Source of the DNA: Herbiconiux aconitum
GTDB lineage: Bacteria; Actinomycetota; Actinomycetes; Actinomycetales; Microbacteriaceae
Direction of reading: 5' to 3'
Length of the DNA stretch: 64,000 nt
Assembly: GCF_024979235.1 (NCBI RefSeq)
Contig: NZ_JANLCM010000001.1
Location: 1,860,001 to 1,924,000, forward strand
The translations under genes and the position numbers were made by a program. This document shows positions 1 through 64,000 of the stretch, piece after piece. Below the pieces are notes generated by a model. That model did not search any database. It worked only from the letters and a program-made list of their open reading frames with translations, and was not told the origin of the DNA. How positions within the stretch are numbered: position 1 is the stretch's first letter; every line of letters begins with the position of its first letter.

Positions 1-1
1 C

Positions 2-736
2 CTCATCGGCCTGGTGCTCGGCGCCACCCGCTATCGCAACCGGATCGAGCAGATCGCCATCCCGTTGCGCGACGTGTTCGGCGCTTTCTTCTTCTTGAAC
101 TTCGGACTCGGGCTCGACCCGACGAAGTTCCCGGAGGTCATCGTGCCGGTGGTGATCGCGGTGGTGATGACGGTGGTGCTCAACATCATCGCGGGCCAGT
201 TCGTGGCCTGGCTGAACGGCCTCGGGCCGCAGGCCGGCATCAATACGGCGGCCATCCTGCAGAATCGCGGAGAGTTCGCGCTGATTCTCGCGACGCTGGC
301 GCTCGCCGCCGGCCTCGACTCGCGCATCCAGCCTTTCGCCGGACTCTACGTGCTTATCATGGCGATCATGGGTCCGATCCTCGCCGTCAATTCCGAGAAG
401 ATCGGTGCGGTGGTGCTCGGCACGAAGAAGAAGCAGGCCGTGGCGAGAGCGCGCTCCGCCGAAGCGGCCGAGGCCATCGCGTTGATGGAAGCCGAGACGC
501 GCGGCGACCGCCTCGGCGAGGTGGAGCAAGTGCCCGCTGCCTACAGCGGCGGTACGGGCGGTTCCGGCGCACCGGGCGGCGGTGACGCCGCCGTGGTCGA
601 CGCCGATACCGATCTCGACCTGGGCGACGTCGACGATCTGCCCGAACCCGACCGAGCGCACGCGGAACGCCTGATCGAACAGGCCATGCAGCAGTCCGAC
701 GAAGAGAAGCCCCGACCGAGAGACAGCGAGTATTGA
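2..736 (+). CDS. cation:proton antiporter (CPA2 family), C-terminal part
   Basis: The frame is open from the window edge, so the start and most of the N-terminal transport domain lie upstream. What is visible is the end of the membrane domain: several hydrophobic helices up to about codon 140, including a helix-loop with QNRGEFALIL, typical of the last part of KefB/CPA2-type Na+(K+)/H+ exchangers. A hydrophilic tail of about 100 residues follows, rich in Ala, Gly, Asp and Glu, without a recognisable TrkA-N domain. The protein would sit in the cytoplasmic membrane and exchange a monovalent cation for protons; the ion cannot be told from this part. Its TGA overlaps the TTG start of the next gene. 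Confidence 0.8.
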   Translation, partial: LIGLVLGATRYRNRIEQIAIPLRDVFGAFFFLNFGLGLDPTKFPEVIVPVVIAVVMTVVLNIIAGQFVAWLNGLGPQAGINTAAILQNRGEFALILATLALAAGLDSRIQPFAGLYVLIMAIMGPILAVNSEKIGAVVLGTKKKQAVARARSAEAAEAIALMEAETRGDRLGEVEQVPAAYSGGTGGSGAPGGGDAAVVDADTDLDLGDVDDLPEPDRAHAERLIEQAMQQSDEEKPRPRDSEY

Positions 737-1551
737 GCATCTTCAGTGTGATGCGGCGGCCGCGCTGGATCGCGACCCTCGTTCTCGCCTTGGCGGTGGC
801 CGGCGGATTCGCCGCCCTCGGCCAGTGGCAACTCGATCGCGCCGTCTCGACGGGCACCGTCGTGAACGACCAGACCGAGCAGGTGCGGCCGCTCACCGAC
901 GTCGCGCAGCCGCAGGCCCCGGTGGTGGAGACGCAGGCGGCGCAGCGTGTGAGCGTGCCGGGGCACTTCGTGGCCAGCGGCTACGACGTTCTGGGAGGCC
1001 GGCTGAACGACGGGGCCGACGGCTTCTGGGTGATCGGTCAGTTCGCGGTCGACAGCCCCGCCGACACCTACCTCGCCGTGGCCCTCGGCTGGACGCCACA
1101 GGCCGAGGAAGCCCTTGCGACAGCTCAGGCTCTCGCGGCCAACGCGGGATCGGTCTCTGAGACACTCGTCGGCCGATACCTGCCGACCGAGGCTCCTGTG
1201 CTCTCCGACGACCAGAAGCCGCTCGTCGGCGTGGAGTCGCTCTCCGGCGGGCCGATCCAGACCACCATGTCGGTCTCGACCCTGATCAACCAGTGGCCGG
1301 AGTTCGACCAGGCCGCCGACGTCTACGGTGGCTATGTCGTCACCGACACCCCGCCGGTCGGCCTCGACGTCATCTCCTCGCCCGAACCGTCGCGTTCGGT
1401 GGAGCTCAACTGGCTCAACATCTTCTATGCCGCCGAGTGGGTGGTGTTCGCCGGCTTCGCCATCTACCTCTGGTACCGCCTGGTGCGCGACACCTGGGAG
1501 CGCGAGCAGGAGGAAGCCGCAGATAACGCTCCGGATGCGCGGGTAGGCTAG
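733..1551 (+). CDS. SURF1 family cytochrome oxidase biogenesis protein
   Basis: A 272-residue protein with the SURF1 layout: one membrane helix near the N-terminus (about residues 11-30), a long extracytoplasmic region with the G-x-F-x-x-x-x-x-V-L-G-G-R segment typical of the family, and a second helix near residue 235-255 followed by a short charged tail. SURF1 proteins help assemble haem-copper cytochrome c oxidase. The TTG start overlaps the preceding TGA by 3 nt; an ATG at 751 is the alternative but would remove residues usually present before the first helix. The order SURF1-DUF3817-guaA is a familiar actinobacterial arrangement. Confidence 0.85.
   Translation: MSIFSVMRRPRWIATLVLALAVAGGFAALGQWQLDRAVSTGTVVNDQTEQVRPLTDVAQPQAPVVETQAAQRVSVPGHFVASGYDVLGGRLNDGADGFWVIGQFAVDSPADTYLAVALGWTPQAEEALATAQALAANAGSVSETLVGRYLPTEAPVLSDDQKPLVGVESLSGGPIQTTMSVSTLINQWPEFDQAADVYGGYVVTDTPPVGLDVISSPEPSRSVELNWLNIFYAAEWVVFAGFAIYLWYRLVRDTWEREQEEAADNAPDARVG
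1544..1549 (+). promoter_or_regulatory. -10 box TAGGCT, leaderless start of DUF3817 gene
   Basis: TAGGCT fits the actinobacterial TANNNT -10 consensus and ends 7 nt before the ATG at 1557. There is no Shine-Dalgarno sequence, so the transcript would begin at or next to the start codon. Confidence 0.55.
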
Positions 1552-1556
1552 TTTCC

Positions 1557-2006
1557 ATGGCTCTCGCACCCAAGTTGAAGGACTTTCCGCGCATCCGCGG
1601 AGCCCTGAAGTTCTACCAGGTCGCCTCGATCATCACGGGCACGCTCCTTCTCCTGCTGTGCGCGGAGATGCTGCTGAAATACACCCCGATCGCGCTCGAA
1701 CTCGAGCTCGGCGGCCCGCAGGGGTTCCTCGCCCTCGTGCCCGCCGGCACCACAGTCGCCGTGAACATCAGCCTCGGCATCCTGATCGTGCACGGCTGGT
1801 TCTATGTCGTCTACCTGTTCTCCGACTTCCGACTGTGGAGCCTGATGCGCTGGCCGTTCCTGCGGTTCATCATCATCGCGCTCGGCGGAGTCATTCCCTT
1901 CCTCTCCTTCTTCCTCGAGGCGCGTATCGCCCGCGAGGTCACGGCCTACCTCGCCACGCGCGAAGCCGAGGCCGCCCTACCCGAACCTGTGGAGGCATCC
2001 AATTAG
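1557..2006 (+). CDS. DUF3817 domain integral membrane protein
   Basis: A 149-residue protein with about three to four hydrophobic segments (roughly 20-40, 60-85, 100-120) and the family pattern of a lysine/tryptophan-bearing loop before the last helix ([14 protein letters not shown]). DUF3817 proteins are small actinobacterial membrane proteins of unknown function that often lie directly before guaA. The gene has a -10 box instead of a ribosome binding site upstream, suggesting a leaderless mRNA shared with guaA. Its TAG stop overlaps the proposed ATT start of guaA by one base, so the two are probably translationally coupled. Confidence 0.85.
1991..1995 (+). promoter_or_regulatory. ribosome binding site deciding the guaA start
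   Basis: GGAGG lies inside the end of the DUF3817 gene, 6 nt before the ATT at 2002. It is the best-placed Shine-Dalgarno sequence for guaA and the main argument for the ATT start. Confidence 0.6.
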
Positions 2007-3597
2007 CGGATCAGACACCCCTGACCATGAGGAACTGACTCGTCCCGTTCTGGTCGTCGACTTCGGTGCGCAATACGCGCAGCTGATCGCGCGCCGAGTG
2101 CGTGAGGCCAGCGTCTACTCCGAGATCGTGCCGCACGACATCAGCGCGGCCGAGGTGGCGGCGAAGAACCCCGTCGGCATCGTGCTTTCGGGCGGCCCTT
2201 CGAGCGTCTACGAGGCGGGCGCGCCCGCCTTCGATTCGGAGATCTTCGAGCTCGGCGTGCCGGTGATGGGCATCTGCTACGGCTTCCAGGTGATGGCCCG
2301 CGCGCTCGGCGGCGAGGTGGCGCAGACCGGAGCCCGGGAGTACGGCTCGACCGACATGGCGGTCGGCGGCGACGGTGGGTCGCTGCTCAGCGAGCAGCCG
2401 CCCGCGCAGACGGTGTGGATGAGCCACGGCGACTCTGTGGTGCAGGCGCCGGAGGGCTTCGATGTGCTCGCGAGCACCGCGTCGACCCCGGTGGCCGCGT
2501 TCGCCAACCCGTCGCGGGGCCTCTACGGCGTGCAGTGGCACCCCGAGGTCAAGCACACCCAGTTCGGGCAAGACCTCATCGAGAACTTCCTGCACCGGGC
2601 GGCCGGCATCCCGGCCGACTGGAATCCAGGCAACGTCATCGCCGATCAGGTCGCCGCGATCCAGGCGCAGGTGGGTTCGGGCAAGGTGATCTGCGGACTC
2701 TCCGGCGGAGTCGACTCGGCCGTGGCGGCCGCTCTCGTGCACGAGGCCGTCGGCGACCAGCTGGTGTGCATCTTCGTCGACCACGGTCTGCTCCGCGAAG
2801 GCGAGCGCCGTCAGGTCGAGGAGGACTACGTGAAGTCCACCGGAGTGCGGCTCGTCACAGTGGATGCGCGCGAGCGCTTCCTGAGCGCGCTCGCCGGCGT
2901 CAGCGACCCCGAGCAGAAGCGCAAGATCATCGGGCGCGAGTTCATCCGCACCTTCGAGCAGGCGCAGGCCGATCTGATCGCCGAGGCCGCGGCCGATGGC
3001 GACCCGATCCGCTTCCTCGTGCAAGGCACGCTCTACCCCGATGTGGTGGAGTCGGGCGGTGGGAGCGGCACGGCGAACATCAAGAGCCACCACAACGTGG
3101 GCGGTCTGCCGGAAGACCTGCAGTTCGAACTCGTCGAGCCGCTGCGGGCGCTGTTCAAAGACGAGGTGCGTGCGATCGGCCGCGAACTCGGCCTGCCCGA
3201 GGAGATCGTGGGGCGTCAGCCGTTCCCCGGCCCCGGCCTCGGCATCCGCATCGTAGGCGAGGTGACGTTCGAGCGGCTCGAACTGCTGCGGCAGGCCGAC
3301 GCGATCGTGCGCGCCGAACTGACAGCTGCGGGCCTCGACGCCGAGATCTGGCAGTGTCCGGTCGTGCTGCTCGCCGACGTGCGCTCGGTGGGCGTGCAGG
3401 GCGACGGCCGCACCTACGGCCACCCGATCGTGTTGCGCCCGGTGTCGAGTGAAGACGCGATGACCGCGGACTGGACTCGGTTGCCGTACGACGTGCTCGC
3501 CCGGATCTCGAACCGCATCACGAACGAAGTCTCGGGCGTCAACCGCGTCGTGCTCGACGTGACCTCGAAGCCCCCGGGCACTATCGAGTGGGAGTGA
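2002..3597 (+). CDS. guaA: GMP synthase (glutamine-hydrolysing), probable ATT start
   Basis: Converts XMP to GMP with ATP and glutamine; cytosolic, last step of GMP synthesis. The N-terminal class I amidotransferase domain begins with the strand [18 protein letters not shown] (codons from 2044), contains the nucleophile motif GICYGFQ and the HPEV motif; the ATP-pyrophosphatase domain has the SGGVDS P-loop, and the dimerisation domain ends in the invariant KPPGTIEWE. No ATG, GTG or TTG lies in frame before 2041; the first such codon is GTG 2098, which would delete the essential first strand. ATT at 2002, behind GGAGG and overlapping the previous stop, gives a protein of 531 residues starting (M)SGSDTPD, a normal length. 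Confidence 0.93.
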
Positions 3598-4717
3598 CTT
3601 CCGGCGCCCGTGGTGGATTCGTTCGCCACGGGCGCTGTGTCGTCACCCGACTCACCACCCATTCGAGTGGTCCTTGCTCGAAGCGCAGGCGCCAGAAGCT
3701 CGTGATGAGAAGCGTGGGAATCGCGAGGGCGAAGAACAAGGGCAGGTTCTGCCAGCCCAGCACCCCCTCATGGGGAACGTTCGCGATGTAGAGCCAGATC
3801 ACGATGATCTGCGCGCTGTACACGGTGAGCGGCATCGATCCGGCCGACGAGAGCGGCCACAGGATACGCGCGGAGAGTGTGCGCACGCGCCCGGGTGTCG
3901 ACTCCGAGAGCCACACGAGCACGCCGATCACGGCGACGGCGACCCCGCTTGAAGCGATGACCTCTGCCGTCGAGTCGTCGTGCGCGAGCACAGGCTGCCC
4001 TGCGACAGCCGCGATGGCGTACCCGGCGATCGCCGCGACTCCGCCCACGGTCACCATGGCGAGCTGCACGGCGAGGCGACGGATGCCCGACCGTGCGACG
4101 AGAATGCCGATCGCGATGTAGGCGAGCCACACGGGCGCGGGGTAGGTGCCGTCGAGCCAGCGCTCCGGAAACACGAGCCAGGCGCTGTCGAGCACGATGG
4201 CCGCCCGGCCGGTCGCGCCGTCGATGGCGTCGTTCAGGGCGGTGACGACGACCGGACCGAGCAATGCGGCGGCAACCACCACCGCCGCGATCAGCCAGCG
4301 CGGGGCGCAGAGCAACGGGATGGCGACGAGGAACAAGAAGCCGTAGGTGTCGAGGATGATCGCGATCGGGGTGTCGAAGGCGGTGAGCGCCACACCGAAC
4401 AGGATCAGCAGCAGGCCGCGGAGGGCGACGATGCCGGCGGCCCGACCCCGCGCATCCGGAGCCACACCGCGTTGCCCACCGGTCATCAGGCCGAGGGAGA
4501 CGCCGGCGATGACGGCGAAGAGAATCGACGAACGGCCGTCGAACACCGTCTCGGCATCGGTCTCGGGCACCGTGTGGGCGAAGAGCATGCCGATCAGAGC
4601 GAGGCCACGCGCGACGTCGAGCCCGACGATGCGACCCGAGCTCGTGCCCGGGTCAGAAGGCGGGACGCCGGTCGGCCGGGAATCCGGTGGCTCGGAACGC
4701 GGAACGGGGCCATCCAT
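3581..4717 (-). CDS. DUF418/heparan-acetyltransferase-like membrane protein
   Basis: A 378-residue polytopic membrane protein of about ten helices. It opens with [20 protein letters not shown], the signature of the DUF1624/heparan-alpha-glucosaminide N-acetyltransferase-like family, and ends with a DUF418-like part ([13 protein letters not shown] then W-R-x-R-F-x-Q-G-P-L-E-W-V). Members are thought to be membrane acyltransferases; the substrate is unknown. The ATG at 4717 is chosen because the 100 codons open upstream are low-complexity Ser/Arg antisense to the neighbouring gene. The gene is convergent with guaA and their 3' ends overlap by 17 bp. Confidence 0.8.
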
Positions 4718-4769
4718 GCGGATGACCCCGTTCTCTCGTTCTCGTCCGGGTGGCGGCTCGGTCAGCGCG

Positions 4770-5600
4770 TCAGCTTCGGAAGATCGCGATGATGCGCAGC
4801 AGCTCGAGGTAGAGCCAGACCAGCGTGAGCACCAGACCGAAGGCGGCCGACCAGCCGTACTTGCGGGGAGCGCCCGAGCGGACGCCCTTCTGGATGGCGT
4901 CGAAGTCGAGCACCAGCGAGTAGGCCGCCAGGATGACGGCGAAGACGCCGATGACGAGTCCGAGCGGGATGCCGAAGATCTCGACTCCGCGAAGACCGAA
5001 AGCGTTCGGTACGGCACCGGAGATCATCAGCACGAAGTTGATCAACGAGAACACGCCGTAGCCGACGATCGCGATGAGGAAGATCTTGGTGGCGCGCTTG
5101 GAGGCCCTGACCTTGCCGCTCGCGAAGAGGGCGAGTGTCACCGCGAACACCGCGAGAGTGGCGAGCACGGCCTGCAGCACGATGCCGGACCACTGCGATT
5201 CGAAGAAGCCTGAGAGGCCTCCGACGGCGAGGCCCTCGAACGCCGCGTAGAGCAGGATCAGCGGAACCGACGGCTCGCGTCGGAAGGCGTTGACCAGTCC
5301 GAAGACGAGCCCGCCGATGACACCGCCGATCATGAGACCGATGCCGAGAGGCGTGGGGTTCGGGAAGTTGGTGAGGAACCCGACGGCGGCGGTGGCCAGC
5401 AGCACGACGAACATGACGAGCGTCTTGACGATTGTGTCGTCGTAGCTCATCCGATCGGTCTCGGACGGCGTGGCCGCCGGACGGTCGTACATGTCTTGCA
5501 GGCCCTCGGCGGAGATCGTGGGAACCTGCGCCGGTGCACCCTTGCCGTTAAAGACCGGGTTTCGCGAGAAGGCGGGGTTGCTCGATGAGGCTTCAGCCAT
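4770..5600 (-). CDS. Bax inhibitor-1 / YccA family membrane protein
   Basis: A 276-residue protein: a soluble N-terminal 65 residues rich in Ser, Asn and Pro, then seven hydrophobic segments. The family features are the G-x-x-x-x-F-E-S-Q-W/Y region in mid-protein and a last cytosolic part with the short run LDFDAIQKG. BI-1 family proteins are membrane proteins with pH-sensitive calcium-leak activity in some bacterial members; no physiological role can be assigned from sequence. An AGAAGAGA ribosome binding site precedes the ATG at 5600. The downstream acyltransferase-like gene begins 52 nt after its stop and may be co-transcribed. Confidence 0.88.
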   Translation of the reverse strand: MAEASSSNPAFSRNPVFNGKGAPAQVPTISAEGLQDMYDRPAATPSETDRMSYDDTIVKTLVMFVVLLATAAVGFLTNFPNPTPLGIGLMIGGVIGGLVFGLVNAFRREPSVPLILLYAAFEGLAVGGLSGFFESQWSGIVLQAVLATLAVFAVTLALFASGKVRASKRATKIFLIAIVGYGVFSLINFVLMISGAVPNAFGLRGVEIFGIPLGLVIGVFAVILAAYSLVLDFDAIQKGVRSGAPRKYGWSAAFGLVLTLVWLYLELLRIIAIFRS

Positions 5601-5651
5601 GTCAGTCTCTTCTGTGTGGGGAACATGAACGTGGACACCTATAACTTAGTC

Positions 5652-5664
5652 CACCCTCACCAAG
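5652..5664 (-). promoter_or_regulatory. weak promoter region of the BI-1 gene (-35 part)
   Basis: On the minus strand TTGGTG is followed 16 nt later by TAGGTG, giving a plausible -35/-10 pair about 40 nt before the ATG at 5600. Both boxes deviate from consensus. Confidence 0.3.
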
Positions 5665-5735
5665 AACTCGCTGGCAGTCCTCCGAATTCCCGCCGTATAC
5701 CGGTTGGGATGCAAGGGCGGCGCCCGCGTTCGGCG

Positions 5736-5741
5736 TAGCGT
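5736..5741 (+). promoter_or_regulatory. -10 box TAGCGT, leaderless start of phosphodiesterase gene
   Basis: TAGCGT ends 6 nt before GTG 5748 and no Shine-Dalgarno sequence is present. The spacing favours GTG 5748 over the adjacent ATG 5751 as the first codon. Confidence 0.5.
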
Positions 5742-5747
5742 GTCAGC

Positions 5748-6821
5748 GTGATGGAATTCCCCGGCGCGCACCCTCTCGTCATCGGTCACCGCGGCGCCAG
5801 CGGATATCGCCCCGAGCACACCGACTCGGCCTACGAACTCGCCTTCGGCCTCGGCGCCGATGCCGTCGAGCCCGACGTCGTCGTCTCTCGCGACGGGGTG
5901 CCGGTGGTGCGGCACGAGAACGAGATCTCGGGCACGACCGATGTGGCCGCGCATCCGGAGTTCGCCGACCGGCGCGCCACCAAGGAGATCGACGGTCATC
6001 CACAGACGGGCTGGTTCACCGAGGACTTCACCTGGGCCGAACTGCAGACGCTCCGCGCGAAGGAGCGGCTGCCGGCCGTGCGGCCCTCGAGCGCGAGCTT
6101 CGACGGCCGGTTCGGGTTGCTGCGGCTCTCCGACGTGTTGCGCATCGTCGACGAGGCCGAGTCGGATGTGCCGGACGACCCCGCCGACACGGAGGCTCCG
6201 GTCGTCGCCACGGCTGCACCGTCGGCCGTGGTCGAGCTGAAGCACGCCACGTATTTCGAGTCCATCGGTCTGCCACTCGGTGAGATCGTCGCAGCCGAGT
6301 TGGCCGAGGCGGGATGGAGCGATCGACCTGGCAGGCTCGTGCTCGAGAGCTTCGAGAAGACGGTGCTCGCCGAGTTGAGACGCCGCGGCGTGGCCGCCCA
6401 CTACACCTACTTGATCGAAGACGGTGGCGCCCCGTTCGACCTGGTGGCTCGGGAGGGGTCTGCCGCTCCCGATTACGCGTCGCAGCTCACCGACACGGGT
6501 CTGGCGGCCCTGACGGGGGAGGTCGACGGGATCAGCGTCGACAAGTCGATCATCATGCCGCGCGACCTCGCCGGCGCCGCGCATCGGAGCTCTGACATCG
6601 TCGCGCGGGCGCACGCCGCCGGTCTGCAGATCTTCACGTGGACACTCCGCGCCGAGAACCGCTTTCTGCCGCGCAACTTCCGACTGGGGCACGACAAGGC
6701 GGCCTTCGGGCAGTGGGAGCAGGAGTTCCGTGCCATCCTCGCCACGGGTGTCGACGGCGTATTCGCCGACCAGCCCGATCTGGCCGTCTCGGCACGCCGC
6801 GCTGTCGGTGGCGCAGCCTAA
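5748..6821 (+). CDS. glycerophosphodiester phosphodiesterase family protein
   Basis: A 357-residue GDPD-fold TIM-barrel enzyme without signal peptide, so cytosolic. It begins with the catalytic VIGHRGASGYRPEHT motif (His-Arg and Glu), followed by the metal-binding E-P-D-V region, the second catalytic His in VPVVRHENEI, and a later VELKH segment. The family hydrolyses glycerophosphodiesters to glycerol-3-phosphate and an alcohol using a divalent metal. The extended sequence around residues 55-75 and the long loop near residue 120 resemble the longer GlpQ-type. It is 12 nt upstream of pcrA and may be co-transcribed. Confidence 0.88.
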   Translation: MMEFPGAHPLVIGHRGASGYRPEHTDSAYELAFGLGADAVEPDVVVSRDGVPVVRHENEISGTTDVAAHPEFADRRATKEIDGHPQTGWFTEDFTWAELQTLRAKERLPAVRPSSASFDGRFGLLRLSDVLRIVDEAESDVPDDPADTEAPVVATAAPSAVVELKHATYFESIGLPLGEIVAAELAEAGWSDRPGRLVLESFEKTVLAELRRRGVAAHYTYLIEDGGAPFDLVAREGSAAPDYASQLTDTGLAALTGEVDGISVDKSIIMPRDLAGAAHRSSDIVARAHAAGLQIFTWTLRAENRFLPRNFRLGHDKAAFGQWEQEFRAILATGVDGVFADQPDLAVSARRAVGGAA

Positions 6822-6833
6822 ACTTGAGGCAGC

Positions 6834-9245
6834 ATGAGCGACGCCACCGAAACCACTCCCCGCATCACGCCGATCGTGGTCGGCGGCACGGGTCCCGCCG
6901 CCGAAGACGATGAGCTGCTCGAAGGCCTGAACCCCGAGCAGCGCGAAGCCGTGGTCTACCGCGGTTCGGCCCTGCTGATCGTCGCCGGCGCGGGCAGTGG
7001 CAAGACACGAGTGCTCACCCACCGCATCGCGAGCCTGATCAAGGGCGGCGAGGCCTGGCCGAGTCAGATTCTCGCGATCACCTTCACCAACAAGGCGGCC
7101 GCCGAGATGCGCGAGCGCGTCGGGCAGTTGCTCGGGCGAGTGGCGGAGGGCATGTGGATCTCGACGTTCCACTCCGCCTGCGTGCGCATCCTCCGCCGTG
7201 AGGCCGAGAACTTCGGCTTCACCAAGAGCTTCACCATCTACGATTCGCAGGATTCCCGTGCGCTTGTGAAGCGGATCATCAAAGACCTTCAGGCCGACAC
7301 CTTCGGCTTCACGGTGGCCCAGGTCACCGGCAAGATCTCGAAGCTGAAGAACGAGCTGACGGATGTCGAGAGCTACGCGCGGCAGGCGAACTTCTCCGAC
7401 CCGAACGATGCGATGTTCGTCGAGATCTTCCGCGCCTACTCGCGAGCCCTGCGCGAGGCGAACGCGTTCGACTTCGACGATCTGATCAGCCAGACCGTCT
7501 ACCTGTTCCGTGCCTTTCCGCAGGTGGCCGAGAAATACCAGAGGCGCTTCCGGCACATCCTGGTCGACGAGTACCAAGACACCAATCACGCCCAGTACGC
7601 GCTCATCCGCGAGCTCACGCGGCCACCGGAGTCCAACGAGCTGACAGGCATCGCGGCCTTCGGTGGAGGAGGTGCCTCTCTCACCGTGGTCGGCGACTCC
7701 GACCAGTCGATCTATGCCTTCCGTGGGGCCGACATCCGCAACATCGTGGAGTTCGAACGCGACTTCCCCGGCGCGAAGGTCGTTCTGCTCGAGCAGAACT
7801 ACCGGTCGACCCAGAACATCCTCTCGGCGGCGAACGCCGTCATCTCGAACAACTTCGATCGCAAAGACAAGAAGCTCTGGACGGCGGTGGGCGACGGCGA
7901 GAAGATCGTCGGGTTCACGGGCTACTCCGGGCACGACGAAGCCCAGTTCGTGGCCGACGAGATCGCGAAGTTGCGCGAAGGCGGTATGGCTTACAACCAG
8001 ATCGCCGTGTTCTACCGCACCAACTCGCAGACCCGTGCGCTGGAGGAGATCTTCATCCGCTCCGCCCTGCCCTACCGGGTGCTCGGCGGCACCAAGTTCT
8101 ACGAACGCGCCGAGATCAAAGATGCCATGGCGTATCTCACCTCGGTCGCGAACCCGTTCGACGGGCTCGCGCTGCGCCGCATCCTGAACACGCCGAAACG
8201 GGGGATCGGGCCGGCCACCGAGACGCAGCTGGCCTCCTTCGCCGAACGGGAGAACGTCAGCTACCGCGAGGCGATGCGCCGCGCCGCCGAGCTCGGGCTG
8301 GGGCCGAAGGTGACAGGAGCCATCTTGCAGCTCGCGGGCCTGCTCGATGAGGCCACGGAACTGGTGACCCCGGATCGCCCGGGAGGCGAAGCGCAGGTGA
8401 GCGAGGTGCTCACCCTTCTGATGGAGCAGAGCGGCTTCGTGAAGAGCCTGCGTGCCACGCGCGACCCGCAAGACGAAGCGCGTGCGGAGAACGTCGAAGA
8501 GCTCCTCGCCGTGACGAAGGAATTCAATCGCAACAACCCCGACGGCACGTTGCTCGACTTCCTCACCGAGGTATCTCTCGTGGCGGCGGTCGACGACCTC
8601 GACGACTCCAGCGGAACCGTCTCCCTGATGACCTTGCACACGGCGAAGGGGCTCGAATACGACGCCGTCTTCCTCACCGGGGTCGAAGAAGATCTGCTGC
8701 CCCACCGGATGTCGGCGGGCGAACCCGGAGGCCCGGCCGAGGAGCGGCGCCTCTTCTACGTCGGAATCACCCGGGCGAAGAAGCGACTCTTTCTCTCCTT
8801 GGCGATGACGCGCGCCCAGTTCGGCGAGACAGCTGTGGCCATGCCCAGCCGCTACCTGCAGGAGATCCCGGCCGAACTGATCGAGTGGATCCAGTCGCCC
8901 GGCATGGCCACCTCGCGGGGTGGCAGTGAACCGCGGGCGCTCAACGCCAACCGCGGCCGAGGAAACTACGGTGGCGGATCGCGCTGGAACAGCGATTCGG
9001 GCCTCGGGATTCCGCCGGGTCCACCCCGGCCGAAGACCGAGTGGGCCAACCGCGTCACCGGACAGGTGCGTGACAACGGCGACCTCGAGCTGCAACCGGG
9101 CGACCGCATCCGTCACACCGACTTCGGCGAGGGCCGGGTGAATCAGGTGACCGGCGAGGGCAACAAGCGCGTGGCTCACGTGCAGTTCGAAGCGGCTGGG
9201 CCCAAGAAGCTCTTGATCAAGATCGCGCCGATCGAGAAGATCTGA
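6834..9245 (+). CDS. pcrA: ATP-dependent DNA helicase PcrA/UvrD
   Basis: An 803-residue superfamily 1A 3'-5' helicase. Motif Q/I are clear (LNPEQREAV, then Walker A AGAGSGKTR at about residue 52), then AITFTNKAA (Ia), a DEYQDTN motif II, VGDSDQSIYAFRGA (III), QNYRST (IV), VSLMTLHTAKGLEYDAVF (V) and EERRLFYVGITRAKKRL (VI). The C-terminal tail ends in a Tudor-like segment (GDRIRHTDFGEGRVNQV) found in PcrA. It unwinds DNA in nucleotide excision repair and clears recombination and transcription intermediates. GAGG at 6826 serves as ribosome binding site; TAAACT at 6819 may also act as a -10. Confidence 0.95.
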   Translation: MSDATETTPRITPIVVGGTGPAAEDDELLEGLNPEQREAVVYRGSALLIVAGAGSGKTRVLTHRIASLIKGGEAWPSQILAITFTNKAAAEMRERVGQLLGRVAEGMWISTFHSACVRILRREAENFGFTKSFTIYDSQDSRALVKRIIKDLQADTFGFTVAQVTGKISKLKNELTDVESYARQANFSDPNDAMFVEIFRAYSRALREANAFDFDDLISQTVYLFRAFPQVAEKYQRRFRHILVDEYQDTNHAQYALIRELTRPPESNELTGIAAFGGGGASLTVVGDSDQSIYAFRGADIRNIVEFERDFPGAKVVLLEQNYRSTQNILSAANAVISNNFDRKDKKLWTAVGDGEKIVGFTGYSGHDEAQFVADEIAKLREGGMAYNQIAVFYRTNSQTRALEEIFIRSALPYRVLGGTKFYERAEIKDAMAYLTSVANPFDGLALRRILNTPKRGIGPATETQLASFAERENVSYREAMRRAAELGLGPKVTGAILQLAGLLDEATELVTPDRPGGEAQVSEVLTLLMEQSGFVKSLRATRDPQDEARAENVEELLAVTKEFNRNNPDGTLLDFLTEVSLVAAVDDLDDSSGTVSLMTLHTAKGLEYDAVFLTGVEEDLLPHRMSAGEPGGPAEERRLFYVGITRAKKRLFLSLAMTRAQFGETAVAMPSRYLQEIPAELIEWIQSPGMATSRGGSEPRALNANRGRGNYGGGSRWNSDSGLGIPPGPPRPKTEWANRVTGQVRDNGDLELQPGDRIRHTDFGEGRVNQVTGEGNKRVAHVQFEAAGPKKLLIKIAPIEKI

Positions 9246-9262
9246 GCCGGCGGCGCGCGAGG

Positions 9263-11191
9263 TCATCGCCAGCGCCGCGTGGCGAGACCCAGGCCTGCGA
9301 GGCCCGCGATGATCGCGGTCACGGCGAGGGTGGTGGACATCACCGTCGGCGCGCCGGAGCCCCCGGTAGAGGCCAACTGCACCGTGGCGGGCGGCGCGGG
9401 TGGCGCAGTCGCCGGCGGCGTCGGGGGAACGAGGGGTGCGATGACCGCAACCGATTCCGACTCGTGCACGCGAGTGTCGGAGAACGCCGGAATCAGAACG
9501 GGCGCCCTGTCGGTGCCGCCGGCATCGCCGGCAGTGCGGTGGTCTGCATCGCCACCCGCGCCACCGCTGGTGCTGCCCCCGAGCTCGTCGGGATCGCTGC
9601 CGGCCGACTCGAAGACGAAATAGTAGAAACCGGCATCGTCGACCTGGATGCACGGAGATTCGTGCGTGCCGTCGGACTCGATCGTGGTGGTCACGGTGCC
9701 GGCCACCGGGAAGTCGGCCCACCCCTCCGGTGTCGTCTCTTCGGCAGGCCGATTCGGCAGTGGACCCAGCAGTGTCGACGTCACGACGATCGGCGCAGCG
9801 CCTCGCGGGAGCCCGTCGACCGTCAGCCGGTCACTGACGCAGCCGCTGTCGTGCACGTCAGCCGCCGAGGCCGCTGTCGTGATCGTCGGAGAAGCCGGTA
9901 CGACGGTGGTCTCCGAGGCGACCCCGAACCGCGACGCCCAACTCATCAGCCGGTCACCACCCTTCTCGAACGGGGTGCGGGCCGGGTCGATGGAATCGGT
10001 CCAGACGTAGTAGCCCGCCTCGGGCACGATGCAGGGAGGCGATTCCATCGTGCCCGGCCCGGTTTCGGCCGCGGTCTCGACCGAGCAGACCACCGGGGCA
10101 TCTGCGGGCGCGGCGTCACTCTCTACCGGTCGCGTCGGGAACGGCCCGAGCAGCACGCTTTCGATCACGACCGGGATCGGTACGAGGGATCCGTCGGGGG
10201 CGCGGTACACACCCCACTCGTCACCGGTGGGCGAGTCAGCGTGCACTCCGAGCTCGAGGGTGTCGGTGAGGGCGGTGCCTGGCTCGGCGACCGCGTTGCT
10301 CGTGGTGGTTTCGACGCGGGGGTGGAACGGCAGTCCGCTCGGGCCGCGTTCGGCATCCGTCGCCCGCGCCGATGTGGGAAAGGGATGGGTGACCAGGAGG
10401 TTCTGGCTGTCGCCGGTGTTGCGACCGAGCCGGAATCCCGGCCCGAACGGCAGATCGTCGTAGACGATGTCGACCGACACCTCCTCGACGGCGCCGGCCT
10501 GCTCGGGGTGGATGCGCGTGGCGACCCCGTTGCCCACCGTGGCGGTGGTGCCTCCACCGTCGAAGGTGGCGCCGTGCAACGTCATGCGCCCCGAGAACGA
10601 ACCGGGGGAGAGGGTTACCGGGCCCGACAAGTAGTCGACCGTCACCTGCGAGATCACGGAGCCGCGAGAGCCGTCGAGATCGAGTTGCACGGTGGCCGAA
10701 GCCCCTCGGGACGCACCTGACCCGCCATTCGCGATCCGGAGCATGTGGTTCGCCGCCTGCACGACCAGATCGGCATCGGCATTAGCCCGTTGCGCGAAGT
10801 ACGCTTGGTCGTGGCCCGCTAGACCCGTGATGGTCCAGACCGCCAGTTGCGCGGCCGCCGCGGTCAGCGGGTCTCCCGGAGCTCCCCACTCTCGCGAGAT
10901 GAACGCCAGCCGCGCCGAGTCATCGGCCGAGAACCAGCCGGCGGTGGCACCGTCGACGTAGTCGAAGTCGGCCCCGTGCGGCGTCGGGCGCGTCACGTCG
11001 ATGCAGTAGCCGAAATTGCCGTCGTCGAGCTCGTAATTGCCGAGCCAGGATGTGTGATCGACCTTCCAGAGCACCCCTTGGCCGTGCGCGACGGCTTGCG
11101 CGGCGAAGGCGGTCGCGCCGGCCGAGAGGGCCAGCGAGACGGTGATGAGGCTCAGGAAGACGGCGATCAGGATGCGGGGGATTCGGTTCAT
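9263..11191 (-). CDS. wall-anchored surface protein with thioester-type domain
   Basis: A 642-residue secreted protein: signal peptide to about residue 32, then a domain with GYCIDV (Cys63) and AAAQLAVWTI (Gln115). These two motifs, and the spacing between them, match Gram-positive thioester (TQXA/TED) domains, in which an internal Cys-Gln bond captures host or surface amines. Two tandem modules follow (about 320-440 and 450-560), each with L-L-G-P-x-P-x-R-P, a Cys pair and G-x-Y-Y/F-x-x-x. A Pro/Ala linker leads to the sorting signal LASTGG near the C-terminus, a membrane helix and RRWR. ATG 11191 is preferred because the 30 codons upstream contain no signal. Convergent with pcrA, 18 nt apart. 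Confidence 0.75.
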   Translation of the reverse strand: MNRIPRILIAVFLSLITVSLALSAGATAFAAQAVAHGQGVLWKVDHTSWLGNYELDDGNFGYCIDVTRPTPHGADFDYVDGATAGWFSADDSARLAFISREWGAPGDPLTAAAAQLAVWTITGLAGHDQAYFAQRANADADLVVQAANHMLRIANGGSGASRGASATVQLDLDGSRGSVISQVTVDYLSGPVTLSPGSFSGRMTLHGATFDGGGTTATVGNGVATRIHPEQAGAVEEVSVDIVYDDLPFGPGFRLGRNTGDSQNLLVTHPFPTSARATDAERGPSGLPFHPRVETTTSNAVAEPGTALTDTLELGVHADSPTGDEWGVYRAPDGSLVPIPVVIESVLLGPFPTRPVESDAAPADAPVVCSVETAAETGPGTMESPPCIVPEAGYYVWTDSIDPARTPFEKGGDRLMSWASRFGVASETTVVPASPTITTAASAADVHDSGCVSDRLTVDGLPRGAAPIVVTSTLLGPLPNRPAEETTPEGWADFPVAGTVTTTIESDGTHESPCIQVDDAGFYYFVFESAGSDPDELGGSTSGGAGGDADHRTAGDAGGTDRAPVLIPAFSDTRVHESESVAVIAPLVPPTPPATAPPAPPATVQLASTGGSGAPTVMSTTLAVTAIIAGLAGLGLATRRWR

Positions 11192-11365
11192 GGATCCAGA
11201 GTGAACGGCACGCATCCGGTGTATTCGAACCGCCGCAGATCTGTGCACAACGGAGTCGATCCGGGCATCCGGGGAGGACAAGACGCCCCTTGGAGCGGGG
11301 GTAGAGTTCTAGATGGTGTCCGGAGCGATGAAGGGAAACCTTCTCTTCGTCGAGCCTTGAGTCAT

Positions 11366-11383
11366 GCCCCGTCCACATGGGGC
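11366..11383 (+). other. small hairpin in the sucC leader
   Basis: GCCCC (11366-11370) can pair with GGGGC (11379-11383) across an 8-nt loop, about 30 nt before the sucC start. The 220-nt divergent gap holds no clear -35/-10 pair; TAGAGT at 11302 is the best -10 candidate. Function is not evident. Confidence 0.35.
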
Positions 11384-11412
11384 GACGAGAAGAAATCGAT
11401 TGGAAGACCAGC

Positions 11413-13502
<2,090 letters not shown>

Positions 13503-13516
13503 TGCTGTGTTAGCTG

Positions 13517-13549
13517 CAAAGGGGGCCGTGCTTCGCGCGGCCCCCTTTG
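13517..13549 (+). terminator. sucCD terminator hairpin
   Basis: A perfect 12-bp stem (13517-13528 with 13538-13549, sequence CAAAGGGGGCCG and its complement) around a 9-nt loop. There is no U-tract, as is usual in high-GC actinobacteria. Confidence 0.8.
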
Positions 13550-13621
13550 GCGTCGCCGGTCCCCGCCCGGCGCCGCGCGACATGTTCGCGTGAGGTCGCT
13601 GACGCGGCCTCGCGCTCACCC

Positions 13622-13710
13622 TGGGTCGTCGAGCGCGGCCTGCTGCCTGCGAGCGCGGTGGAGCGCCTGGGTCGTCGAGTGCGGCCTGCTGGCTCGGGTC
13701 GCGGTGGAGC
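13622..13710 (+). repeat. imperfect 43-bp tandem repeat
   Basis: Two 43-nt copies (13622-13664 and 13668-13710) share 37 positions, beginning TGGGTCGTCGAG and ending GCGGTGGAGC, with a 46-nt period. They fill the gap after the sucCD terminator. They are open in the frame of the next gene but look non-coding. Confidence 0.6.
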
Positions 13711-13717
13711 CTACTGG

Positions 13718-13723
13718 CAGAAT
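13718..13723 (+). promoter_or_regulatory. -10 box CAGAAT, leaderless start
   Basis: CAGAAT ends 6 nt before GTG 13730. The same hexamer and spacing occur at 36780 before the hydrolase gene. Confidence 0.45.
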
Positions 13724-13729
13724 GTGGTT

Positions 13730-14254
13730 GTGACCGAGACCCAGCCCAACGCGCACGGTGAGTTGAGTTTGTATCGGCGGCTGCGGCATGAGCTGGTCAC
13801 GCCGGAGTCGATCTACGGCACCATCATCGTGAGCGCGCTGATCGTGATCGCCGAGGACGACGAAAGCGACTTCAACCTCCTCGTCGTCGTCGCCGGCACC
13901 AGCTTCGTGTTCTGGATCGCCCACGTCTTCGCAGCGACCGTCGCCCATCACGGCAAGCGGGGTGGCATCGAGATCCCGCTCGGCGAGGCGCTCGGCAACG
14001 CGGTCCGGCACTCCGCCGGCCTCCTCATCGCGGCCATCATCCCCATCCTGGTTCTCGCACTCGGCGCCGCCGGCATCGTCGACGAAGACCTCGCCTACGT
14101 GCTCGCCCTGTTCGTGGGCGTCGTGATCCTCTTCGTGCTCGGCACCCTCGCCTTCGCCGAACGCGGCAGCCGCTGGTACTTCTGCCTGCTCGGCGGCACC
14201 GCGACAGCGCTGCTCGGGGTGGTCGTCATCCTGCTGAAGGCCGTCTTCCACTGA
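13730..14254 (+). CDS. small four-helix membrane protein, function unknown
   Basis: A 174-residue protein not recognised as a characterised family. A polar N-terminus with LYRRLRHELVTPES is followed by four to five hydrophobic segments (about 30-45, 50-70, 95-115, 120-140, 148-170), with an acidic patch AEDDESD after the first and HHGKRGG between the second and third. Two further in-frame GTG codons (13724, 13727) are possible starts; 13730 is chosen from the position of the -10-like CAGAAT. The frame is open another 61 codons upstream, but that part covers the tandem repeat and is Arg/Ala-rich like antisense or non-coding sequence. Confidence 0.7.
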   Translation: MTETQPNAHGELSLYRRLRHELVTPESIYGTIIVSALIVIAEDDESDFNLLVVVAGTSFVFWIAHVFAATVAHHGKRGGIEIPLGEALGNAVRHSAGLLIAAIIPILVLALGAAGIVDEDLAYVLALFVGVVILFVLGTLAFAERGSRWYFCLLGGTATALLGVVVILLKAVFH

Positions 14255-14314
14255 GACGACTGTCGAGCTTCCCCGACCCGAGCGCGCCGTTGACGGATGC
14301 GCCGACCCGGCAGG

Positions 14315-14320
14315 TAGGCT
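14315..14320 (+). promoter_or_regulatory. -10 box TAGGCT, leaderless start of DUF6350 gene
   Basis: TAGGCT ends 8 nt before ATG 14329; no Shine-Dalgarno sequence is present. It is the same hexamer as before the DUF3817 gene. Confidence 0.5.
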
Positions 14321-14328
14321 CGCCACGC

Positions 14329-15615
14329 ATGAATCGCCCAATCACCGCTCTGCTCGCCGCTCTCGACGCGGTGATCGTCGTCGCAATCGGCGTGGGAATC
14401 CCGCTCATCCCGCTGACGATCCTCTGGGCGACGCAATTCGGCCTGGCCATCGACTGGTTGGTGTTCTGGCGGGCTGCGGGTGACATCTGGCTGCTCGGCA
14501 ACGGTGTCGACGTGCTCTTCTCGATCGATCCGGATCTGGCGCTGCGGCTCGCGCTCGACGGTGCGCAACTTCCCTTCGAGGTGGGGGTGGCACCCCTCGG
14601 CTTCGCCTTCGTGACCGTGCTGCTCGGCGCGCGATCGGGCCGCCGCCTCACCGCTACGCAGTACCCGGTCACCGGTGCCGTCGTGGGCGTGGTGAGTCTC
14701 GGTGCGTTGGCGGGGCTGGTGGCCCTCAGCGTGCGCGATCCGGCCGCCCTGCCGTCCCTGCCGCAAAGCCTCCTCTACCCGGCTTTCGTCTACGCCATCG
14801 GACTCGCGATCGGCTACGCGTGGACCTCCCGTCGGGTCGCCACGCTGGAATTCGGGCCGAACTCCGGCATCCGCCGACGCTGGGGAGAGCGGCTGGCGAC
14901 CATCGCTCCGGGGGATCGCGGCCTCGTGGCCCTCATGTTCCGTGCCGGCGCCATCGCCGCTGCCGGCGTGATGGGGCTCGCCGCGCTGGCGATGGCGCTC
15001 ATCCTGGTGTTCGGCTTCTCGTCGATCGTCTCGCTCTACGAGAGCTTGCAGGCCGGCCTCCTCGGCGGGATCTCGCTCACCCTCGCGCAACTCGCGCTTC
15101 TGCCCAATCTCATCGTCTGGACGGCCAGCTGGTTCGTGGGCCCGGGCTTCGCGCTCGGCACCGGATCGGCGGTCTCACCGCTCGGCACGCAGCTCGGTCT
15201 CGTGCCCTCGCTACCGGTGTTCGGAGCGCTGCCGCACGGCACTCCGGCTCTCGGCTTCGCCGGGTTGCTGGTGCCCATCGTGGTCGGCTACCTCACGGCC
15301 GCAGTGCTGCGGCCCGCCTTCCTCGCGAACGTGAACGGTCGAATCGGACCGAGCCTGAGCACTGCGCGGAGCGGCGGTGCCCGCGTCGTGCGGCTCGTGC
15401 TCACCGCAGCGGGCGGCGGCGCCGTGGGCGCGAGCATCCTGGCTCTCCTCGCCCTCTGGTCGGGCGGCGCAGCGGGGCCGGGCCGACTGGTGGAGGTGGG
15501 CCCGGATGCGGGTTGGGTCTGGCTGTGGGCCTTCGTCGAACTGACCGGGTCGATGCTGCTGGGGTTGGTCGCCGGAGCCCGCACAGGGGCCCCGAGAGCG
15601 GCCGATACACTGTGA
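14329..15615 (+). CDS. DUF6350 (PerM-like) polytopic membrane protein
   Basis: A 428-residue membrane protein with about nine to ten helices, matching the actinobacterial DUF6350 family that lies between sucD and purN; the mycobacterial member has been called PerM and linked to cell division stability. Typical family features here are the LLPNLIVWTASWFVGPGFALG run around residue 260-280 (a Trp-Gly-Pro-Gly-Phe loop) and the NxTP-like GTPALGFAGLLVPI segment. The biochemical role is unknown. ATG 14329 is preferred to the open codon at 14290 because of the -10 box at 14315. Its stop lies 2 nt before the purN start. Confidence 0.8.
   Translation: MNRPITALLAALDAVIVVAIGVGIPLIPLTILWATQFGLAIDWLVFWRAAGDIWLLGNGVDVLFSIDPDLALRLALDGAQLPFEVGVAPLGFAFVTVLLGARSGRRLTATQYPVTGAVVGVVSLGALAGLVALSVRDPAALPSLPQSLLYPAFVYAIGLAIGYAWTSRRVATLEFGPNSGIRRRWGERLATIAPGDRGLVALMFRAGAIAAAGVMGLAALAMALILVFGFSSIVSLYESLQAGLLGGISLTLAQLALLPNLIVWTASWFVGPGFALGTGSAVSPLGTQLGLVPSLPVFGALPHGTPALGFAGLLVPIVVGYLTAAVLRPAFLANVNGRIGPSLSTARSGGARVVRLVLTAAGGGAVGASILALLALWSGGAAGPGRLVEVGPDAGWVWLWAFVELTGSMLLGLVAGARTGAPRAADTL
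15606..15611 (+). promoter_or_regulatory. -10 box TACACT, leaderless start of purN
   Basis: TACACT ends 6 nt before GTG 15618, inside the end of the DUF6350 gene, so purN-purH can be transcribed independently of it. Confidence 0.55.
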
Positions 15616-15617
15616 GG

Positions 15618-16211
15618 GTGCTCTCTCTCTTGGTTCTGATCTCCGGGGGAGGCTCCAATCTCCGGGCGCTCCTCGAAGCGTCCAGCGACGCCGAGTATCC
15701 CGCCCGAGTCATCGCGGTCGGCTCCGACACGGATGCCCCGGGGCTCGCGCACGCCGAAGAATTCGAGATCCCGACGTTCACGGTGGTGCCCACGTCGTTC
15801 GCCTCCCGTGACGCCTGGGGCGCAGAACTGCTCGAGCAGATCGAACGCTGGTCGCCCGATCTCGTGGTGTGCGCCGGCTTCATGCGCATCCTGCCGCCCG
15901 CTGTCGTCTCGGCGCTGACTCCGCGCATCATCAACACGCATCCGGCACTGCTGCCCGCGTTCCCCGGCGCCCACGCGGTGCGGGACGCGCTGGCGGCTGG
16001 TGTCGACACCACCGGCGTGACCGTGCACGTGATCGACGAGGGCGTCGACACCGGGCCGGTCATCGTGCAGCGCTCGGTGCCGGTCTATCCGGGAGACACC
16101 GAACACGAACTGCACGAGCGCATCAAATCCGTCGAACGCGAACTGCTCGTGCAGGCCGTCTTCGACATCGCCAACGGAGCAGTCGACCTCAAGGAGATAG
16201 CAGCACGATGA
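15618..16211 (+). CDS. purN: phosphoribosylglycinamide formyltransferase
   Basis: Third step of de novo IMP synthesis: transfers a formyl group from 10-formyl-THF to GAR. The 197-residue protein begins [14 protein letters not shown] (phosphate-binding loop), has the catalytic Asn-His in [20 protein letters not shown] and the catalytic Asp in [16 protein letters not shown] 15618 is chosen over GTG 15612 because the -10 box TACACT ends exactly 6 nt before it and because the family starts 6-8 residues before the SGGG motif. The stop TGA overlaps the purH ATG (ATGA), so the two enzymes are translationally coupled. Confidence 0.94.
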
Positions 16212-17854
16212 GTGGCCCCCAGCACGACCCGAGCCTCTACACGCATCGCGACACGGTTCCGATCAGCCGGGCGCTGATCTCGGTCAGCGACAAGACGGGG
16301 CTCGTCGAGCTCGTGCAGGCGCTCGCCGGCGCCGGCGTCGAGATCGTCTCCACCGGATCGACCGCCAAGACCATCGCCGAAGCGGGCGTCGCCGTCACCG
16401 AGGTCTCCAGCGTCACCGGGTTCCCCGAGTCGCTCGACGGCCGCGTCAAGACCCTGCACCCCGGCGTGCACGCCGGCATCCTCGCCGATCTGCGGCTCGA
16501 ATCGCACAAGCATCAGCTGGCGGAGCTCGGCATCGAGCCGTTCGACCTGGTGGTGGTGAACCTCTACCCCTTCCGCGAGACCGTCGCATCCGGTGCAGCG
16601 GCCGACGCCGTGATCGAGCAGATCGACATCGGCGGACCAGCCCTGGTGCGCGCATCGGCGAAGAACTTCGCCAACGTCGCCATCGTGGTGTCGCCCGACC
16701 GCTACGACGACGTCAAGGCCGCTCTGGCCGCTGGCGGAACGGGCCTGGAGATGCGGCGCGAGCTCGCCGCGCAGGCCTTCGCCCACACCGCGTCGTACGA
16801 CACCGCCGTGGCCGGCTGGTTCGCCGAACAGCTCGGCACATCGGGCGCCTCGGCCGCCGGTGCCTCCATCGACGACGAGACGACGGATGCCCCGGCCGGT
16901 TTCCCGGATGTGCTCACCGTCACCGCCCGGAAGGCCCAGACCCTGCGGTACGGCGAGAACTCGCACCAGCAGGCCGCTCTCTACACCCGCGCCGCCGGCC
17001 ACGGCATCGCGCAGGCGACCCAGTTGCACGGCAAGGAGATGTCGTACAACAACTTCGTCGACGGCGACGCCGCGGTGCGTGCCGCCTACGACTTCGCGGA
17101 GCCGGCCGTCGCCATCATCAAGCACGCGAACCCCTGCGGCATCGCGCTGGCCGATGCGGATGCGCCGGATGCGATCGCTTCGGCCCACGCGAAAGCACAC
17201 GCCTGCGACCCGGTCTCGGCCTACGGCGGCGTGATCGCGGCCAACCGCACGGTGACGCTCGCGATGGCCGAGACGGTGAAGGACATCTTCACCGAGGTGC
17301 TGATCGCTCCGGCCTTCGATGCCGACGCCCTCGAGCTCCTGTCGACCAAGAAGAACCTCCGCCTGCTGACCCTGCCTGAGGGCTACGGCCGCGAGGGGGT
17401 CGAGCTCCGCCAGATCAGCGGCGGCTTGCTCGCCCAGACCCCCGACGTGTTCGACGACTTCGACCGCTCGCGCTGGACGCTCGCGGCCGGTGAGGCCGCC
17501 GACGAGGCGACCCTCGCCGACCTCGAATTCGCGTGGAAGGCCTGCCGTTCCGTGAAGTCGAATGCCATCCTGCTCGCGAAGGGCGGAGCATCCGTCGGTG
17601 TGGGCATGGGCCAGGTGAACCGGGTCGACTCGTGCCAGCTCGCGGTGACGCGTGCCGGCGACCGTGCTGCGGGCTCCGTGGCCGCTTCCGACGCGTTCTT
17701 CCCCTTCGCCGACGGCGCCGAGGTGCTCATCCAGGCAGGCGTCTCGGCCATCGTGCAGCCCGGCGGATCGGTGCGCGACGCCGATGTGATCGCGGCGGCC
17801 GAGAAGGCCGGCGTCACGATGTACTTCACCGGCGAGAGGCACTTCTTCCACTGA
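16208..17854 (+). CDS. purH: bifunctional AICAR formyltransferase/IMP cyclohydrolase
   Basis: Carries out the last two steps of IMP synthesis. The N-terminal MGS-like cyclohydrolase domain (residues about 15-200) shows [18 protein letters not shown] and [15 protein letters not shown]; the C-terminal AICAR transformylase domain shows [14 protein letters not shown] and the catalytic KHANPCG (Lys-His). Length 548, near the usual 510-540. It consumes AICAR (ZMP), the nucleotide whose triphosphate is sensed by the riboswitch before glyA at 48651, and uses 10-formyl-THF made by the GlyA/FolD route. Confidence 0.97.
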
Positions 17855-17910
17855 TCCCACTCCGAGCCTGCGTTCACTTCTCTCGCCGGAAGCATCCAGG
17901 CTGCATCACC

Positions 17911-17916
17911 TAAGGT
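17911..17916 (+). promoter_or_regulatory. -10 box TAAGGT, leaderless start
   Basis: TAAGGT ends 6 nt before ATG 17923, in the 68-nt gap after purH. No Shine-Dalgarno sequence is present. Confidence 0.55.
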
Positions 17917-17922
17917 CTAGAC

Positions 17923-19131
17923 ATGTCATCGTTCCGACTCCGGTCGCTCACTGCTTCGGTGGCCGCTGCTGCCGTGATAGCGGTGGTCGCGCTCGCCTCG
18001 GCTTCACTCGCGGTCTTCGTGGCCAACGGCCAGGCCGTGCAGGCGTTCGGTGTCGCGTTCCAGTTCTTCATCGCCGGCACGATCGTGCTCTTCGTGCTGT
18101 CATCGGTCTTCGGGCTGATCGGCGCCTATCAACGCTGGTACACCGCGTTGATCGCGGGTGTGGTGTCGGCCGCCCTCGCTGCCCTGGTCGGAACCGGGAT
18201 CGCTTCGCTCGTGAACGGAGCGGTGCTGAGCGGGGAACTGATCGGGCAACTGTTCGGAACGCTGATCGGCACCAACCTGGTCTTCGAGCTCGCCGCGGTG
18301 CTCGCCTCCGTCACCCTGGCGCGGCGCATCCACACGCGCTTCGCGATGGAGGAGCAGCAGGAGGTGCTGCGCAAGAAGTACGTGCTGGTGCGCCGCCCCG
18401 CCGAATCGCTTCCGCAGGGGATCGTCACCCACATCGAGCGGAACGAGGTCGATCTCGAGCTCGCCGAGGAGCAGTGGGAGGAATATGTCGCGGCCCTGAC
18501 CGGCGGCGGTTGGGACCCGGTGGAGGTACCCGTCGCCGATGACCTGCCCGACTCCGTGTTCGTGGAGGACACGGTGGTGATGTTCGGCACGCTCGCGGTG
18601 ATCTGCAGCCCCGGCGCCGATTCGCGCATCGCGGAGACCCCGGCGGTCGAGGAGAGCATCCGGTCACTCGGCATCGAGGTGAAGCGTATAACCCGTCCCG
18701 GCACGCTCGATGGGGGAGACGTGCTGAAGGTCGGCACCACGGTGTTCGTGGGGCGCGGGGGCCGAACGAACTCCGACGGCATCCGTCAGCTCCGCAAGAT
18801 CCTCGCGCCACGCGGATACTCGGTGGTGGCCGTGCCCGTCACCAAGGCGCTGCACCTGAAGAGCGCGGTCACCGCCTTGCCCGACGGCACGGTGATCGGC
18901 TATCGCCCGCTGGTCGACGACCCGTTCATCTTCGACCGCTTCCTGGAGATGCCTGAGCCGAGCGGCGCCCACGTCGTGGTGCTCACCGACGACACGGTGC
19001 TCGTCGCCGCGAGTGCTCCCGAATCGGCGCGCTTGATCGAGGGCCTCGGCTACCGCGTCATCTCGGTCGACATCTCGGAGTTCGAGAAGCTCGAAGGATG
19101 CGTCACCTGCCTCTCGGTGCGCGTGCGCTGA
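17923..19131 (+). CDS. membrane-fused dimethylargininase-like protein
   Basis: A 402-residue two-part protein. Residues 1-140 contain four predicted helices (about 10-33, 44-67, 73-97, 104-128) unrelated to any enzyme I recognise. Residues 150-402 form a guanidine-group-modifying enzyme of the DDAH type, with the candidate triad Glu215 in FVEDTVV, His311 in KALHLKS and Cys396 in E-x-x-K-L-E-G-C-V-T-C-L, plus the TLDGGDVL and RTN(S/E) substrate-loop motifs. DDAH hydrolyses methylated arginines to citrulline and an amine. A short basic linker (RIHTRFAMEEQQEVLRKKY) joins the parts, so the enzyme would face the cytosol. Substrate could also be another guanidine. Confidence 0.82.
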   Translation: MSSFRLRSLTASVAAAAVIAVVALASASLAVFVANGQAVQAFGVAFQFFIAGTIVLFVLSSVFGLIGAYQRWYTALIAGVVSAALAALVGTGIASLVNGAVLSGELIGQLFGTLIGTNLVFELAAVLASVTLARRIHTRFAMEEQQEVLRKKYVLVRRPAESLPQGIVTHIERNEVDLELAEEQWEEYVAALTGGGWDPVEVPVADDLPDSVFVEDTVVMFGTLAVICSPGADSRIAETPAVEESIRSLGIEVKRITRPGTLDGGDVLKVGTTVFVGRGGRTNSDGIRQLRKILAPRGYSVVAVPVTKALHLKSAVTALPDGTVIGYRPLVDDPFIFDRFLEMPEPSGAHVVVLTDDTVLVAASAPESARLIEGLGYRVISVDISEFEKLEGCVTCLSVRVR

Positions 19132-19169
19132 GTGCGCCTGGTCGGGGCTCGACTCCGCAGAATCCGCTG

Positions 19170-19199
19170 TTGCATTTCTCGGTCGCCTGCCGATAGCCT
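19170..19199 (+). promoter_or_regulatory. promoter of the ABC exporter operon
   Basis: TTGCAT (19170-19175) and TAGCCT (19194-19199) are separated by 18 nt, a sigma-70-like pair. Transcription from about 19206 would give a leader of roughly 130 nt, unusually long for this window. Confidence 0.55.
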
Positions 19200-19205
19200 G
19201 TAAGG

Positions 19206-19334
19206 CTGCCGCGACGCCACCACCCCCGGAGAGGGGGTGATCAGCGTGCCCCGACGACGCCGCCCGGGGGGAATCGATGCGTGTGGCAAAGCGTTGTGCC
19301 ACGAACACGACGCGCACTGCGAAGAGAGATCACG
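19206..19334 (+). promoter_or_regulatory. structured leader with possible attenuation uORF
   Basis: Contains hairpin CACCCCC/GGGGGTG (19221-19227 with 19233-19239, 5-nt loop), a second one GTGGCA/TGCCAC (19283-19288 with 19297-19302, 8-nt loop), and CCCC/GGGG pairing options between them. A GTG at 19246 follows a GGAG-AGGGGG stretch at good distance and would encode V-P-R-R-R-R-P-G-G, then run out of frame past the exporter start. Short arginine-rich leaders before hairpins are typical of ribosome-stalling attenuators of drug exporters. Function is inference; no known family was recognised. Confidence 0.4.
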
Positions 19335-21221
19335 ATGTCAGAAACGCCCAGCTCGACGGCTGCGCCCGCTGCCGGAACGGTGGCGGTGCTGTCGCGCCTC
19401 CGCCCCTACGTACAGGCAGCTTTGCCGCGCATTTACGGAGCGATGGCGGTGTCCCTCACCGCGAGCGTGGTGGCCTTGGCCATCCCTCAGGTGCTGCAGT
19501 GGATGGTCGACGGCCCGCTCGCCGATGGAGACGCGAACCAGATCTGGCTCGCCGCCGGCATCGTGCTCGCCCTCGGAGTCATCGAGGCCGTGCTGATCGG
19601 TGCGCGCCGGGCGCTGGTGCTCACGCCCGGAACGCACGTCGAAGCGCGGATGCGCAACTCGCTCTACGCGCAACTGCAAGATCTTCCGGTGTCGTTCCAC
19701 GACCGCTGGCCCAGTGGGCAGTTGCTCTCGCGCGCGGTCAGCGACCTCAACCTCATCCGACGCTGGTTGTCGTTCGGCCTCGTGCTGCTCGTCGTGAACG
19801 TGCTGACCCTGATCGGCGGGGTGATCATCCTGATCAGCCTGAACTGGGTGCTCGGACTCATCTTCGCGGCCGCGGCCGTGCCGGTCATCGCCTACAGCTT
19901 CGCCTTCGAACGCAAATACTCGGATGTCGCGCGCCGCAGCCAAGACCAGGCCGGCGACCTCGCCACCAGCGTCGAGGAGTCGGTGCACGGCATCCGCGTG
20001 CTCAAGGCCTTCGGTCGAAGCCGCTACGCCTTGAAGCGTTTCGAGTCGCAGGCCGAAGAGCTGCGCGGCACCGAGATCGAGAAGGCCAAGGCCATCGCCG
20101 GCATCTGGCTCTACCTCACCCTCATCCCCGACCTCGCGTTCGGCGTGTGTCTCGTCGTGGGCGTGTGGTTGGCGTCGACCGGAGCCTCCTCGGTGGGCGA
20201 GCTCGTGGCGTTCTTCGCCACCGGTACCGTGCTGCTGTTCCCGATCTGGTCGATGGGCTACTTCCTCGCCATGACACTCGACGCGAAGACGGCGACCTTA
20301 CGCTTCTTCGAGGTGATGGATTCGGTCAACGCGATCGAAGACCCGGCCGTTCCCGCCACCGTCGCCGACCCGCGGGGCGAGCTCCGCTTCGAGGAGGTGC
20401 ATTTCCGTTACCAGGATGCGCCGGAGTCGTTCCCCGACCTGATCGACGGCGTGACGCTCACCATCCAGCCCGGCGAGACGATGGCTCTCGTGGGCCTCAC
20501 CGGTTCGGGCAAGTCGACACTCACGGCACTCACCACCCGGCTCTACGACGTCACCGGGGGATCGGTGAAGGTCGACGGTGTCGACGTGCGCGACCTGAGC
20601 CGCGACGAACTGCGCACCCGGATCGCGATGGCGTTCGAGGAAGCGACCCTGTTCAGCCAGACGGTGCGCGAGAACGTGCTGCTCGGCCGGCCGGATGCGT
20701 CAGAAGAGGAGTTGCGCGAGGCCCTCGAGATCGCGCAGGCCACCTTCGTCGACGACCTCCCGCTGGGGCTCGACACGAAGGTGGGCGAGGAGGGCCTCAG
20801 CCTCTCCGGCGGGCAACGGCAGCGCCTCGCGCTCGCCCGCGCGATCGCGGCTCGACCGAGCATCCTGGTGCTCGACGACCCGCTGTCGGCGCTCGACGTC
20901 GATACGGAGGCGTTGGTCGAAGCGGCGCTTCGGCGCGTGCTCGCCACCACCACCGCCTTGATCGTGGCCCATCGCCCCTCGACCGTGGCGCTCGCCGACC
21001 GCGTCGCCCTGCTCGAGAACGGGCGGGTCACCGCGGTCGGCACCCACTCAGAACTGCTGGCCACGAGCCCGCATTACCGATTCGTCATCTCGAGCTTCGA
21101 CGCCGACGAACGCGCCGAGGTGCGGGAGGCCGAGGAGCGGGCCGCGCAGCACGACGCCGAGGTTCACGCCGAGGTGCTCGAGGGCGAAGGCAGCATCACT
21201 ACGAAGGAGGTGGCATCGTGA
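19335..21221 (+). CDS. ABC exporter half (TMD-NBD), degenerate ATP site
   Basis: A 628-residue half-transporter: six-helix exporter domain to about residue 320, then an ATPase domain with Walker [10 protein letters not shown], signature LSGGQRQR and Walker [12 protein letters not shown], where Asp replaces the catalytic Glu. This is the non-catalytic site of heterodimeric exporters such as TM287/288 or BmrCD; the next gene has the complete site. Such pairs extrude drugs or lipophilic metabolites. ATG 19335 follows GAGAG and starts a typical N-terminus; 18 codons open upstream belong to the leader. Its stop overlaps the next start (GTGA). A charged 40-residue tail follows the ATPase domain. 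Confidence 0.9.
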
Positions 21222-23026
21222 CATCCGTTCTCGGAGTCGAGGGTGAGGAGCGCGACGACTTCACGCGAGTCGAGAGCCGCCAGATCCGTCAACGCTCGCT
21301 GCGCCTGCTCGGCTCGCTCGTGCGCCCGATGCGAGCGCGTCTCGCGCTCAGCATCATCGTGGTGGTCATCAGCACCATCTCGCAGGTGGCCGGCCCGTCG
21401 ATCATCGCCTACGGCATCGACACCGGCCTGCCCGCACTGCTCGATCAGGATTGGATGCCGGTGGCACTCGCCGGCGTGGCCTACCTGCTCGCCGGCGTGG
21501 TGGGCGCCGTGCTGATCGCCTGGTTCACCGTGCTCTCGGCGCGCATCAGCCAGGCCATCCTGCTCGACCTGCGCAAGCGCGTCTTCCTGCACACGCAGAA
21601 GCTCAGCCTCGAATTCCACGAGAGCTACACCTCGGGGCGCATCATCTCCCGCCAGACCAGCGATCTCGACGCCATCCGCGAGCTCCTCGACTCGGGCATC
21701 AACCAGCTCGTGCAAGGTGTGCTCTACATGGCGTTCACCGCGGTCGCGCTGTTCCTGCTCGACGTCGAGTCGGGGTTCATCCTGCTCGCAGCACTCGTGC
21801 CACTGTTGATCCTCACCCGCTGGTTCCAGCTGCGGTCGCAACGGATGTTCCGGCGCACGCGTGTCGCCTCCGCGCGGCTGATCGTGCACTTCGTGGAGAC
21901 CATGACGGGCATCCGCGCGGTCAAGGCCTTCCGCAAAGAGAAGCGCAACGAGGTGGAGTTCGGCGGTCTCGTGGAGGACTACCGCGAATCCAACGCGCGC
22001 GTGATCAAGCTCTTCGGCATCTACGACCCCGGTCTGGTGCTGATCGGCAACGTCGCTGTGGCCGTGGTGCTGCTCATCGGCGGCTTCCGAGTGGTCGACG
22101 GCGGAATGGAGATCGGTGTGCTGCTGGCCGCCGTGCTCTACACCCGCCGGTTCTTCGATCCGATGGAAGACATGGCCATGTTCTACAACAGCTACCAGAG
22201 CGCCACCGCTGCTCTCGAGAAGATCTCGGGCGTGCTCGAGGAGACGCCGAGTGTGGCCGATCCGGAGCGGCCGGTCGACCTGTGGGAGTCGACCGGAGCG
22301 GTCACGTTCGACGACGTGGAATTCGGCTACACGGCCGATCGGCCCATCCTGCCCCCCTTCGATCTGGTGATCCCAGCGGGTCAGACGGTCGCGCTGGTCG
22401 GTTCGACGGGCGCCGGCAAATCCACCCTCGCGAAACTCATCTCACGGTTCTATGACCCGACCGCCGGGCGGGTGACGCTCGACGGCATCGATCTGCGCGA
22501 CCTGCATCCGAAAGACCTGCGGCGCGCGATCGTGATGGTGACGCAGGAGGCCTACCTGTTCTCGGGAACGGTGGCCGACAACATCGCCATCGGCAAACCC
22601 GAGGCGAGTCGCGACGAGATCATCGCGGCGGCGCGCGCGGTGGGGGCCGACGACTTCATCCGCGGGCTCCCGAACGGCTACGAGACCGACGTGAACAAAC
22701 GCGGCGGTCGGGTGTCGGCCGGCCAGCGGCAGCTGATTTCGTTCGCGCGGGCGTTCTTGGCGAACCCCACCGTGCTCATCCTCGACGAGGCGACCGCGTC
22801 ACTCGACATTCCGAGCGAGCGGCTCGTTCAGGAGGCGTTGCAGACACTGCTCGCCGACCGTACCGCCGTGATCATCGCCCACCGTCTCTCGACGGTCTCG
22901 ATCGCCGACCGGGTGCTCGTGATGGAGAAGGGGCGCATCGTCGAAGACGGAACGCCCGAGGAACTGATCGGCGGCACCGGCCGGTTCGCGCAGTTGCACG
23001 CCTCCTGGCGCGAGTCGCTCGTCTGA
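21218..23026 (+). CDS. ABC exporter half (TMD-NBD), catalytic partner
   Basis: A 602-residue half-transporter forming the heterodimer with the preceding gene product. The exporter domain spans about residues 40-330; the ATPase domain has Walker [10 protein letters not shown], signature [14 protein letters not shown] and Walker [13 protein letters not shown] with the catalytic Glu intact, and the H-loop AHRLSTV. The GTG start overlaps the previous TGA and has a strong AAGGAGG 7 nt upstream. Substrate is unknown. The gene upstream of the pair encodes the membrane-fused DDAH-like protein, but a separate promoter lies between. Confidence 0.92.
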
Positions 23027-23056
23027 GCGTCTCGCTCAGTCGGCGGGCCGGTCGGC

Positions 23057-23467
23057 TCAGGGCTTCCAGGCGAAGTACTGCGAGCCGTACATGAACGAGA
23101 TGTGCCAGCCGTCTTGGCAGGTGAGCGCCGACGTGTCGAGCGCCTGCGGCCACCAGGTGTCGTCGAGCGGCGGCGTGTTGCCGGCGATCGAGGCGTCGCA
23201 CGGACCGCCGATCGGCTCGGGTGCCGGGTCGCCGAACTGCATGATGGCCTGACCGGTCTCGGAGTTCTCTTTGATGCGGATCATCTGCGCGTCGGCAGGA
23301 ACCCATGAGGGGATCGAGATCGTGGCACTCGCTGCCTGGGCATCGGCGATCGTGGGGTAGAGCTGGGTTTCGATCGGCGGGGTGATGGCGTTCGCCAACG
23401 TGCAACCGGACAGCGTTGCGACGAGTCCCGCCGCCGCCAATCCGGCGAGAAGCGCGCGTCTTTTCAT
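23057..23467 (-). CDS. predicted lipoprotein, function unknown
   Basis: A 136-residue protein with a short basic N-terminus (MKRR), a hydrophobic signal segment and the lipobox L-S-G-C (Cys at residue 22), so it should be lipidated and held on the outer face of the membrane. The mature part has two further Cys residues (in GGPCDAS and ALTCQDGWH), which may form a disulfide, and ends GSQYFAWKP. No family recognised. The ATG overlaps the stop of the upstream alkyltransferase-like gene (ATGA), placing it third in a three-gene coupled operon. Confidence 0.75.
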   Translation of the reverse strand: MKRRALLAGLAAAGLVATLSGCTLANAITPPIETQLYPTIADAQAASATISIPSWVPADAQMIRIKENSETGQAIMQFGDPAPEPIGGPCDASIAGNTPPLDDTWWPQALDTSALTCQDGWHISFMYGSQYFAWKP

Positions 23468-23844
23468 CGGCTGTGGGTGTTCCTCTCCTGCTGGGCATCC
23501 GGGTGCAACGGCTGCCACCGAGCTACAGCGTACTCGACTGCATAGCCCGGTTCCCGCGAGATCGCTCGGAGCGGTGTGCCTTCGGCATCATAGTGCTCGC
23601 GCGCCTGCGTCTCGTGACCGGCCGGCGGAAGCCCTCCGGAACGCACCACGCGCCACCACGGATGCGCATGACCGTACCTCCGCATCACGCTGCCGACCGC
23701 CCGTGCGGCCCGGGTTCCGGCGAGGGCGGCGACGTCGCCGTAGCTCAGCACCTGGCCGGGTGGGATCGAGTCGACGATGTCGAGCACCTCGTCGACGAAC
23801 GAGGGCGCGGTGCCCCCGGATGGCTCAGGAGGCCCAGCGATCAC
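23464..23844 (-). CDS. alkyltransferase-like (ATL) DNA-binding protein, MGMT family
   Basis: A 126-residue MGMT-like winged-helix protein. The region FVDEVLDIVDSIPPGQVLSYG and GTRAARAVGSVMRRY matches the DNA-binding part of O6-alkylguanine transferases, but the active-site P-C-H-R-V is replaced by P-W-W-R-V, with Trp at the nucleophile Cys. Such ATL proteins bind O6-alkylguanine without repairing it and recruit nucleotide excision repair. The GTG start overlaps the upstream GNAT stop (GTGA) and its own stop overlaps the lipoprotein start. The upstream residues of the core are short, so the protein lacks the N-terminal MGMT domain entirely. Confidence 0.85.
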   Translation of the reverse strand: MIAGPPEPSGGTAPSFVDEVLDIVDSIPPGQVLSYGDVAALAGTRAARAVGSVMRRYGHAHPWWRVVRSGGLPPAGHETQAREHYDAEGTPLRAISREPGYAVEYAVARWQPLHPDAQQERNTHSR

Positions 23845-24293
23845 AGATCCAGAGCGGCAATGGTCTCGCCGTAGGGCGTTTCACCGATCGGCGCGAAGCC
23901 GAGCTTCTCGAAGAAGGCCGCGGGGCCGGCCTCGCCCTGCTCGAAGATGACCGTGACGCGGTCGAATCCGCGCGAGCGCGCCTCATCGGCCAAGGCCAGC
24001 ACGGCATACCGCCCCACACCGTGGCCCTGTGCGGTGGCCGCGACGTTGATGCGCCAGATGCAGCCTCGGAATTCGACCTCCGGCGCATCCGGATCGAAGT
24101 TGCCCATGATGAAGCCGACGACCTCGTCGTCTTCGAGCACCACCCGCGGCCAGGCCGTCATGGGGTTCACGTACGCCTCGGCGATGGAGTGCGAGACCGG
24201 AGCCACGAACTGCTCCTGGCCAGGCTTCAGCGAGAGCGTGTTCGCCGCCACGATGTTCGATGCCGACAGCTCTTCGAGCCTCAGTTCACTCAT
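23841..24293 (-). CDS. GNAT family N-acetyltransferase
   Basis: A 150-residue acetyltransferase with the spermine/spermidine-type layout: an N-terminal helix followed by VVGFIMG, then the acetyl-CoA motif A region V-A-A-T-A-Q-G-H-G-V-G-R-Y and the C-terminal FFEKLGFAPIGE. It transfers acetyl from acetyl-CoA to an amine; the substrate is not predictable, though the closest pattern is PaiA/BltD. First gene of the operon with the ATL and lipoprotein genes. A TAGCCT box ends 6 nt before the ATG, indicating a leaderless transcript. Confidence 0.85.
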   Translation of the reverse strand: MSELRLEELSASNIVAANTLSLKPGQEQFVAPVSHSIAEAYVNPMTAWPRVVLEDDEVVGFIMGNFDPDAPEVEFRGCIWRINVAATAQGHGVGRYAVLALADEARSRGFDRVTVIFEQGEAGPAAFFEKLGFAPIGETPYGETIAALDL

Positions 24294-24299
24294 GGACTC

Positions 24300-24305
24300 A
24301 GGCTA
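24300..24305 (-). promoter_or_regulatory. -10 box TAGCCT, leaderless start of the GNAT operon
   Basis: On the minus strand TAGCCT is followed by exactly 6 nt and the ATG at 24293. Confidence 0.55.
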
Positions 24306-24364
24306 ACGTCTGCGATCGGGCCGCGCCAGCGGAGCGACCCCCCACCCGTTCGCTCTGCGGAAAC

Positions 24365-24386
24365 TATCTCGATGTCGAGATATCTC
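24365..24386 (+). promoter_or_regulatory. candidate operator upstream of icd
   Basis: TATCTCGA and TCGAGATA form a perfect 8-bp inverted repeat with a 2-nt centre (24365-24382), and GAGATATCTC (24377-24386) is a second, overlapping perfect palindrome. They lie where the -35 box would be relative to TAAACT, as expected for a repressor site. The regulator is not identified. Confidence 0.6.
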
Positions 24387-24396
24387 CCGAAACGGG

Positions 24397-24402
24397 TAAA
24401 CT
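24397..24402 (+). promoter_or_regulatory. -10 box TAAACT of icd
   Basis: TAAACT with the weak TGTCGA (24373-24378) 18 nt upstream as -35. Transcription from about 24409 leaves a 33-nt leader containing the GAGGAG ribosome binding site at 24431. Confidence 0.5.
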
Positions 24403-24441
24403 GACAGACGGCCCATTTCCGGCGGCTGTAGAGGAGCTGAA

Positions 24442-25659
24442 TTGCAGAAGATCAAGGTTGAAGGCACGGTCGTCGAACTCGACGGCGACGAGATGACTCG
24501 TATCATCTGGCAGGCCATCAAGGACACGCTGATCCACCCCTACCTCGATGTGAACCTCGAGTACTACGACCTCGGCATCGAACACCGCGACGCGACCGAC
24601 GACCAGGTCACGATCGACGCGGCCCACGCCATCCAGAAGCATGGCGTCGGCGTCAAGTGCGCCACCATCACGCCCGACGAGGCGCGTGTGGAGGAGTTCG
24701 GCCTGAAGAAGATGTGGAAGTCGCCGAACGGCACCATCCGCAACATCCTCGGCGGCGTCATCTTCCGCGAGCCCATCATCATCTCGAACATCCCGCGTCT
24801 CGTGCCCGGCTGGAACAAGCCGATCATCATCGGCCGTCACGCGTTCGGCGATCAGTACCGTGCCACCGACTTCGTGTTCAAGGGCAAGGGCAAGCTGACC
24901 GTCGAGTTCACCCCCGAAGACGGCTCCGAGCCGCTGAAGTTCGACGTCTACGACGCTCCGGATGACGGCATCGCCCAGGTGCAGTACAACCAGGACGCCT
25001 CGATCCGCGACTTCGCACGTGCTTCGCTCAACTACGGCCTGAGCCGCAACTACCCGGTGTACCTGTCGACCAAGAACACGATCCTGAAGGCCTACGACGG
25101 CCGTTTCAAAGACATCTTCCAGGAGATATTCGAGACCGAGTTCAAGGAGCGGTTCGACGCTGCCGGCCTCACCTACGAGCACCGGCTGATCGACGACATG
25201 GTGGCCTCCGCCATGAAGTGGGAGGGCGGCTACGTCTGGGCCTGCAAGAACTACGACGGCGACGTGCAGTCGGACACCGTGGCCCAGGGCTTCGGCTCGC
25301 TCGGCCTCATGACGAGCGTGCTGTCTACGCCGGACGGCAAGGTCGTGGAGGCGGAGGCCGCGCACGGCACCGTCACCCGCCACTACCGCCAGCACCAGGC
25401 CGGCAAGCCCACGTCGACCAACCCGATCGCCTCGATCTACGCCTGGACCCGTGGCCTCGCCCACCGCGGCAAGCTCGACGGAAACCAGGAGCTGATCGAC
25501 TTCTCGCTCACTCTCGAAGACGTCGTGATCAAGACGGTCGAGTCGGGCAAGATGACGAAAGACCTGGCGCTGCTCGTGAGCCCCGACCAGCCCTACCAGA
25601 CCACCGAGAAATTCCTCGCGACGCTGGATGAGAACCTCAAGGCGCGCATGTCCGCCTAG
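24442..25659 (+). CDS. icd: NADP-dependent isocitrate dehydrogenase (dimeric type)
   Basis: Oxidises isocitrate to 2-oxoglutarate and CO2, producing NADPH, in the TCA cycle. At 405 residues it belongs to the homodimeric, eukaryote-like subfamily, not the 740-residue monomeric form found in Corynebacterium. Family motifs: [25 protein letters not shown], the metal-binding [11 protein letters not shown] (Asp), and [12 protein letters not shown], which holds the NADP-selecting residues. TTG start with GAGGAG 5 nt upstream; a TTG start may keep translation moderate. A double palindrome overlaps its promoter and a hairpin terminates it before the convergent nagA. Confidence 0.95.
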
Positions 25660-25670
25660 GCTCCCGCCGC

Positions 25671-25714
25671 ACGACGAGGCCCCCCACCGCTCAGCGGTCG
25701 GGGGCCTTCGTCGT
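25671..25714 (+). terminator. bidirectional hairpin between icd and nagA
   Basis: ACGACGA-GGCCCCC...ACCGC (25671-25690) pairs with GCGGT..GGGGGCC-TTCGTCGT (25694-25714) around a 3-nt loop, with one bulge and one mismatch: about 19 bp. It separates two convergent genes. Confidence 0.7.
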
Positions 25715-25726
25715 CACGCCCGCCTG

Positions 25727-25805
25727 CGAAACGACGGAGCTTTGACCGGGGAGCGGGCGCGGCATCCGTCGATCCCGACATTCGGCGCCGGAATCCGTCG
25801 TTTCG
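25727..25805 (+). repeat. inverted repeat with 12-bp arms
   Basis: CGAAACGACGGA (25727-25738) is perfectly repeated in inverse at 25794-25805, with 55 nt between. It lies in the 200-nt convergent gap beside the terminator. It resembles dispersed intergenic palindromes but no second copy is in the window. Confidence 0.5.
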
Positions 25806-25857
25806 TCGGCTGTGGGGTGGCGTGGGGTGGGTGGAGCGAGCTGTGGAGGCGGCGGGG

Positions 25858-27003
25858 TCAGAGACGGCGGCCGGCTGCCATGACGGAGTGCACCGTCCAG
25901 TCGGCGTCGAGCAGCACAGCATCGGCCGCATAGCCGGGCCGCAGGTAGCCGAGCTCGTGATCGCGGCGGATGGCGCGCGCCGGATTCGCAGTGAGCGCCC
26001 CGACGGCCAGCACCGGATCGATCGCCGACGACCCGACGGCCCAGCGCAACGCCGCGTCTTGGGTGAGTGTCGACCCGGCGATCGTCGCCGTTCCGGAGAG
26101 CATCGCGCGCCCGTCGGCGACGCTCACGTTCAGAGTGCCGAGGCGGTAGTGGCCGTCGACGGAGCCGGCCGCGGCCATCGCATCCGTGATCATCACGATG
26201 CGCTGGGGGGCGATCAAGAAGGCCATCTTCACGACATCCGGATGCACGTGGAAGCCGTCGACGATGAGTTCGAGCCCCACGCGCGGGTCGTCGAACGCGC
26301 CGACCACCGGTCCGGGCTCACGGTGCCGGATGCCGGGCATCGCATTGAACGCGTGCGTGAGGAGGGTGGCGCCCCGCGCGAACGCCTCCTTGGTGAGCTC
26401 GAGGTCGGCATCCGTGTGGCCGACCGCGACGACGACGCCGGCTGCGACGAACGCGTCGATGGCCTCGAGCGAACCGGGCAGCTCGGGGGCGATGGTGATC
26501 TGCACCAGGTGCCCACGGCCGCGAGCGATCATCAGGGCGACCTCGTCGGGAGTGGGGGAGTGCAGGAAGTCGGGGTTGTGCGCGCCGCGATGGTTGCGGG
26601 CGAGGAACGGGCCCTCCAGGTGGGCGCCCAGGATGAGCGGATCGGTGTCGGCCAGACTCGCCACCGTCTCGAGACCGACGAGGAGCGACGGCACCGGATT
26701 CGCGACGAGGGAGATGACCGAGCGGGTGGTGCCGTGCTTGCGGTGCATGGCGAGCGCAGCTCGGATGGACTCCGTGCCGTCGTCGAAGGAGTGACCGCCG
26801 CCGCCGTGGGAGTGGATGTCGATGAAACCCGGGGTCAGCCAGAAGCCGTTCGCGTCGACGGTCTCGGTCTCGGCCGAGAGCCGTGAACGCCAGCCGTCAC
26901 CGGTTCCGGTGGCCAGGATGCGGTCGCCCGCCGTGAGAAACCAGAAGTCGTCGATCAGGCCGTCGGCATCGACCTTGCGGCCGCCGTGCACGAGAACGCT
27001 CAC
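25858..27003 (-). CDS. nagA: N-acetylglucosamine-6-phosphate deacetylase
   Basis: Converts GlcNAc-6-P to GlcN-6-P and acetate. The 381-residue amidohydrolase has PGFIDIHSHGGGG (metal-binding H-x-H), GAHLEGPFL (catalytic-site Glu), VAVGHTDAD, THAFNAMPG and VMITDAM (catalytic Asp), the full NagA set. The GTG start at 27003 overlaps the stop of the upstream DUF2568 gene (GTGA). It is divergent from the ROK regulator and ABC transporter genes with which it shares function; it would also process GlcNAc-6-P made by MurQ at 40106. Confidence 0.94.
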   Translation of the reverse strand: MSVLVHGGRKVDADGLIDDFWFLTAGDRILATGTGDGWRSRLSAETETVDANGFWLTPGFIDIHSHGGGGHSFDDGTESIRAALAMHRKHGTTRSVISLVANPVPSLLVGLETVASLADTDPLILGAHLEGPFLARNHRGAHNPDFLHSPTPDEVALMIARGRGHLVQITIAPELPGSLEAIDAFVAAGVVVAVGHTDADLELTKEAFARGATLLTHAFNAMPGIRHREPGPVVGAFDDPRVGLELIVDGFHVHPDVVKMAFLIAPQRIVMITDAMAAAGSVDGHYRLGTLNVSVADGRAMLSGTATIAGSTLTQDAALRWAVGSSAIDPVLAVGALTANPARAIRRDHELGYLRPGYAADAVLLDADWTVHSVMAAGRRL

Positions 27004-27353
27004 CGGAACTCCTTGCGGCCCGCGATGACACCCGAGATGGCGGCGAGCACGCCGAAGACCACGGCGATGACGGGCTGGTCGAGCATCAACCAGGCCAGCG
27101 CTGCCGAGCCCATGATGACGATCTCCACGAGCGCCTTGCCGAAGGCATCGATGTGGATGACGGCCCTGGGGGAGCGGAAGAGAGCCCACACGACGATCGC
27201 GAACAACGGGGTCGCGACGCCGAACGCGATGTTCCACGGGAACGGCCAGGCCACGAAACCCCAGAAGCCGAAGGTGAAGAATGCGAACAGCTCGAGCAGG
27301 AAACGGACGAAATCATTGACGCCGAGTCGGCTGTCGGGGGGTTCTTCAGGCAC
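27000..27353 (-). CDS. YrdB family protein (DUF2568)
   Basis: A 117-residue membrane protein with four hydrophobic segments and the family pattern of F-x-x-E-L-x-A-F-x-x-x-G-x-W-G at the N-terminal helix. Function unknown. It is the first gene of a two-gene unit with nagA, overlapping it by 4 nt, which ties this orphan family to amino-sugar use here. GTG 27353 has no ribosome binding site but a TACCAT box ending 6 nt upstream; a rarer reading from further upstream is not needed. Confidence 0.75.
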   Translation of the reverse strand: MPEEPPDSRLGVNDFVRFLLELFAFFTFGFWGFVAWPFPWNIAFGVATPLFAIVVWALFRSPRAVIHIDAFGKALVEIVIMGSAALAWLMLDQPVIAVVFGVLAAISGVIAGRKEFR

Positions 27354-27359
27354 CCGCCC

Positions 27360-27365
27360 ATGGTA
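27360..27365 (-). promoter_or_regulatory. -10 box TACCAT, leaderless start of DUF2568-nagA
   Basis: On the minus strand TACCAT is followed by exactly 6 nt and the GTG at 27353. Confidence 0.5.
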
Positions 27366-27432
27366 CTAGCCACGAAATGTTTCGAGTTTGTAAAGATCGC
27401 TATCAAATTCAGGATCGCCTCTTGTGGCCGCG

Positions 27433-27457
27433 TTTGTTCGTAAGCTTTACTAACAAA
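27433..27457 (+). promoter_or_regulatory. ROK-type operator
   Basis: TTTGTTCGTAA (27433-27443), a GCT spacer and TTACTAACAAA (27447-27457) form an 11-bp inverted repeat with one mismatch, ending just before the regulator ATG. The GTTnGTAA/TTACnAAC core is like sites of NagC/XylR-type ROK repressors. A weaker related stretch, TTTGTAAAG with TATCAAATT, lies at about 27388-27411 and could serve the divergent DUF2568-nagA promoter. Confidence 0.65.
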
Positions 27458-27458
27458 C

Positions 27459-28613
27459 ATGACAGCGACACCGACGTCGAACAAGGGCTTCGCACACGGA
27501 AGAGCCCTTCGACCGAGTTCGAAGGTGCTGCCCGAACACGCTCGCGGTCACAACCGTTCGCTGGTGCTGCAGTCCCTCTACCGCTCAGGCCGACGCAGTC
27601 GCGCCGATATCGCCCGCGAGACCGGTCTCACCCGGGTGACCGTGAGTGCCCTGGTCGCCGAGCTCATCGCCGACGGCCTCGTGGTCGAACTCGGCCAGCG
27701 CGAAGAGACCCGGCCCGGCAAGCCCGCCACCCTGCTCGATCTCGACCGCAGCGCGTTCGTGATCGTGGGCCTCGACCTTTCCGAGCACTCCACCTTCTCG
27801 GGCGCGCTGCTCGATCTCGACGGCGCCATCAGCGCCCGGGCGGAGGTCGCCCTCGCGGGCAGCACCGGCGACGCCGCGGTCGAGAAGGTCGTCGCTCTCG
27901 CGCAACAGCTGGTCGACCAGGCGACCGTGCCGATCCTCGGCATCGGCGTCGGTTCGCCCGGTGTGGTCGACCTCGGCGGCGTGGTGCTCAGCGCCCCGAA
28001 CCTGGGCTGGAACGGGATGCCCCTGCAGAGCATCCTGAACGCCCGCTTCGGTCTTCCGGTGCTCGTCGCCAACGATGCGAACGCCGCCGTGCTCGCCGAG
28101 CACAGCTTCGGCGGCGCCGACAGCGACGCCATGCTGATCACGATCGGTCACGGTGTGGGCGCGGGCTTGCTGCTCGGCGGCACCCCGCTCTTCGGCAGCC
28201 GATTCGCCGCGGGCGAGATCGGCCACGTCGTGGTCGGCACCGACGGGGGAGCGGTGTGTGCCTGCGGCAAGCGCGGCTGCCTCGAGACCTGGCTGAGCAT
28301 CCCGAACCTGATCGAACGCCTCGAGGGCGAGGATGACGCCGCGCGAACGGCCGCTCTCCGGGAAGCGGGCCAGCGGCTCGGCATCGCCCTCGCACCGGTG
28401 GTGGGGGCTCTCGACCTCAGCGAGATCATCCTGAGCGGCCCCACCGAACTCCTCGACGGACCGCTGATGGCGGCCACCGTCGAGACCCTGCGCAGTCGCA
28501 CCATGGCCGAATTCCATGGCGCGCTCACACTGCGCATGACGACGCTCGGGCAGGACATCGTTCTGCGCGGAGCGGCCGTCATGGTCCTCTCGGGCCAGCT
28601 CGGGGTCTCCTAG
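27459..28613 (+). CDS. ROK family transcriptional regulator
   Basis: A 384-residue repressor: N-terminal winged helix-turn-helix (about residues 30-85, with RSRADIARETGLTRVTVSAL), then a ROK sugar-binding domain with DLSEH in place of the ATP-binding DIGGT motif, GIGVGSPGVVD, and the zinc motif C-x-C-G-K-R-G-C-L-E. Loss of the phosphate loop fits a sensor and not a kinase. Likely ligand is GlcNAc, GlcNAc-6-P or a relative, given the neighbours. A near-perfect 25-bp operator directly before the ATG suggests autorepression and control of the divergent nagA unit. Confidence 0.88.
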   Translation: MTATPTSNKGFAHGRALRPSSKVLPEHARGHNRSLVLQSLYRSGRRSRADIARETGLTRVTVSALVAELIADGLVVELGQREETRPGKPATLLDLDRSAFVIVGLDLSEHSTFSGALLDLDGAISARAEVALAGSTGDAAVEKVVALAQQLVDQATVPILGIGVGSPGVVDLGGVVLSAPNLGWNGMPLQSILNARFGLPVLVANDANAAVLAEHSFGGADSDAMLITIGHGVGAGLLLGGTPLFGSRFAAGEIGHVVVGTDGGAVCACGKRGCLETWLSIPNLIERLEGEDDAARTAALREAGQRLGIALAPVVGALDLSEIILSGPTELLDGPLMAATVETLRSRTMAEFHGALTLRMTTLGQDIVLRGAAVMVLSGQLGVS

Positions 28614-28635
28614 ACCCGCACCACCAGAGAAGCAA

Positions 28636-28655
28636 TCCATCGCCCTAGGAAAGGT
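28636..28655 (+). repeat. CCTAGG-centred leader motif, copy 1
   Basis: TCCATCGCCCTAGGAAAGGT precedes the solute-binding protein gene and includes its ribosome binding site (AGGAAAGG). A copy lacking one A lies at 30003-30021, before the first permease gene. Confidence 0.6.
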
Positions 28656-28663
28656 AGAACACC

Positions 28664-29944
28664 ATGAGGAAGACGACACTCGCCGTCACCGCCCTCGGCG
28701 TCACGGCAGCGCTCGCGCTCGCCGGATGCGCTGGAGGCAGCTCGTCAGGAGGCAGCACCGATGCGGCCGGCGGCGCAGACATCCGCGTCTGGCTGAACGG
28801 CACCGACACGCCGGATGCCGCGCGTGAGTACCTGAAGACCACGTTCGAGAGCGAGCACCCCGGTTCGACGCTCACGATCGAGGAGCAGAGCTGGACGGGG
28901 CTGGTCGACAAGCTCACCACGAACCTCTCCGGCTCCGACAGCCCCGACGTCGTGGAGGTGGGCAACACGCAGGCCGCGGCGTTCACCTCGGCGGGCGCGT
29001 TCCTGCCGCTCACCGACGTCTACGACGAGATCGGCGGCGACGACCTGCTGCCCGGCTTCGTGGAGGCGGGCACCTACGACGGCACCTTCTACGCCGCGCC
29101 GTACTACTCCGGCGCCCGCTTGGTGTTCTACAAGAAGGACCTGCTCGCGAACGCCGGCCTGACCGTTCCCACCACCCTCGACCAGTACGTCTCGAACGGC
29201 GTCGCGCTGGCGCAGGCGAACCCGGGCGTCTCGGGAATCTACTTCCCGGGCCAGGACTGGTACAACGCTCTGCCCTACATCTGGGAGGCCGGCGGCGAGA
29301 TCGCCACGCAAGACGGCGACACGTGGACGTCAAGCTTCTCGAGCCCCGAGTCGATCGAGGGGCTGAAGCAGGTGCAGGAGGTCATGACCCAGGCATCCGT
29401 CGCTCCGAAGGACGGCAACGAGACCGATCCGCAGGTTCCGTTCTGCGAGGGCACCGTCGCCAACCTGTCGGCGCCCAGCTGGGTGAAGGGTTCCATCCTC
29501 GCCCCGGCCGACGCGGATGCGCCGGGTTGCCCCGATCAGGAAGCCAACCTCGGCGTCTACGCGCTCCCCGGTGCCGATGGCGGTGCCGCCCACGTGTTCG
29601 CGGGCGGTTCGAACATCGCGGTGGCCGCGAAGTCGGCCCATCCCGACCTCGCCACCGATGCGCTGGAGATCATGCTGAGCGACGACTACCAGACGATCCT
29701 CGGCGAGAACGGACTCGTTCCGGCCAAGCTGTCGCTGGCGTCCACCCTCGGCACCGACGACGTCGCCAAGGCGATCGCCGAAGCGGCGGGCAACGCCAAG
29801 CTCACCCCGGCGTCGCCGAAGTGGGCCGACGTGGAGGCATCCGGAGCGCTGACCGACTTCTTCGTGTCGATCGCCCAGGGCGGCGATGTGGAGCAGCTCG
29901 CGAAGGCCCTCGACGAGAAGATCGACGGCATCCTGAACTCCTAG
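28664..29944 (+). CDS. sugar ABC transporter substrate-binding lipoprotein
   Basis: A 426-residue family 1 extracellular binding protein. Signal peptide with lipobox L-A-G-C (Cys at residue 22), then a Gly/Ser linker and the mature domain starting DIRVWLNGTDTPD; hinge motif SPDVVEVGNTQAA is typical of the carbohydrate group. Best functional guess from context (nagA, nagB, GH3, ROK kinase) is GlcNAc, chitobiose or a GlcNAc-containing muropeptide sugar, comparable to NgcE-type systems. Followed by a strong hairpin, then two permease genes; no ATPase gene is present. Confidence 0.88.
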   Translation: MRKTTLAVTALGVTAALALAGCAGGSSSGGSTDAAGGADIRVWLNGTDTPDAAREYLKTTFESEHPGSTLTIEEQSWTGLVDKLTTNLSGSDSPDVVEVGNTQAAAFTSAGAFLPLTDVYDEIGGDDLLPGFVEAGTYDGTFYAAPYYSGARLVFYKKDLLANAGLTVPTTLDQYVSNGVALAQANPGVSGIYFPGQDWYNALPYIWEAGGEIATQDGDTWTSSFSSPESIEGLKQVQEVMTQASVAPKDGNETDPQVPFCEGTVANLSAPSWVKGSILAPADADAPGCPDQEANLGVYALPGADGGAAHVFAGGSNIAVAAKSAHPDLATDALEIMLSDDYQTILGENGLVPAKLSLASTLGTDDVAKAIAEAAGNAKLTPASPKWADVEASGALTDFFVSIAQGGDVEQLAKALDEKIDGILNS

Positions 29945-29960
29945 GAGAGGGATGAGAAAC

Positions 29961-29994
29961 GGTGGTGGCCACTGCGCGAACAGTGGCCACCACC
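29961..29994 (+). terminator. hairpin between binding protein and permease genes
   Basis: A perfect 14-bp stem, GGTGGTGGCCACTG (29961-29974) with its complement (29981-29994), 6-nt loop. Such intercistronic hairpins lower permease expression relative to the binding protein by partial termination or by protecting the upstream message. Confidence 0.75.
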
Positions 29995-30002
29995 GGTCCA
30001 GG

Positions 30003-30021
30003 TCCATCGCCCTAGGAAGGT
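30003..30021 (+). repeat. CCTAGG-centred leader motif, copy 2
   Basis: TCCATCGCCCTAGGAAGGT, identical to 28636-28655 apart from one missing A. It lies 35 nt before the permease ATG, after the hairpin, so it is not that gene's ribosome binding site. Confidence 0.6.
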
Positions 30022-30056
30022 GAGTGGCCCAACGCAATCTTAACGGGAGGACCCCG

Positions 30057-31046
30057 ATGAGCTCGTCCGTGACCCTGATCAGGGAGCACGAATCGGGTGG
30101 CTTGCAGGAGCTACCGCCCGAACTCGGCCCGAAGAGCCGGCGCTTGCAACGGCGCACCCGCGCGGCCCGCTTCACTCCGATCATGCTGCTCATACCGGCG
30201 CTGGTCATCCTGGCCGTGGTGATCGGCTGGCCGCTCATCCAGCTGTTCGTGATGTCGTTCCAGGAGTTCGGCCGGTCGCAGGTCTTCGGCGCCCCCGCCC
30301 CGTTCGTGGGTTTCGACAACTACGTGCGCGTGTTCAGCGATCCGCAGTTCTGGGCGGTGCTCGGCCGCAGCGTGCTGTTCTGCGTGGCCAACGTCATCAC
30401 CGCGATGGTGCTCGGCACGCTCGTGGCGCTCCTGATGCACCGCGTGAACCGGTTCTTCAAGGTGCTGGTGAGCGTCGGGCTGCTGCTCGCCTGGGCGATG
30501 CCCGCTCTCACCGCCACCATCGTGTGGGGGTGGATGTTCGACACCCAGTACGGCGTGGTGAACTACCTGCTCGAAGCGGTGTCGGGCCAGGACTTCACGA
30601 ACCACTCCTGGCTCATCGACCCGTTCTCGTTCTTCGTGGTGGCCACCATCATCGTCACCTGGGGCGCCGTGCCCTTCGTGGCGTTCACCATCTTCGCCGG
30701 GCTGACGCAGGTGCCCGACGAGGTGCTCGAGGCCTCGCAGCTCGACGGCGCCGGCGCCTGGCAGCGCTTCCGCCTGATCTTGTTCCCTTACCTGCGCTCG
30801 ATCTTCGTGGTCGTCATCATCCTGCAGGTGATCTGGGATCTGCGGGTCTTCACCCAGATCTTCGCCCTGCAAGGAATCGGCGGCATCAAGGAGCAGACCT
30901 CCACACTCGGCGTCTACATCTATCAGACCTCGCTCGGCAAGGGCGACTACGGCACGGGCGGTGCGATCGCCGTCATCATGGTGATCCTGATGGTGAGCAT
31001 CTCGCTCTTCTACGTGCGCCGCAGTCTCAAGGAGGAGGAGTCATGA
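30057..31046 (+). CDS. sugar ABC transporter permease (MalF-like)
   Basis: A 329-residue permease with six predicted helices after a 45-residue charged N-terminus, and the EAA loop EVLEASQLDGAGAWQRFRLI that docks the ATPase. It forms the membrane channel with the next gene product. ATG 30057 has GGGAGG 6 nt upstream; an upstream GTG at 30024 is in frame but less well placed. The stop overlaps the next ATG (ATGA). With no ATPase encoded, energy probably comes from a shared MsiK-type ATPase elsewhere in the genome. Confidence 0.9.
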   Translation: MSSSVTLIREHESGGLQELPPELGPKSRRLQRRTRAARFTPIMLLIPALVILAVVIGWPLIQLFVMSFQEFGRSQVFGAPAPFVGFDNYVRVFSDPQFWAVLGRSVLFCVANVITAMVLGTLVALLMHRVNRFFKVLVSVGLLLAWAMPALTATIVWGWMFDTQYGVVNYLLEAVSGQDFTNHSWLIDPFSFFVVATIIVTWGAVPFVAFTIFAGLTQVPDEVLEASQLDGAGAWQRFRLILFPYLRSIFVVVIILQVIWDLRVFTQIFALQGIGGIKEQTSTLGVYIYQTSLGKGDYGTGGAIAVIMVILMVSISLFYVRRSLKEEES

Positions 31047-31885
31047 CACGCAAGCGCACCACGGGCATCCTGCTCGGCGCCGCCTCCGTCATCGTGTTCC
31101 TGTTCTCGGTTTTCCCGGTGTACTGGATGGTGAACACCTCCCTGCAGCCCAACAACGAGATCCGCGGCACCGTGCCGAACTTCGTGCCCCAGCACCTCAC
31201 CACGGCGAACTATGAGACCGTGATCTTCGATCCGGGCCGCGCGCCGTTCCTGCCCGCACTCGGCAACTCGCTGATGGTGACCATCTCGACCGTGGTCATC
31301 GCCTTGGTCTTCGCCTTCCTGGCTTCGCTCGCGGTCAGCCGCTACCGCTTCAAGAGCCGCAAGACCTTCATCTTCGCCATCCTCATCATCCAGATGATCC
31401 CGGCCGAGGCCATGATCGTCTCCACCTACCGCGTGCTCGACGGCTGGGGCCTGCTCAACACCATCGCGGGCCTCACGCTCGTCTACGTGGCGACCGTGCT
31501 GCCCTTCACCATCTGGACGCTCCGCGGCTTCGTGAACGGCGTGCCCGTGGAGCTCGAGGAGTCGGCCATGATCGACGGATGCTCGCGGACCGGTGCGTTC
31601 TGGAGGATCACGTTCCCCCTGCTCGCACCGGGCCTCGTCGCCACGGGTGTCTTCGGCTTCATCCAGGCCTGGAACGAGTTCCTGCTCGCCCTCGTGGTGA
31701 ACTCCCGCCCCGAGATGATGACGCTGCCGGTGTGGCTGCGCACCTTCCAACAGGTCACCGGAACCACGAACTGGGCCGCCATCATGGCCGGGTCGACGCT
31801 GATGGCCATTCCAGTGATCGTGTTCTTCTTGATCGTGCAGGGCCGGATGACCTCGGGGCTCGTCAGCGGGGCGGTGAAGGGATGA
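31043..31885 (+). CDS. sugar ABC transporter permease (MalG-like)
   Basis: A 280-residue permease with six helices and the EAA motif EESAMIDGCSRTGAFWRITFP. The pair MalF-like then MalG-like is the usual order in CUT1 importers. The ATG has GGAGGAGG immediately upstream and overlaps the preceding TGA; its own stop overlaps the start of the GH3 gene, so import and intracellular hydrolysis are translationally coupled. Confidence 0.92.
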   Translation: MTRKRTTGILLGAASVIVFLFSVFPVYWMVNTSLQPNNEIRGTVPNFVPQHLTTANYETVIFDPGRAPFLPALGNSLMVTISTVVIALVFAFLASLAVSRYRFKSRKTFIFAILIIQMIPAEAMIVSTYRVLDGWGLLNTIAGLTLVYVATVLPFTIWTLRGFVNGVPVELEESAMIDGCSRTGAFWRITFPLLAPGLVATGVFGFIQAWNEFLLALVVNSRPEMMTLPVWLRTFQQVTGTTNWAAIMAGSTLMAIPVIVFFLIVQGRMTSGLVSGAVKG

Positions 31886-33381
31886 GCCGACAGCACATCC
31901 TGGGCACCCTCCTGCCCGGATTCGTGGGCACCACCCTGCCCGAGTGGGTCGAGCGCATGCTCCGCGAGGGCCTCGGTGGGGTGTGCCTGTTCCACGAGAA
32001 CGTGGTGTCGCCGACGCAGCTGCGCGAGCTGACGGATGCGATCCGTGCCGCCAATCCGGACGCCCTGATCGCGGTCGACGAGGAGGGCGGCGACGTCACC
32101 CGCCTGCACGGTGAGAGCGGAGCGCCCTTCCCGGGCAACGCCGTGCTCGGGCGGCTCGACGACCTCGACGCCACCCGCGCCGTCGCTTCAGCGGTCGGTG
32201 CGGAGCTGCGGGCTGCCGGCGTGAACATCGACTTCGCCCCCGACGTCGATGTGAACTCCAATCCGCGCAACCCCGTCATCGGCATCCGGAGTTTCGGCAG
32301 CGACCCCGCCCTCGTGGCGCGGCACGGTGCCGCCTGGGTCGAAGCCCTGCAAGCTCAGGGCGTCGCCGCGAGCATCAAACACTTCCCTGGGCACGGCGAC
32401 ACGGCACAGGATTCGCACCTGGCGTTGCCGAGTGTCGACGTGTCACTCGAGACGCTCCGCGAACGCGAGTTGCAGCCTTTCGCTGCGGCGGTGCGAGCGG
32501 GCGCGTTCACGGTCATGACGAGCCACATCCTGCTGCCGCAACTCGACCCCGGGCATCCGGCCACCTTCTCGGCCATCGTGCTCGACGGGTTGCTGCGCGA
32601 CGAGCTGGGCTTCGACGGCGTGATCGTGAGCGACGCGCTCGACATGGTGGGCGCGAGCGGCGAGACAGGAATACCGACGGCCGCCGTGCAGGCGCTCGCC
32701 GCAGGCTGCGACCTGCTCTGCATCGGCACGAAGAACACCGAGCAGCAACTGAACGAGATCGTCGACCGCGTGTCGTCGGCGCTTCGCGACGGCGAGTTGA
32801 CGGTGGCCAGGCTCGCCGAGGCCACCGTGCGGCTGCGGCAACTGGGCGAGCGCATCCGCGACGCCGAAGCGCGAGCAGACGGCGCCGGCGTTCCGGCGAC
32901 CGGGGTTCCGCTCGGTCGCGTCGAGGCACCGACGATGCCGGATGTGCGTCGCGTCGCCTCCGCCTTCTCGATCGCACCGTCGGTCGCCGCAGAACTGCAC
33001 GGCTCCGGTTGGGTGGTGCTGCGCCTCGACACGGTCGCCAACATCGCGGTCGGCATCTCCGCCTGGGGGCCGTTCGCCGCGTTGGAGGCATCGGGGCCAC
33101 GGCTCCCCGTCATCGCGGTGACCGAGGAGGACTGGAACGAGCGGATCGGACATATGCCGTCGGAGGCATCTCTTCTCGTCATCGGCAAAGACAATCAACG
33201 ACGACCGTGGGTGGTCGCGCTCGTCGACGAGCTCCGCACCCGCCACGAGCGGGTCGTGAGCGTCGACATGGGCTGGCCGGGCGACGACCCGGCCTACGCC
33301 GGGATCGCGACGTTCGGGGCATCCGGACTCGTCGGCGCCGCTTTCGCCGACCTGCTCCGCGAGAGCGGGGTGCGCGCGTGA
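31882..33381 (+). CDS. GH3 beta-N-acetylhexosaminidase (NagZ-like) or phosphorylase
   Basis: A 499-residue family 3 glycosidase without signal peptide, so it acts in the cytosol on imported sugars. Markers: VDEEGGDVTRL, KHFPGHGDTAQDSH (residues 166-179, with the NagZ-specific Asp177-His179 acid/base dyad) and VIVSDALDMVG (nucleophile Asp). A C-terminal second domain of about 150 residues follows, as in two-domain NagZ. It should release GlcNAc from GlcNAc-MurNAc or chitobiose. The actinobacterial homologue Nag3 of Cellulomonas is reported to be a phosphorylase, so GlcNAc-1-P is a possible product. ATG overlaps the permease stop; stop overlaps the kinase start. Confidence 0.9.
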   Translation: MSRQHILGTLLPGFVGTTLPEWVERMLREGLGGVCLFHENVVSPTQLRELTDAIRAANPDALIAVDEEGGDVTRLHGESGAPFPGNAVLGRLDDLDATRAVASAVGAELRAAGVNIDFAPDVDVNSNPRNPVIGIRSFGSDPALVARHGAAWVEALQAQGVAASIKHFPGHGDTAQDSHLALPSVDVSLETLRERELQPFAAAVRAGAFTVMTSHILLPQLDPGHPATFSAIVLDGLLRDELGFDGVIVSDALDMVGASGETGIPTAAVQALAAGCDLLCIGTKNTEQQLNEIVDRVSSALRDGELTVARLAEATVRLRQLGERIRDAEARADGAGVPATGVPLGRVEAPTMPDVRRVASAFSIAPSVAAELHGSGWVVLRLDTVANIAVGISAWGPFAALEASGPRLPVIAVTEEDWNERIGHMPSEASLLVIGKDNQRRPWVVALVDELRTRHERVVSVDMGWPGDDPAYAGIATFGASGLVGAAFADLLRESGVRA

Positions 33382-34361
33382 GGCTCGGGCTCGACATCGG
33401 CGGAACGAAGACGGATGCGGTCGCGGTCGACGACGACGGCACGATCGTCGACCGCGTGCGGCTCGCCACCGGCTTCGGGCCGGAGGCGGTCATCCGCACG
33501 GCCATCGAGGGGGTGACGCGCATCTCGCAGATCACCGGCGTGCCGGTGGACGGCTTCGAATCGGTGGGCATCGGCATCCCGGGCCAGGTCGATGTCGTCA
33601 CCGGCAACGTCTCCCACGCCGTCAATCTCGGCTTCGACGAACTCGACGTCGGCCGCCGCCTCAGCGTGGCGCTCGGGCTCGACGTCAAGGTCGAGAACGA
33701 CGTCAAGGCGGCGGCGCTCGGCGCCTACCACCTGATGACGGCGCAGCCCGGGCTGACGGCTCGGTCGATCGCCTACCTCAACCTCGGCACCGGGCTCGCC
33801 GCAGGCCTCGTGATCGACGGTGCGTTGTGGCGCGGAGCGAGGGGGACCGCGGGCGAGATCGGGCACATCCCGGTCGATCCGAACGGCGTGCTCTGCCCGT
33901 GTGGACAGCGCGGATGCCTGGAGACCGTGGCCTCGGGCTCGGCGATCGCCCGCCAGTGGGTGACCGACGACCCCATCCCGGCTCGTTCGCTGCTGGCCGC
34001 CGCAGACGCCGGCGATGCGGCGGCGCTCGCCATCCGATCGCTGTTGGTCGACAACGTGGCCGCGGCGGTGCGCGTGCTCGTGCTCACCGTCGACGTGGAG
34101 ATCGTGATGATCGGCGGCGGACTCAGCGCCATCGGAGCCTGGCTGCTCGACGAGGTGCGCCGGGTTCTGACATCCTGGGCGGTGGAGTCGCCGTTCCTGG
34201 CGTCGCTCGGTCTCGACAGCCGGGTGCAGCTGGTTCCGGCAGGGTTCCCGGCTGCTGCGGTCGGCGCGGCCCTGGTGGGCGCTCCGCTCGCCGGGGCATC
34301 CCGGACGGATGTCGGCACGCCGACGGGTCAGGGAGAGAAGGTCGCCACGTGGCAGAAGTGA
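33378..34361 (+). CDS. ROK family sugar kinase, likely GlcNAc kinase
   Basis: A 327-residue kinase: LGLDIGGTKTDAVAVD phosphate loop, GIGIPGQVD, the catalytic Asp in VENDVKAAALGAY, NLGTGLAAGLVIDG and the zinc motif C-P-C-G-Q-R-G-C-L-E. An intact DIGGTKT loop separates it from the ROK regulator at 27459. It would phosphorylate the GlcNAc released by the GH3 enzyme, giving the substrate for NagA. GTG start overlaps the GH3 stop (GTGA). The stop lies 13 nt inside the nagB gene. Confidence 0.88.
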   Translation: MRLGLDIGGTKTDAVAVDDDGTIVDRVRLATGFGPEAVIRTAIEGVTRISQITGVPVDGFESVGIGIPGQVDVVTGNVSHAVNLGFDELDVGRRLSVALGLDVKVENDVKAAALGAYHLMTAQPGLTARSIAYLNLGTGLAAGLVIDGALWRGARGTAGEIGHIPVDPNGVLCPCGQRGCLETVASGSAIARQWVTDDPIPARSLLAAADAGDAAALAIRSLLVDNVAAAVRVLVLTVDVEIVMIGGGLSAIGAWLLDEVRRVLTSWAVESPFLASLGLDSRVQLVPAGFPAAAVGAALVGAPLAGASRTDVGTPTGQGEKVATWQK

Positions 34362-35137
34362 TCGTCGTCAGAAATCGCGAGGCGGCCGGTGCCCTGGTGG
34401 CCGAGGCGATCGAGCGGCTGGTGGCGGGCAAGAGGGATGCCGTGCTCGGCCTCGCGACGGGCGACACGCCCCTGCCCGTCTACCGCGCTCTCGCCGAACG
34501 CGTCGCGCTCGGGCTCGATCTCTCGGCGGTACGCGGGTTCGCGCTCGACGAATACGTGGGCATCCCGGTCGCGCATCCGGAGAGCTACCACTCGGTCATC
34601 GACCGCGAGGTGATCGGCCCCCTGCGACTGAACCCTGCGGCCGTCCACGTGCCCGACGGCCGGGCACTCGGCATCGAGACGGCGGGGGAGCGATTTGAGC
34701 ATGCCATCGTCGCGGCCGGCGGGGTCGACCTCCAGATTCTGGGTGTGGGCACCGATGGGCACATCGGCTTCAACGAACCCGGTTCGTCGTTCGCCTCGCT
34801 CACCCGGGTGAAGACGCTCACGAAGCAGACGCGGGAGGACAACGCACGGTTCTTCGCCTCGGTCGACGAGGTACCGATCCACAGCATCACGCAAGGGCTC
34901 GGCACCATCCTCCGCGCGAAGCGACTCGTGCTGTTGGCGTTCGGAGCCGCCAAGGCGCATGCGATCGCGGCGGCGGTGGAGGGGCCGCTCACGGCGAGTG
35001 TTCCGGCATCGGCCATCCAGCTTCATCCGAGGGCCAGCGTCGTGGTCGACGAGGAGGCCGCGAGCATGCTCCTCGAGCTCGACTACTACCTCGACGCCTT
35101 CTCGAACAAGCCCACCTGGGACCCGGTCATCATCTGA
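34349..35137 (+). CDS. nagB: glucosamine-6-phosphate deaminase, first copy
   Basis: Isomerises and deaminates GlcN-6-P to fructose-6-P and ammonia, the last step of the GlcNAc route. The 262 residues show LGLATGDTP, ALDEYVG (general base Asp), GVGTDGHIGFNEPGSSF (active-site Asp-His-Glu) and HSITQGLGTIL. GTG 34349 with GGGAGAGAAGG 7 nt upstream is inside the kinase gene, so the two overlap by 13 nt. A second nagB, with Asn in place of Asp in the D-G-H motif, lies at 45414. Confidence 0.93.
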   Translation: MAEVIVVRNREAAGALVAEAIERLVAGKRDAVLGLATGDTPLPVYRALAERVALGLDLSAVRGFALDEYVGIPVAHPESYHSVIDREVIGPLRLNPAAVHVPDGRALGIETAGERFEHAIVAAGGVDLQILGVGTDGHIGFNEPGSSFASLTRVKTLTKQTREDNARFFASVDEVPIHSITQGLGTILRAKRLVLLAFGAAKAHAIAAAVEGPLTASVPASAIQLHPRASVVVDEEAASMLLELDYYLDAFSNKPTWDPVII

Positions 35138-35144
35138 CACCGCC

Positions 35145-36449
35145 TCAACGCGGTTGCGGGGTGCCGATGTGTTTCTGGGCCATCAAGGGGATGGGCGAGG
35201 AGATGCGGGCCGCTTTGCCGGCCGCGAGGTTCTTCGCCTGCTCCCGGATGTAGCCCGGGATGTGCGCGGAGATGGAAGGATGTGCTGGCACGACCCGCGT
35301 CGCCTCGACAATGCGGGCGAGCGTGTCATCGACGACCGCCGCGGCCCGCGTTTCGGCCAGCCCCCAGCTCACTGCCTCGGCCACGAGATCAGCGCGCGTG
35401 ATGTCCGGCTGCGACCAGCGACCGTTCACCCGCATCGACAGCGACTGCGTCGCGCCGTAGGCCAGCGCGAGCGGAGCCGCGTCGTAGAACGGCGCAAGAG
35501 TGGTGGCCCCGTCGTGGTCATGCAGCAGCGAGAAGTTCTTGGCGTGGGCATCCGTGTTGCCGGATGCGACGTTCAGGGTGGTGTACCGCAAGAGCTTCTC
35601 GGTGTCTGGCCGCCCGGGTGCGAAGACCGTGCGCTGCGGATCGAGGAGTGCAGCGACCGACGCGAGCGACGCGCGGGCGTCGTTCTGCTCGAACTTCTCG
35701 TTTCCACCCCAGGGCAGACCGATCGCCTGCCCGGCATCCTCTTGATGCAACCGCTCGAAGCCGGAGTCGCGGCGACGGCGGTCGTAGCGTTCGACGACGA
35801 GCACCGCTCTCTCGCCGATCTGCTCGACCCAGGTCTCGAACGGAGACAGTCCGATCTCGCGTGCGATCGTGAGGGTGAAATGCTCGCTGTCCACAGTCGC
35901 ACGATCCTCCATGGCGACGGGTTTCAGGATGTGAGTCGAGGGAAGCGTTCCGTTGCCGCGCAGCCAACGACCATCGGCGCGGGTAAGAGTGAGCTTGCGC
36001 TGGAACCCCGGCAGGGCCGAGCCACCACCTCCCACGAGGAATCCGGATGCGCCGGCCAGTAGCTGGTCGATCTGCTCCGTCGTGAGCAGCTGCGGTTCGC
36101 GAGCCTCCCGCGGATCGCCGATCTGAAGCGCGCCGGCAAGGTCGGCACCGATGCGGGTCAACAGGCCCAGGAGGTCGGTGGTGGTCGACTTCGTTTCAGC
36201 TGCCAGTCGTTCGAGGTGGCGCCCTTCGGGAAGGAGGGCGCCGAAGAAGGAATCCGTCAGGTCGGGGGACGAGAAGCCGACACGTAAGGAGCGGCTGAGG
36301 ACGGGCGAGTTGAGGCCCCAGCGCTCTTCGGCGTCGCGCGACCAGCGGAGGACTACGCTGCCTCCCCGCCCGCTGCGGCCTGTCTCCGCCCCGACGAGCT
36401 CACCGAGATGCGTGCCGTGAAGACGCACGGGGAGTTCGCCGTCAGTCAT
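35145..36449 (-). CDS. hipA: HipA-type serine/threonine kinase toxin
   Basis: A 434-residue HipA-family toxin: N-terminal subdomain to about residue 110 (LGELVGAETG, LNSPVLSRSLRVGF, FFGALLPEG), then the kinase-like part with a nucleotide-binding STHILKPV, the catalytic VASGNTDAHAKNFSL (Asp, Asn) and LAPFYDAAPLALAY. HipA toxins inactivate aminoacyl-tRNA synthetases or other targets by phosphorylation and induce dormancy. All core motifs appear intact. ATG 36449 overlaps hipB by 8 nt. The 20 codons open upstream of it are antitoxin sequence in another frame. The 3' end is convergent with nagB, 7 nt apart. Confidence 0.9.
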   Translation of the reverse strand: MTDGELPVRLHGTHLGELVGAETGRSGRGGSVVLRWSRDAEERWGLNSPVLSRSLRVGFSSPDLTDSFFGALLPEGRHLERLAAETKSTTTDLLGLLTRIGADLAGALQIGDPREAREPQLLTTEQIDQLLAGASGFLVGGGGSALPGFQRKLTLTRADGRWLRGNGTLPSTHILKPVAMEDRATVDSEHFTLTIAREIGLSPFETWVEQIGERAVLVVERYDRRRRDSGFERLHQEDAGQAIGLPWGGNEKFEQNDARASLASVAALLDPQRTVFAPGRPDTEKLLRYTTLNVASGNTDAHAKNFSLLHDHDGATTLAPFYDAAPLALAYGATQSLSMRVNGRWSQPDITRADLVAEAVSWGLAETRAAAVVDDTLARIVEATRVVPAHPSISAHIPGYIREQAKNLAAGKAARISSPIPLMAQKHIGTPQPR

Positions 36450-36663
36450 CCGTCGTCTCCGCGGTGAGCTGGATGCCGAGCAGGCCCAGGAGACGGAAAT
36501 AGCGAGCATCAGCTGTCTTCGGTTTGCCCGCTTCGAGTTCGTAGACGTAGCGCTGCGAGGTGCCGAGCCGTTGCGCCAGTTCCCGCTGGCTCAGGCCGTG
36601 ACGTGCTCGAAGACGCTGCACCACCCGGCCGAGATCCTGCGGAGAGGCGATGGTCGCGCGCAT
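36442..36663 (-). CDS. hipB: HipB-type antitoxin, Xre helix-turn-helix
   Basis: A 73-residue DNA-binding antitoxin: a single Xre/Cro helix-turn-helix (LGRVVQRLRARHGLSQRELAQ, then TSQRYVYELEAGKP) plus a short C-terminal tail that should contact HipA. It represses its own operon and neutralises the toxin. Three perfect GACTAC-N6-GTAGTC sites lie just upstream; TAGACT at 36695-36700 (minus strand) is the probable -10, between sites 1 and 2. GGGGG lies close before the ATG. Confidence 0.9.
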   Translation of the reverse strand: MRATIASPQDLGRVVQRLRARHGLSQRELAQRLGTSQRYVYELEAGKPKTADARYFRLLGLLGIQLTAETTDD

Positions 36664-36676
36664 GGTGCCCCCAGAC

Positions 36677-36751
36677 GACTACGTGAAGGTAGTCAGTCTA
36701 TCAGTGACTACAGATGGGTAGTCAAGGCTTTACGACTACCTTCGCGTAGTC
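36677..36751. promoter_or_regulatory. three HipB operators between hipB and the hydrolase gene
   Basis: GACTAC-N6-GTAGTC occurs three times with perfect arms: 36677-36694, 36706-36723 and 36734-36751. Centres are 29 and 28 bp apart, close to three helical turns minus two to three bases. Sites 1 and 2 flank the hipBA promoter; site 3 lies against the -35 position of the divergent hydrolase gene. Confidence 0.85.
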
Positions 36752-36779
36752 AATCGTAGCCAGGCAAAGCCCGGATCGA

Positions 36780-36785
36780 CAGAAT
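36780..36785 (+). promoter_or_regulatory. -10 box CAGAAT, leaderless start of hydrolase gene
   Basis: CAGAAT ends 6 nt before ATG 36792, the same arrangement as at 13718. Operator 3 of hipBA ends 28 nt before it. Confidence 0.5.
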
Positions 36786-36791
36786 GGCCGC

Positions 36792-38015
36792 ATGGTGAAA
36801 GCATCCGAGACCTTCGTCTCCGGGTTCTCGGCGAACCCCGACTACGACTTCGAGATCCGCTGCGTGCTGGGCCTGGCCTACGCCGGCGCCTCCGACACCG
36901 GCGAAGTGCTGGCCGCGGTGAGTGGCATCGGCAAAAACGAGCACGAGAAATGGTTCGCCGCCTGGGATGCGCTCGGAGACCGGATCGCTGCCATCGGCGA
37001 TGCCTCCTCCGACGCCAGCCACGACGAGAGCGCCGCCTCCGCCTACCTGCGCGCGTCGGCCTACTATGGCGTCGCGGTGAATGCCGTGTCGGCCCTCGAC
37101 TCGACCGATCAGCTGCTGCCGACCTTCACCAAGCAGCGCCGCGCGTGGGAGCGGTTCATCGGCACGACCTCGGTCGATGCCCGAAGCGTCGAGATCCCGT
37201 ATGAAGGCACCACGCTCCCCGGCTACTACTTCCGCAGTACCGCGCCCGGTGACACGCATCCGGTGCTCGTCGCGGTGAACGGGAGTGACGGGTCGCTCGC
37301 GGCGCTCTGGTCGAGCGCCGTCTCGGGGGCTTTGGCGCGCGGCTACGACGCGCTCGTCTTCGACGGCCCCGGTCAGCAGTCGATGCTGTTCGAACGCAAC
37401 ACCACCTTCCGGCCCGACTGGGAGGCCGTGCTCACCCCGGTGCTCGACTTCGTGCTCGGCCACGCGGGAGTGGATGCCGACCGCGTCGCCGTCTACGGCA
37501 TCAGCCAAGCCGGCTACTGGGTGCCCCGGGCTCTCGCGTTCGAACACCGCTTCGCCGCGGCGATCGTCGACCCGGGCGTGGTGGACGTCTCCACGTCATG
37601 GACGACGCACCTGCCGAACGGCCTGCTGAAACTCCTCGATGAGAAGGAGAACACGAAGTTCGATCGCGAGATGGCGCTCGGGCTGAAACTCTCGCCGGGC
37701 ACGGCGCGCACCTGGAACTTCCGCGCGCGACCGTACGGAAGTGGCGGCTACGCCGAGACGATCGAGGCGGTGCGGGCGTACACGGTGGTCGACGAGGCGA
37801 CCGCCATCACGACCCCTCTGCTCATCACCGAGCCCGAAGACGAGCAGTTCTGGCCAGGCCAGTCGCAGGAGCTCGCGGCGCTCACGCCCTCAGTCTCGAC
37901 GGTGGTGAAGTTCACCGCCGCGGAAGGCGCGAACTACCACTGCCAGCCGCTCGCCCGGGCTTTGACCGAGCAGCGCATGTTCGACTGGCTCGACGCCATC
38001 CTGAACCGCGCCTAG
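36792..38015 (+). CDS. alpha/beta hydrolase, FrsA/DHPON-hydrolase-like
   Basis: A 407-residue cytosolic alpha/beta hydrolase with a helical N-terminal domain of about 130 residues, as in 2,6-dihydroxypseudo-oxynicotine hydrolase and FrsA-like proteins. The core starts VEIPYEGTTLPGYYF; the oxyanion Asn-Gly is in VNGSDGS; nucleophile Ser238 is in YGISQAGYW; the acid is probably in LLITEPEDEQFW and the His in ANYHCQ. Substrate unknown; such enzymes cleave esters or C-C bonds. It is divergent from hipBA and its stop overlaps the murR stop by 3 nt on the other strand. Confidence 0.8.
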   Translation: MVKASETFVSGFSANPDYDFEIRCVLGLAYAGASDTGEVLAAVSGIGKNEHEKWFAAWDALGDRIAAIGDASSDASHDESAASAYLRASAYYGVAVNAVSALDSTDQLLPTFTKQRRAWERFIGTTSVDARSVEIPYEGTTLPGYYFRSTAPGDTHPVLVAVNGSDGSLAALWSSAVSGALARGYDALVFDGPGQQSMLFERNTTFRPDWEAVLTPVLDFVLGHAGVDADRVAVYGISQAGYWVPRALAFEHRFAAAIVDPGVVDVSTSWTTHLPNGLLKLLDEKENTKFDREMALGLKLSPGTARTWNFRARPYGSGGYAETIEAVRAYTVVDEATAITTPLLITEPEDEQFWPGQSQELAALTPSVSTVVKFTAAEGANYHCQPLARALTEQRMFDWLDAILNRA

Positions 38016-38881
38016 TACCTCAGGCGGTGGTTCTGCACGGCGTCGTAGGTGAGGCGGAGGGACTCGTTGGCCTGCTCGTAGCTGCCCTGCAAGAGCCGCA
38101 CGGTCAGGAAGTCGACGAGCGCGAGCTGGGCGATGCGGCTCGACATCGCGCCCGAGCGGTAGCGGCTCTCGCGCGAACTCGTGGTGAGCACCAGGTCGGC
38201 GAGGAGGCCGAGCGGCGATTCGGGGAAGTTCGTGATGGCCACCGTGATCGCGCCCGCGCGGCGCGCCACCGTGAGCATGTCGTTGACCTCGACCGAGAGG
38301 CCCGAGTGCGAGATCGCGATCGCCACGTTCCCCGGCCGGGTGAGCGCCACCGAGGTGAGAGCGAGGTGCGGGTCGACCCAGGAGTACGAACTCATCCCGA
38401 TCCGGTGCAGTTTCTGCTGCAGATCCTGAGCGGTCAGGCCGCTCGACCCGACGCCGAAGATGTCGATGCGCGCCGCGTCGCGGATGGCGGCGACCACCGC
38501 GTCGAGCGCCTCCAGATCGAGCGCGCGCGCGGTCTCCTCCACGGCCCGGGCCTCCTGATAGGCGACCTTCATCACGACGTCGTGAGCGCTGTCATCCGGC
38601 CCGATGTCGGCATCCGAGACCCGGAACTGGTCGCGGGAAGCCTCCTCCAGGGTGATCGCCGACGCGATCGCCATCCGGAACGGCTTGTAGCCGCTGAAAC
38701 CCACCGATTGGCACAGTCGCGCCACGCTCGCCTGTGAGACGTCACAGAGCTCGGCCAGCTGGTTGATGGTGGAGTCGACCACGATCGAGGGTTGCTCGAG
38801 CACCCGATCCGCGATGCGGCGTTCGGCTTTGCTCAGCGCCGGCAGCCGTTGGCGGAGGGCCATGAAGACATCAGTGGACAT
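38012..38881 (-). CDS. murR: MurR/RpiR family transcriptional regulator
   Basis: A 289-residue regulator: N-terminal HTH_6 domain (LPALSKAERRIADRVLEQ, then STINQLAELCDVSQASVARLCQSVGFSGYKPF) and a C-terminal SIS sugar-phosphate domain (IDIFGVGSSGLTAQDLQQKLHRIG, AIAISHSGLSVEVND). With murQ and a BadF kinase nearby, the natural ligand guess is MurNAc-6-P. It follows the serine hydrolase gene by 2 nt with GGAGGAA as ribosome binding site. The symbol is by context; other RpiR roles are not excluded. Confidence 0.88.
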   Translation of the reverse strand: MSTDVFMALRQRLPALSKAERRIADRVLEQPSIVVDSTINQLAELCDVSQASVARLCQSVGFSGYKPFRMAIASAITLEEASRDQFRVSDADIGPDDSAHDVVMKVAYQEARAVEETARALDLEALDAVVAAIRDAARIDIFGVGSSGLTAQDLQQKLHRIGMSSYSWVDPHLALTSVALTRPGNVAIAISHSGLSVEVNDMLTVARRAGAITVAITNFPESPLGLLADLVLTTSSRESRYRSGAMSSRIAQLALVDFLTVRLLQGSYEQANESLRLTYDAVQNHRLRY

Positions 38882-38883
38882 CC

Positions 38884-39978
38884 CTATTCCTCCAGACGGA
38901 CGACAGCGTCGGCCACGCGGAGCCGGAGATCCCGGATGTCCGAGCGATGCCGAGTCGGATGGACCCGATTGGTCAGAAATACTACCGAACGCCGACCCCC
39001 TGGCTCGACGATGAGGCTCGTGCCGGTGAAACCCGTGTGCCCGATCGCGCCGAGTGCCGCGAGCGGTCCCATCCAGTCGGCGTCTCCGACCCGTGATCCG
39101 AGGGCCTGGCCGTAGGCCGGCCGCTGGTCGGTGGCGAGACCGAGATCGTCGAGCCGGTTGGTCGTCATGGCCGCCGCCGCCCACTCCGGCAGCACCTGCC
39201 GGCCCTGGTGCCGACCACCGTTCCGCAGCATTTCGCCGAAGACGAGAAGATCGGATGCGCTGCCGAACAGACCCGCGTTGCCGGTCACCCCGCCGAGTGC
39301 CCAGGCTGTCTCGTCGTGCACCTCGCCGTGCACGAGACCGCGGTCGGGCACCGACTGGTATTCGGTCGCGGCGATCCGGCCACGCAGCTCGGCACCGGGG
39401 GTGAACATCGTGTCGTGGAGACCGAGCGGCTCGAGCAGGGTGCGTGCGATCACGGCATCCAGCCGCTCGCCGCTCAGGCTCTCGGCCAGGAGACCCGCCC
39501 AGAGGTAGCTCACGCAGGAGTAGCGATGCACGCTGCCGGCCTGGTCGCCAGGCTGCCCCGAACGGAATCGCGCCCAGGGCGACTGGCCGGAGCGGGGGTC
39601 GGTCCACTCGGCCGGCCACCCGGCCGTGTGGCTCAGCAGCTGCTCGGCGGTGACCGCGGAGAGGCCGTCGACGCGGTACTCGTCGATCGCATCCGCGACC
39701 CGGAATCCCGGGCCGAGGCCCTGCTCGTCGAGCACCGTGAGCAGGGCGGCGGCGGTGAAGAGTTTCGTGATCGACGCGAGGTCGAAGAGGGTGTCGACGG
39801 ATGCCGGCGTGTTCGCGAATTCGTGCGGTGAGCCGCGGTCGTCGGCGGCCCGGGCGAGGGTGCCTCGTGCCTCGGAGACGAGGAGTCGTCCGCCGGAGGA
39901 CACCAGTACCACGGCGGCCGAGCACGCCGGCGATTCACCACTCGTCGCTTCGTCGAGGAGGCGTGCGATCTCATTCAC
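38884..39978 (-). CDS. serine hydrolase of the beta-lactamase/AmiE-like family
   Basis: A 364-residue class C beta-lactamase-fold hydrolase with S69-I-T-K72 as the SxxK motif, YSCVSY as the tyrosine motif and HTGFTG as the third motif. There is no signal peptide: the protein starts NEIARLLDEATSG and runs straight into the fold, so it should be cytosolic. In Bacillus, a related serine hydrolase (YbbE/AmiE) is encoded beside murQ, murR and nagZ in the muropeptide-use operon and is exported. Here the first gene of a two-gene unit with murR, divergent from murQ. GTG 39978; an AACAAT box ends 6 nt upstream. Confidence 0.82.
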   Translation of the reverse strand: MNEIARLLDEATSGESPACSAAVVLVSSGGRLLVSEARGTLARAADDRGSPHEFANTPASVDTLFDLASITKLFTAAALLTVLDEQGLGPGFRVADAIDEYRVDGLSAVTAEQLLSHTAGWPAEWTDPRSGQSPWARFRSGQPGDQAGSVHRYSCVSYLWAGLLAESLSGERLDAVIARTLLEPLGLHDTMFTPGAELRGRIAATEYQSVPDRGLVHGEVHDETAWALGGVTGNAGLFGSASDLLVFGEMLRNGGRHQGRQVLPEWAAAAMTTNRLDDLGLATDQRPAYGQALGSRVGDADWMGPLAALGAIGHTGFTGTSLIVEPGGRRSVVFLTNRVHPTRHRSDIRDLRLRVADAVVRLEE

Positions 39979-39989
39979 AGACCGATTGT

Positions 39990-40049
39990 TTCACGGAGAT
40001 GAAGAAAATCCACACCCGCTTGACGAATCATGGGGTTTTGTTACAAGAT
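39990..40049 (+). promoter_or_regulatory. divergent promoter region of murQ and the hydrolase-murR unit
   Basis: TTGACG (40020-40025) followed after 16 nt by TACAAG (40042-40047) is a plausible murQ promoter. TTTCA at 39990-39994 with TGAAG at 40000-40004 is an imperfect inverted repeat of the TTTCA/TGAAA type used by RpiR regulators, so it is a candidate MurR site. Both are inferred. Confidence 0.4.
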
Positions 40050-40105
40050 GCTCGATGACGCCGGAGCGCAGAGCGCCCGGGCGAACGAAACGGAGAGCGA
40101 CAACG

Positions 40106-41050
40106 ATGGCGATGCACCACCCCGCACTCGATCCCCTTCTCGAGGGAGACGTGTACGTGCCCGAGACGGAACGGCGGCTCCCCGAGTCGCTCGAGCTCGA
40201 TTCGCTGTCGACCACCGAGATCCTCGCCCTGCTGGCCTCGCAGGACCGCGTGGCCGTCGACGCGGTGGCCGCCGTCGCGCCGCAGCTCGCCGCCCTCGTC
40301 GACATCGCCGTCAGCTGCGTGCTGCGCGGAGGATCGGTGCACTACTTCGGTGCCGGCACCTCGGGCCGCCTGGCGGTGCTCGACGCCGCCGAGCTGCTTC
40401 CGACGTTCAACATCGAACCCGGCGTCGTCGTCGCGCACATGGCGGGCGGCCCGCGCGCTCTCGTGCACGCCGTCGAGAACGCCGAAGACTCGGTCGAGGA
40501 CGGCCGACGTGAAGCCGCCACCCTCGGACCGGACGACGTCGCGATCGGCCTCACCGCATCCGGAAACACCCCCTTCGTCGGTGGCGCGCTCGAGCGTGCC
40601 CGGGAACTCGGCGCGCACTCGGCGCTCATCTCCTGCAACCCGCGTGCCTCGCTCGCCGCCCTCGCCGACAGCGACATCGTGCTGCGCACCGGGGCCGAGG
40701 TCGTGACCGGTTCGACGAGACTCAAGGCGGGCACCGCCGAGAAGCTGGCGCTGAACGGGTTCTCGACCGCGCTGATGGTGGCCCTCGGCCGCACCTGGTC
40801 GAACCTGATGGTCTCGGTCGTCGCCACCAATGAGAAGCTCCGCCGCCGCACGCTGCGTATCCTCATGCAGTCGGCCGGTGTCTCGCAGAGTGAAGGCACC
40901 GAGTTGCTGACCCGGGCCGACGGCGATCTCAAAGTCGCCATCGTGACCGCCGTGGCCGCCGTTCCGGTCGATCGGGCGCAGGCCGCCCTGGCCGGTGCGA
41001 ACGGTTCGGTGCGCGCAGCGCTGACCGCGCTCGAGCATCCCGCGGCCTGA
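40106..41050 (+). CDS. murQ: N-acetylmuramic acid 6-phosphate etherase
   Basis: Cleaves the lactyl ether of MurNAc-6-P to give GlcNAc-6-P and D-lactate; cytosolic. The 314-residue SIS-domain protein has SVHYFGAGTSGRLAVLDA with the sugar-phosphate loop, then A-S-G-N-T-P-F-V, and GAEVVTGSTRLKAGTAEKLALN, all MurQ signatures including the catalytic Glu positions. ATG 40106 has GGAGAG 8 nt upstream; ATG 40051 is possible but adds an Arg-rich stretch. Product GlcNAc-6-P feeds NagA (25858) and either NagB. Confidence 0.94.
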   Translation: MAMHHPALDPLLEGDVYVPETERRLPESLELDSLSTTEILALLASQDRVAVDAVAAVAPQLAALVDIAVSCVLRGGSVHYFGAGTSGRLAVLDAAELLPTFNIEPGVVVAHMAGGPRALVHAVENAEDSVEDGRREAATLGPDDVAIGLTASGNTPFVGGALERARELGAHSALISCNPRASLAALADSDIVLRTGAEVVTGSTRLKAGTAEKLALNGFSTALMVALGRTWSNLMVSVVATNEKLRRRTLRILMQSAGVSQSEGTELLTRADGDLKVAIVTAVAAVPVDRAQAALAGANGSVRAALTALEHPAA

Positions 41051-41102
41051 CCCCCTAGCTGTCCCACCCCACCGAGTACCACCAATCAGAAGGAGAACAT
41101 CC

Positions 41103-42392
41103 ATGATGCGCAGAGCACTCTCGCTCGCAGCGGGCGTCGCCGGCGTCGCGCTGCTGCTGGGCGGATGCGCCCCCTCGGCGCCCGTCAACGAGACGGCGGC
41201 TTCCAGCGACGACGACGTCACGCTGAAGGTCTGGTCGTGGCGCACCGAGGACATCGATGCGTACAACACGATCTTCGACGTCTTCGAGAAGGAACACCCC
41301 GGCATCACTGTCGACTTCGAGGCGTTCCAGAACACGGAGTACAACCAGATCCTCACCACCGGCCTCGCCGGCAGCGACGGCCCTGACGTGCCGATGGTGC
41401 GCGCGTACGGACAGCTGCAGCCGAACATCGAGGCGGGTCAGCTCGACCCGATCGACGACATCGTCGACGGGCTCGACGACATCGCACCGAGCGTTCTCGC
41501 CGGGGCGAAGGGCAAGGAAGACGGCAAGACCTACGCCGTGCCGCTCGCCACCCAGACGCTGCAGATGTTCTACAACAAAGACATCTTCAAGGACAACGGC
41601 CTCGAGGTGCCCACCACCTGGCAGGAGTTCATCGACCTGAACGACACCCTCGTCGAGAAGGGCATCACCCCGATGGCCCTCGGCGTGAAAGACGACTGGA
41701 TGATGCCGATCTTCGCCGACATCGTGGGTTCGGCCCGCTACGGCGGCAGCGCTTTCGAGGGCGAGGTGCTCGATGGCACCAAGACGTTCGAAGACCCCGA
41801 CTACGTGGCGTCGCTGCAGATCGTGGCCGACATGAAGAAGTACCTCACCCCGGATGTCGTGGGCGTGAGCTACACCGACAGCCAGGTGCAGTTCACCTCC
41901 GGCCAGGCGGCGCAGTTCCCGGGCGGATCGTTCGAGATCTCCACCTTCGCCACCCAGGCTCCCGACATGAACCTCGGCTCCTACCAGGTGCCGCTGCCCC
42001 CGGATGCGGTCTCCACCACCCCGGTCAGCCCCGCCTACGCCGACGGCAACTTCGCCATCAACTCGAAGTCGAAGAACAAGGAGGCCGCCGCTGAGCTGCT
42101 GAACTGGCTCGCGACGCCCGAGTTCGGCCAGCTGGTCGCCGACGACCTCAACCAGTTCTCCGCGATCCCCGGTGTGACCTACTCCAACGAGGTCATGCAG
42201 GAGGCGTGGGACAACTACCAGAAGGGTCAGGCGCCCTACCTGCTGCTCGTCGACTTCCGCTACGGCGACCCGCTCGGAACCGCTGTGCTCGGCCCGCAGA
42301 TCCAGAAGATCTTCATGGGCGAGCAGGATGCCGCAGGAGCAGCCAAAGCGCTCCAGGACGGTATCTCGCAGTGGTTCACGCCCACCCCGTAA
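41103..42392 (+). CDS. sugar ABC transporter substrate-binding lipoprotein (MurNAc candidate)
   Basis: A 429-residue family 1 binding protein: signal peptide with lipobox L-G-G-C (Cys near residue 22), mature part VTLKVWSWRTEDIDAYN, then GPDVPMVRAYGQLQ in the hinge region and a long carbohydrate-binding lobe. It starts 52 nt after murQ behind an AGAAGGAG ribosome binding site, so it is likely in the same unit. The neighbours point to MurNAc or anhydro-MurNAc/GlcNAc-MurNAc as cargo; no such binding protein can be recognised from sequence alone. Confidence 0.87.
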   Translation: MMRRALSLAAGVAGVALLLGGCAPSAPVNETAASSDDDVTLKVWSWRTEDIDAYNTIFDVFEKEHPGITVDFEAFQNTEYNQILTTGLAGSDGPDVPMVRAYGQLQPNIEAGQLDPIDDIVDGLDDIAPSVLAGAKGKEDGKTYAVPLATQTLQMFYNKDIFKDNGLEVPTTWQEFIDLNDTLVEKGITPMALGVKDDWMMPIFADIVGSARYGGSAFEGEVLDGTKTFEDPDYVASLQIVADMKKYLTPDVVGVSYTDSQVQFTSGQAAQFPGGSFEISTFATQAPDMNLGSYQVPLPPDAVSTTPVSPAYADGNFAINSKSKNKEAAAELLNWLATPEFGQLVADDLNQFSAIPGVTYSNEVMQEAWDNYQKGQAPYLLLVDFRYGDPLGTAVLGPQIQKIFMGEQDAAGAAKALQDGISQWFTPTP

Positions 42393-42433
42393 TCCCAACG
42401 CACCCGAGCACGAGCACCTGAGGAACGAAGACC

Positions 42434-43375
42434 ATGCCTGTCACGAATTCACGCCGGAGCCGGAACACCGGCATCACCCTGTCGCGGCGTGCGGGCATGG
42501 TCTTCGTTCTGCCCGCGCTCATCCTGTTCGTCATCTTCATCCTGTATCCCCTCATCACGGCGCTCAGCTACTCGCTGTTCGACTGGACGGGGATCGTGCG
42601 CGGTGACTTCTCCGTGTTCGACAACTACGTGACGATCTTCACGCAACTGCCCTACAAAGACGCGATACCGAACGCGTTCGTGCACAACATCCTGCTGTTC
42701 GTCGGTGCGATGGTGTTCCAGAACACCATCGGCCTCGGGCTGGCGGTGCTGCTGCACCGGGTGCGCCGCTTCAAGCGGTTCTTCCAGACCGTGTACACAC
42801 TGCCCTACCTGGTGTCGCCGCTCGTGGTGGGCTACCTCTGGTCGCTCATGCTGTCGCCGCTGTTCGGCCCGGTCAACGCCGTGCTGAAGGGCATCGGCTT
42901 GGATGCGCTCGCGCAGCCCTGGCTCGGCAACCCGACCACCGCGATCTGGGTCGTCGTGTTCGTCACTGCCTGGCAGTGGGTCGGCTTCCCGGTGCTCCTC
43001 TACGGGGCGGCGCTCGGCGGCATCCCGGACGAGATCGACGAAGCCGCATCGCTCGACGGCGCCACGCCGTGGCAGCGCTTCCGCGACATCACGGGCCCGC
43101 TGCTCCTCCCGGCCATCGGCACGGTGAGCGTGCTCACCTTCATCGGTGCCATGGAGGCCTTCGCCATCCCGTACGCCCTCGGCGGATCGGCGGGCAACCC
43201 GGCCGGCGCCACCGATGTGCTCAGCCTGTTGTTCTATCGCACGGCCTTCGAGTCGGGCTCGTCGAACGCCATCGGCACCTCCTCGGCGATCGCCACCCTG
43301 TTGTTCCTGTTCATCTTCGGAGTCGCCCTCCTCATGACCTGGCTGATGCGCCGCGCGGAAAGAAGGCTCTACTGA
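42434..43375 (+). CDS. sugar ABC transporter permease (MalF-like), second system
   Basis: A 313-residue CUT1 permease, six helices, EAA loop EIDEAASLDGATPWQRFRDIT. It differs clearly from the permease at 30057, so the two transport systems are not a recent duplication. Its stop overlaps the next ATG by one base (TGATG). As in the first system no ATPase gene is present. Confidence 0.9.
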   Translation: MPVTNSRRSRNTGITLSRRAGMVFVLPALILFVIFILYPLITALSYSLFDWTGIVRGDFSVFDNYVTIFTQLPYKDAIPNAFVHNILLFVGAMVFQNTIGLGLAVLLHRVRRFKRFFQTVYTLPYLVSPLVVGYLWSLMLSPLFGPVNAVLKGIGLDALAQPWLGNPTTAIWVVVFVTAWQWVGFPVLLYGAALGGIPDEIDEAASLDGATPWQRFRDITGPLLLPAIGTVSVLTFIGAMEAFAIPYALGGSAGNPAGATDVLSLLFYRTAFESGSSNAIGTSSAIATLLFLFIFGVALLMTWLMRRAERRLY

Positions 43376-44274
43376 TGAGCGCCACCACCACCTCCACCCG
43401 GGCCTCGCGGGCGCGGGCCGCGAAGGCGTCTCGCGCCGCCCGGCTGCCCGGTCAGCGTCTCACGCTCGGCTCGTTCCTCGGCTCCGGCTTCCTCTGGCTC
43501 TACGCGCTGATCGCCATCGCGCCGCTCGTGCTGATGGTGCTGAACAGTTTCCGCACCATGCCCGAGATGGCCAAGAGCCCCCTCGGGTTGCCACTGCAGC
43601 CCACGCTCACGAGCTACCAGAAGGCCTGGATCACCGCCGACTTCCAGACCTACTTCTTCAACTCGATCTTCGTGACCGTGGCCTCGGTGCTGCTCTCGAC
43701 CGCGGTCTCGCTGCTCGCGGCGTATGCCTTCTCCCGCACGAAATCGCGCATCTTCACGCTGCTGGAGGGCACCTTCCTTTCGGGCCTGATGCTGCCGGTC
43801 TATCTCGCCATCCTCCCCTTGTTCTTCCTGCTCGACAGCCTCGGCATGGTGAGCAACCTGTGGAGCCTGATCCTCGTCTACGCGGCCCTCGGCATCCCGT
43901 TCTCCACCTTCGTGCTCACCGGCTTCTTCCGGCAGCTGCCGATCGAGCTCGACGAGGCCGCGAAACTCGACGGCGCCGGGTCGTTCACCACGTTCCTGCG
44001 GGTGCACCTGCCGCTCGTGCGGCCGGCGATCGCCACCGTGATCGTCTTCCGTTTCGTGCCGGTGTGGAACGACTTCTTCTACCCGCTCATCCTCATCCGC
44101 GATCAGAAGGCCTACACTCTGCCGGTGGGCATCACGCGCTTCTTCGGCGAATACCAGACCGACTGGGCCACCCTGTTCGCCGGGCTCACGCTCGCCACGA
44201 TCCCCTTGGTCGTGCTGTTCCTGCTCGCCACGAAGCAGATCGTCTCCGGACTCACCGCGGGCATGAGCAAGTGA
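43375..44274 (+). CDS. sugar ABC transporter permease (MalG-like), second system
   Basis: A 299-residue permease with an N-terminal Thr/Arg/Ala-rich stretch of about 30 residues, six helices, and the EAA loop ELDEAAKLDGAGSFTTFLRVHLP. It pairs with the preceding permease. The ATG shares one base with the previous stop. Its TGA overlaps the GTG of the BadF-type kinase gene. Confidence 0.91.
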   Translation: MSATTTSTRASRARAAKASRAARLPGQRLTLGSFLGSGFLWLYALIAIAPLVLMVLNSFRTMPEMAKSPLGLPLQPTLTSYQKAWITADFQTYFFNSIFVTVASVLLSTAVSLLAAYAFSRTKSRIFTLLEGTFLSGLMLPVYLAILPLFFLLDSLGMVSNLWSLILVYAALGIPFSTFVLTGFFRQLPIELDEAAKLDGAGSFTTFLRVHLPLVRPAIATVIVFRFVPVWNDFFYPLILIRDQKAYTLPVGITRFFGEYQTDWATLFAGLTLATIPLVVLFLLATKQIVSGLTAGMSK

Positions 44275-45326
44275 GCTCCGACGCCGGCTGGGTGCTCGGC
44301 CTCGACATCGGGGGCAGCGGCAGCCGGATCGCTCTGGCCGCGGGCGGCGCGGACTCCGGCCACGCGGGAGGGATGCGCGTGGTGCACGGGTCGCGCGTCG
44401 GGATCGCTTCCCGGGGGAGCAGCATCCCGGAGGTCGTCGACGACCTCCTCGATCGCGCCGCGGCGGAATGGCCGGAGGAGTGGGCTGCCGTCGGCGCCAT
44501 CGCTGTCGGCGCGACCGGAGCGTTCACACTGATCGACGACCCCCACGAGGTGGTGCGCGCGATCGCCGCTCGCCGATCCGGGGCCGTCGCCGCGCTCGCC
44601 ACGGATGCCGTCACCGCGCACCTCGGCGCCCTCGCCGGCTCCCCGGGAGCAGTGGTGGCCGTCGGCACCGGGTCGGTCGCGCTCGGCACCGATCTGGGTT
44701 CGGTCTGGCGTCGGGTCGACGGATGGGGGCACCTCCTCGGCGATCGGGGCGCCGGTTCTTGGATCGGCCGCGAAGGCCTCGAGGCCGCGATGCGACAGCG
44801 CGACGGGGTCGCCACCGACTCCTCTGCGCTCCTCGCCGCCGCGATCGAGTCGTTCGGGGCGCCGGAGACCTGGCCCGCCCAGCTCTACACGCGCAACGAC
44901 CGCGCCGGGGTGCTGGGGTCGTTCGCGGGTCGCGTCGACGCCCTCGCGGCAGTGGGCGATGCCGCTGCTGTGCGCATCATGACGGCGGCGGGCCGAGAGG
45001 TGGCCCGCACGCTCGTCGCGGCCCTCGACCCGCGGCTCCCGCGGATCGCCTCGGCGGTGGGCGGTGTCTTCGCGGCACCGGCGGTACCCGCCGCATCCGC
45101 TCCACCTCCCGCATCCGTCTCCGGCGGTGCCGTCGCGGCACCTCGCGGGTCGTCGGGAGCGTTCACCGACGCCTTCACGGCGGCGGTGGGGGAGGCGCAC
45201 CCGCCGATCGAACTGCGCCCTCCGGCCGGCACGCCGCTCGACGGCGCCATCCGTCTGGCCCGCCTGCTCACCAGCGCCAACCCACCAGCGGGTCACCCTG
45301 AGCACCTCTGGCTCACCACCCCCTGA
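44271..45326 (+). CDS. BadF/BcrA-type ATPase, putative amino-sugar kinase
   Basis: A 351-residue member of the BadF/BadG/BcrA/BcrD actin-like ATPase family: GLDIGGSGSRIAL phosphate loop, AVGATGAFTL, the second phosphate motif VVAVGTGSVALG, and GGWGHLLGDRGAGSWIGREGL-like segment. The family includes human GlcNAc kinase and the clostridial MurK, which phosphorylates MurNAc and GlcNAc. Placed between a transporter and murQ, MurNAc kinase is the natural inference: it would make the MurQ substrate. An Ala/Pro/Ser-rich insertion (about 265-300) interrupts the C-terminal lobe. GTG overlaps the permease stop. Confidence 0.8.
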   Translation: MSSDAGWVLGLDIGGSGSRIALAAGGADSGHAGGMRVVHGSRVGIASRGSSIPEVVDDLLDRAAAEWPEEWAAVGAIAVGATGAFTLIDDPHEVVRAIAARRSGAVAALATDAVTAHLGALAGSPGAVVAVGTGSVALGTDLGSVWRRVDGWGHLLGDRGAGSWIGREGLEAAMRQRDGVATDSSALLAAAIESFGAPETWPAQLYTRNDRAGVLGSFAGRVDALAAVGDAAAVRIMTAAGREVARTLVAALDPRLPRIASAVGGVFAAPAVPAASAPPPASVSGGAVAAPRGSSGAFTDAFTAAVGEAHPPIELRPPAGTPLDGAIRLARLLTSANPPAGHPEHLWLTTP

Positions 45327-45333
45327 ACCCTCC

Positions 45334-45394
45334 ATCGAGTGGGCACGATTCGTCGCACACGTCCCGTGGGCGCGACGAATCGTGCCCACTCGAT
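45334..45394 (+). repeat. perfect 23-bp inverted repeat
   Basis: Positions 45334-45356 and 45372-45394 are exact inverted copies (arms begin ATCGAGTGGGCACGATT), with a 15-nt loop. The element fills the gap between the kinase gene and nagB. No U-tract follows. It may terminate or process the message, or be a dispersed palindromic element. Confidence 0.8.
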
Positions 45395-45413
45395 CTGACC
45401 CGGAAGGCATCCG

Positions 45414-46199
45414 ATGGAGATCATCATCACGAACACCCCCGAAGAGGTCGGGCGGGTCGCCGCCGACCTCATCGCGGGGGTCGTGCGCTCGAGGGCGGAT
45501 GCGGTGCTCGGCGTGGCCACCGGGTCGTCGCCCCTGGCCACCTACCGGCGGCTCGCAGAGCTCTCCGCCCCCGGAACTGCCGACCGGGTGGACTTCTCGG
45601 CCGTGAGCGTGTTCGCGCTCGACGAGTACGTCGGACTTCCCGACGGTCACCCGGAGAGCTACGCCGCCGTGGTGCAGCGCGAGATCGTGAACCCTCTCGG
45701 CATCGACCCGGCCAACGCCCACGTGCCCGACGGATCGGCCGCCGATGTCGACGCCGCTGCCGCGGAGTACGACCTCGCGATCGCGCACGCCGGAGGCATC
45801 GAGCTGCAGCTGCTCGGCATCGGCCGCAACGGGCACGTCGGCTTCAACGAGCCGAGCTCGTCGCTGACCTCCCGCACCCGCGTCAAGACCCTGGCCCCGC
45901 AGACCCGAGCCGACAACGCCCGCTTCTTCGACTCACCCGATCAGGTGCCGGTGCACTGCATCACGCAGGGCCTCGGCACCATCGGCGACGCACGGCGTCT
46001 GCTGCTCGTGGCCCAGGGCGTCGACAAGGCGGATGCGATCGCGCACGTGATCGAAGGGCCGCTCTCCAGCCGCTGGCCGGGCTCCATCCTGCAGCTGCAC
46101 CCCCACGCCACGGTCGTGATCGACGAGGCGGCCGCCTCCGGCCTGGCCCTCGCCGACTATTACCGTTCCGTGCAGGAGTTCAAGCCCCGCGCCGCGTGA
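45414..46199 (+). CDS. nagB: glucosamine-6-phosphate deaminase, second copy
   Basis: A 261-residue GlcN-6-P deaminase: LGVATGSSP, ALDEYVGLPDGHPESY (base Asp), GIGRNGHVGFNEPSSS and HCITQGLGTI. Asn replaces the Asp of the D-G-H motif, as in the Bacillus-type NagB, whereas the copy at 34349 keeps Asp; the two are therefore different subtypes, not a duplication. It closes the MurNAc locus: MurQ and NagA products flow into it. GGAAGG lies about 10 nt before the ATG, just after the large inverted repeat. Confidence 0.92.
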   Translation: MEIIITNTPEEVGRVAADLIAGVVRSRADAVLGVATGSSPLATYRRLAELSAPGTADRVDFSAVSVFALDEYVGLPDGHPESYAAVVQREIVNPLGIDPANAHVPDGSAADVDAAAAEYDLAIAHAGGIELQLLGIGRNGHVGFNEPSSSLTSRTRVKTLAPQTRADNARFFDSPDQVPVHCITQGLGTIGDARRLLLVAQGVDKADAIAHVIEGPLSSRWPGSILQLHPHATVVIDEAAASGLALADYYRSVQEFKPRAA

Positions 46200-46203
46200 T
46201 TCG

Positions 46204-46237
46204 GCTGAACGCGCCAACCGCGCCCGTCGCGTTCAGC
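46204..46237 (+). terminator. hairpin after second nagB
   Basis: GCTGAACGCG (46204-46213) pairs perfectly with CGCGTTCAGC (46228-46237), 14-nt loop, 5 nt after the nagB stop and before the convergent purU. No U-tract. Confidence 0.6.
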
Positions 46238-46312
46238 GTCGAGAACGCCGATCGGTGAGTCGCCGCGACTTCGCCGGGAGGTGCGCACCAGTGGCGGCGG
46301 CGCACAATGAAC

Positions 46313-47170
46313 TCACCGGAAGATGATGGTGCGAGCGCCGTCGAGCAGCACTCGGTCTTCGGCGAACCACTTCACCGCCTGGGTGAGGGTGCGGCTCTCT
46401 TCGTCTTGACCGATCGCCACGAGCTCGGCCGGGGTTCGGGTGTGGTCGACGCGCACGACGTTCTGCTCGATGATCGGGCCCTCGTCGAGGTCGCTGGTGA
46501 CGAAGTGCGCCGTGGCGCCGATGAGTTTCACGCCGCGTGCGTGCGCCTGCTTGTAAGGGTTGGCGCCCTTGAATCCGGGAAGGAAGGAGTGGTGGATGTT
46601 GATCAGCCGACCGGCGAGCCGCTCGCACAGTTCGGGTGAGATGATCTGCATGTAGCGCGCCAGCACGACGAGTTCGATGTCGTGCTCGTCGACCGCGTCG
46701 ATGACGCGCTGTTCGAAGGCGGCTTTCGATGCGGCATCCGTCACCGGCAAGGACTCGAACGGCACGTCGTAGAACCCGGCGAGGTCGCGCAGAGATCCGT
46801 GGTTCGAGAGCACGAGCGGGATCTGCACGGGCAACTGGCCGGCACGCTGCCGGAACAGCAGGTCGTTCAGGCAGTGCGCCGCGGTCGACACCAGCACGAG
46901 GGTGCGGAGCGGCCGCCCCACCACGTCGAGCTGCCACTCCATGTCATAGCGCTCCACCACCGGAGCCAGCGCCGCCTCGAACTCCCCGCGAGATGCCTCC
47001 GACTCCACCTGCAGCCGCATGAAGAACCGCCCGGTGTCGGCCGAGGAGAATTGCTGGCTCTCCGTGATGTTGCCACCGGATGCGACGACGGCGCCGCTCA
47101 CAGCGTGCACGATTCCCGCCAGGTCGGCGCACACGAAAGTCAGCACCCAGTGGTTGTGCGGCAGCGCCAT
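46313..47170 (-). CDS. purU: formyltetrahydrofolate deformylase
   Basis: Hydrolyses 10-formyl-THF to formate and THF, balancing the one-carbon pool. The 285-residue protein has an N-terminal ACT domain (WVLTFVCADLAGIVHAVSG, GNITESQQF) and a C-terminal formyltransferase domain with INIHHSFLPGFKGANPY (catalytic Asn-His) and THFVTSDLDEGPII-like segment holding the catalytic Asp. Length and motifs are those of PurU, not PurN. Monocistronic; ATG 47170, convergent with the amino-sugar locus and divergent from the MFS gene. Confidence 0.94.
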   Translation of the reverse strand: MALPHNHWVLTFVCADLAGIVHAVSGAVVASGGNITESQQFSSADTGRFFMRLQVESEASRGEFEAALAPVVERYDMEWQLDVVGRPLRTLVLVSTAAHCLNDLLFRQRAGQLPVQIPLVLSNHGSLRDLAGFYDVPFESLPVTDAASKAAFEQRVIDAVDEHDIELVVLARYMQIISPELCERLAGRLINIHHSFLPGFKGANPYKQAHARGVKLIGATAHFVTSDLDEGPIIEQNVVRVDHTRTPAELVAIGQDEESRTLTQAVKWFAEDRVLLDGARTIIFR

Positions 47171-47234
47171 GCGACTCTCCTCTTATCCCGGGCCTCTTGC
47201 CCGCGGGTTCTCCTGAGCTACACTAGTCAGTGGC

Positions 47235-47251
47235 CGAACGGATATCGTTCG
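47235..47251. promoter_or_regulatory. palindrome CGAACG-N5-CGTTCG in the purU/MFS gap
   Basis: Perfect 6-bp arms separated by GATAT, about 150 nt before the MFS start and 65 nt before purU. It could be an operator for either gene. Otherwise the 228-nt gap shows only CTAGT and TAGGT stretches without a clear promoter. Confidence 0.35.
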
Positions 47252-47398
47252 TCCTCGGGCATGTACGAAGGCGCACCGGTTCGCGGGCTTTCTGCCCCGC
47301 CACGGTACGTCAGGTCGTCAGGCAGGCACGGCGTCGAAAAGCGCAGGGGCCTCCTCTGTCCGCCGCTTTCGAGTTGTCTTCGAATAGGTGCGCACGCT

Positions 47399-48637
47399 GT
47401 GACCACAACAATGCCGCGAACGGGCTCCACGCCTGTCGTCAAACGTTTCCCCTGGGGTGGACTGATCGTCCTCGCCACCGCCGTCTTCCTCTCGGTGACC
47501 GCCGAGATGATCCCGACCGGTCTGCTGCCGGAGATGAGCACGTCGCTCGGCGTCTCCGAATCGCAGACGGGTCTTCTGATCAGCGTCTTCGCTTTCGCCG
47601 TGGTGTTCACGAGCGTTCCCCTGACGTTCCTCTTTCGCCGAGTGCCCCGGCACCTGCTGCTGATGCTCGTGCTGGTGGTCATCGCTCTCTCCAGCCTCGT
47701 CGGCAGTCTGGCCCCGAACTTCGAGGTGCTCGTCGTGGCACGCGTCGTCGGCGGCATGGCGCACGGATTGTTCTGGGGCGTGGTGGGTGCGTATTCCGCC
47801 CACCTGGTGCCCCGGGAGCAGATCGGCCGCGCGGTCGCCATCACCACCGGAGGTGGCACGCTCGCCTTCGTGCTGGGCGTGCCGCTGGCCACCGCCGTCG
47901 GCCACGCTTGGGGCTGGCGGGTGCCGTTCTTCGGCATCGCCGTGCTGGCGCTCCTCGGCGCCGTCTTCATCGTGCTGCTGCTGCCGCGCGTCGATCACCG
48001 CAAGCACCTCGAGCCCTCGACCGACACCAGGGCGCTGCGTGCTGCGCGTCGTCGAGGACCGCTGGACCCGACCATCCCCGTGGTGGCCCTCATCTGCATC
48101 CTGGTCTCGGTGATCATGATCGGCAACTACGCCTTCTACACCTACATCGCGCCCTTCATGATCGGCCAGATGGGTGTGCCCGAAGGCCAGGTGGGGTTGC
48201 TGCTGCTCGTCTACGGTGCCGCCGGTGCGATCGGCGTGTTCGCGGCCGGAGCCGTGTTCGGTCGACGGCCCACGCTGGGGCTCGTGATCGCGCTGGCCGC
48301 GACCGGCGTCTCGGTGCTGCTGCTGGCCGTGTTCGCCGCCAACCCCGTGGTGGCCATCGGCGCCTTCTTCGTCTGGGGCGTGGCGTTCGGTGTGATTCCG
48401 ACCCTGCTGCCCACGCGACTGATGCACGCGGCGTCGCCGGAGATCCGCGACACCTCGAGCGCGTTCTACTCCTCCTCTTTCAACGCGGGCATCGGGATCG
48501 GGGCGCTGGTCGGCTCCCTCTTCCTCGACTCGCTGGGGCTGGCTTCGCTTCCGTGGATCTATCTGATCGGTCTGGTGGTCGCGGGTGCATTGCTGGCCGT
48601 GACTCCCGTTCTCACTCGCCGCGCCCGACGCGTCTGA
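47399..48637 (+). CDS. MFS transporter, DHA1/AraJ-like exporter
   Basis: A 412-residue major facilitator with twelve helices, beginning LIVLATAVFLSVTAEMIPTGLLPEMS, the signature of the AraJ/Cmr group of drug or sugar exporters, and the motif A-like FRRVPRHLL loop between helices 2 and 3, with GGMAHGLFWGVVG in helix 4. Substrate unknown. GTG 47399 (VTTTMPRTG) is chosen because codons further upstream are Arg/His-rich non-coding sequence; ATG 47411 is an alternative. ATAGGT at 47384 is a possible -10. Confidence 0.85.
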   Translation: MTTTMPRTGSTPVVKRFPWGGLIVLATAVFLSVTAEMIPTGLLPEMSTSLGVSESQTGLLISVFAFAVVFTSVPLTFLFRRVPRHLLLMLVLVVIALSSLVGSLAPNFEVLVVARVVGGMAHGLFWGVVGAYSAHLVPREQIGRAVAITTGGGTLAFVLGVPLATAVGHAWGWRVPFFGIAVLALLGAVFIVLLLPRVDHRKHLEPSTDTRALRAARRRGPLDPTIPVVALICILVSVIMIGNYAFYTYIAPFMIGQMGVPEGQVGLLLLVYGAAGAIGVFAAGAVFGRRPTLGLVIALAATGVSVLLLAVFAANPVVAIGAFFVWGVAFGVIPTLLPTRLMHAASPEIRDTSSAFYSSSFNAGIGIGALVGSLFLDSLGLASLPWIYLIGLVVAGALLAVTPVLTRRARRV

Positions 48638-48639
48638 GG

Positions 48640-48645
48640 TAAGCT
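48640..48645 (+). promoter_or_regulatory. -10 box TAAGCT of glyA-folD
   Basis: TAAGCT begins 2 nt after the MFS stop; initiation about 6 nt further on would place the 5' end exactly at the riboswitch aptamer. No convincing -35 box is seen. Confidence 0.45.
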
Positions 48646-48650
48646 GACTC

Positions 48651-48722
48651 GCGTCGCAACTGGCGTATCAGATGGTCACCATCGGGAAGCGACGGACAGG
48701 GATTCGGCCGCGCGCCTGGGTC
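48651..48722 (+). ncRNA. ZTP (pfl) riboswitch upstream of glyA
   Basis: The pfl-motif signature is present: P1 CGTCGC/GCGACG (48652-48657 with 48689-48694), conserved AACTGGCG (48658-48665), P2 GATGG/CCATC (48671-48675 with 48679-48683), CGGGAAGC (48683-48690), and the 3' element CGCGCGCCTGGGT (48709-48721) whose CGCC can pair with GGCG of the first domain to form the pseudoknot. The class binds ZMP/ZTP and turns on folate genes when 10-formyl-THF is short. A downstream ACCATC (48741-48746) repeats the 3' strand of P2 and could serve in the switch. Confidence 0.85.
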
Positions 48723-48774
48723 GATACGGATTCCGAAATCACCATCAGTCCGTCACGCCGAAAAGGAGCCAGTC

Positions 48775-50049
48775 TTGTCCGACACCTTCAATTCCCCTCT
48801 GTCTGAGGTCGATCCCGAGATCGCCGAAGTGCTGCAGCTCGAGCTCGACCGCCAGCGAGGCACACTCGAGATGATCGCGAGCGAGAACTTCGTTCCGCGA
48901 GCCGTTCTGCAGAGCCAGGGCTCGGTGCTCACCAACAAGTACGCCGAGGGCTACCCGGGCCGCCGCTACTACGGCGGCTGCGAGTTCGTCGACATCGCCG
49001 AACAGCTCGCCATCGACCGCGCGAAGTCGCTCTTCGGCGCCGAATACGCGAACGTGCAGCCGCACTCCGGCGCCACCGCGAACGCGGCGGTGCTGAGTGC
49101 CATCGCGACCCCCGGCGACACCATCCTGGGCCTCGAACTCGCCCACGGCGGTCACCTCACCCACGGCATGAAGCTCAACTTCTCGGGCAAGCTCTACAAC
49201 GCCGTCTCCTACGGCGTCGACCCCGAGACCTTCCTCGTCGACATGAACGTGGTGCGCGACAAGGCGCTCGAGCACAAGCCGCAGGTCATCATCGCCGGCT
49301 GGTCGGCCTACCCGCGGCAGCTCGACTTCGCCGCCTTCCGGGCCATCGCCGACGAGGTGGGCGCCAAGCTCTGGGTCGACATGGCGCACTTCGCCGGTCT
49401 CGTGGCCGCGGGCCTGCATCCGTCGCCCGTGCCCTTCGCCGACGTGGTGTCGTCGACCGTGCACAAGACCATCGGCGGCCCCCGCTCCGGTTTCATCGTG
49501 AGCCGTGACATGGAACTCGCGAAGAAGCTCAACTCGAACGTCTTCCCCGGCCAGCAGGGCGGACCGCTGATGCACGTCATCGCCGCCAAGGCCACGGCGT
49601 TCAAGCTCGCCGCCACACCCGAGTTCAAAGACCGCCAGGAGCGCACCGTGAGCGGTGCCCGCATCCTGGCCTCGCGCCTCACCGCCGACGACACGCGCGC
49701 CGCCGGCGTCGACGTGCTCACCGGAGGCACCGACGTGCACCTCGTGCTGGCCGACCTCCGCACCTCGGAGCTGGACGGCAAGCAGGCCGAAGACATCCTG
49801 CACGAAGTCGGCATCACCGTGAACCGCAATGCGGTTCCGTTCGACCCGCGCCCCCCGATGGTGACGTCGGGTCTTCGCATCGGCACGCCCGCCCTCGCCA
49901 CCCGTGGGTTCGGCGACGTGGAGTTCACCGAGGTGGCCGACATCATCGCCACCGCCCTGAAGCCCGCACCGGATGTCACGACCCTCCGCACCCGCGTGCT
50001 CGAGCTCACCGCGGCCTTCCCGCTCTACCCGGGCCTCGAGCAGTGGTAG
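48775..50049 (+). CDS. glyA: serine hydroxymethyltransferase
   Basis: Interconverts serine and glycine while charging THF with a one-carbon unit. The 424-residue PLP enzyme shows [13 protein letters not shown] [23 protein letters not shown], the PLP-Lys motif [16 protein letters not shown], and [11 protein letters not shown] start 6 nt after AAAAGGAG. The ZTP riboswitch 53 nt upstream makes expression respond to AICAR accumulation, that is, to a shortage of 10-formyl-THF for PurH. Overlaps folD by 7 nt. Confidence 0.96.
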
Positions 50050-50924
50050 CCGTTCGACTCGACGGCGTCGCCACGGCGACGGCCCTCAAGACGGAGATCC
50101 GCGAGCGGGTCGCCGCCCTCCGCGAACGTGGCATCGTTCCTGGGCTCGGCACCCTGCTCGTCGGCGACGACCCGGGGTCGATCTCCTATGTCGCCGGCAA
50201 GCACCGCGACTGCGCCGAGGTCGGCATCGAATCGGTGCGTGTCGATCTGCCGGCCACGGCGAGCGAGCAGGATGTGCGCGACGCCATCGCCGGCCTGAAC
50301 GCCGACGACTCCGTCACCGGCTACATCGTGCAGCTGCCGTTGCCCGACGGCATCGACGAGAACGCGATGCTCGAGTTGATCGACCCGGCGAAAGACGCCG
50401 ACGGCCTCCACCCCACGAACCTCGGCCGGCTCGTGCTCGGCGTGGAAGGCGAGTTGAACTCGCCGCTGCCGTGCACTCCCGCGGGCATCGTCGAGATGCT
50501 CACCCGCTACGGCGTGACGCTGCCGGGCAAGCACGTCGTGGTGGTGGGTCGCGGGCTCACCGTCGGCCGACCGCTCGGATTGCTGCTCACCCGCAAGGGC
50601 ATCGACGCCACCGTGACGCTCACCCACTCCCGCACGGTCGATCTCGCCGCTGAAGTGCGGCGGGCGGATGTCGTGGTCGCCGCCGTGGGCGTGCCCGGCC
50701 TCATCCAGCCCGATTGGGTGAAGCCCGGCGCAGCGGTGCTCGACGTGGGCATCACCCGCATCGTGAACGAAGAGACCGGCAAGGCGCGGCTCGTCGGCGA
50801 CGTCGATCCCGGGGTTGCCGAGGTCGCGGGGTTCCTGTCGCCGGTTCCTGGGGGAGTGGGGCCGATGACTCGGGCGATGCTGCTGGCCAACGTCGTTTCT
50901 GAGGCTGAGCGACGCGTTCGCTGA
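50043..50924 (+). CDS. folD: methylene-THF dehydrogenase/methenyl-THF cyclohydrolase
   Basis: Converts 5,10-methylene-THF (from GlyA) to 10-formyl-THF. The 293-residue protein has the catalytic Lys in [43 protein letters not shown], the NADP motif [17 protein letters not shown], and [12 protein letters not shown] near the C-terminus. GTG 50043 overlaps the glyA stop (GTGGTAG), so both answer to the ZTP riboswitch. A 91-bp palindromic element follows the gene. Confidence 0.96.
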
Positions 50925-50935
50925 GTTCTTGGGTG

Positions 50936-51026
50936 GGGCAGGCGGGGCGGCGGGTTTCACCTCCCGCCTAAGGGTTGAGCGGAGCTCAAAGGCGGCGGGA
51001 GGCAAAACCCGCCGCCCCGCCTGCCC
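50936..51026 (+). repeat. 91-bp nested palindromic element
   Basis: Outer arms 50936-50957 and 51005-51026 are exact 22-nt inverted copies. Inside, CCTCCCGCCT (50960-50969) can pair with AGGCGGCGGGAGG (50990-51002) with a 3-nt bulge, and TTGAGC/GCTCAA (50975-50980 with 50984-50989) close on a 3-nt loop. The whole can fold into one long hairpin, a MITE- or REP-like intergenic unit that also can terminate folD. Confidence 0.75.
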
Positions 51027-51039
51027 TGCGGGCGGCGAG

Positions 51040-51045
51040 TAGTGT
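51040..51045 (+). promoter_or_regulatory. -10 box TAGTGT, leaderless start of epimerase gene
   Basis: TAGTGT ends 6 nt before GTG 51052, just after the palindromic element. Confidence 0.5.
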
Positions 51046-51051
51046 GAAGAG

Positions 51052-51978
51052 GTGCGCGCGCCTACTGGGGATCAATACTCGCTTCGCTTCGAGGGTGAAG
51101 GGCGGGTGGTGACTGCGGTCGTCACGCAGGTGGCGGCCGGGATCCGGGCGCTTGACGTTGACGGGGTGGCGCTGGTCGAGACGTTTCCCGAGACATCCAC
51201 TCCGCCGGGGGCTGCCGGGATCGTGCTCGTGCCGTGGCCCAATCGGGTGGCGGGCGGGCGGTGGACGTTGGCGGGCGCCCCGCAACAGCTCGACATCACG
51301 GAGCCGAAACAGGGGAACGCCATTCACGGGCTGTTGCGGTCGACGGGGTATCGGATGCTCGAACAGGAGCCTCATCGCGTGCTCCAGGGCGCTACCGTCT
51401 TTCCGCAGCACGGGTACCCGTTCCTGCTCGAGACCACGGTCGAGCATCGGCTCAGCGCCGAAGGGATGACGGTGACCCACTCCATCGTGAACGAGAGCGA
51501 CCAGGCGGCCCCGGTCGCTGTCGGCGCGCATCCCTATCTCGCGCTCGGCGACCTCCCGGTGGGCGAACTCACCCTCACCATCGACGCAAGCACCCGGTTT
51601 CTCACGGATGAGCACCAGATCCCCGTCTCCGAAGAAGACGTAGCCGGCACCGACTTCGACCTCACACAGGGCCGGCGCGTCGCCGGTCTCGAGATCGACC
51701 ACGGCTTCGGTGGCGTCAGCACGAACGACGGACGGAGCGTGCAGCGACTCGAAGCACCCGACGGTCGTCGCGTCGAGCTCTGGGCCGACGAGAACTTCGG
51801 CTATGTGCAGGTCTTCACCCCGCAGAACTTCGCGGCGGCCGACGGTCCGCGTCAGGCCGTGGCGATCGAGCCCATGACGGCACCGGCGAACGCGTTCAAC
51901 TCCGGCCAGGGGCTGCGCTGGCTGCGGCCGGGGGAGCGCTGGGAGCTCGCCTGGGGCATCCGCTACGTCACCCCCTGA
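51052..51978 (+). CDS. aldose 1-epimerase family protein
   Basis: A 308-residue mutarotase-fold protein: VLVPWPNRVAGGRWTLAG substrate-loop Asn-Arg, GNAIHGLLR with the catalytic-site His, PVAVGAHPYLAL with the second catalytic His, and the Glu late in AIEPMTAPANAFN. The family interconverts anomers of hexoses or of hexose-6-phosphates; this type is nearer to the YeaD/LacX-like branch. Cytosolic. GTG 51052 is supported by the -10 box at 51040. Confidence 0.85.
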   Translation: MRAPTGDQYSLRFEGEGRVVTAVVTQVAAGIRALDVDGVALVETFPETSTPPGAAGIVLVPWPNRVAGGRWTLAGAPQQLDITEPKQGNAIHGLLRSTGYRMLEQEPHRVLQGATVFPQHGYPFLLETTVEHRLSAEGMTVTHSIVNESDQAAPVAVGAHPYLALGDLPVGELTLTIDASTRFLTDEHQIPVSEEDVAGTDFDLTQGRRVAGLEIDHGFGGVSTNDGRSVQRLEAPDGRRVELWADENFGYVQVFTPQNFAAADGPRQAVAIEPMTAPANAFNSGQGLRWLRPGERWELAWGIRYVTP

Positions 51979-52010
51979 GGCGCCTGCCGCGCCCGCCCTC
52001 CACAGAGAAA

Positions 52011-52042
52011 CCCCCGCCCAGCCGGTGCGGACTGAGCGGGGG
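52011..52042 (+). terminator. hairpin after the epimerase gene
   Basis: CCCCCGCCCAG (52011-52021) pairs with CTGAGCGGGGG (52032-52042) with one mismatch, 10-nt loop, then ACTTCTGATG. It separates convergent genes. Confidence 0.65.
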
Positions 52043-52110
52043 ACTTCTGATGAATTCGTCCTTCTTGGCATCGATTTTACGCCCGCATCGACGCGCTGTG
52101 AAGAGCCGTT

Positions 52111-52488
52111 TCAGCGAGAGACGGAGACGGCGCGAATGGTCACGACCAGCACGATCAACGCGATCATGAACATCACCCCGATGGCACCGAGCACGATGCC
52201 CGTGATGGCGAGCCCGCGCCCCATGCCCATTCGACGCGCCTTGCTCAGCCCGGCGAACCCGAAGGCCACCGCGAGCACGCTCGGCACGAACAGCACGTTG
52301 AACCCGATCGACACGATGCCGAGCACGAGCGACGCGGTGGCATAGCCGTTTCGACTGTCAGCCGGATCGACGGCGAGCGGCGCGAAGTCGTCTGTCCACC
52401 GGTAGCCGTCCCACCACCGCAGCACATCGGTCGCTTCGGGGTCGGGATACCACCCCGCACCGTTGCGGCCCTGCGGGAGGATGCTCAT
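52111..52488 (-). CDS. DUF2510 and DUF4190 membrane protein
   Basis: A 125-residue protein. Residues 10-40 are a DUF2510 motif (GAGWYPDPEATDVLRWWDGYRWT), a short Trp-rich domain common in actinobacterial membrane proteins. Two helices (about 48-75 and 90-118) form a DUF4190-like part with GIVSIGFNVLFVPSVLAVAFG and GLAITGIVLGAIG. Function unknown. A TACATT box ends 7 nt before the ATG at 52488. Confidence 0.82.
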   Translation of the reverse strand: MSILPQGRNGAGWYPDPEATDVLRWWDGYRWTDDFAPLAVDPADSRNGYATASLVLGIVSIGFNVLFVPSVLAVAFGFAGLSKARRMGMGRGLAITGIVLGAIGVMFMIALIVLVVTIRAVSVSR

Positions 52489-52495
52489 GTCGTCG

Positions 52496-52501
52496 AATGT
52501 A
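52496..52501 (-). promoter_or_regulatory. -10 box TACATT, leaderless start of DUF2510 gene
   Basis: On the minus strand TACATT is followed by 7 nt and the ATG at 52488; no ribosome binding site. Confidence 0.45.
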
Positions 52502-52542
52502 CCTCGGTCAGCTGACCGTTCGATCCGGCGCCCGGCCGCCCC

Positions 52543-53265
52543 TCAGTCGAGACCCCAGAACGGACCGTGCAGCCCCACCTCACGGAAGTAGGCGGCCGCG
52601 GTCTGGGGGTCCCGGCGGGTGTACGGAGTGTCGAGCCGCCCCTCGTACCAGCGCGCCGCGAGCCGCCACAGGGTCTCGAGCGACATCGTGTATCCGGGCT
52701 CGAGCTCCTCGGCGGCGAGCCATTCGTCGACGCAGCCCGTGGAGCAGAAGATGCTCTGGTGCGAGCAGGTGTGCACCACGTCGTCCCAGATGTGGGCCGT
52801 GGGCACCAGGAAGTGGGCGACCTGCGTGCCCGCGGGAGGCGCATCCCGTCCCACCGTCCAGGCGTGTGCGGTGCCGCAGTTCGGGCAGGTGGTGGCCACC
52901 AGCACCTCGGGGGCGCTGGGCACGAGGTGCGGGATGGCGAACGAGTCCCAGGCGCATCCGCCCCACCACAGCGTGTCGGGGCCCATCACCGAGAAGCCGA
53001 GCGGGATCGAGGCGAACGGATGCGCCATCAGGATGCGCCGCTCGGCGTCGAGCACCACGTGCCGCTCGGTCGCGAGCCGGTCGAAGGCGGCGGAAACGAC
53101 GGCCGGTTCGGCCCCGAGCGCGGAGGCCAGCTCGTCGACCGACGAGGCGGCGCCGCTCGACGCGAACCGCGCGTAGATCGCGTGCCGCACCCGCTCGGCG
53201 AACTCGGCGGAGTCGTCCACCTCCGCGGGGCCGGTCGCGGTGCCGTGGCCGCCGGCGGAACTCAT
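52543..53265 (-). CDS. MerB-like organomercurial lyase family protein
   Basis: A 240-residue alkylmercury lyase homologue. An N-terminal winged-helix part (about 20-75) precedes the MerB fold. Cys104-x-x-Asp107 in GGCAWDSFAIPHL and Cys167 in VVHTCSHQSIF align with MerB Cys96, Asp99 and Cys159, and Cys127 with Cys117; extra Cys130, Cys174 and Cys178 are present. MerB protonolyses C-Hg bonds. No merA, merT or merR is near. The ATG overlaps the stop of the upstream ABC exporter gene (ATGA), so it is the fourth gene of a coupled TetR-exporter operon. A role in mercury detoxification is possible but the context suggests another compound. Confidence 0.78.
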   Translation of the reverse strand: MSSAGGHGTATGPAEVDDSAEFAERVRHAIYARFASSGAASSVDELASALGAEPAVVSAAFDRLATERHVVLDAERRILMAHPFASIPLGFSVMGPDTLWWGGCAWDSFAIPHLVPSAPEVLVATTCPNCGTAHAWTVGRDAPPAGTQVAHFLVPTAHIWDDVVHTCSHQSIFCSTGCVDEWLAAEELEPGYTMSLETLWRLAARWYEGRLDTPYTRRDPQTAAAYFREVGLHGPFWGLD

Positions 53266-55265
53266 TCGTCGACCAACGCCTGGGCGAACTGCGAGTTGTA
53301 GAGCGCGAAGTACGCGCCCTCGGCGGCCAGCAACTCGGCGTGCGTGCCCTGCTCCACGATGCTGCCCGACTCCATCACGAGGATGAGGTCGGCGTCGCGG
53401 ATGGTGGAGAGCCGGTGCGCGATCACGAAGCTCGTGCGGTCGGCCCGCAGCGCCGACATCGCCTTCTGCACCAGCTGCTCGGTGCGGGTGTCGACCGACG
53501 AGGTGGCCTCGTCGAGGATGAGCACGCTCGGCTTCGCCAGGAACGCCCGGGCGATGGTGAGCAACTGCTTCTCGCCGGCGGAGACGTTCGACGCCTCGTC
53601 GTCGAGCACCGTGTCGTAACCGTCGGGCAGCGAGTGCACGAAGCGGTCGACGTAGGTGGCGCGGGCGGCGTCGAGAATCTCCTCCTCCGTGGCATCCGGC
53701 CGGCCGTAGGCGATGTTGTCACGGATGGTGCCGCCGAAGAGCCAGGTGTCCTGCAGCACCATGCCGGTGCGCGAGCGCAGGTCGCGCCGGGTCATCTGCG
53801 CGATGTCGACGCCGTCGAGCGTGATGCGCCCGGCATCCAGCTCGTAGAACCGCATGATGAGGTTCACCAGCGTGGTCTTACCGGCGCCCGTTGGGCCGAC
53901 GATCGCCACCGTCTGCCCGGGTTCGGCCACCAGCGACAGGTCGGTGATGAGCGGCTTGTCTTCGGTGTAGCGGAACGACACGTTCTCGAACACCAGACGG
54001 CCGCGCGAGTCGGCGGGGGTCTCGGCGGGCGAGGCATCCGGGGTCTGCTCGTCGGCATCCAGCAGCTCGAAGACGCGCTCAGCCGAGGCCACGCCCGACT
54101 GCAGCAGGTTCACCATCGATCCCAGCTGGGTGAGCGGCTGGGTGAACTGGCGGGAGTACTGGATGAACGCCTGAACCGCACCGATGCTGAGCGCTCCCGA
54201 GGCGACCTGCAGCCCACCCACCACCGCGATCACGACGTAGATCAGGTTTCCGACGAACATCATGGCCGGCATGATGATGCCCGACACGAACTGTGCGCCG
54301 AAGCTGGCCTTGTAGAGCTCCTCGTTCTTCTCGGTGAAGGTCTGCTCGGTCTCGCGCTGGCGGCCGAACACCTTCACCAGGGCGTGGCCGGTGAAGTTCT
54401 CTTCGACCTGGGCGTTCAGCGCTCCCGTGTGCGCCCACTGCGCCACGAACATCTTCTGCGAGCGTTTCGCGATCACTGCGGTGATGCCGACGGTGAGCGG
54501 AATGGTGATCAGTGAGATCAGCGCGAGCAGCGGCGAGGTGACGAACATCATCACGATCACGCCGATGACGGTGAGGATCGACGTGAGCATCTGGGAGAGC
54601 GTCTGCTGCAGGCTCTGCGCCACATTGTCCATGTCGTTCGTGACCCGGCTGAGCAGCTCGCCGCGCTGCATCTTGTCGAAATAGCCGAGCGGCAAGCGGT
54701 TGATCTTCGCCTCGACCTCTTCGCGCAGCCGGTAGACGGTGCTCTGCACGATGGTGTTGAGCACCCGGCCCTGCAACCAGGAGAAGACGGATGCCGCGAC
54801 GTAGAGCACCAGCACGATGCCGAGCACCATGGCGAGGGCGTCGAAGTCGATGCCCTGCCCCGGGGTGAGGGCGATGCCGCTCAGCAGGTCGGCCTGTTGC
54901 CCCTGACCGCCGGCTCGCAGCTGGTCGATCAGCTGCTGCTTCGTCATGTCGGCCGGCAGGGTCTTGCCGATCGCGCCGGCGAAGATGAGGTTCGTCGCCT
55001 GGCCGAGCAGCCACGGGCCGAGCACGGTGAACACCACGCTGACGACGCCGAGCGCGATCACGGCGAGCACCGCGATGCGGTGCGGGCTGAGGCGCCGGAT
55101 GAGACGTTTCGCGGAGGGGCCGAAGGTCATCGACTTCTCGGTCGGCATGCCGACGCCGCCGAACGGGCCGCCGCCGCGTCCGCCCGGGCCCCGGCCCGGC
55201 GAACCCGCCGGCGGGCCGACCGGACGGGGAGCGGACTGCGCCTTGGTCTGGGTGTTGCCGCTCAT
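53262..55265 (-). CDS. ABC exporter half (TMD-NBD), catalytic partner
   Basis: A 667-residue half-transporter with a Pro/Gly-rich N-terminal tail of about 50 residues, a six-helix exporter domain with an enlarged extracellular loop (about residues 100-145), and an ATPase domain with Walker A GPTGAGKTT, signature VSAGEKQLLTIARA and Walker [13 protein letters not shown], catalytic Glu intact. It forms a heterodimer with the product of the upstream gene, whose stop it overlaps. YknV/Rv-type multidrug exporters have this architecture. Substrate unknown. Confidence 0.92.
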   Translation of the reverse strand: MSGNTQTKAQSAPRPVGPPAGSPGRGPGGRGGGPFGGVGMPTEKSMTFGPSAKRLIRRLSPHRIAVLAVIALGVVSVVFTVLGPWLLGQATNLIFAGAIGKTLPADMTKQQLIDQLRAGGQGQQADLLSGIALTPGQGIDFDALAMVLGIVLVLYVAASVFSWLQGRVLNTIVQSTVYRLREEVEAKINRLPLGYFDKMQRGELLSRVTNDMDNVAQSLQQTLSQMLTSILTVIGVIVMMFVTSPLLALISLITIPLTVGITAVIAKRSQKMFVAQWAHTGALNAQVEENFTGHALVKVFGRQRETEQTFTEKNEELYKASFGAQFVSGIIMPAMMFVGNLIYVVIAVVGGLQVASGALSIGAVQAFIQYSRQFTQPLTQLGSMVNLLQSGVASAERVFELLDADEQTPDASPAETPADSRGRLVFENVSFRYTEDKPLITDLSLVAEPGQTVAIVGPTGAGKTTLVNLIMRFYELDAGRITLDGVDIAQMTRRDLRSRTGMVLQDTWLFGGTIRDNIAYGRPDATEEEILDAARATYVDRFVHSLPDGYDTVLDDEASNVSAGEKQLLTIARAFLAKPSVLILDEATSSVDTRTEQLVQKAMSALRADRTSFVIAHRLSTIRDADLILVMESGSIVEQGTHAELLAAEGAYFALYNSQFAQALVDE

Positions 55266-56998
55266 GCTGCCTCCTCCGCGGTGAGCTGCGACGACACGAT
55301 CTCGTTGTAGGTCTCGGATGTCTCGAGCAGTTCTTCATGGGTGCCGCGCCCGACTATGGCGCCGTCCTCCAGCACGATGATCTGGTCGGCGTCGATGATG
55401 GTCGACACCCGCTGCGCCACGATCACCTTCGTGGCGCCTGCGACTCTCGTGCGGAGTGCCTGTCTCAGTCGCGCATCCGTCGCCAAGTCGAGTGCAGAGA
55501 ACGAGTCGTCGAAAACGTAGATCTCCGGCTGCTTCACGAGTGCTCGCGCGATGGCGAGCCGCTGGCGCTGGCCGCCCGACACCGTCGTGCCGCCCTGGGC
55601 GATCGGCGCCTCGAGCTGCCCCTCCAGCGCTGACACGAAGTCTCGCGCCTGAGCGATCTCGAGCGCGCGCCAGAGGTCGTCGTCGGTGGCGTCGGGGTTG
55701 CCGTACCGGAGGTTCGAGGCCACGGTGCCCGAGAAGAGATAGGGCTTCTGCGGCACCAGGCCGATCCGGCTCCACAGCAGATCCGGATCGAGTTCGCGCA
55801 CGTCGACGCCGTCAACCAGCACCGATCCGCCGGTGACGTCGAACAGGCGCGGCAGCAGGTTCACGAGCGTGGTCTTGCCCGATCCGGTACTGCCGATCAC
55901 GGCGAGGGTCTGTCCGGGCTCGACGCTGAAGTCGAGATTACGCAGCACCGGCTGCTCGGCGCCCGGGTAGGTGAAGGAGGCGCCACGCAGCTCGACGGTG
56001 CCGTGCCGCTTCAGCTCGCGCACCGGGTTCGCCGGCAGAACCACCGACGAGTCGGTGGAGAGCACCTCGGTGATGCGGTCGGCGCAGACCGAGGCCCGGG
56101 GGATCATCATCGCCATGAACGTCGCCATCATGATCGCGATCAAGATCTGCACCAGGTAGCTGAGGAAGGCGATCAGGGTGCCCACCTGCATCGAGCCCTC
56201 GTCGATGCGGAACGCGCCGAACCAGATCACGGCGACACTCGAGACGTTCAGGATGAGCAGCACCGTCGGGAACATCAGTGCCAGCAACTTGCCCGCCCGC
56301 AGTGCGGAATCGGTGACATCGCGGTTCGCCTTCGCGAAGCGTGCGGTCTCGACGTCTTCGCGCACGAAGGCGCGCACCACGCGGATGCCCGCGAGCTGTT
56401 CTCGAAGCACCCGGTTGACGGCATCGATCCGGGTCTGCATCTTTCGGAACTGCGGCACCATCCGCACGATGATGGCGCCGAGCGAGATGAGCAGCACCGG
56501 CACCGCGACCGCGATGATCCATGACATCTGCACGTCTTGCTGCAGCGCCAGCACCACACCGCCGATCGCGAGGATCGGAGCCGAGACGAGCAGGGTGAAG
56601 GTCATCAGCGCGAGCATCTGCACCTGCTGCACGTCGTTCGTCGACCGGGTGATGAGCGAGGGGGCGCCGAAGGAGGAGACCTCGCGCTCGCTGAATTCGC
56701 TCACGCGGTGGAAGATCGCGCCGCGCAGGTCGCGGCCGATGGCCATGGCGGTGCGCGCCCCGAAGTAGACCGCGGTGATCGCGGCGGCGACCTGCACGAG
56801 GGTGATGCCGAGCATCCATGCCCCCGTCGTCATGATGTAGGCGGTGTCGCCCTTGGCGACGCCTTCGTCGATGATGTCGGCGTTCAGGGTGGGCAGGTAG
56901 AGCGAGGCGATCGACTGGATGAGCTGGAACAGCACCACGGCGGCGACGAGCTTGCCGTAGGGCTTCATGAAGCGCCCGAGCAGGCGGAGAAGGGTCAT
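55262..56998 (-). CDS. ABC exporter half (TMD-NBD), degenerate ATP site
   Basis: A 578-residue half-transporter starting MTLLRLLGRFMKPYGK; six helices to about residue 300, then Walker A GSTGSGKTT, signature [14 protein letters not shown] and Walker B YVFDDSFSALD, with Asp in place of the catalytic Glu. It is therefore the non-catalytic half of the pair. ATG 56998 overlaps the TetR stop (ATGA); the 210 codons open upstream are antisense-like Arg/Pro sequence lying over the TetR gene. Same half-site logic as the exporter at 19335. Confidence 0.92.
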   Translation of the reverse strand: MTLLRLLGRFMKPYGKLVAAVVLFQLIQSIASLYLPTLNADIIDEGVAKGDTAYIMTTGAWMLGITLVQVAAAITAVYFGARTAMAIGRDLRGAIFHRVSEFSEREVSSFGAPSLITRSTNDVQQVQMLALMTFTLLVSAPILAIGGVVLALQQDVQMSWIIAVAVPVLLISLGAIIVRMVPQFRKMQTRIDAVNRVLREQLAGIRVVRAFVREDVETARFAKANRDVTDSALRAGKLLALMFPTVLLILNVSSVAVIWFGAFRIDEGSMQVGTLIAFLSYLVQILIAIMMATFMAMMIPRASVCADRITEVLSTDSSVVLPANPVRELKRHGTVELRGASFTYPGAEQPVLRNLDFSVEPGQTLAVIGSTGSGKTTLVNLLPRLFDVTGGSVLVDGVDVRELDPDLLWSRIGLVPQKPYLFSGTVASNLRYGNPDATDDDLWRALEIAQARDFVSALEGQLEAPIAQGGTTVSGGQRQRLAIARALVKQPEIYVFDDSFSALDLATDARLRQALRTRVAGATKVIVAQRVSTIIDADQIIVLEDGAIVGRGTHEELLETSETYNEIVSSQLTAEEAA

Positions 56999-57591
56999 GC
57001 GGAGGCTTCTTTCGTGATTCCGTGAACGATGATGCGGGCGAGTTCTTCGCTCGTGAACGGGGTGTCGACCTCGTTGATCTGCGGGATGGCGCTGGAGAAG
57101 GCGATGAGCCGGATGAAGTGCGTGATGCGGCGGGGTGAGAGAGCGAGCCGCTCGGCATCCGGTGCGAACACCTGGGCCATGATCTCGCCCGAGCGGTCCT
57201 CCTCGGGCCTCGGAGGGGGCTCGTGGCGGCCGAGCGCCGCCATCACGCGCATGACGCCCCGGAGGCGTGCGCGGAAGATGTCGATGACCTGCGCGATCTT
57301 CGACTCGAGCGGATCGTCGGGGTCGATGCCGCGGAGGCCGTTGCGCACGTACTCCGGATCGAAGAACTTCTCGGCGGCGGCGCGGATGAGGGAATCCTTG
57401 TCGCCGAAGGCGCGGAACACGGTGCCCTCGGCGATGCCGGCGGCCTCCGCCATCTGCTTCGAGGTGATGTCGGCGCCCTGCTCGACGAGGAGCGGGATGA
57501 CGGCGTCGAGGATCATCGCCCGGCGGTCTTCGAGGGGGAGCGCGGGGGCGCGGCGGGTGCCGTTCTCGGCCAGTTCGTCGGTGCTGCTCAC
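56995..57591 (-). CDS. TetR family repressor of the exporter-merB operon
   Basis: About 198 residues: an N-terminal TetR helix-turn-helix (RRAMILDAVIPLLVEQG, then ITSKQMAEAAGIAEGTVFRAFGDKDSLI) and a helical ligand domain. It is first in the operon with the two exporter halves and the MerB-like gene, overlapping by 4 nt, so it most likely represses them and itself. GTG 57591 is favoured: TAGTGT ends 8 nt upstream and the palindrome at 57610 stays outside the gene. In-frame GTGs at 57603 and 57618 are alternatives. Confidence 0.85.
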   Translation of the reverse strand: MSSTDELAENGTRRAPALPLEDRRAMILDAVIPLLVEQGADITSKQMAEAAGIAEGTVFRAFGDKDSLIRAAAEKFFDPEYVRNGLRGIDPDDPLESKIAQVIDIFRARLRGVMRVMAALGRHEPPPRPEEDRSGEIMAQVFAPDAERLALSPRRITHFIRLIAFSSAIPQINEVDTPFTSEELARIIVHGITKEASA

Positions 57592-57609
57592 GAGCTGAGA
57601 CACTACCTG

Positions 57610-57625
57610 AGTGAGCACTCACTCG
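57610..57625. promoter_or_regulatory. TetR operator before the exporter-merB operon
   Basis: GAGTGA and TCACTC form perfect 6-bp arms around GCAC. This GAGTGA-N4-TCACTC pattern is typical of actinobacterial TetR operators. It sits between the -10 box (57600-57605, TAGTGT on the minus strand) and the expected -35. Confidence 0.7.
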
Positions 57626-57711
57626 CAAGCGTTGCGCGGCAGTGGGACTCGCGGGTGGCTGCGGACGGTGGTGGCCGCCGGGGGCGTGGGAGGATCGGGG
57701 AGGAGGTCTCC

Positions 57712-58341
57712 ATGCCCTACGAACTCAACTCGCCCACGATCGCCACCCACGACGCCCTGCAGAACCTGCTCGGCCAGCCGCTCGAGCGGGTGAAGAACAA
57801 GGCGCGCTCGCGGCTCGACGACGTCGACCGGGTGTGGCTCGCCGGGTCGCCGCTGTGCTTCGTCGCCACCTCCGACGCATCCGGTCGCTGCGACGTGTCG
57901 CCGAAGGGCGATCCGGCGGGCTTGGTCCACGTGCTCGACGACACCACGATCGTGTTGCCCGAGCGGCCAGGCAACCGGAGGGGTGACAGCCTGCACAACG
58001 TGCTCGACAATCCGCACGCCGGGCTGATCTTCCTGATTCCGGGGCGCGGCGACACGCTGCGCATCAACGGGCGGGCGCGCATCGCGGTCGACGAGCCGTT
58101 CTTCGACGACCTGGTTGTGAAGGGCCACCGGCCGCGTCTGGCGCTCGTCGTCGACATCGAAGAGGTCTACTACCACTGCTCGAAAGCGTTTCTGCGGTCG
58201 GCGGCGTGGGCGCCCGAGTCGTGGGACGCATCCGTCGCTCCCTCGCGGGCGAAGATCGCGAAGACGCTCGAGCGGCCCGATGACTCGCTCGAGGTGCTCG
58301 AGGAGTACTACGGGCCGCGCTACGCCGACTCGATCTACTGA
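57712..58341 (+). CDS. MSMEG_1061-type PPOX flavoprotein
   Basis: A 209-residue split-barrel flavin protein of the pyridoxamine 5'-phosphate oxidase-like superfamily. LCFVATSDASGRCDVSPKGDPAGLVHV and VLPERPGNRRGDSLHNVLDNPHAGLIFLIPG are the FMN/F420-binding segments, followed by LRINGRARI and VEEVYYHCSKAFLRS-like sequence, the hallmark of the MSMEG_1061 subgroup. Reaction unknown. AGGAGG lies 5 nt before the ATG. Divergent from the TetR-exporter operon. Confidence 0.85.
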   Translation: MPYELNSPTIATHDALQNLLGQPLERVKNKARSRLDDVDRVWLAGSPLCFVATSDASGRCDVSPKGDPAGLVHVLDDTTIVLPERPGNRRGDSLHNVLDNPHAGLIFLIPGRGDTLRINGRARIAVDEPFFDDLVVKGHRPRLALVVDIEEVYYHCSKAFLRSAAWAPESWDASVAPSRAKIAKTLERPDDSLEVLEEYYGPRYADSIY

Positions 58342-58362
58342 GGCTGCGGCGAGCCGCGCCGA

Positions 58363-58368
58363 TAAGCT
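58363..58368 (+). promoter_or_regulatory. -10 box TAAGCT, leaderless start of DUF4436 gene
   Basis: TAAGCT ends 6 nt before GTG 58375; no ribosome binding site. Confidence 0.55.
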
Positions 58369-58374
58369 CGCTTC

Positions 58375-59328
58375 GTGAGCGCTGAGCAGCGGATGCCCGA
58401 ACGCCCGCGTCGTCGACGGCGATGGGTGGTGCCGGTGTTCGTCGCGGTCGCCGTGCTGGTGTACGTGGTGGTGGTGTTGCTCTACGCATCCAGTGGGCGG
58501 TTCGCGCTGCCCAGCACCCCGGAATTGAACCACAACGTCGTGACGGTGCGGATGACGCCGAGTGCCGTCAATGGTGTGGGTGAACGCGTCGTCATGCAGG
58601 CCGAGGTGATTCCATCTGACGACCTCCTCGTCGGTGGCGGGGTGACCCTGGCCAAGGATCTGAGTGTCATCATCACGCCGGTCGATGGCGAACAGACCAT
58701 CGACATCGCCAAAGGGACGATCCCGCCGACGACGACCGTTTCGATCGTTTCGAACGGTGAGATCGAGAACTGGCCGCTAGACACCTACAACACCCCCGAA
58801 TTGACCGTGCTGGCCTTCACCACGGAGGATGACGTCTCCACCCCCGTGTTCACCAACGTCCTGTTCGACGGCGGCATACCCGGCTGGAACCTGTCCGGAT
58901 TCATCAATGAGGACGTCGATGCGGGAACCATCGTGCAAGGCGATCAGACCGAGAAGGTGCCGGTCGTCGACATGACGGCCAGTCGGTCCGGTAGCACGCT
59001 CGCGTTCGGCGTGGTGCTGCTCGGCCTCATGATCGTCATGCCCACGCTCGTGCTCTTCGTGGCGATCACGGCGTTCCGGGGCAAGCGCAAGGTGGAGCCC
59101 TCGTTCATGAGCTGGATGGGTGCGATGCTGTTCGCCACGATTCCGCTGCGAACCTTCCTGCCCGGTTCGCCGCCGATCGGGTCGTGGATCGACTTCCTCA
59201 TCGTGCTCTGGGTCATCGTCGGGCTCGTGGCCGGTCTTGCCATCTACGTCTCGGCCTGGATGCGCTGGGGCACCCCCGCGGCCCCGCGCACCCCACCCGA
59301 TCGGCGCCCGCCGCTCTCGAGTCCCTAG
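58375..59328 (+). CDS. DUF4436 membrane protein
   Basis: A 317-residue protein with a basic N-terminus (RPRRRRRW), one helix at about 20-42, an extracytoplasmic domain of about 160 residues, then three helices (about 205-230, 240-260, 270-293) and a Pro-rich tail. This matches the DUF4436 family seen mainly in actinobacteria, of unknown function. It carries no Cys in the outer domain. It stands alone between the flavoprotein gene and a convergent TetR gene. Confidence 0.75.
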   Translation: MSAEQRMPERPRRRRRWVVPVFVAVAVLVYVVVVLLYASSGRFALPSTPELNHNVVTVRMTPSAVNGVGERVVMQAEVIPSDDLLVGGGVTLAKDLSVIITPVDGEQTIDIAKGTIPPTTTVSIVSNGEIENWPLDTYNTPELTVLAFTTEDDVSTPVFTNVLFDGGIPGWNLSGFINEDVDAGTIVQGDQTEKVPVVDMTASRSGSTLAFGVVLLGLMIVMPTLVLFVAITAFRGKRKVEPSFMSWMGAMLFATIPLRTFLPGSPPIGSWIDFLIVLWVIVGLVAGLAIYVSAWMRWGTPAAPRTPPDRRPPLSSP

Positions 59329-59352
59329 TCGAAGTCGTTGAGGGTGGCGCGT

Positions 59353-59961
59353 TCAGACGGCGGCGGGGGTGGCCAGGCCGAGGAGGCTGAGGCTGTTCTG
59401 CCAGAGGCGGTCGATCTGCCCGGGGTCGTTGAAGAGCTTCGCGAAGAGCACCAGGCCCTCGAGCTGGGCCACGATCGATCGCGCGGCCTCGCGCGGGTCG
59501 ATGACCGCGACCTCGCCCGCGTCGACGCCCTCGCGGATCGCGTGCTCGACGAGGTCGATCTGCTCTTCGAAGATGCCCTGCAGCCGCTCGCGCACGGGCT
59601 CGTCCTGACTGCTGAGTTCGAGAGCGAGGTTGCCGAACAGGCATCCGGTGACCGACCCGGAACCCGTCAGCGAAGCGACTTGGATGTCGGATGTCGCCAC
59701 GAACAGCGAGTGCAGCCGCTCCTGCAGCGTGCCCGGCGCTTCGAGCGCCTTCAGCCATTCGCTGCGCTGCCAGACCCAGTGCTCGTCGATCACCGCGAGT
59801 GCGAGAGCCTGCTTCGACGGGAAGAAGTAGTAGAAGCTGCCCTTCTGCACCCCGGCCACCGCGCAGATCTCGGCCACGCCGATGGAGCTGTACGGCCGCT
59901 GAGCGAGGAGGGCGGCCGCGGCCTCGAGAAGCCGTTCGCGGCCATCCGATTTGCGTCCCAT
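59353..59961 (-). CDS. TetR/AcrR family transcriptional regulator
   Basis: A 202-residue TetR repressor: helix-turn-helix RERLLEAAAALLAQRPYSSIGVAEICAVAGVQKGSFYYFFPSKQALALAVI, a form close to the AcrR/NemR group, and a TetR_C ligand domain with GCLFGNLALELS. Its target is not adjacent: the downstream gene is convergent and the upstream one divergent, so it may only control itself locally. A TATAAT box ends 6 nt before the ATG, inside a palindromic operator. Confidence 0.88.
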   Translation of the reverse strand: MGRKSDGRERLLEAAAALLAQRPYSSIGVAEICAVAGVQKGSFYYFFPSKQALALAVIDEHWVWQRSEWLKALEAPGTLQERLHSLFVATSDIQVASLTGSGSVTGCLFGNLALELSSQDEPVRERLQGIFEEQIDLVEHAIREGVDAGEVAVIDPREAARSIVAQLEGLVLFAKLFNDPGQIDRLWQNSLSLLGLATPAAV

Positions 59962-59967
59962 CGCACC

Positions 59968-59987
59968 ATTATACGACTGGTCGTCTA
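59968..59987 (-). promoter_or_regulatory. leaderless TATAAT promoter with TetR operator
   Basis: Minus-strand TATAAT (59968-59973) ends 6 nt before the ATG at 59961. ACGAC-TG-GTCGT (plus strand 59973-59984), extended to TA-N-ACGAC...GTCGT-N-TA (59970-59987), is a near-perfect 18-bp palindrome touching the -10 box, so binding would block transcription of the TetR gene. Confidence 0.75.
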
Positions 59988-60008
59988 GTGCATGGCTTGC
60001 GTCACCAA

Positions 60009-60025
60009 ATGTTAGTCACTAACAT
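60009..60025. promoter_or_regulatory. TetR operator overlapping the -10 of the TetR-ABC operon
   Basis: ATGTTAG-TCA-CTAACAT is a perfect 7-bp inverted repeat. Its right half contains the -10 box TAACAT (60020-60025), which ends 6 nt before ATG 60032, so the operon is leaderless and autorepressed. Confidence 0.75.
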
Positions 60026-60031
60026 TATGAG

Positions 60032-60580
60032 ATGAACAGGTCGGACCGCACGAAGGAGTCCCTGACTCGCGCCGCACTCGAGTTGTTCCGCCAGCGTGGC
60101 TACGACGGCACGACCGCGGCGGCGATCGCCGAGCGCGCCGGGGTCAGCGAGATGACATTCTTCCGCCATTTCCCCGCCAAGGATGCGGTTCTCATCGACG
60201 ACCCCTACGACCCGCTGATCGCCGACGCCGTCGGGCGCCAACCCCACGGGGTTCCGGCTCTGGCCGCGGCCATCAGCGGTGTTGCAGAGGCCTGGCGGGC
60301 GGTGCCTGCACCAGCCAGCGCGGAGGTCCGTGAGCGCCTCAGGATCGTGTCCCGGACACCGTCGCTGCGAGGAGCGCTCGCGCGCAACAGCGCGGCGACC
60401 GAAGATGCGATCGCAGACGCTCTGGTCGCGCGCGGTGTCGGTTCGCCGTATGCGCGCATCGCTGCCTCGGCGACGATGGGAGCGCTCGATGCTGCTCTGC
60501 TCGACTGGGCAGACGGAGACGAGCCCGATCTGGGCGTCGGTATCGACGCTGCCTTGCGAGTTCTGCGCGGCGACGTATGA
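60032..60580 (+). CDS. TetR family repressor of the ABC-2 operon
   Basis: A 182-residue TetR protein: TKESLTRAALELFRQRGYDGTTAAAIAERAGVSEMTFFRHFPAKDAVL is the helix-turn-helix, followed by a short helical ligand domain. It overlaps the ATPase gene by 4 nt (ATGA) and lies behind a perfect operator, which points to repression of the following ABC transporter and of itself. Confidence 0.88.
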   Translation: MNRSDRTKESLTRAALELFRQRGYDGTTAAAIAERAGVSEMTFFRHFPAKDAVLIDDPYDPLIADAVGRQPHGVPALAAAISGVAEAWRAVPAPASAEVRERLRIVSRTPSLRGALARNSAATEDAIADALVARGVGSPYARIAASATMGALDAALLDWADGDEPDLGVGIDAALRVLRGDV

Positions 60581-61296
60581 CGTCGGCGATCGCCCTCGAG
60601 CACGTCACGCGCACCTTCCGCAACGGCGCCGGGGTATTCGACCTCGATCTCAGCGTGCACCCCGGGGAGGTCGTCGCCCTGGTCGGCCTGAACGGTGCAG
60701 GAAAGTCGACGCTGATGCGCGTGATGCTGGGCATGCTGAGGCCGCACGCCGGCGATGCGCGCCTCGCCGGGTCCCTGCTGAACAAGGCTCCCTCCGGCGA
60801 GTGGCGACGCGTCGGTCACCTGGTCGATTACCCGCTCGCGTACCCCGAGCTGACGGCGCAGCGCAATCTCGAGCTGAGCGCCCGGCTCCGAGGCGTGGTC
60901 GACGTCGACGACGCGATCGCACGCATCCTGAGTGAATTCGCCCTCGAGGAGTATGCGGGTCGCAAGGTGCGCGCACTCTCCCTGGGGAACCGGCAACGTG
61001 TCGGCCTCGCGGCCGCCCTGCAGCACAGCCCCCGGGTCATCGTGTTGGATGAGCCGACCAACGCCCTCGATCCAGCCGGGGTCATCCGGCTTCGCGAGAG
61101 CCTGCTCCGCCGTGCAGCCGCCGGAACCGCGGTGCTGGTCAGTAGCCACCACCTCGACGAGGTCGCCCGGATCGCCCACCGGATCGTGGTCATGAACGCG
61201 GGGCGCCTGATCGGGTCACTCGACCCCTCCATTCCGGACATCGAGCACGCCTTCTTCGAGACAGTCCGACTCGATGACGAGAAGGGTGCACGATGA
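60577..61296 (+). CDS. ABC transporter ATP-binding protein (ABC-2 type)
   Basis: A 239-residue stand-alone ATPase: Walker A GLNGAGKST, signature L-S-L-G-N-R-Q-R-V in RALSLGNRQRVGLAAAL, Walker B VIVLDEPTNALDPAG and H-loop SSHHLDEV. It belongs to the drug/bacitracin-type group that works with a separate ABC-2 permease, here encoded by the next gene (ATGA overlap). Likely export function for an antimicrobial or lipid; substrate not known. Confidence 0.9.
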   Translation: MTSAIALEHVTRTFRNGAGVFDLDLSVHPGEVVALVGLNGAGKSTLMRVMLGMLRPHAGDARLAGSLLNKAPSGEWRRVGHLVDYPLAYPELTAQRNLELSARLRGVVDVDDAIARILSEFALEEYAGRKVRALSLGNRQRVGLAAALQHSPRVIVLDEPTNALDPAGVIRLRESLLRRAAAGTAVLVSSHHLDEVARIAHRIVVMNAGRLIGSLDPSIPDIEHAFFETVRLDDEKGAR

Positions 61297-62048
61297 GAGC
61301 CGCCTTGTGGGCCGAGACGGTCAAACTGGCGGGCTCCACGGTCGGCCGGGTCGGATCGATTGCCATCGTGCTCGGAATCTCGGTGCTGATTGGGTCGATG
61401 TTGTTGGCTGCCGAGACTTCCAGCGATCCGCAGGTGCTCGCCAAGCTCGGGCCCGTGGCCACCGGGGACTGGCATGGATTCCTCCTCGGTGCTGCCCAGA
61501 TCACGGGCGCCGGGGGCTTGGGAGGGTTCGCGGTGGTGCTCGCGTGGATGTTCGGCAGGGAGTTCGGTGACGGCACCATCACCGGTCTCTTCGCCCTCCC
61601 GATCCGTCGTACGACGATCGCCCTCGCCAAGCTCGTGGTGTACCTGGGCTGGGCGGTCCTGATGAGCCTTCTCCTGTCAGTGGTGCTCGGCGTCGTGGGC
61701 GCGATCGCCGGGCTGGGCTCACTCGATGACGACACCTGGGCGATGCTCGTGCGCCAGTCGGTGCTCGGCATCATGTCGGCCGTCATCACGTTGCCCGTCG
61801 CTTGGGCGGCGACGCTCAGCCGCTCGGTGCTCGGCGGGGTGGGCGTCGCGATCGGGCTGGTGGTCGTGGCGCAGGTCTCGGTGCTCGCCGGCCTCGGGGG
61901 GTGGATGCCGCTGGCCGCGCCTGCCTTATGGGCGGTGTCGCTGGGCGCGCAGGTGACCATGCTGCAACTCGCGACGGTCGTCCCGTTCGCGGCGGCCTTC
62001 GTTGCGCTCACCGCGTTGTCGTGGCATCGTCTGCAACTCGATCGATAG
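61293..62048 (+). CDS. ABC-2 type permease
   Basis: A 251-residue membrane protein with six hydrophobic segments, first at about residue 15-37, and a cytosolic loop with FGREFGDGTITGLFALPIRRTTIALAKL, the typical ABC-2 pattern (gate loop G-T-I-x-x-L-x-x-P) that contacts the ATPase. It forms the channel of the TetR-controlled exporter and is the last gene of the three-gene coupled operon. Confidence 0.87.
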   Translation: MRAALWAETVKLAGSTVGRVGSIAIVLGISVLIGSMLLAAETSSDPQVLAKLGPVATGDWHGFLLGAAQITGAGGLGGFAVVLAWMFGREFGDGTITGLFALPIRRTTIALAKLVVYLGWAVLMSLLLSVVLGVVGAIAGLGSLDDDTWAMLVRQSVLGIMSAVITLPVAWAATLSRSVLGGVGVAIGLVVVAQVSVLAGLGGWMPLAAPALWAVSLGAQVTMLQLATVVPFAAAFVALTALSWHRLQLDR

Positions 62049-62062
62049 AGCGGAGTGACCGT

Positions 62063-63037
62063 TCAGGCGCCTGCGGGCACGAGGATGACCGTCTTGCCAG
62101 GCGTGGGCTTGGGCAGCGAACCGCTCTCGTAGGCGGCGCGGCCCTGTGCGAGCGGGAACGTCTGCGCAATGGCCACCTCGACGTCTCCCGTGGCGAGCAG
62201 CGCGGCCAACTCTTCCAGCCGGTCGCGGCGGGTGCCGACAACGAAGAAGGTCGCGCTCACGCCATGCCGGTCGGCGAGCTCCTGACTCGGCGGCTCCTGG
62301 AGAACGAGGAGCTGACCTCCCTGCCGAGCTGCGGCATACATCCACTCCGGCACACCACCGCCGACCGCGTCGATCACCACGTCGAAACCGCGCAGCTGCG
62401 GAACCACGCCACGAGGCACGACCACCACCTGGTCGGCGCCGAGCCCGATCGCGCGGGTCGACGACGAGTCGGACGACACAGTCACCGTCACCTCGACTCC
62501 CATCCGATGCGCGAACTGCGTGAGAAAGGCGCCGACCGCACCCGTTCCTCCCCTGATCAGAAGGCGTTGACCGGCACTGAGGTGCGTCTGATCGCGCAGA
62601 GCCTCCCAGGCGGTCAGAGCGGGCAAGACGGCCGCGGCGGCGGTGATGTCGGATACCGCGACCGCCTTTCGTGCGACGGCCGCCGACGGCACCGCTACGA
62701 ACTCGGCGGCCGCCCCGTCGCGGTTGAAGGGCACGAGACCGAAGACGAAGTCGCCGACCTCGAGGTCGCCGACACCCGGCCCGACCTCGGCGACGACCCC
62801 GGCGACCTCGTGCGAAGGGATGACCGGCGTGCGGTCGACGCCATCGGCCTCCCAAGTCTCGGGCCAGGTGAGTTCGGCGAAGGTGATGGCTGCCGCACGA
62901 ACGGCTACGACGACCTCGCCCGCGCCGGCGTCCGGCCGCGGCGCCTCTTCATAGACGAGACGCTCAGGGCCCCCACGCTCATGCGCGCGCAGCGCCATCA
63001 TCATGCGAGGTGGTGTGTCGTTCGTCGTCTCGTCCAT
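62063..63037 (-). CDS. zinc-independent MDR oxidoreductase (quinone reductase-like)
   Basis: A 324-residue medium-chain dehydrogenase/reductase without the zinc ligands. The GroES-like domain has VIPSHEVAGVVAEVG and VGDFVFGLVPFNRDGAAAEFVAV; the Rossmann domain has the nucleotide loop IRGGTGAVGAFLTQFAHRMG. It should reduce a quinone or enone with NADPH. It is 53 nt downstream of the GlxA-type regulator gene on the same strand and may be its target. The -10/start pattern seen elsewhere is not evident here. Confidence 0.87.
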   Translation of the reverse strand: MDETTNDTPPRMMMALRAHERGGPERLVYEEAPRPDAGAGEVVVAVRAAAITFAELTWPETWEADGVDRTPVIPSHEVAGVVAEVGPGVGDLEVGDFVFGLVPFNRDGAAAEFVAVPSAAVARKAVAVSDITAAAAVLPALTAWEALRDQTHLSAGQRLLIRGGTGAVGAFLTQFAHRMGVEVTVTVSSDSSSTRAIGLGADQVVVVPRGVVPQLRGFDVVIDAVGGGVPEWMYAAARQGGQLLVLQEPPSQELADRHGVSATFFVVGTRRDRLEELAALLATGDVEVAIAQTFPLAQGRAAYESGSLPKPTPGKTVILVPAGA

Positions 63038-63090
63038 GTCTTCAGCGTGACGGATTGCGCCTCAGGGCGCAGCACCCATCCGGCCGGAAA

Positions 63091-64000
63091 TCACTCGAAT
63101 CCGGACACGGTGTCGATTGCGGCATCCTCCCGTCGAGCCGTGCGGAACCGCCGCCGGTACGCCGCGGGGGAGATCCCCAATTCGCGGCCGAAGACCCGCC
63201 GCAGGCTCTCGTAGCTCGGAAAGCCGGCGCGTTCTGCCGCCTGGGTGGCGGTGTACCCCTGGTCGAGGAACGCCTTCGCCATGTCGAAGCGGATCGACTC
63301 GACGTACCGGCCAGGGGTGGTCGAGAGTTCGTCGTGGAACAGGCGGGTGAGATGCCGGGGACTCAGATGCAGATGCTCCGCCAGCTCCGTCAGCGTGTGA
63401 CTTGCCGACGGGTCGGCCGTGACCAGGTCGACGATGCTCCGAAGCACCGGTGTGCGGGGCGGCGACCCCTGCAGCGGCGCGGAGAATTGCGACTGGCCAC
63501 CGGCCCGTTGCAAATAGACGACGAGTGCTCGTGCGACCTCACGGGTGAGATCGGGCCCGTAGTCTTCTTCCACGAGCGCCAGCGCGAGGTCGATCCCGGC
63601 GCTCACTCCGGCCGAGGTGTATGTGCTGCCATCGCGCACGTAGATCGCGTCGGGCTCGACCCGGGTCGTCGGATACTGCGCGGCGAGGGTGGTGGCGACC
63701 TTCCAATGCGTCGTGGCGCGCTTGCCGTCGAGGAGTCCGGTCGCGGCGAGGATGAATGCTCCGGTGCAGATGGAGGCGACGCGGTCGGCACCGTTCGAGA
63801 GTGTCTCGGCTGCCGCGGCCAGCTCAGGCGGCACCACAGTGCGCGGGTAGATGTCGCCCCCGGCGATGAGGAAGGTCTGCGGCGGCGTGTCGAGGTCGGG
63901 CCCGCCGTCGACGGCGATCCGGATGCCGAGAGACGTCGTGACGTCGGCTCCGGTGGGTGAGACCAGGGTGACGCGGTAGTCGGCGCCCAGCCGGTTCGCT
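63091..64000 (-). CDS. GlxA/FtrA family AraC-type regulator, N-terminus missing
   Basis: The frame continues past the window end, so the start is outside. What is visible (303 codons) is most of a DJ-1/PfpI-like domain (VTLVSPTGADV, FLIAGGDIYPR, SICTGAFILAATGLLDGKRATTHW with the family Cys, and TSAGVSAGIDLALALV), then an AraC DNA-binding domain with two helix-turn-helix motifs (LTELAEHLHLSPRHLTRLFHDE and ATQAAERAGFPSYESLRRVFGRE). Such regulators usually control a neighbouring oxidoreductase or catabolic gene; the MDR gene downstream fits. Confidence 0.9.
   Translation of the reverse strand, partial: ANRLGADYRVTLVSPTGADVTTSLGIRIAVDGGPDLDTPPQTFLIAGGDIYPRTVVPPELAAAAETLSNGADRVASICTGAFILAATGLLDGKRATTHWKVATTLAAQYPTTRVEPDAIYVRDGSTYTSAGVSAGIDLALALVEEDYGPDLTREVARALVVYLQRAGGQSQFSAPLQGSPPRTPVLRSIVDLVTADPSASHTLTELAEHLHLSPRHLTRLFHDELSTTPGRYVESIRFDMAKAFLDQGYTATQAAERAGFPSYESLRRVFGRELGISPAAYRRRFRTARREDAAIDTVSGFE

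Follow-up and report, generated by a model that had tools for sequence, protein, structure and literature searches.

The described systems closest to the locus analysed here are the lyases MerB and SaoL and the mycobacterial exporter MsRv1273c/72c. MerB is represented by the crystal structures of the R831b enzyme (PDB entries 1s6l and 3f0o) and of MerB2 (PDB entry 5c17). MerB without MerA is common, occurring in 906 of 1795 merB genomes according to the accessible parts of a survey (PMC8261052), in which neither an ABC exporter partner nor the subfamily described below is mentioned. Selenocysteine (Sec) MerB-like proteins are already in print in the accessible text of PMC13188914 and PMC9312934, one of them as SaoL, a Sec-containing organometallic lyase. 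In the available part of PMC13188914, SaoL is tabled together with Sao ABC-transport components, so that a link between a MerB-like protein and ABC transport has already been published. MsRv1273c/72c (PDB entry 8wcw and others) is presented in the accessible sections of PMC12038006 as a mycobacterial efflux pump for isoniazid that has a degenerate site.

The window, a stretch of 64,000 nucleotides of the Herbiconiux aconitum genome, carries a TetR-family gene, two ABC half-transporter genes and a MerB-like gene as one minus-strand unit. A first-pass annotation had placed a 4-nt overlap at every junction, and a check of the ORF coordinates confirmed an ATGA overlap at each. The features are as follows.

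57618-56995, minus strand: TetR-family repressor gene (TetR_N, 31.6 bits against a cut-off of 24)
56998-55262, minus strand: ABC1 half-transporter gene, 578 aa (ABC_membrane and ABC_tran; Walker B FDD, signature VSGGQRQ)
55265-53262, minus strand: ABC2 half-transporter gene, 667 aa (ABC_membrane and ABC_tran; Walker B LDE, signature VSAGEKQ)
53265-52543, minus strand: MerB-like gene, 240 aa (PF03243; C104, D107, C127 and C167)
52111-52488, minus strand: DUF2510/DUF4190 gene, flank of the merB insertion site (domain matches)
57609-57624, no strand assigned: predicted TetR operator GAGTGA-N4-TCACTC (exact palindrome in a promoter-like spacer)

In 80 relative loci, as delimited by a rough gene caller, 109 of 625 same-strand neighbour pairs allowed an exact 4-nt overlap; such junctions are therefore typical of operons here and no special sign. 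Inspection by eye revealed a clear Shine-Dalgarno sequence at the ABC1/ABC2 junction and none at the ABC2/merB junction. Translation may be coupled across the junctions of the unit.

The operator reported previously is the sole exact copy in the 4.16-Mb genome. Allowing up to one mismatch, two sites (one of them exact) were found in the window, against 0.13 expected by chance. Judged by eye, the operator sits in the 17-nt spacer between the promoter-like elements TTGCGA (57628-57623) and TAGTGT (57605-57600) on the minus strand. The start at 57618 given at first pass falls inside the operator; from this, and from the spacing of operator and promoter, the GTG at 57591 is the more probable TetR start. 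The protein contains the TetR_N helix-turn-helix domain above its cut-off, and TetR is proposed to act on the palindrome at its own promoter. The exact operator and tetR co-occur in eight of the 12 relatives' exporter loci, seven of which have no merB at the site. Since they accompany the exporter with or without merB, the operator was assigned to the exporter.

The best PDB sequence matches of ABC1 and ABC2 were 8wcw_A (705 bits) and 8wcw_B (800 bits), respectively, which makes MsRv1273c/72c their nearest solved relative. ABC1 has a non-Glu Walker B motif (FDD) and a degenerate site, while ABC2 has the catalytic Glu (LDE) and an altered signature (VSAGEKQ), as in a heterodimer; one degenerate nucleotide-binding site is present in both systems. 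The word TetR does not occur in the accessible main text of PMC12038006, whereas the window's exporter carries tetR. By sequence, the exporter is of a known kind, the Rv1273c/Rv1272c multidrug type, in contrast to the permease and binding proteins of Sao. A second ABC exporter-type gene pair was observed in the window at 19530-21086 and 21482-23020 (plus strand), with 33% and 39% identity to ABC2.

The MerB-like protein matched the Pfam MerB profile PF03243 with 67.6 bits (cut-off 27) over residues 96-208, and no second PF03243 gene was found in the window's genome. Its catalytic residues are intact and had been numbered correctly: in the alignment, C104, D107 and C167 correspond to C96, D99 and C159 of MerB, and C127 aligns with C117. 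All 80 subfamily rows retain the Cys-Asp-Cys trio and the Cys117 equivalent. Structural alignments with the MerB crystal structures, to which the protein is 16-18% identical, support a MerB fold. A single-sequence phmmer search with the protein against the PDB gave no match at E 1, whereas profiles did match. The A1 profile includes canonical MerB rows and hence leans towards MerB; the A3 profile, built from subfamily rows alone, retrieved MerB2 (30 bits, E 3e-6) and did not find R831b MerB.

Several features set the subfamily apart from canonical MerB, namely the invariant C130, C174 and C178, the WWGG that precedes the catalytic Cys in the motif WWGGCAWDSF, and a C-terminal tail ending in GPFWGL. 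The protein gave no match, even at E 10, to the NCBIfam models NF009710 and NF033555 (MerB) or NF040728 (SaoL; cut-off 140 bits). In the same search, the canonical MerB controls L082 and L097 scored 276.9/261.9 and 273.1/260.3 bits, respectively. The absent matches ruled out identity as canonical MerB or SaoL. SaoL likewise belongs to the MerB superfamily, but contains Sec where the window protein has Cys. By these sequence criteria, the protein has a MerB fold and is part of a separate, little-studied branch outside the NCBIfam MerB and SaoL models. Given the conserved MerB residues, it is likely to cleave a carbon-metal bond.

The exporter and the MerB-like gene were then compared across a genus set of 16 genomes, the window's included. 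ABC2 orthologues were found in 13 of the 16 (that of G255 aligns in pieces) and merB-like genes in four. Among the 13 genus loci, merB lies directly behind the exporter in two, those of the window's genome and of G251, the arrangement in G251 being that of locus L002 (Herbiconiux ginsengi). The merB proteins at this position in the two species are approximately 90% identical. In G251, however, merB starts 55 nt past the ABC2 stop with its own GAGGA-like site and no 4-nt overlap, and among the loci compared the merB-exporter overlap occurs in the window's genome only; the coupling is thus not conserved. In L129, L130 and L134 the DUF4190 gene directly follows ABC2 in a merB-free arrangement. 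G251 is the nearest relative in the set and was seen to hold a second MerB-like copy elsewhere (L144), 58% identical to the window's. A divergent gene for an MSMEG_1061-type PPOX flavoprotein (57712-58341, plus strand) shares the intergenic region with tetR; it was observed at the exporter in two of the 13 genus loci, those of the window and G251 (L128), which are the two with merB there.

We consider it probable (about 0.75) that the locus is a composite operon, in which a mobile stand-alone MerB-like gene lies behind an older TetR-autoregulated multidrug-type ABC exporter. The older part would be the heterodimeric exporter of the Rv1273c/Rv1272c type, with TetR binding a single operator between the -35 and -10 elements and being released by an exported toxicant. 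In an ancestor of the window's species and its nearest relative, the mobile gene would have entered the site between ABC2 and the DUF4190 gene, which takes merB to have been gained rather than lost. Because merB overlaps the ABC2 stop, the two are probably co-transcribed in the window's genome. Co-expression may also be under selection, as merB has been kept behind the exporter in two species with the high protein identity given above. The enzyme would most likely work alone in the cytosol and by the mechanism of MerB: the thiolates of C104 and C167 would bind a soft metal or metalloid, and the leaving carbon would be protonated by D107; C127, C130, C174 and C178 may hold a structural zinc.

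A scan of public genomes yielded 187 confirmed merB-like loci, the best 80 of which were surveyed; 79 of these are from Actinomycetota and one is labelled Chloroflexota. The exporter stands beside merB in one of the 80 (L002), a count to be read with the six loci that have less than 2 kb upstream, where an exporter could be missed. In L056 an ABC gene with 30% identity lies on the other strand, approximately 1.1 kb from merB. No conserved neighbour was found within five genes of merB in the best 80 of 187 loci (the simple gene caller missed merB itself in L005, L073 and L085). The largest neighbour cluster besides merB comprised short-chain dehydrogenases at 11 loci, in scattered positions and on both strands, and fixed neighbours were mostly confined to blocks of related genomes, such as metF and carotenoid-type genes in Amycolatopsis and ilvC in Agromyces. 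Among the immediate neighbours (150 of 152 tallied), no Pfam family occurred more than six times. Neighbour clustering and Pfam tallies thus ruled out a conserved partner for the subfamily, and the survey of MerB neighbours in Actinobacteria envisaged earlier gives the pairing no backing.

In the family, PF03243 was found in 16 of 249 genomes. The subfamily profile also matched 16 of 249, one match being a fragment only and one being the intermediate L083 of G063. The L083 protein is 38% identical to the window's and has the WWGGCAWDSF motif, with a His in place of the fourth putative zinc ligand. On the subfamily tree, the family labels need 26 changes (minimum 13; shuffled mean 47.9), from which inheritance appears to be partly vertical and partly mixed; not every copy was called a transfer. 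Given the patchy distribution and the lack of fixed neighbours, the merB-like gene is regarded as accessory, which would suit a function independent of its surroundings.

The branch, although not covered by the curated models for MerB and SaoL, bears mercury-related names: among the best 120 of 3501 matches at E <= 1e-3, several sources call members organomercurial lyase or alkylmercury lyase. Such members, whatever their substrate, could be counted as methylmercury degraders in environmental surveys.

The rival closest to these names is a plain organomercurial lyase without MerA, with Hg(II) handled by mycothiol or other non-mer routes. The first-pass annotation had found no mercury reductase or MerR nearby, and this extends to the whole genome, where nothing exceeded the profile cut-offs: the best MerA match scored 328.5 bits (cut-off 454.45) and the best mercury-type MerR match 43.7 bits (cut-off 150.85). 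These cut-offs exclude a complete mer operon elsewhere in the genome as far as MerA and MerR are concerned. The MerT profile gave no match in the window's genome, and likewise none in the control genomes. A MerB-type protein without MerA over cut-off is the situation that PMC8261052, in its available parts, describes as common, and it agrees with this rival, as do the fold match and the presence of all four MerB signature residues. Against it stand the lack of any match to NF009710 or NF033555 even at E 10, the distinct motif, extra cysteines and tail, and the position of the branch away from the canonical MerB side of the tree described below; we regard it as rather doubtful.

PF03243 matches were found in 48 of 396 genomes of the phylum. 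Of the matches, 22 contain an in-frame TGA, and none contain TAA or TAG. All but one (G514:C59) of the 22 were read, giving 21 UGA-bearing MerB-like genes from Actinomycetota (L170, L172, L175, L178, L179 and L183-L198). The TGA occupies the codon aligned with C167 (MerB Cys159) in 21 of 21; a second is present at the C104 (Cys96) position in three (L194, L195 and L197), where Asp107 is replaced by Glu. A GGUC loop is a feature of bacterial SECIS elements, and a stem capped by such a loop can fold right behind the TGA in 20 of the 21, L198 among them; L183 differs. Over 19 rows, 94% of the stem cells pair, compared with at most 63% in slid controls, and four of the seven stem pairs show two-sided changes. 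Covariation was compared with 500 shuffles, on related rows and for a stem picked once these had been viewed: for four of the five measures, 2-8 shuffles reached the observed value, and for the fifth (further pair types) 270 did. Single-sequence folding z-scores were mostly unremarkable (mostly -2 to 0.5), with two near -4. Over the 12 codons past the last UGA, differences at the three codon positions numbered 752, 677 and 957 in 2280 comparisons, a modest third-position excess.

The hairpin codes for Arg-Ser where the Cys forms have C174, and C174 is replaced by Arg in 16 of 17 single-Sec rows and in 3 of 3 double-Sec rows. Because the hairpin covers the codons of this third putative zinc ligand, a gene seems able to carry either the SECIS-like RNA signal or the metal site, but not both. 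SelA was over its cut-off in 14 of the 16 UGA-gene genomes tested (of 21), the two without it being 73% and 68% complete; it was present in three of eight Cys-form genomes tested and absent from the window's genome. All eight UGA-type proteins tested fell short of the MerB and SaoL cut-offs, the best reaching 55 of 140 bits (SaoL). In a quick tree of 66 rows (SH-aLRT supports only; root not inferred), the 15 rows of the window subfamily are joined first by the Cys-form intermediates L083, L171 and L180 (97), and these together with the Sec lineages lie on one side of a branch (99), with canonical MerB and others on the other. Two tree labels were corrected: L097 is not Sec (terminal stop), and L198, of which the tree holds one piece only, is not Cys.

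Judging from these codons, hairpins and SelA genes, some of the related lineages seem to have selenium in the active site. Sec at the catalytic position argues that a thiol or selenol there is chemically active across the branch, and the Sec-bearing lineages offer a handle on its chemistry. A description of the UGA lineage was not found in the open-licence literature, as far as its accessible text goes. The idea, raised at first pass, of a MerB fold recruited for another substrate agrees with the distinct subfamily, its intact catalytic residues and the absence of MerA and MerR over cut-off, and seems on sequence grounds to fit better than a pairing with the exporter. In a more specific form, which we offer as possible and tentative, the window protein would be the Cys/zinc form of a broad actinobacterial MerB-like branch that is not tied to mer operons, has Sec at Cys159 or at both Cys96 and Cys159 in other lineages, and attacks a carbon-metal(loid) bond other than that of classical organomercurials.

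The Sec lineages had no conserved neighbour besides merB in 17 regions, 15 of them with UGA genes. A three-locus neighbour cluster was rejected as an ATPase domain alone, comprising an ABC-F-like protein (L217), a short ATPase (L231) and an exporter pair (L225). In L225:5564-9964 (G436), the pair lies 0.27 kb downstream of the UGA-type merB on the same strand, at one of the 15 UGA loci examined with wider flanks, and is approximately 31% identical to ABC2.

A non-catalytic metal-binding or zinc protein on a MerB fold, serving in storage, sensing or DNA binding through an N-terminal winged helix, is improbable. The catalytic trio is invariant among the subfamily rows, and UGA occupies a catalytic position in related lineages. 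Canonical MerB also aligns over the same N-terminal region, so that a winged helix in this part of the protein is no sign of a regulator.

The weakest rival, a two-step resistance unit in which the enzyme would cleave an organometal or thiol-bound toxicant, the ABC pair export the product and TetR sense the substrate, is tempting in view of the one-strand layout with its 4-nt overlaps, the merB-exporter adjacency in two species, the single local operator and the downstream pair of L225, but it is highly improbable and was taken off the list as unsupported, given that most relatives have exporter, TetR and operator but no merB at this site, that 79 of the 80 loci (six with short upstream flanks) show no such exporter beside merB, and that 55 nt separate the genes in the second species. 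With merB behind the exporter at two of 13 genus loci and one of the best 80 of 187 others, the pairing looks like a lineage-specific insertion within the composite operon and not a new resistance layout; what survives of the original interpretation is the idea of a MerB fold used independently of a mer operon, and not cleavage followed by export. Elsewhere in the window, a ZMP/ZTP riboswitch was observed at 48646-48728 on the plus strand (51.5 bits; gathering score 39).
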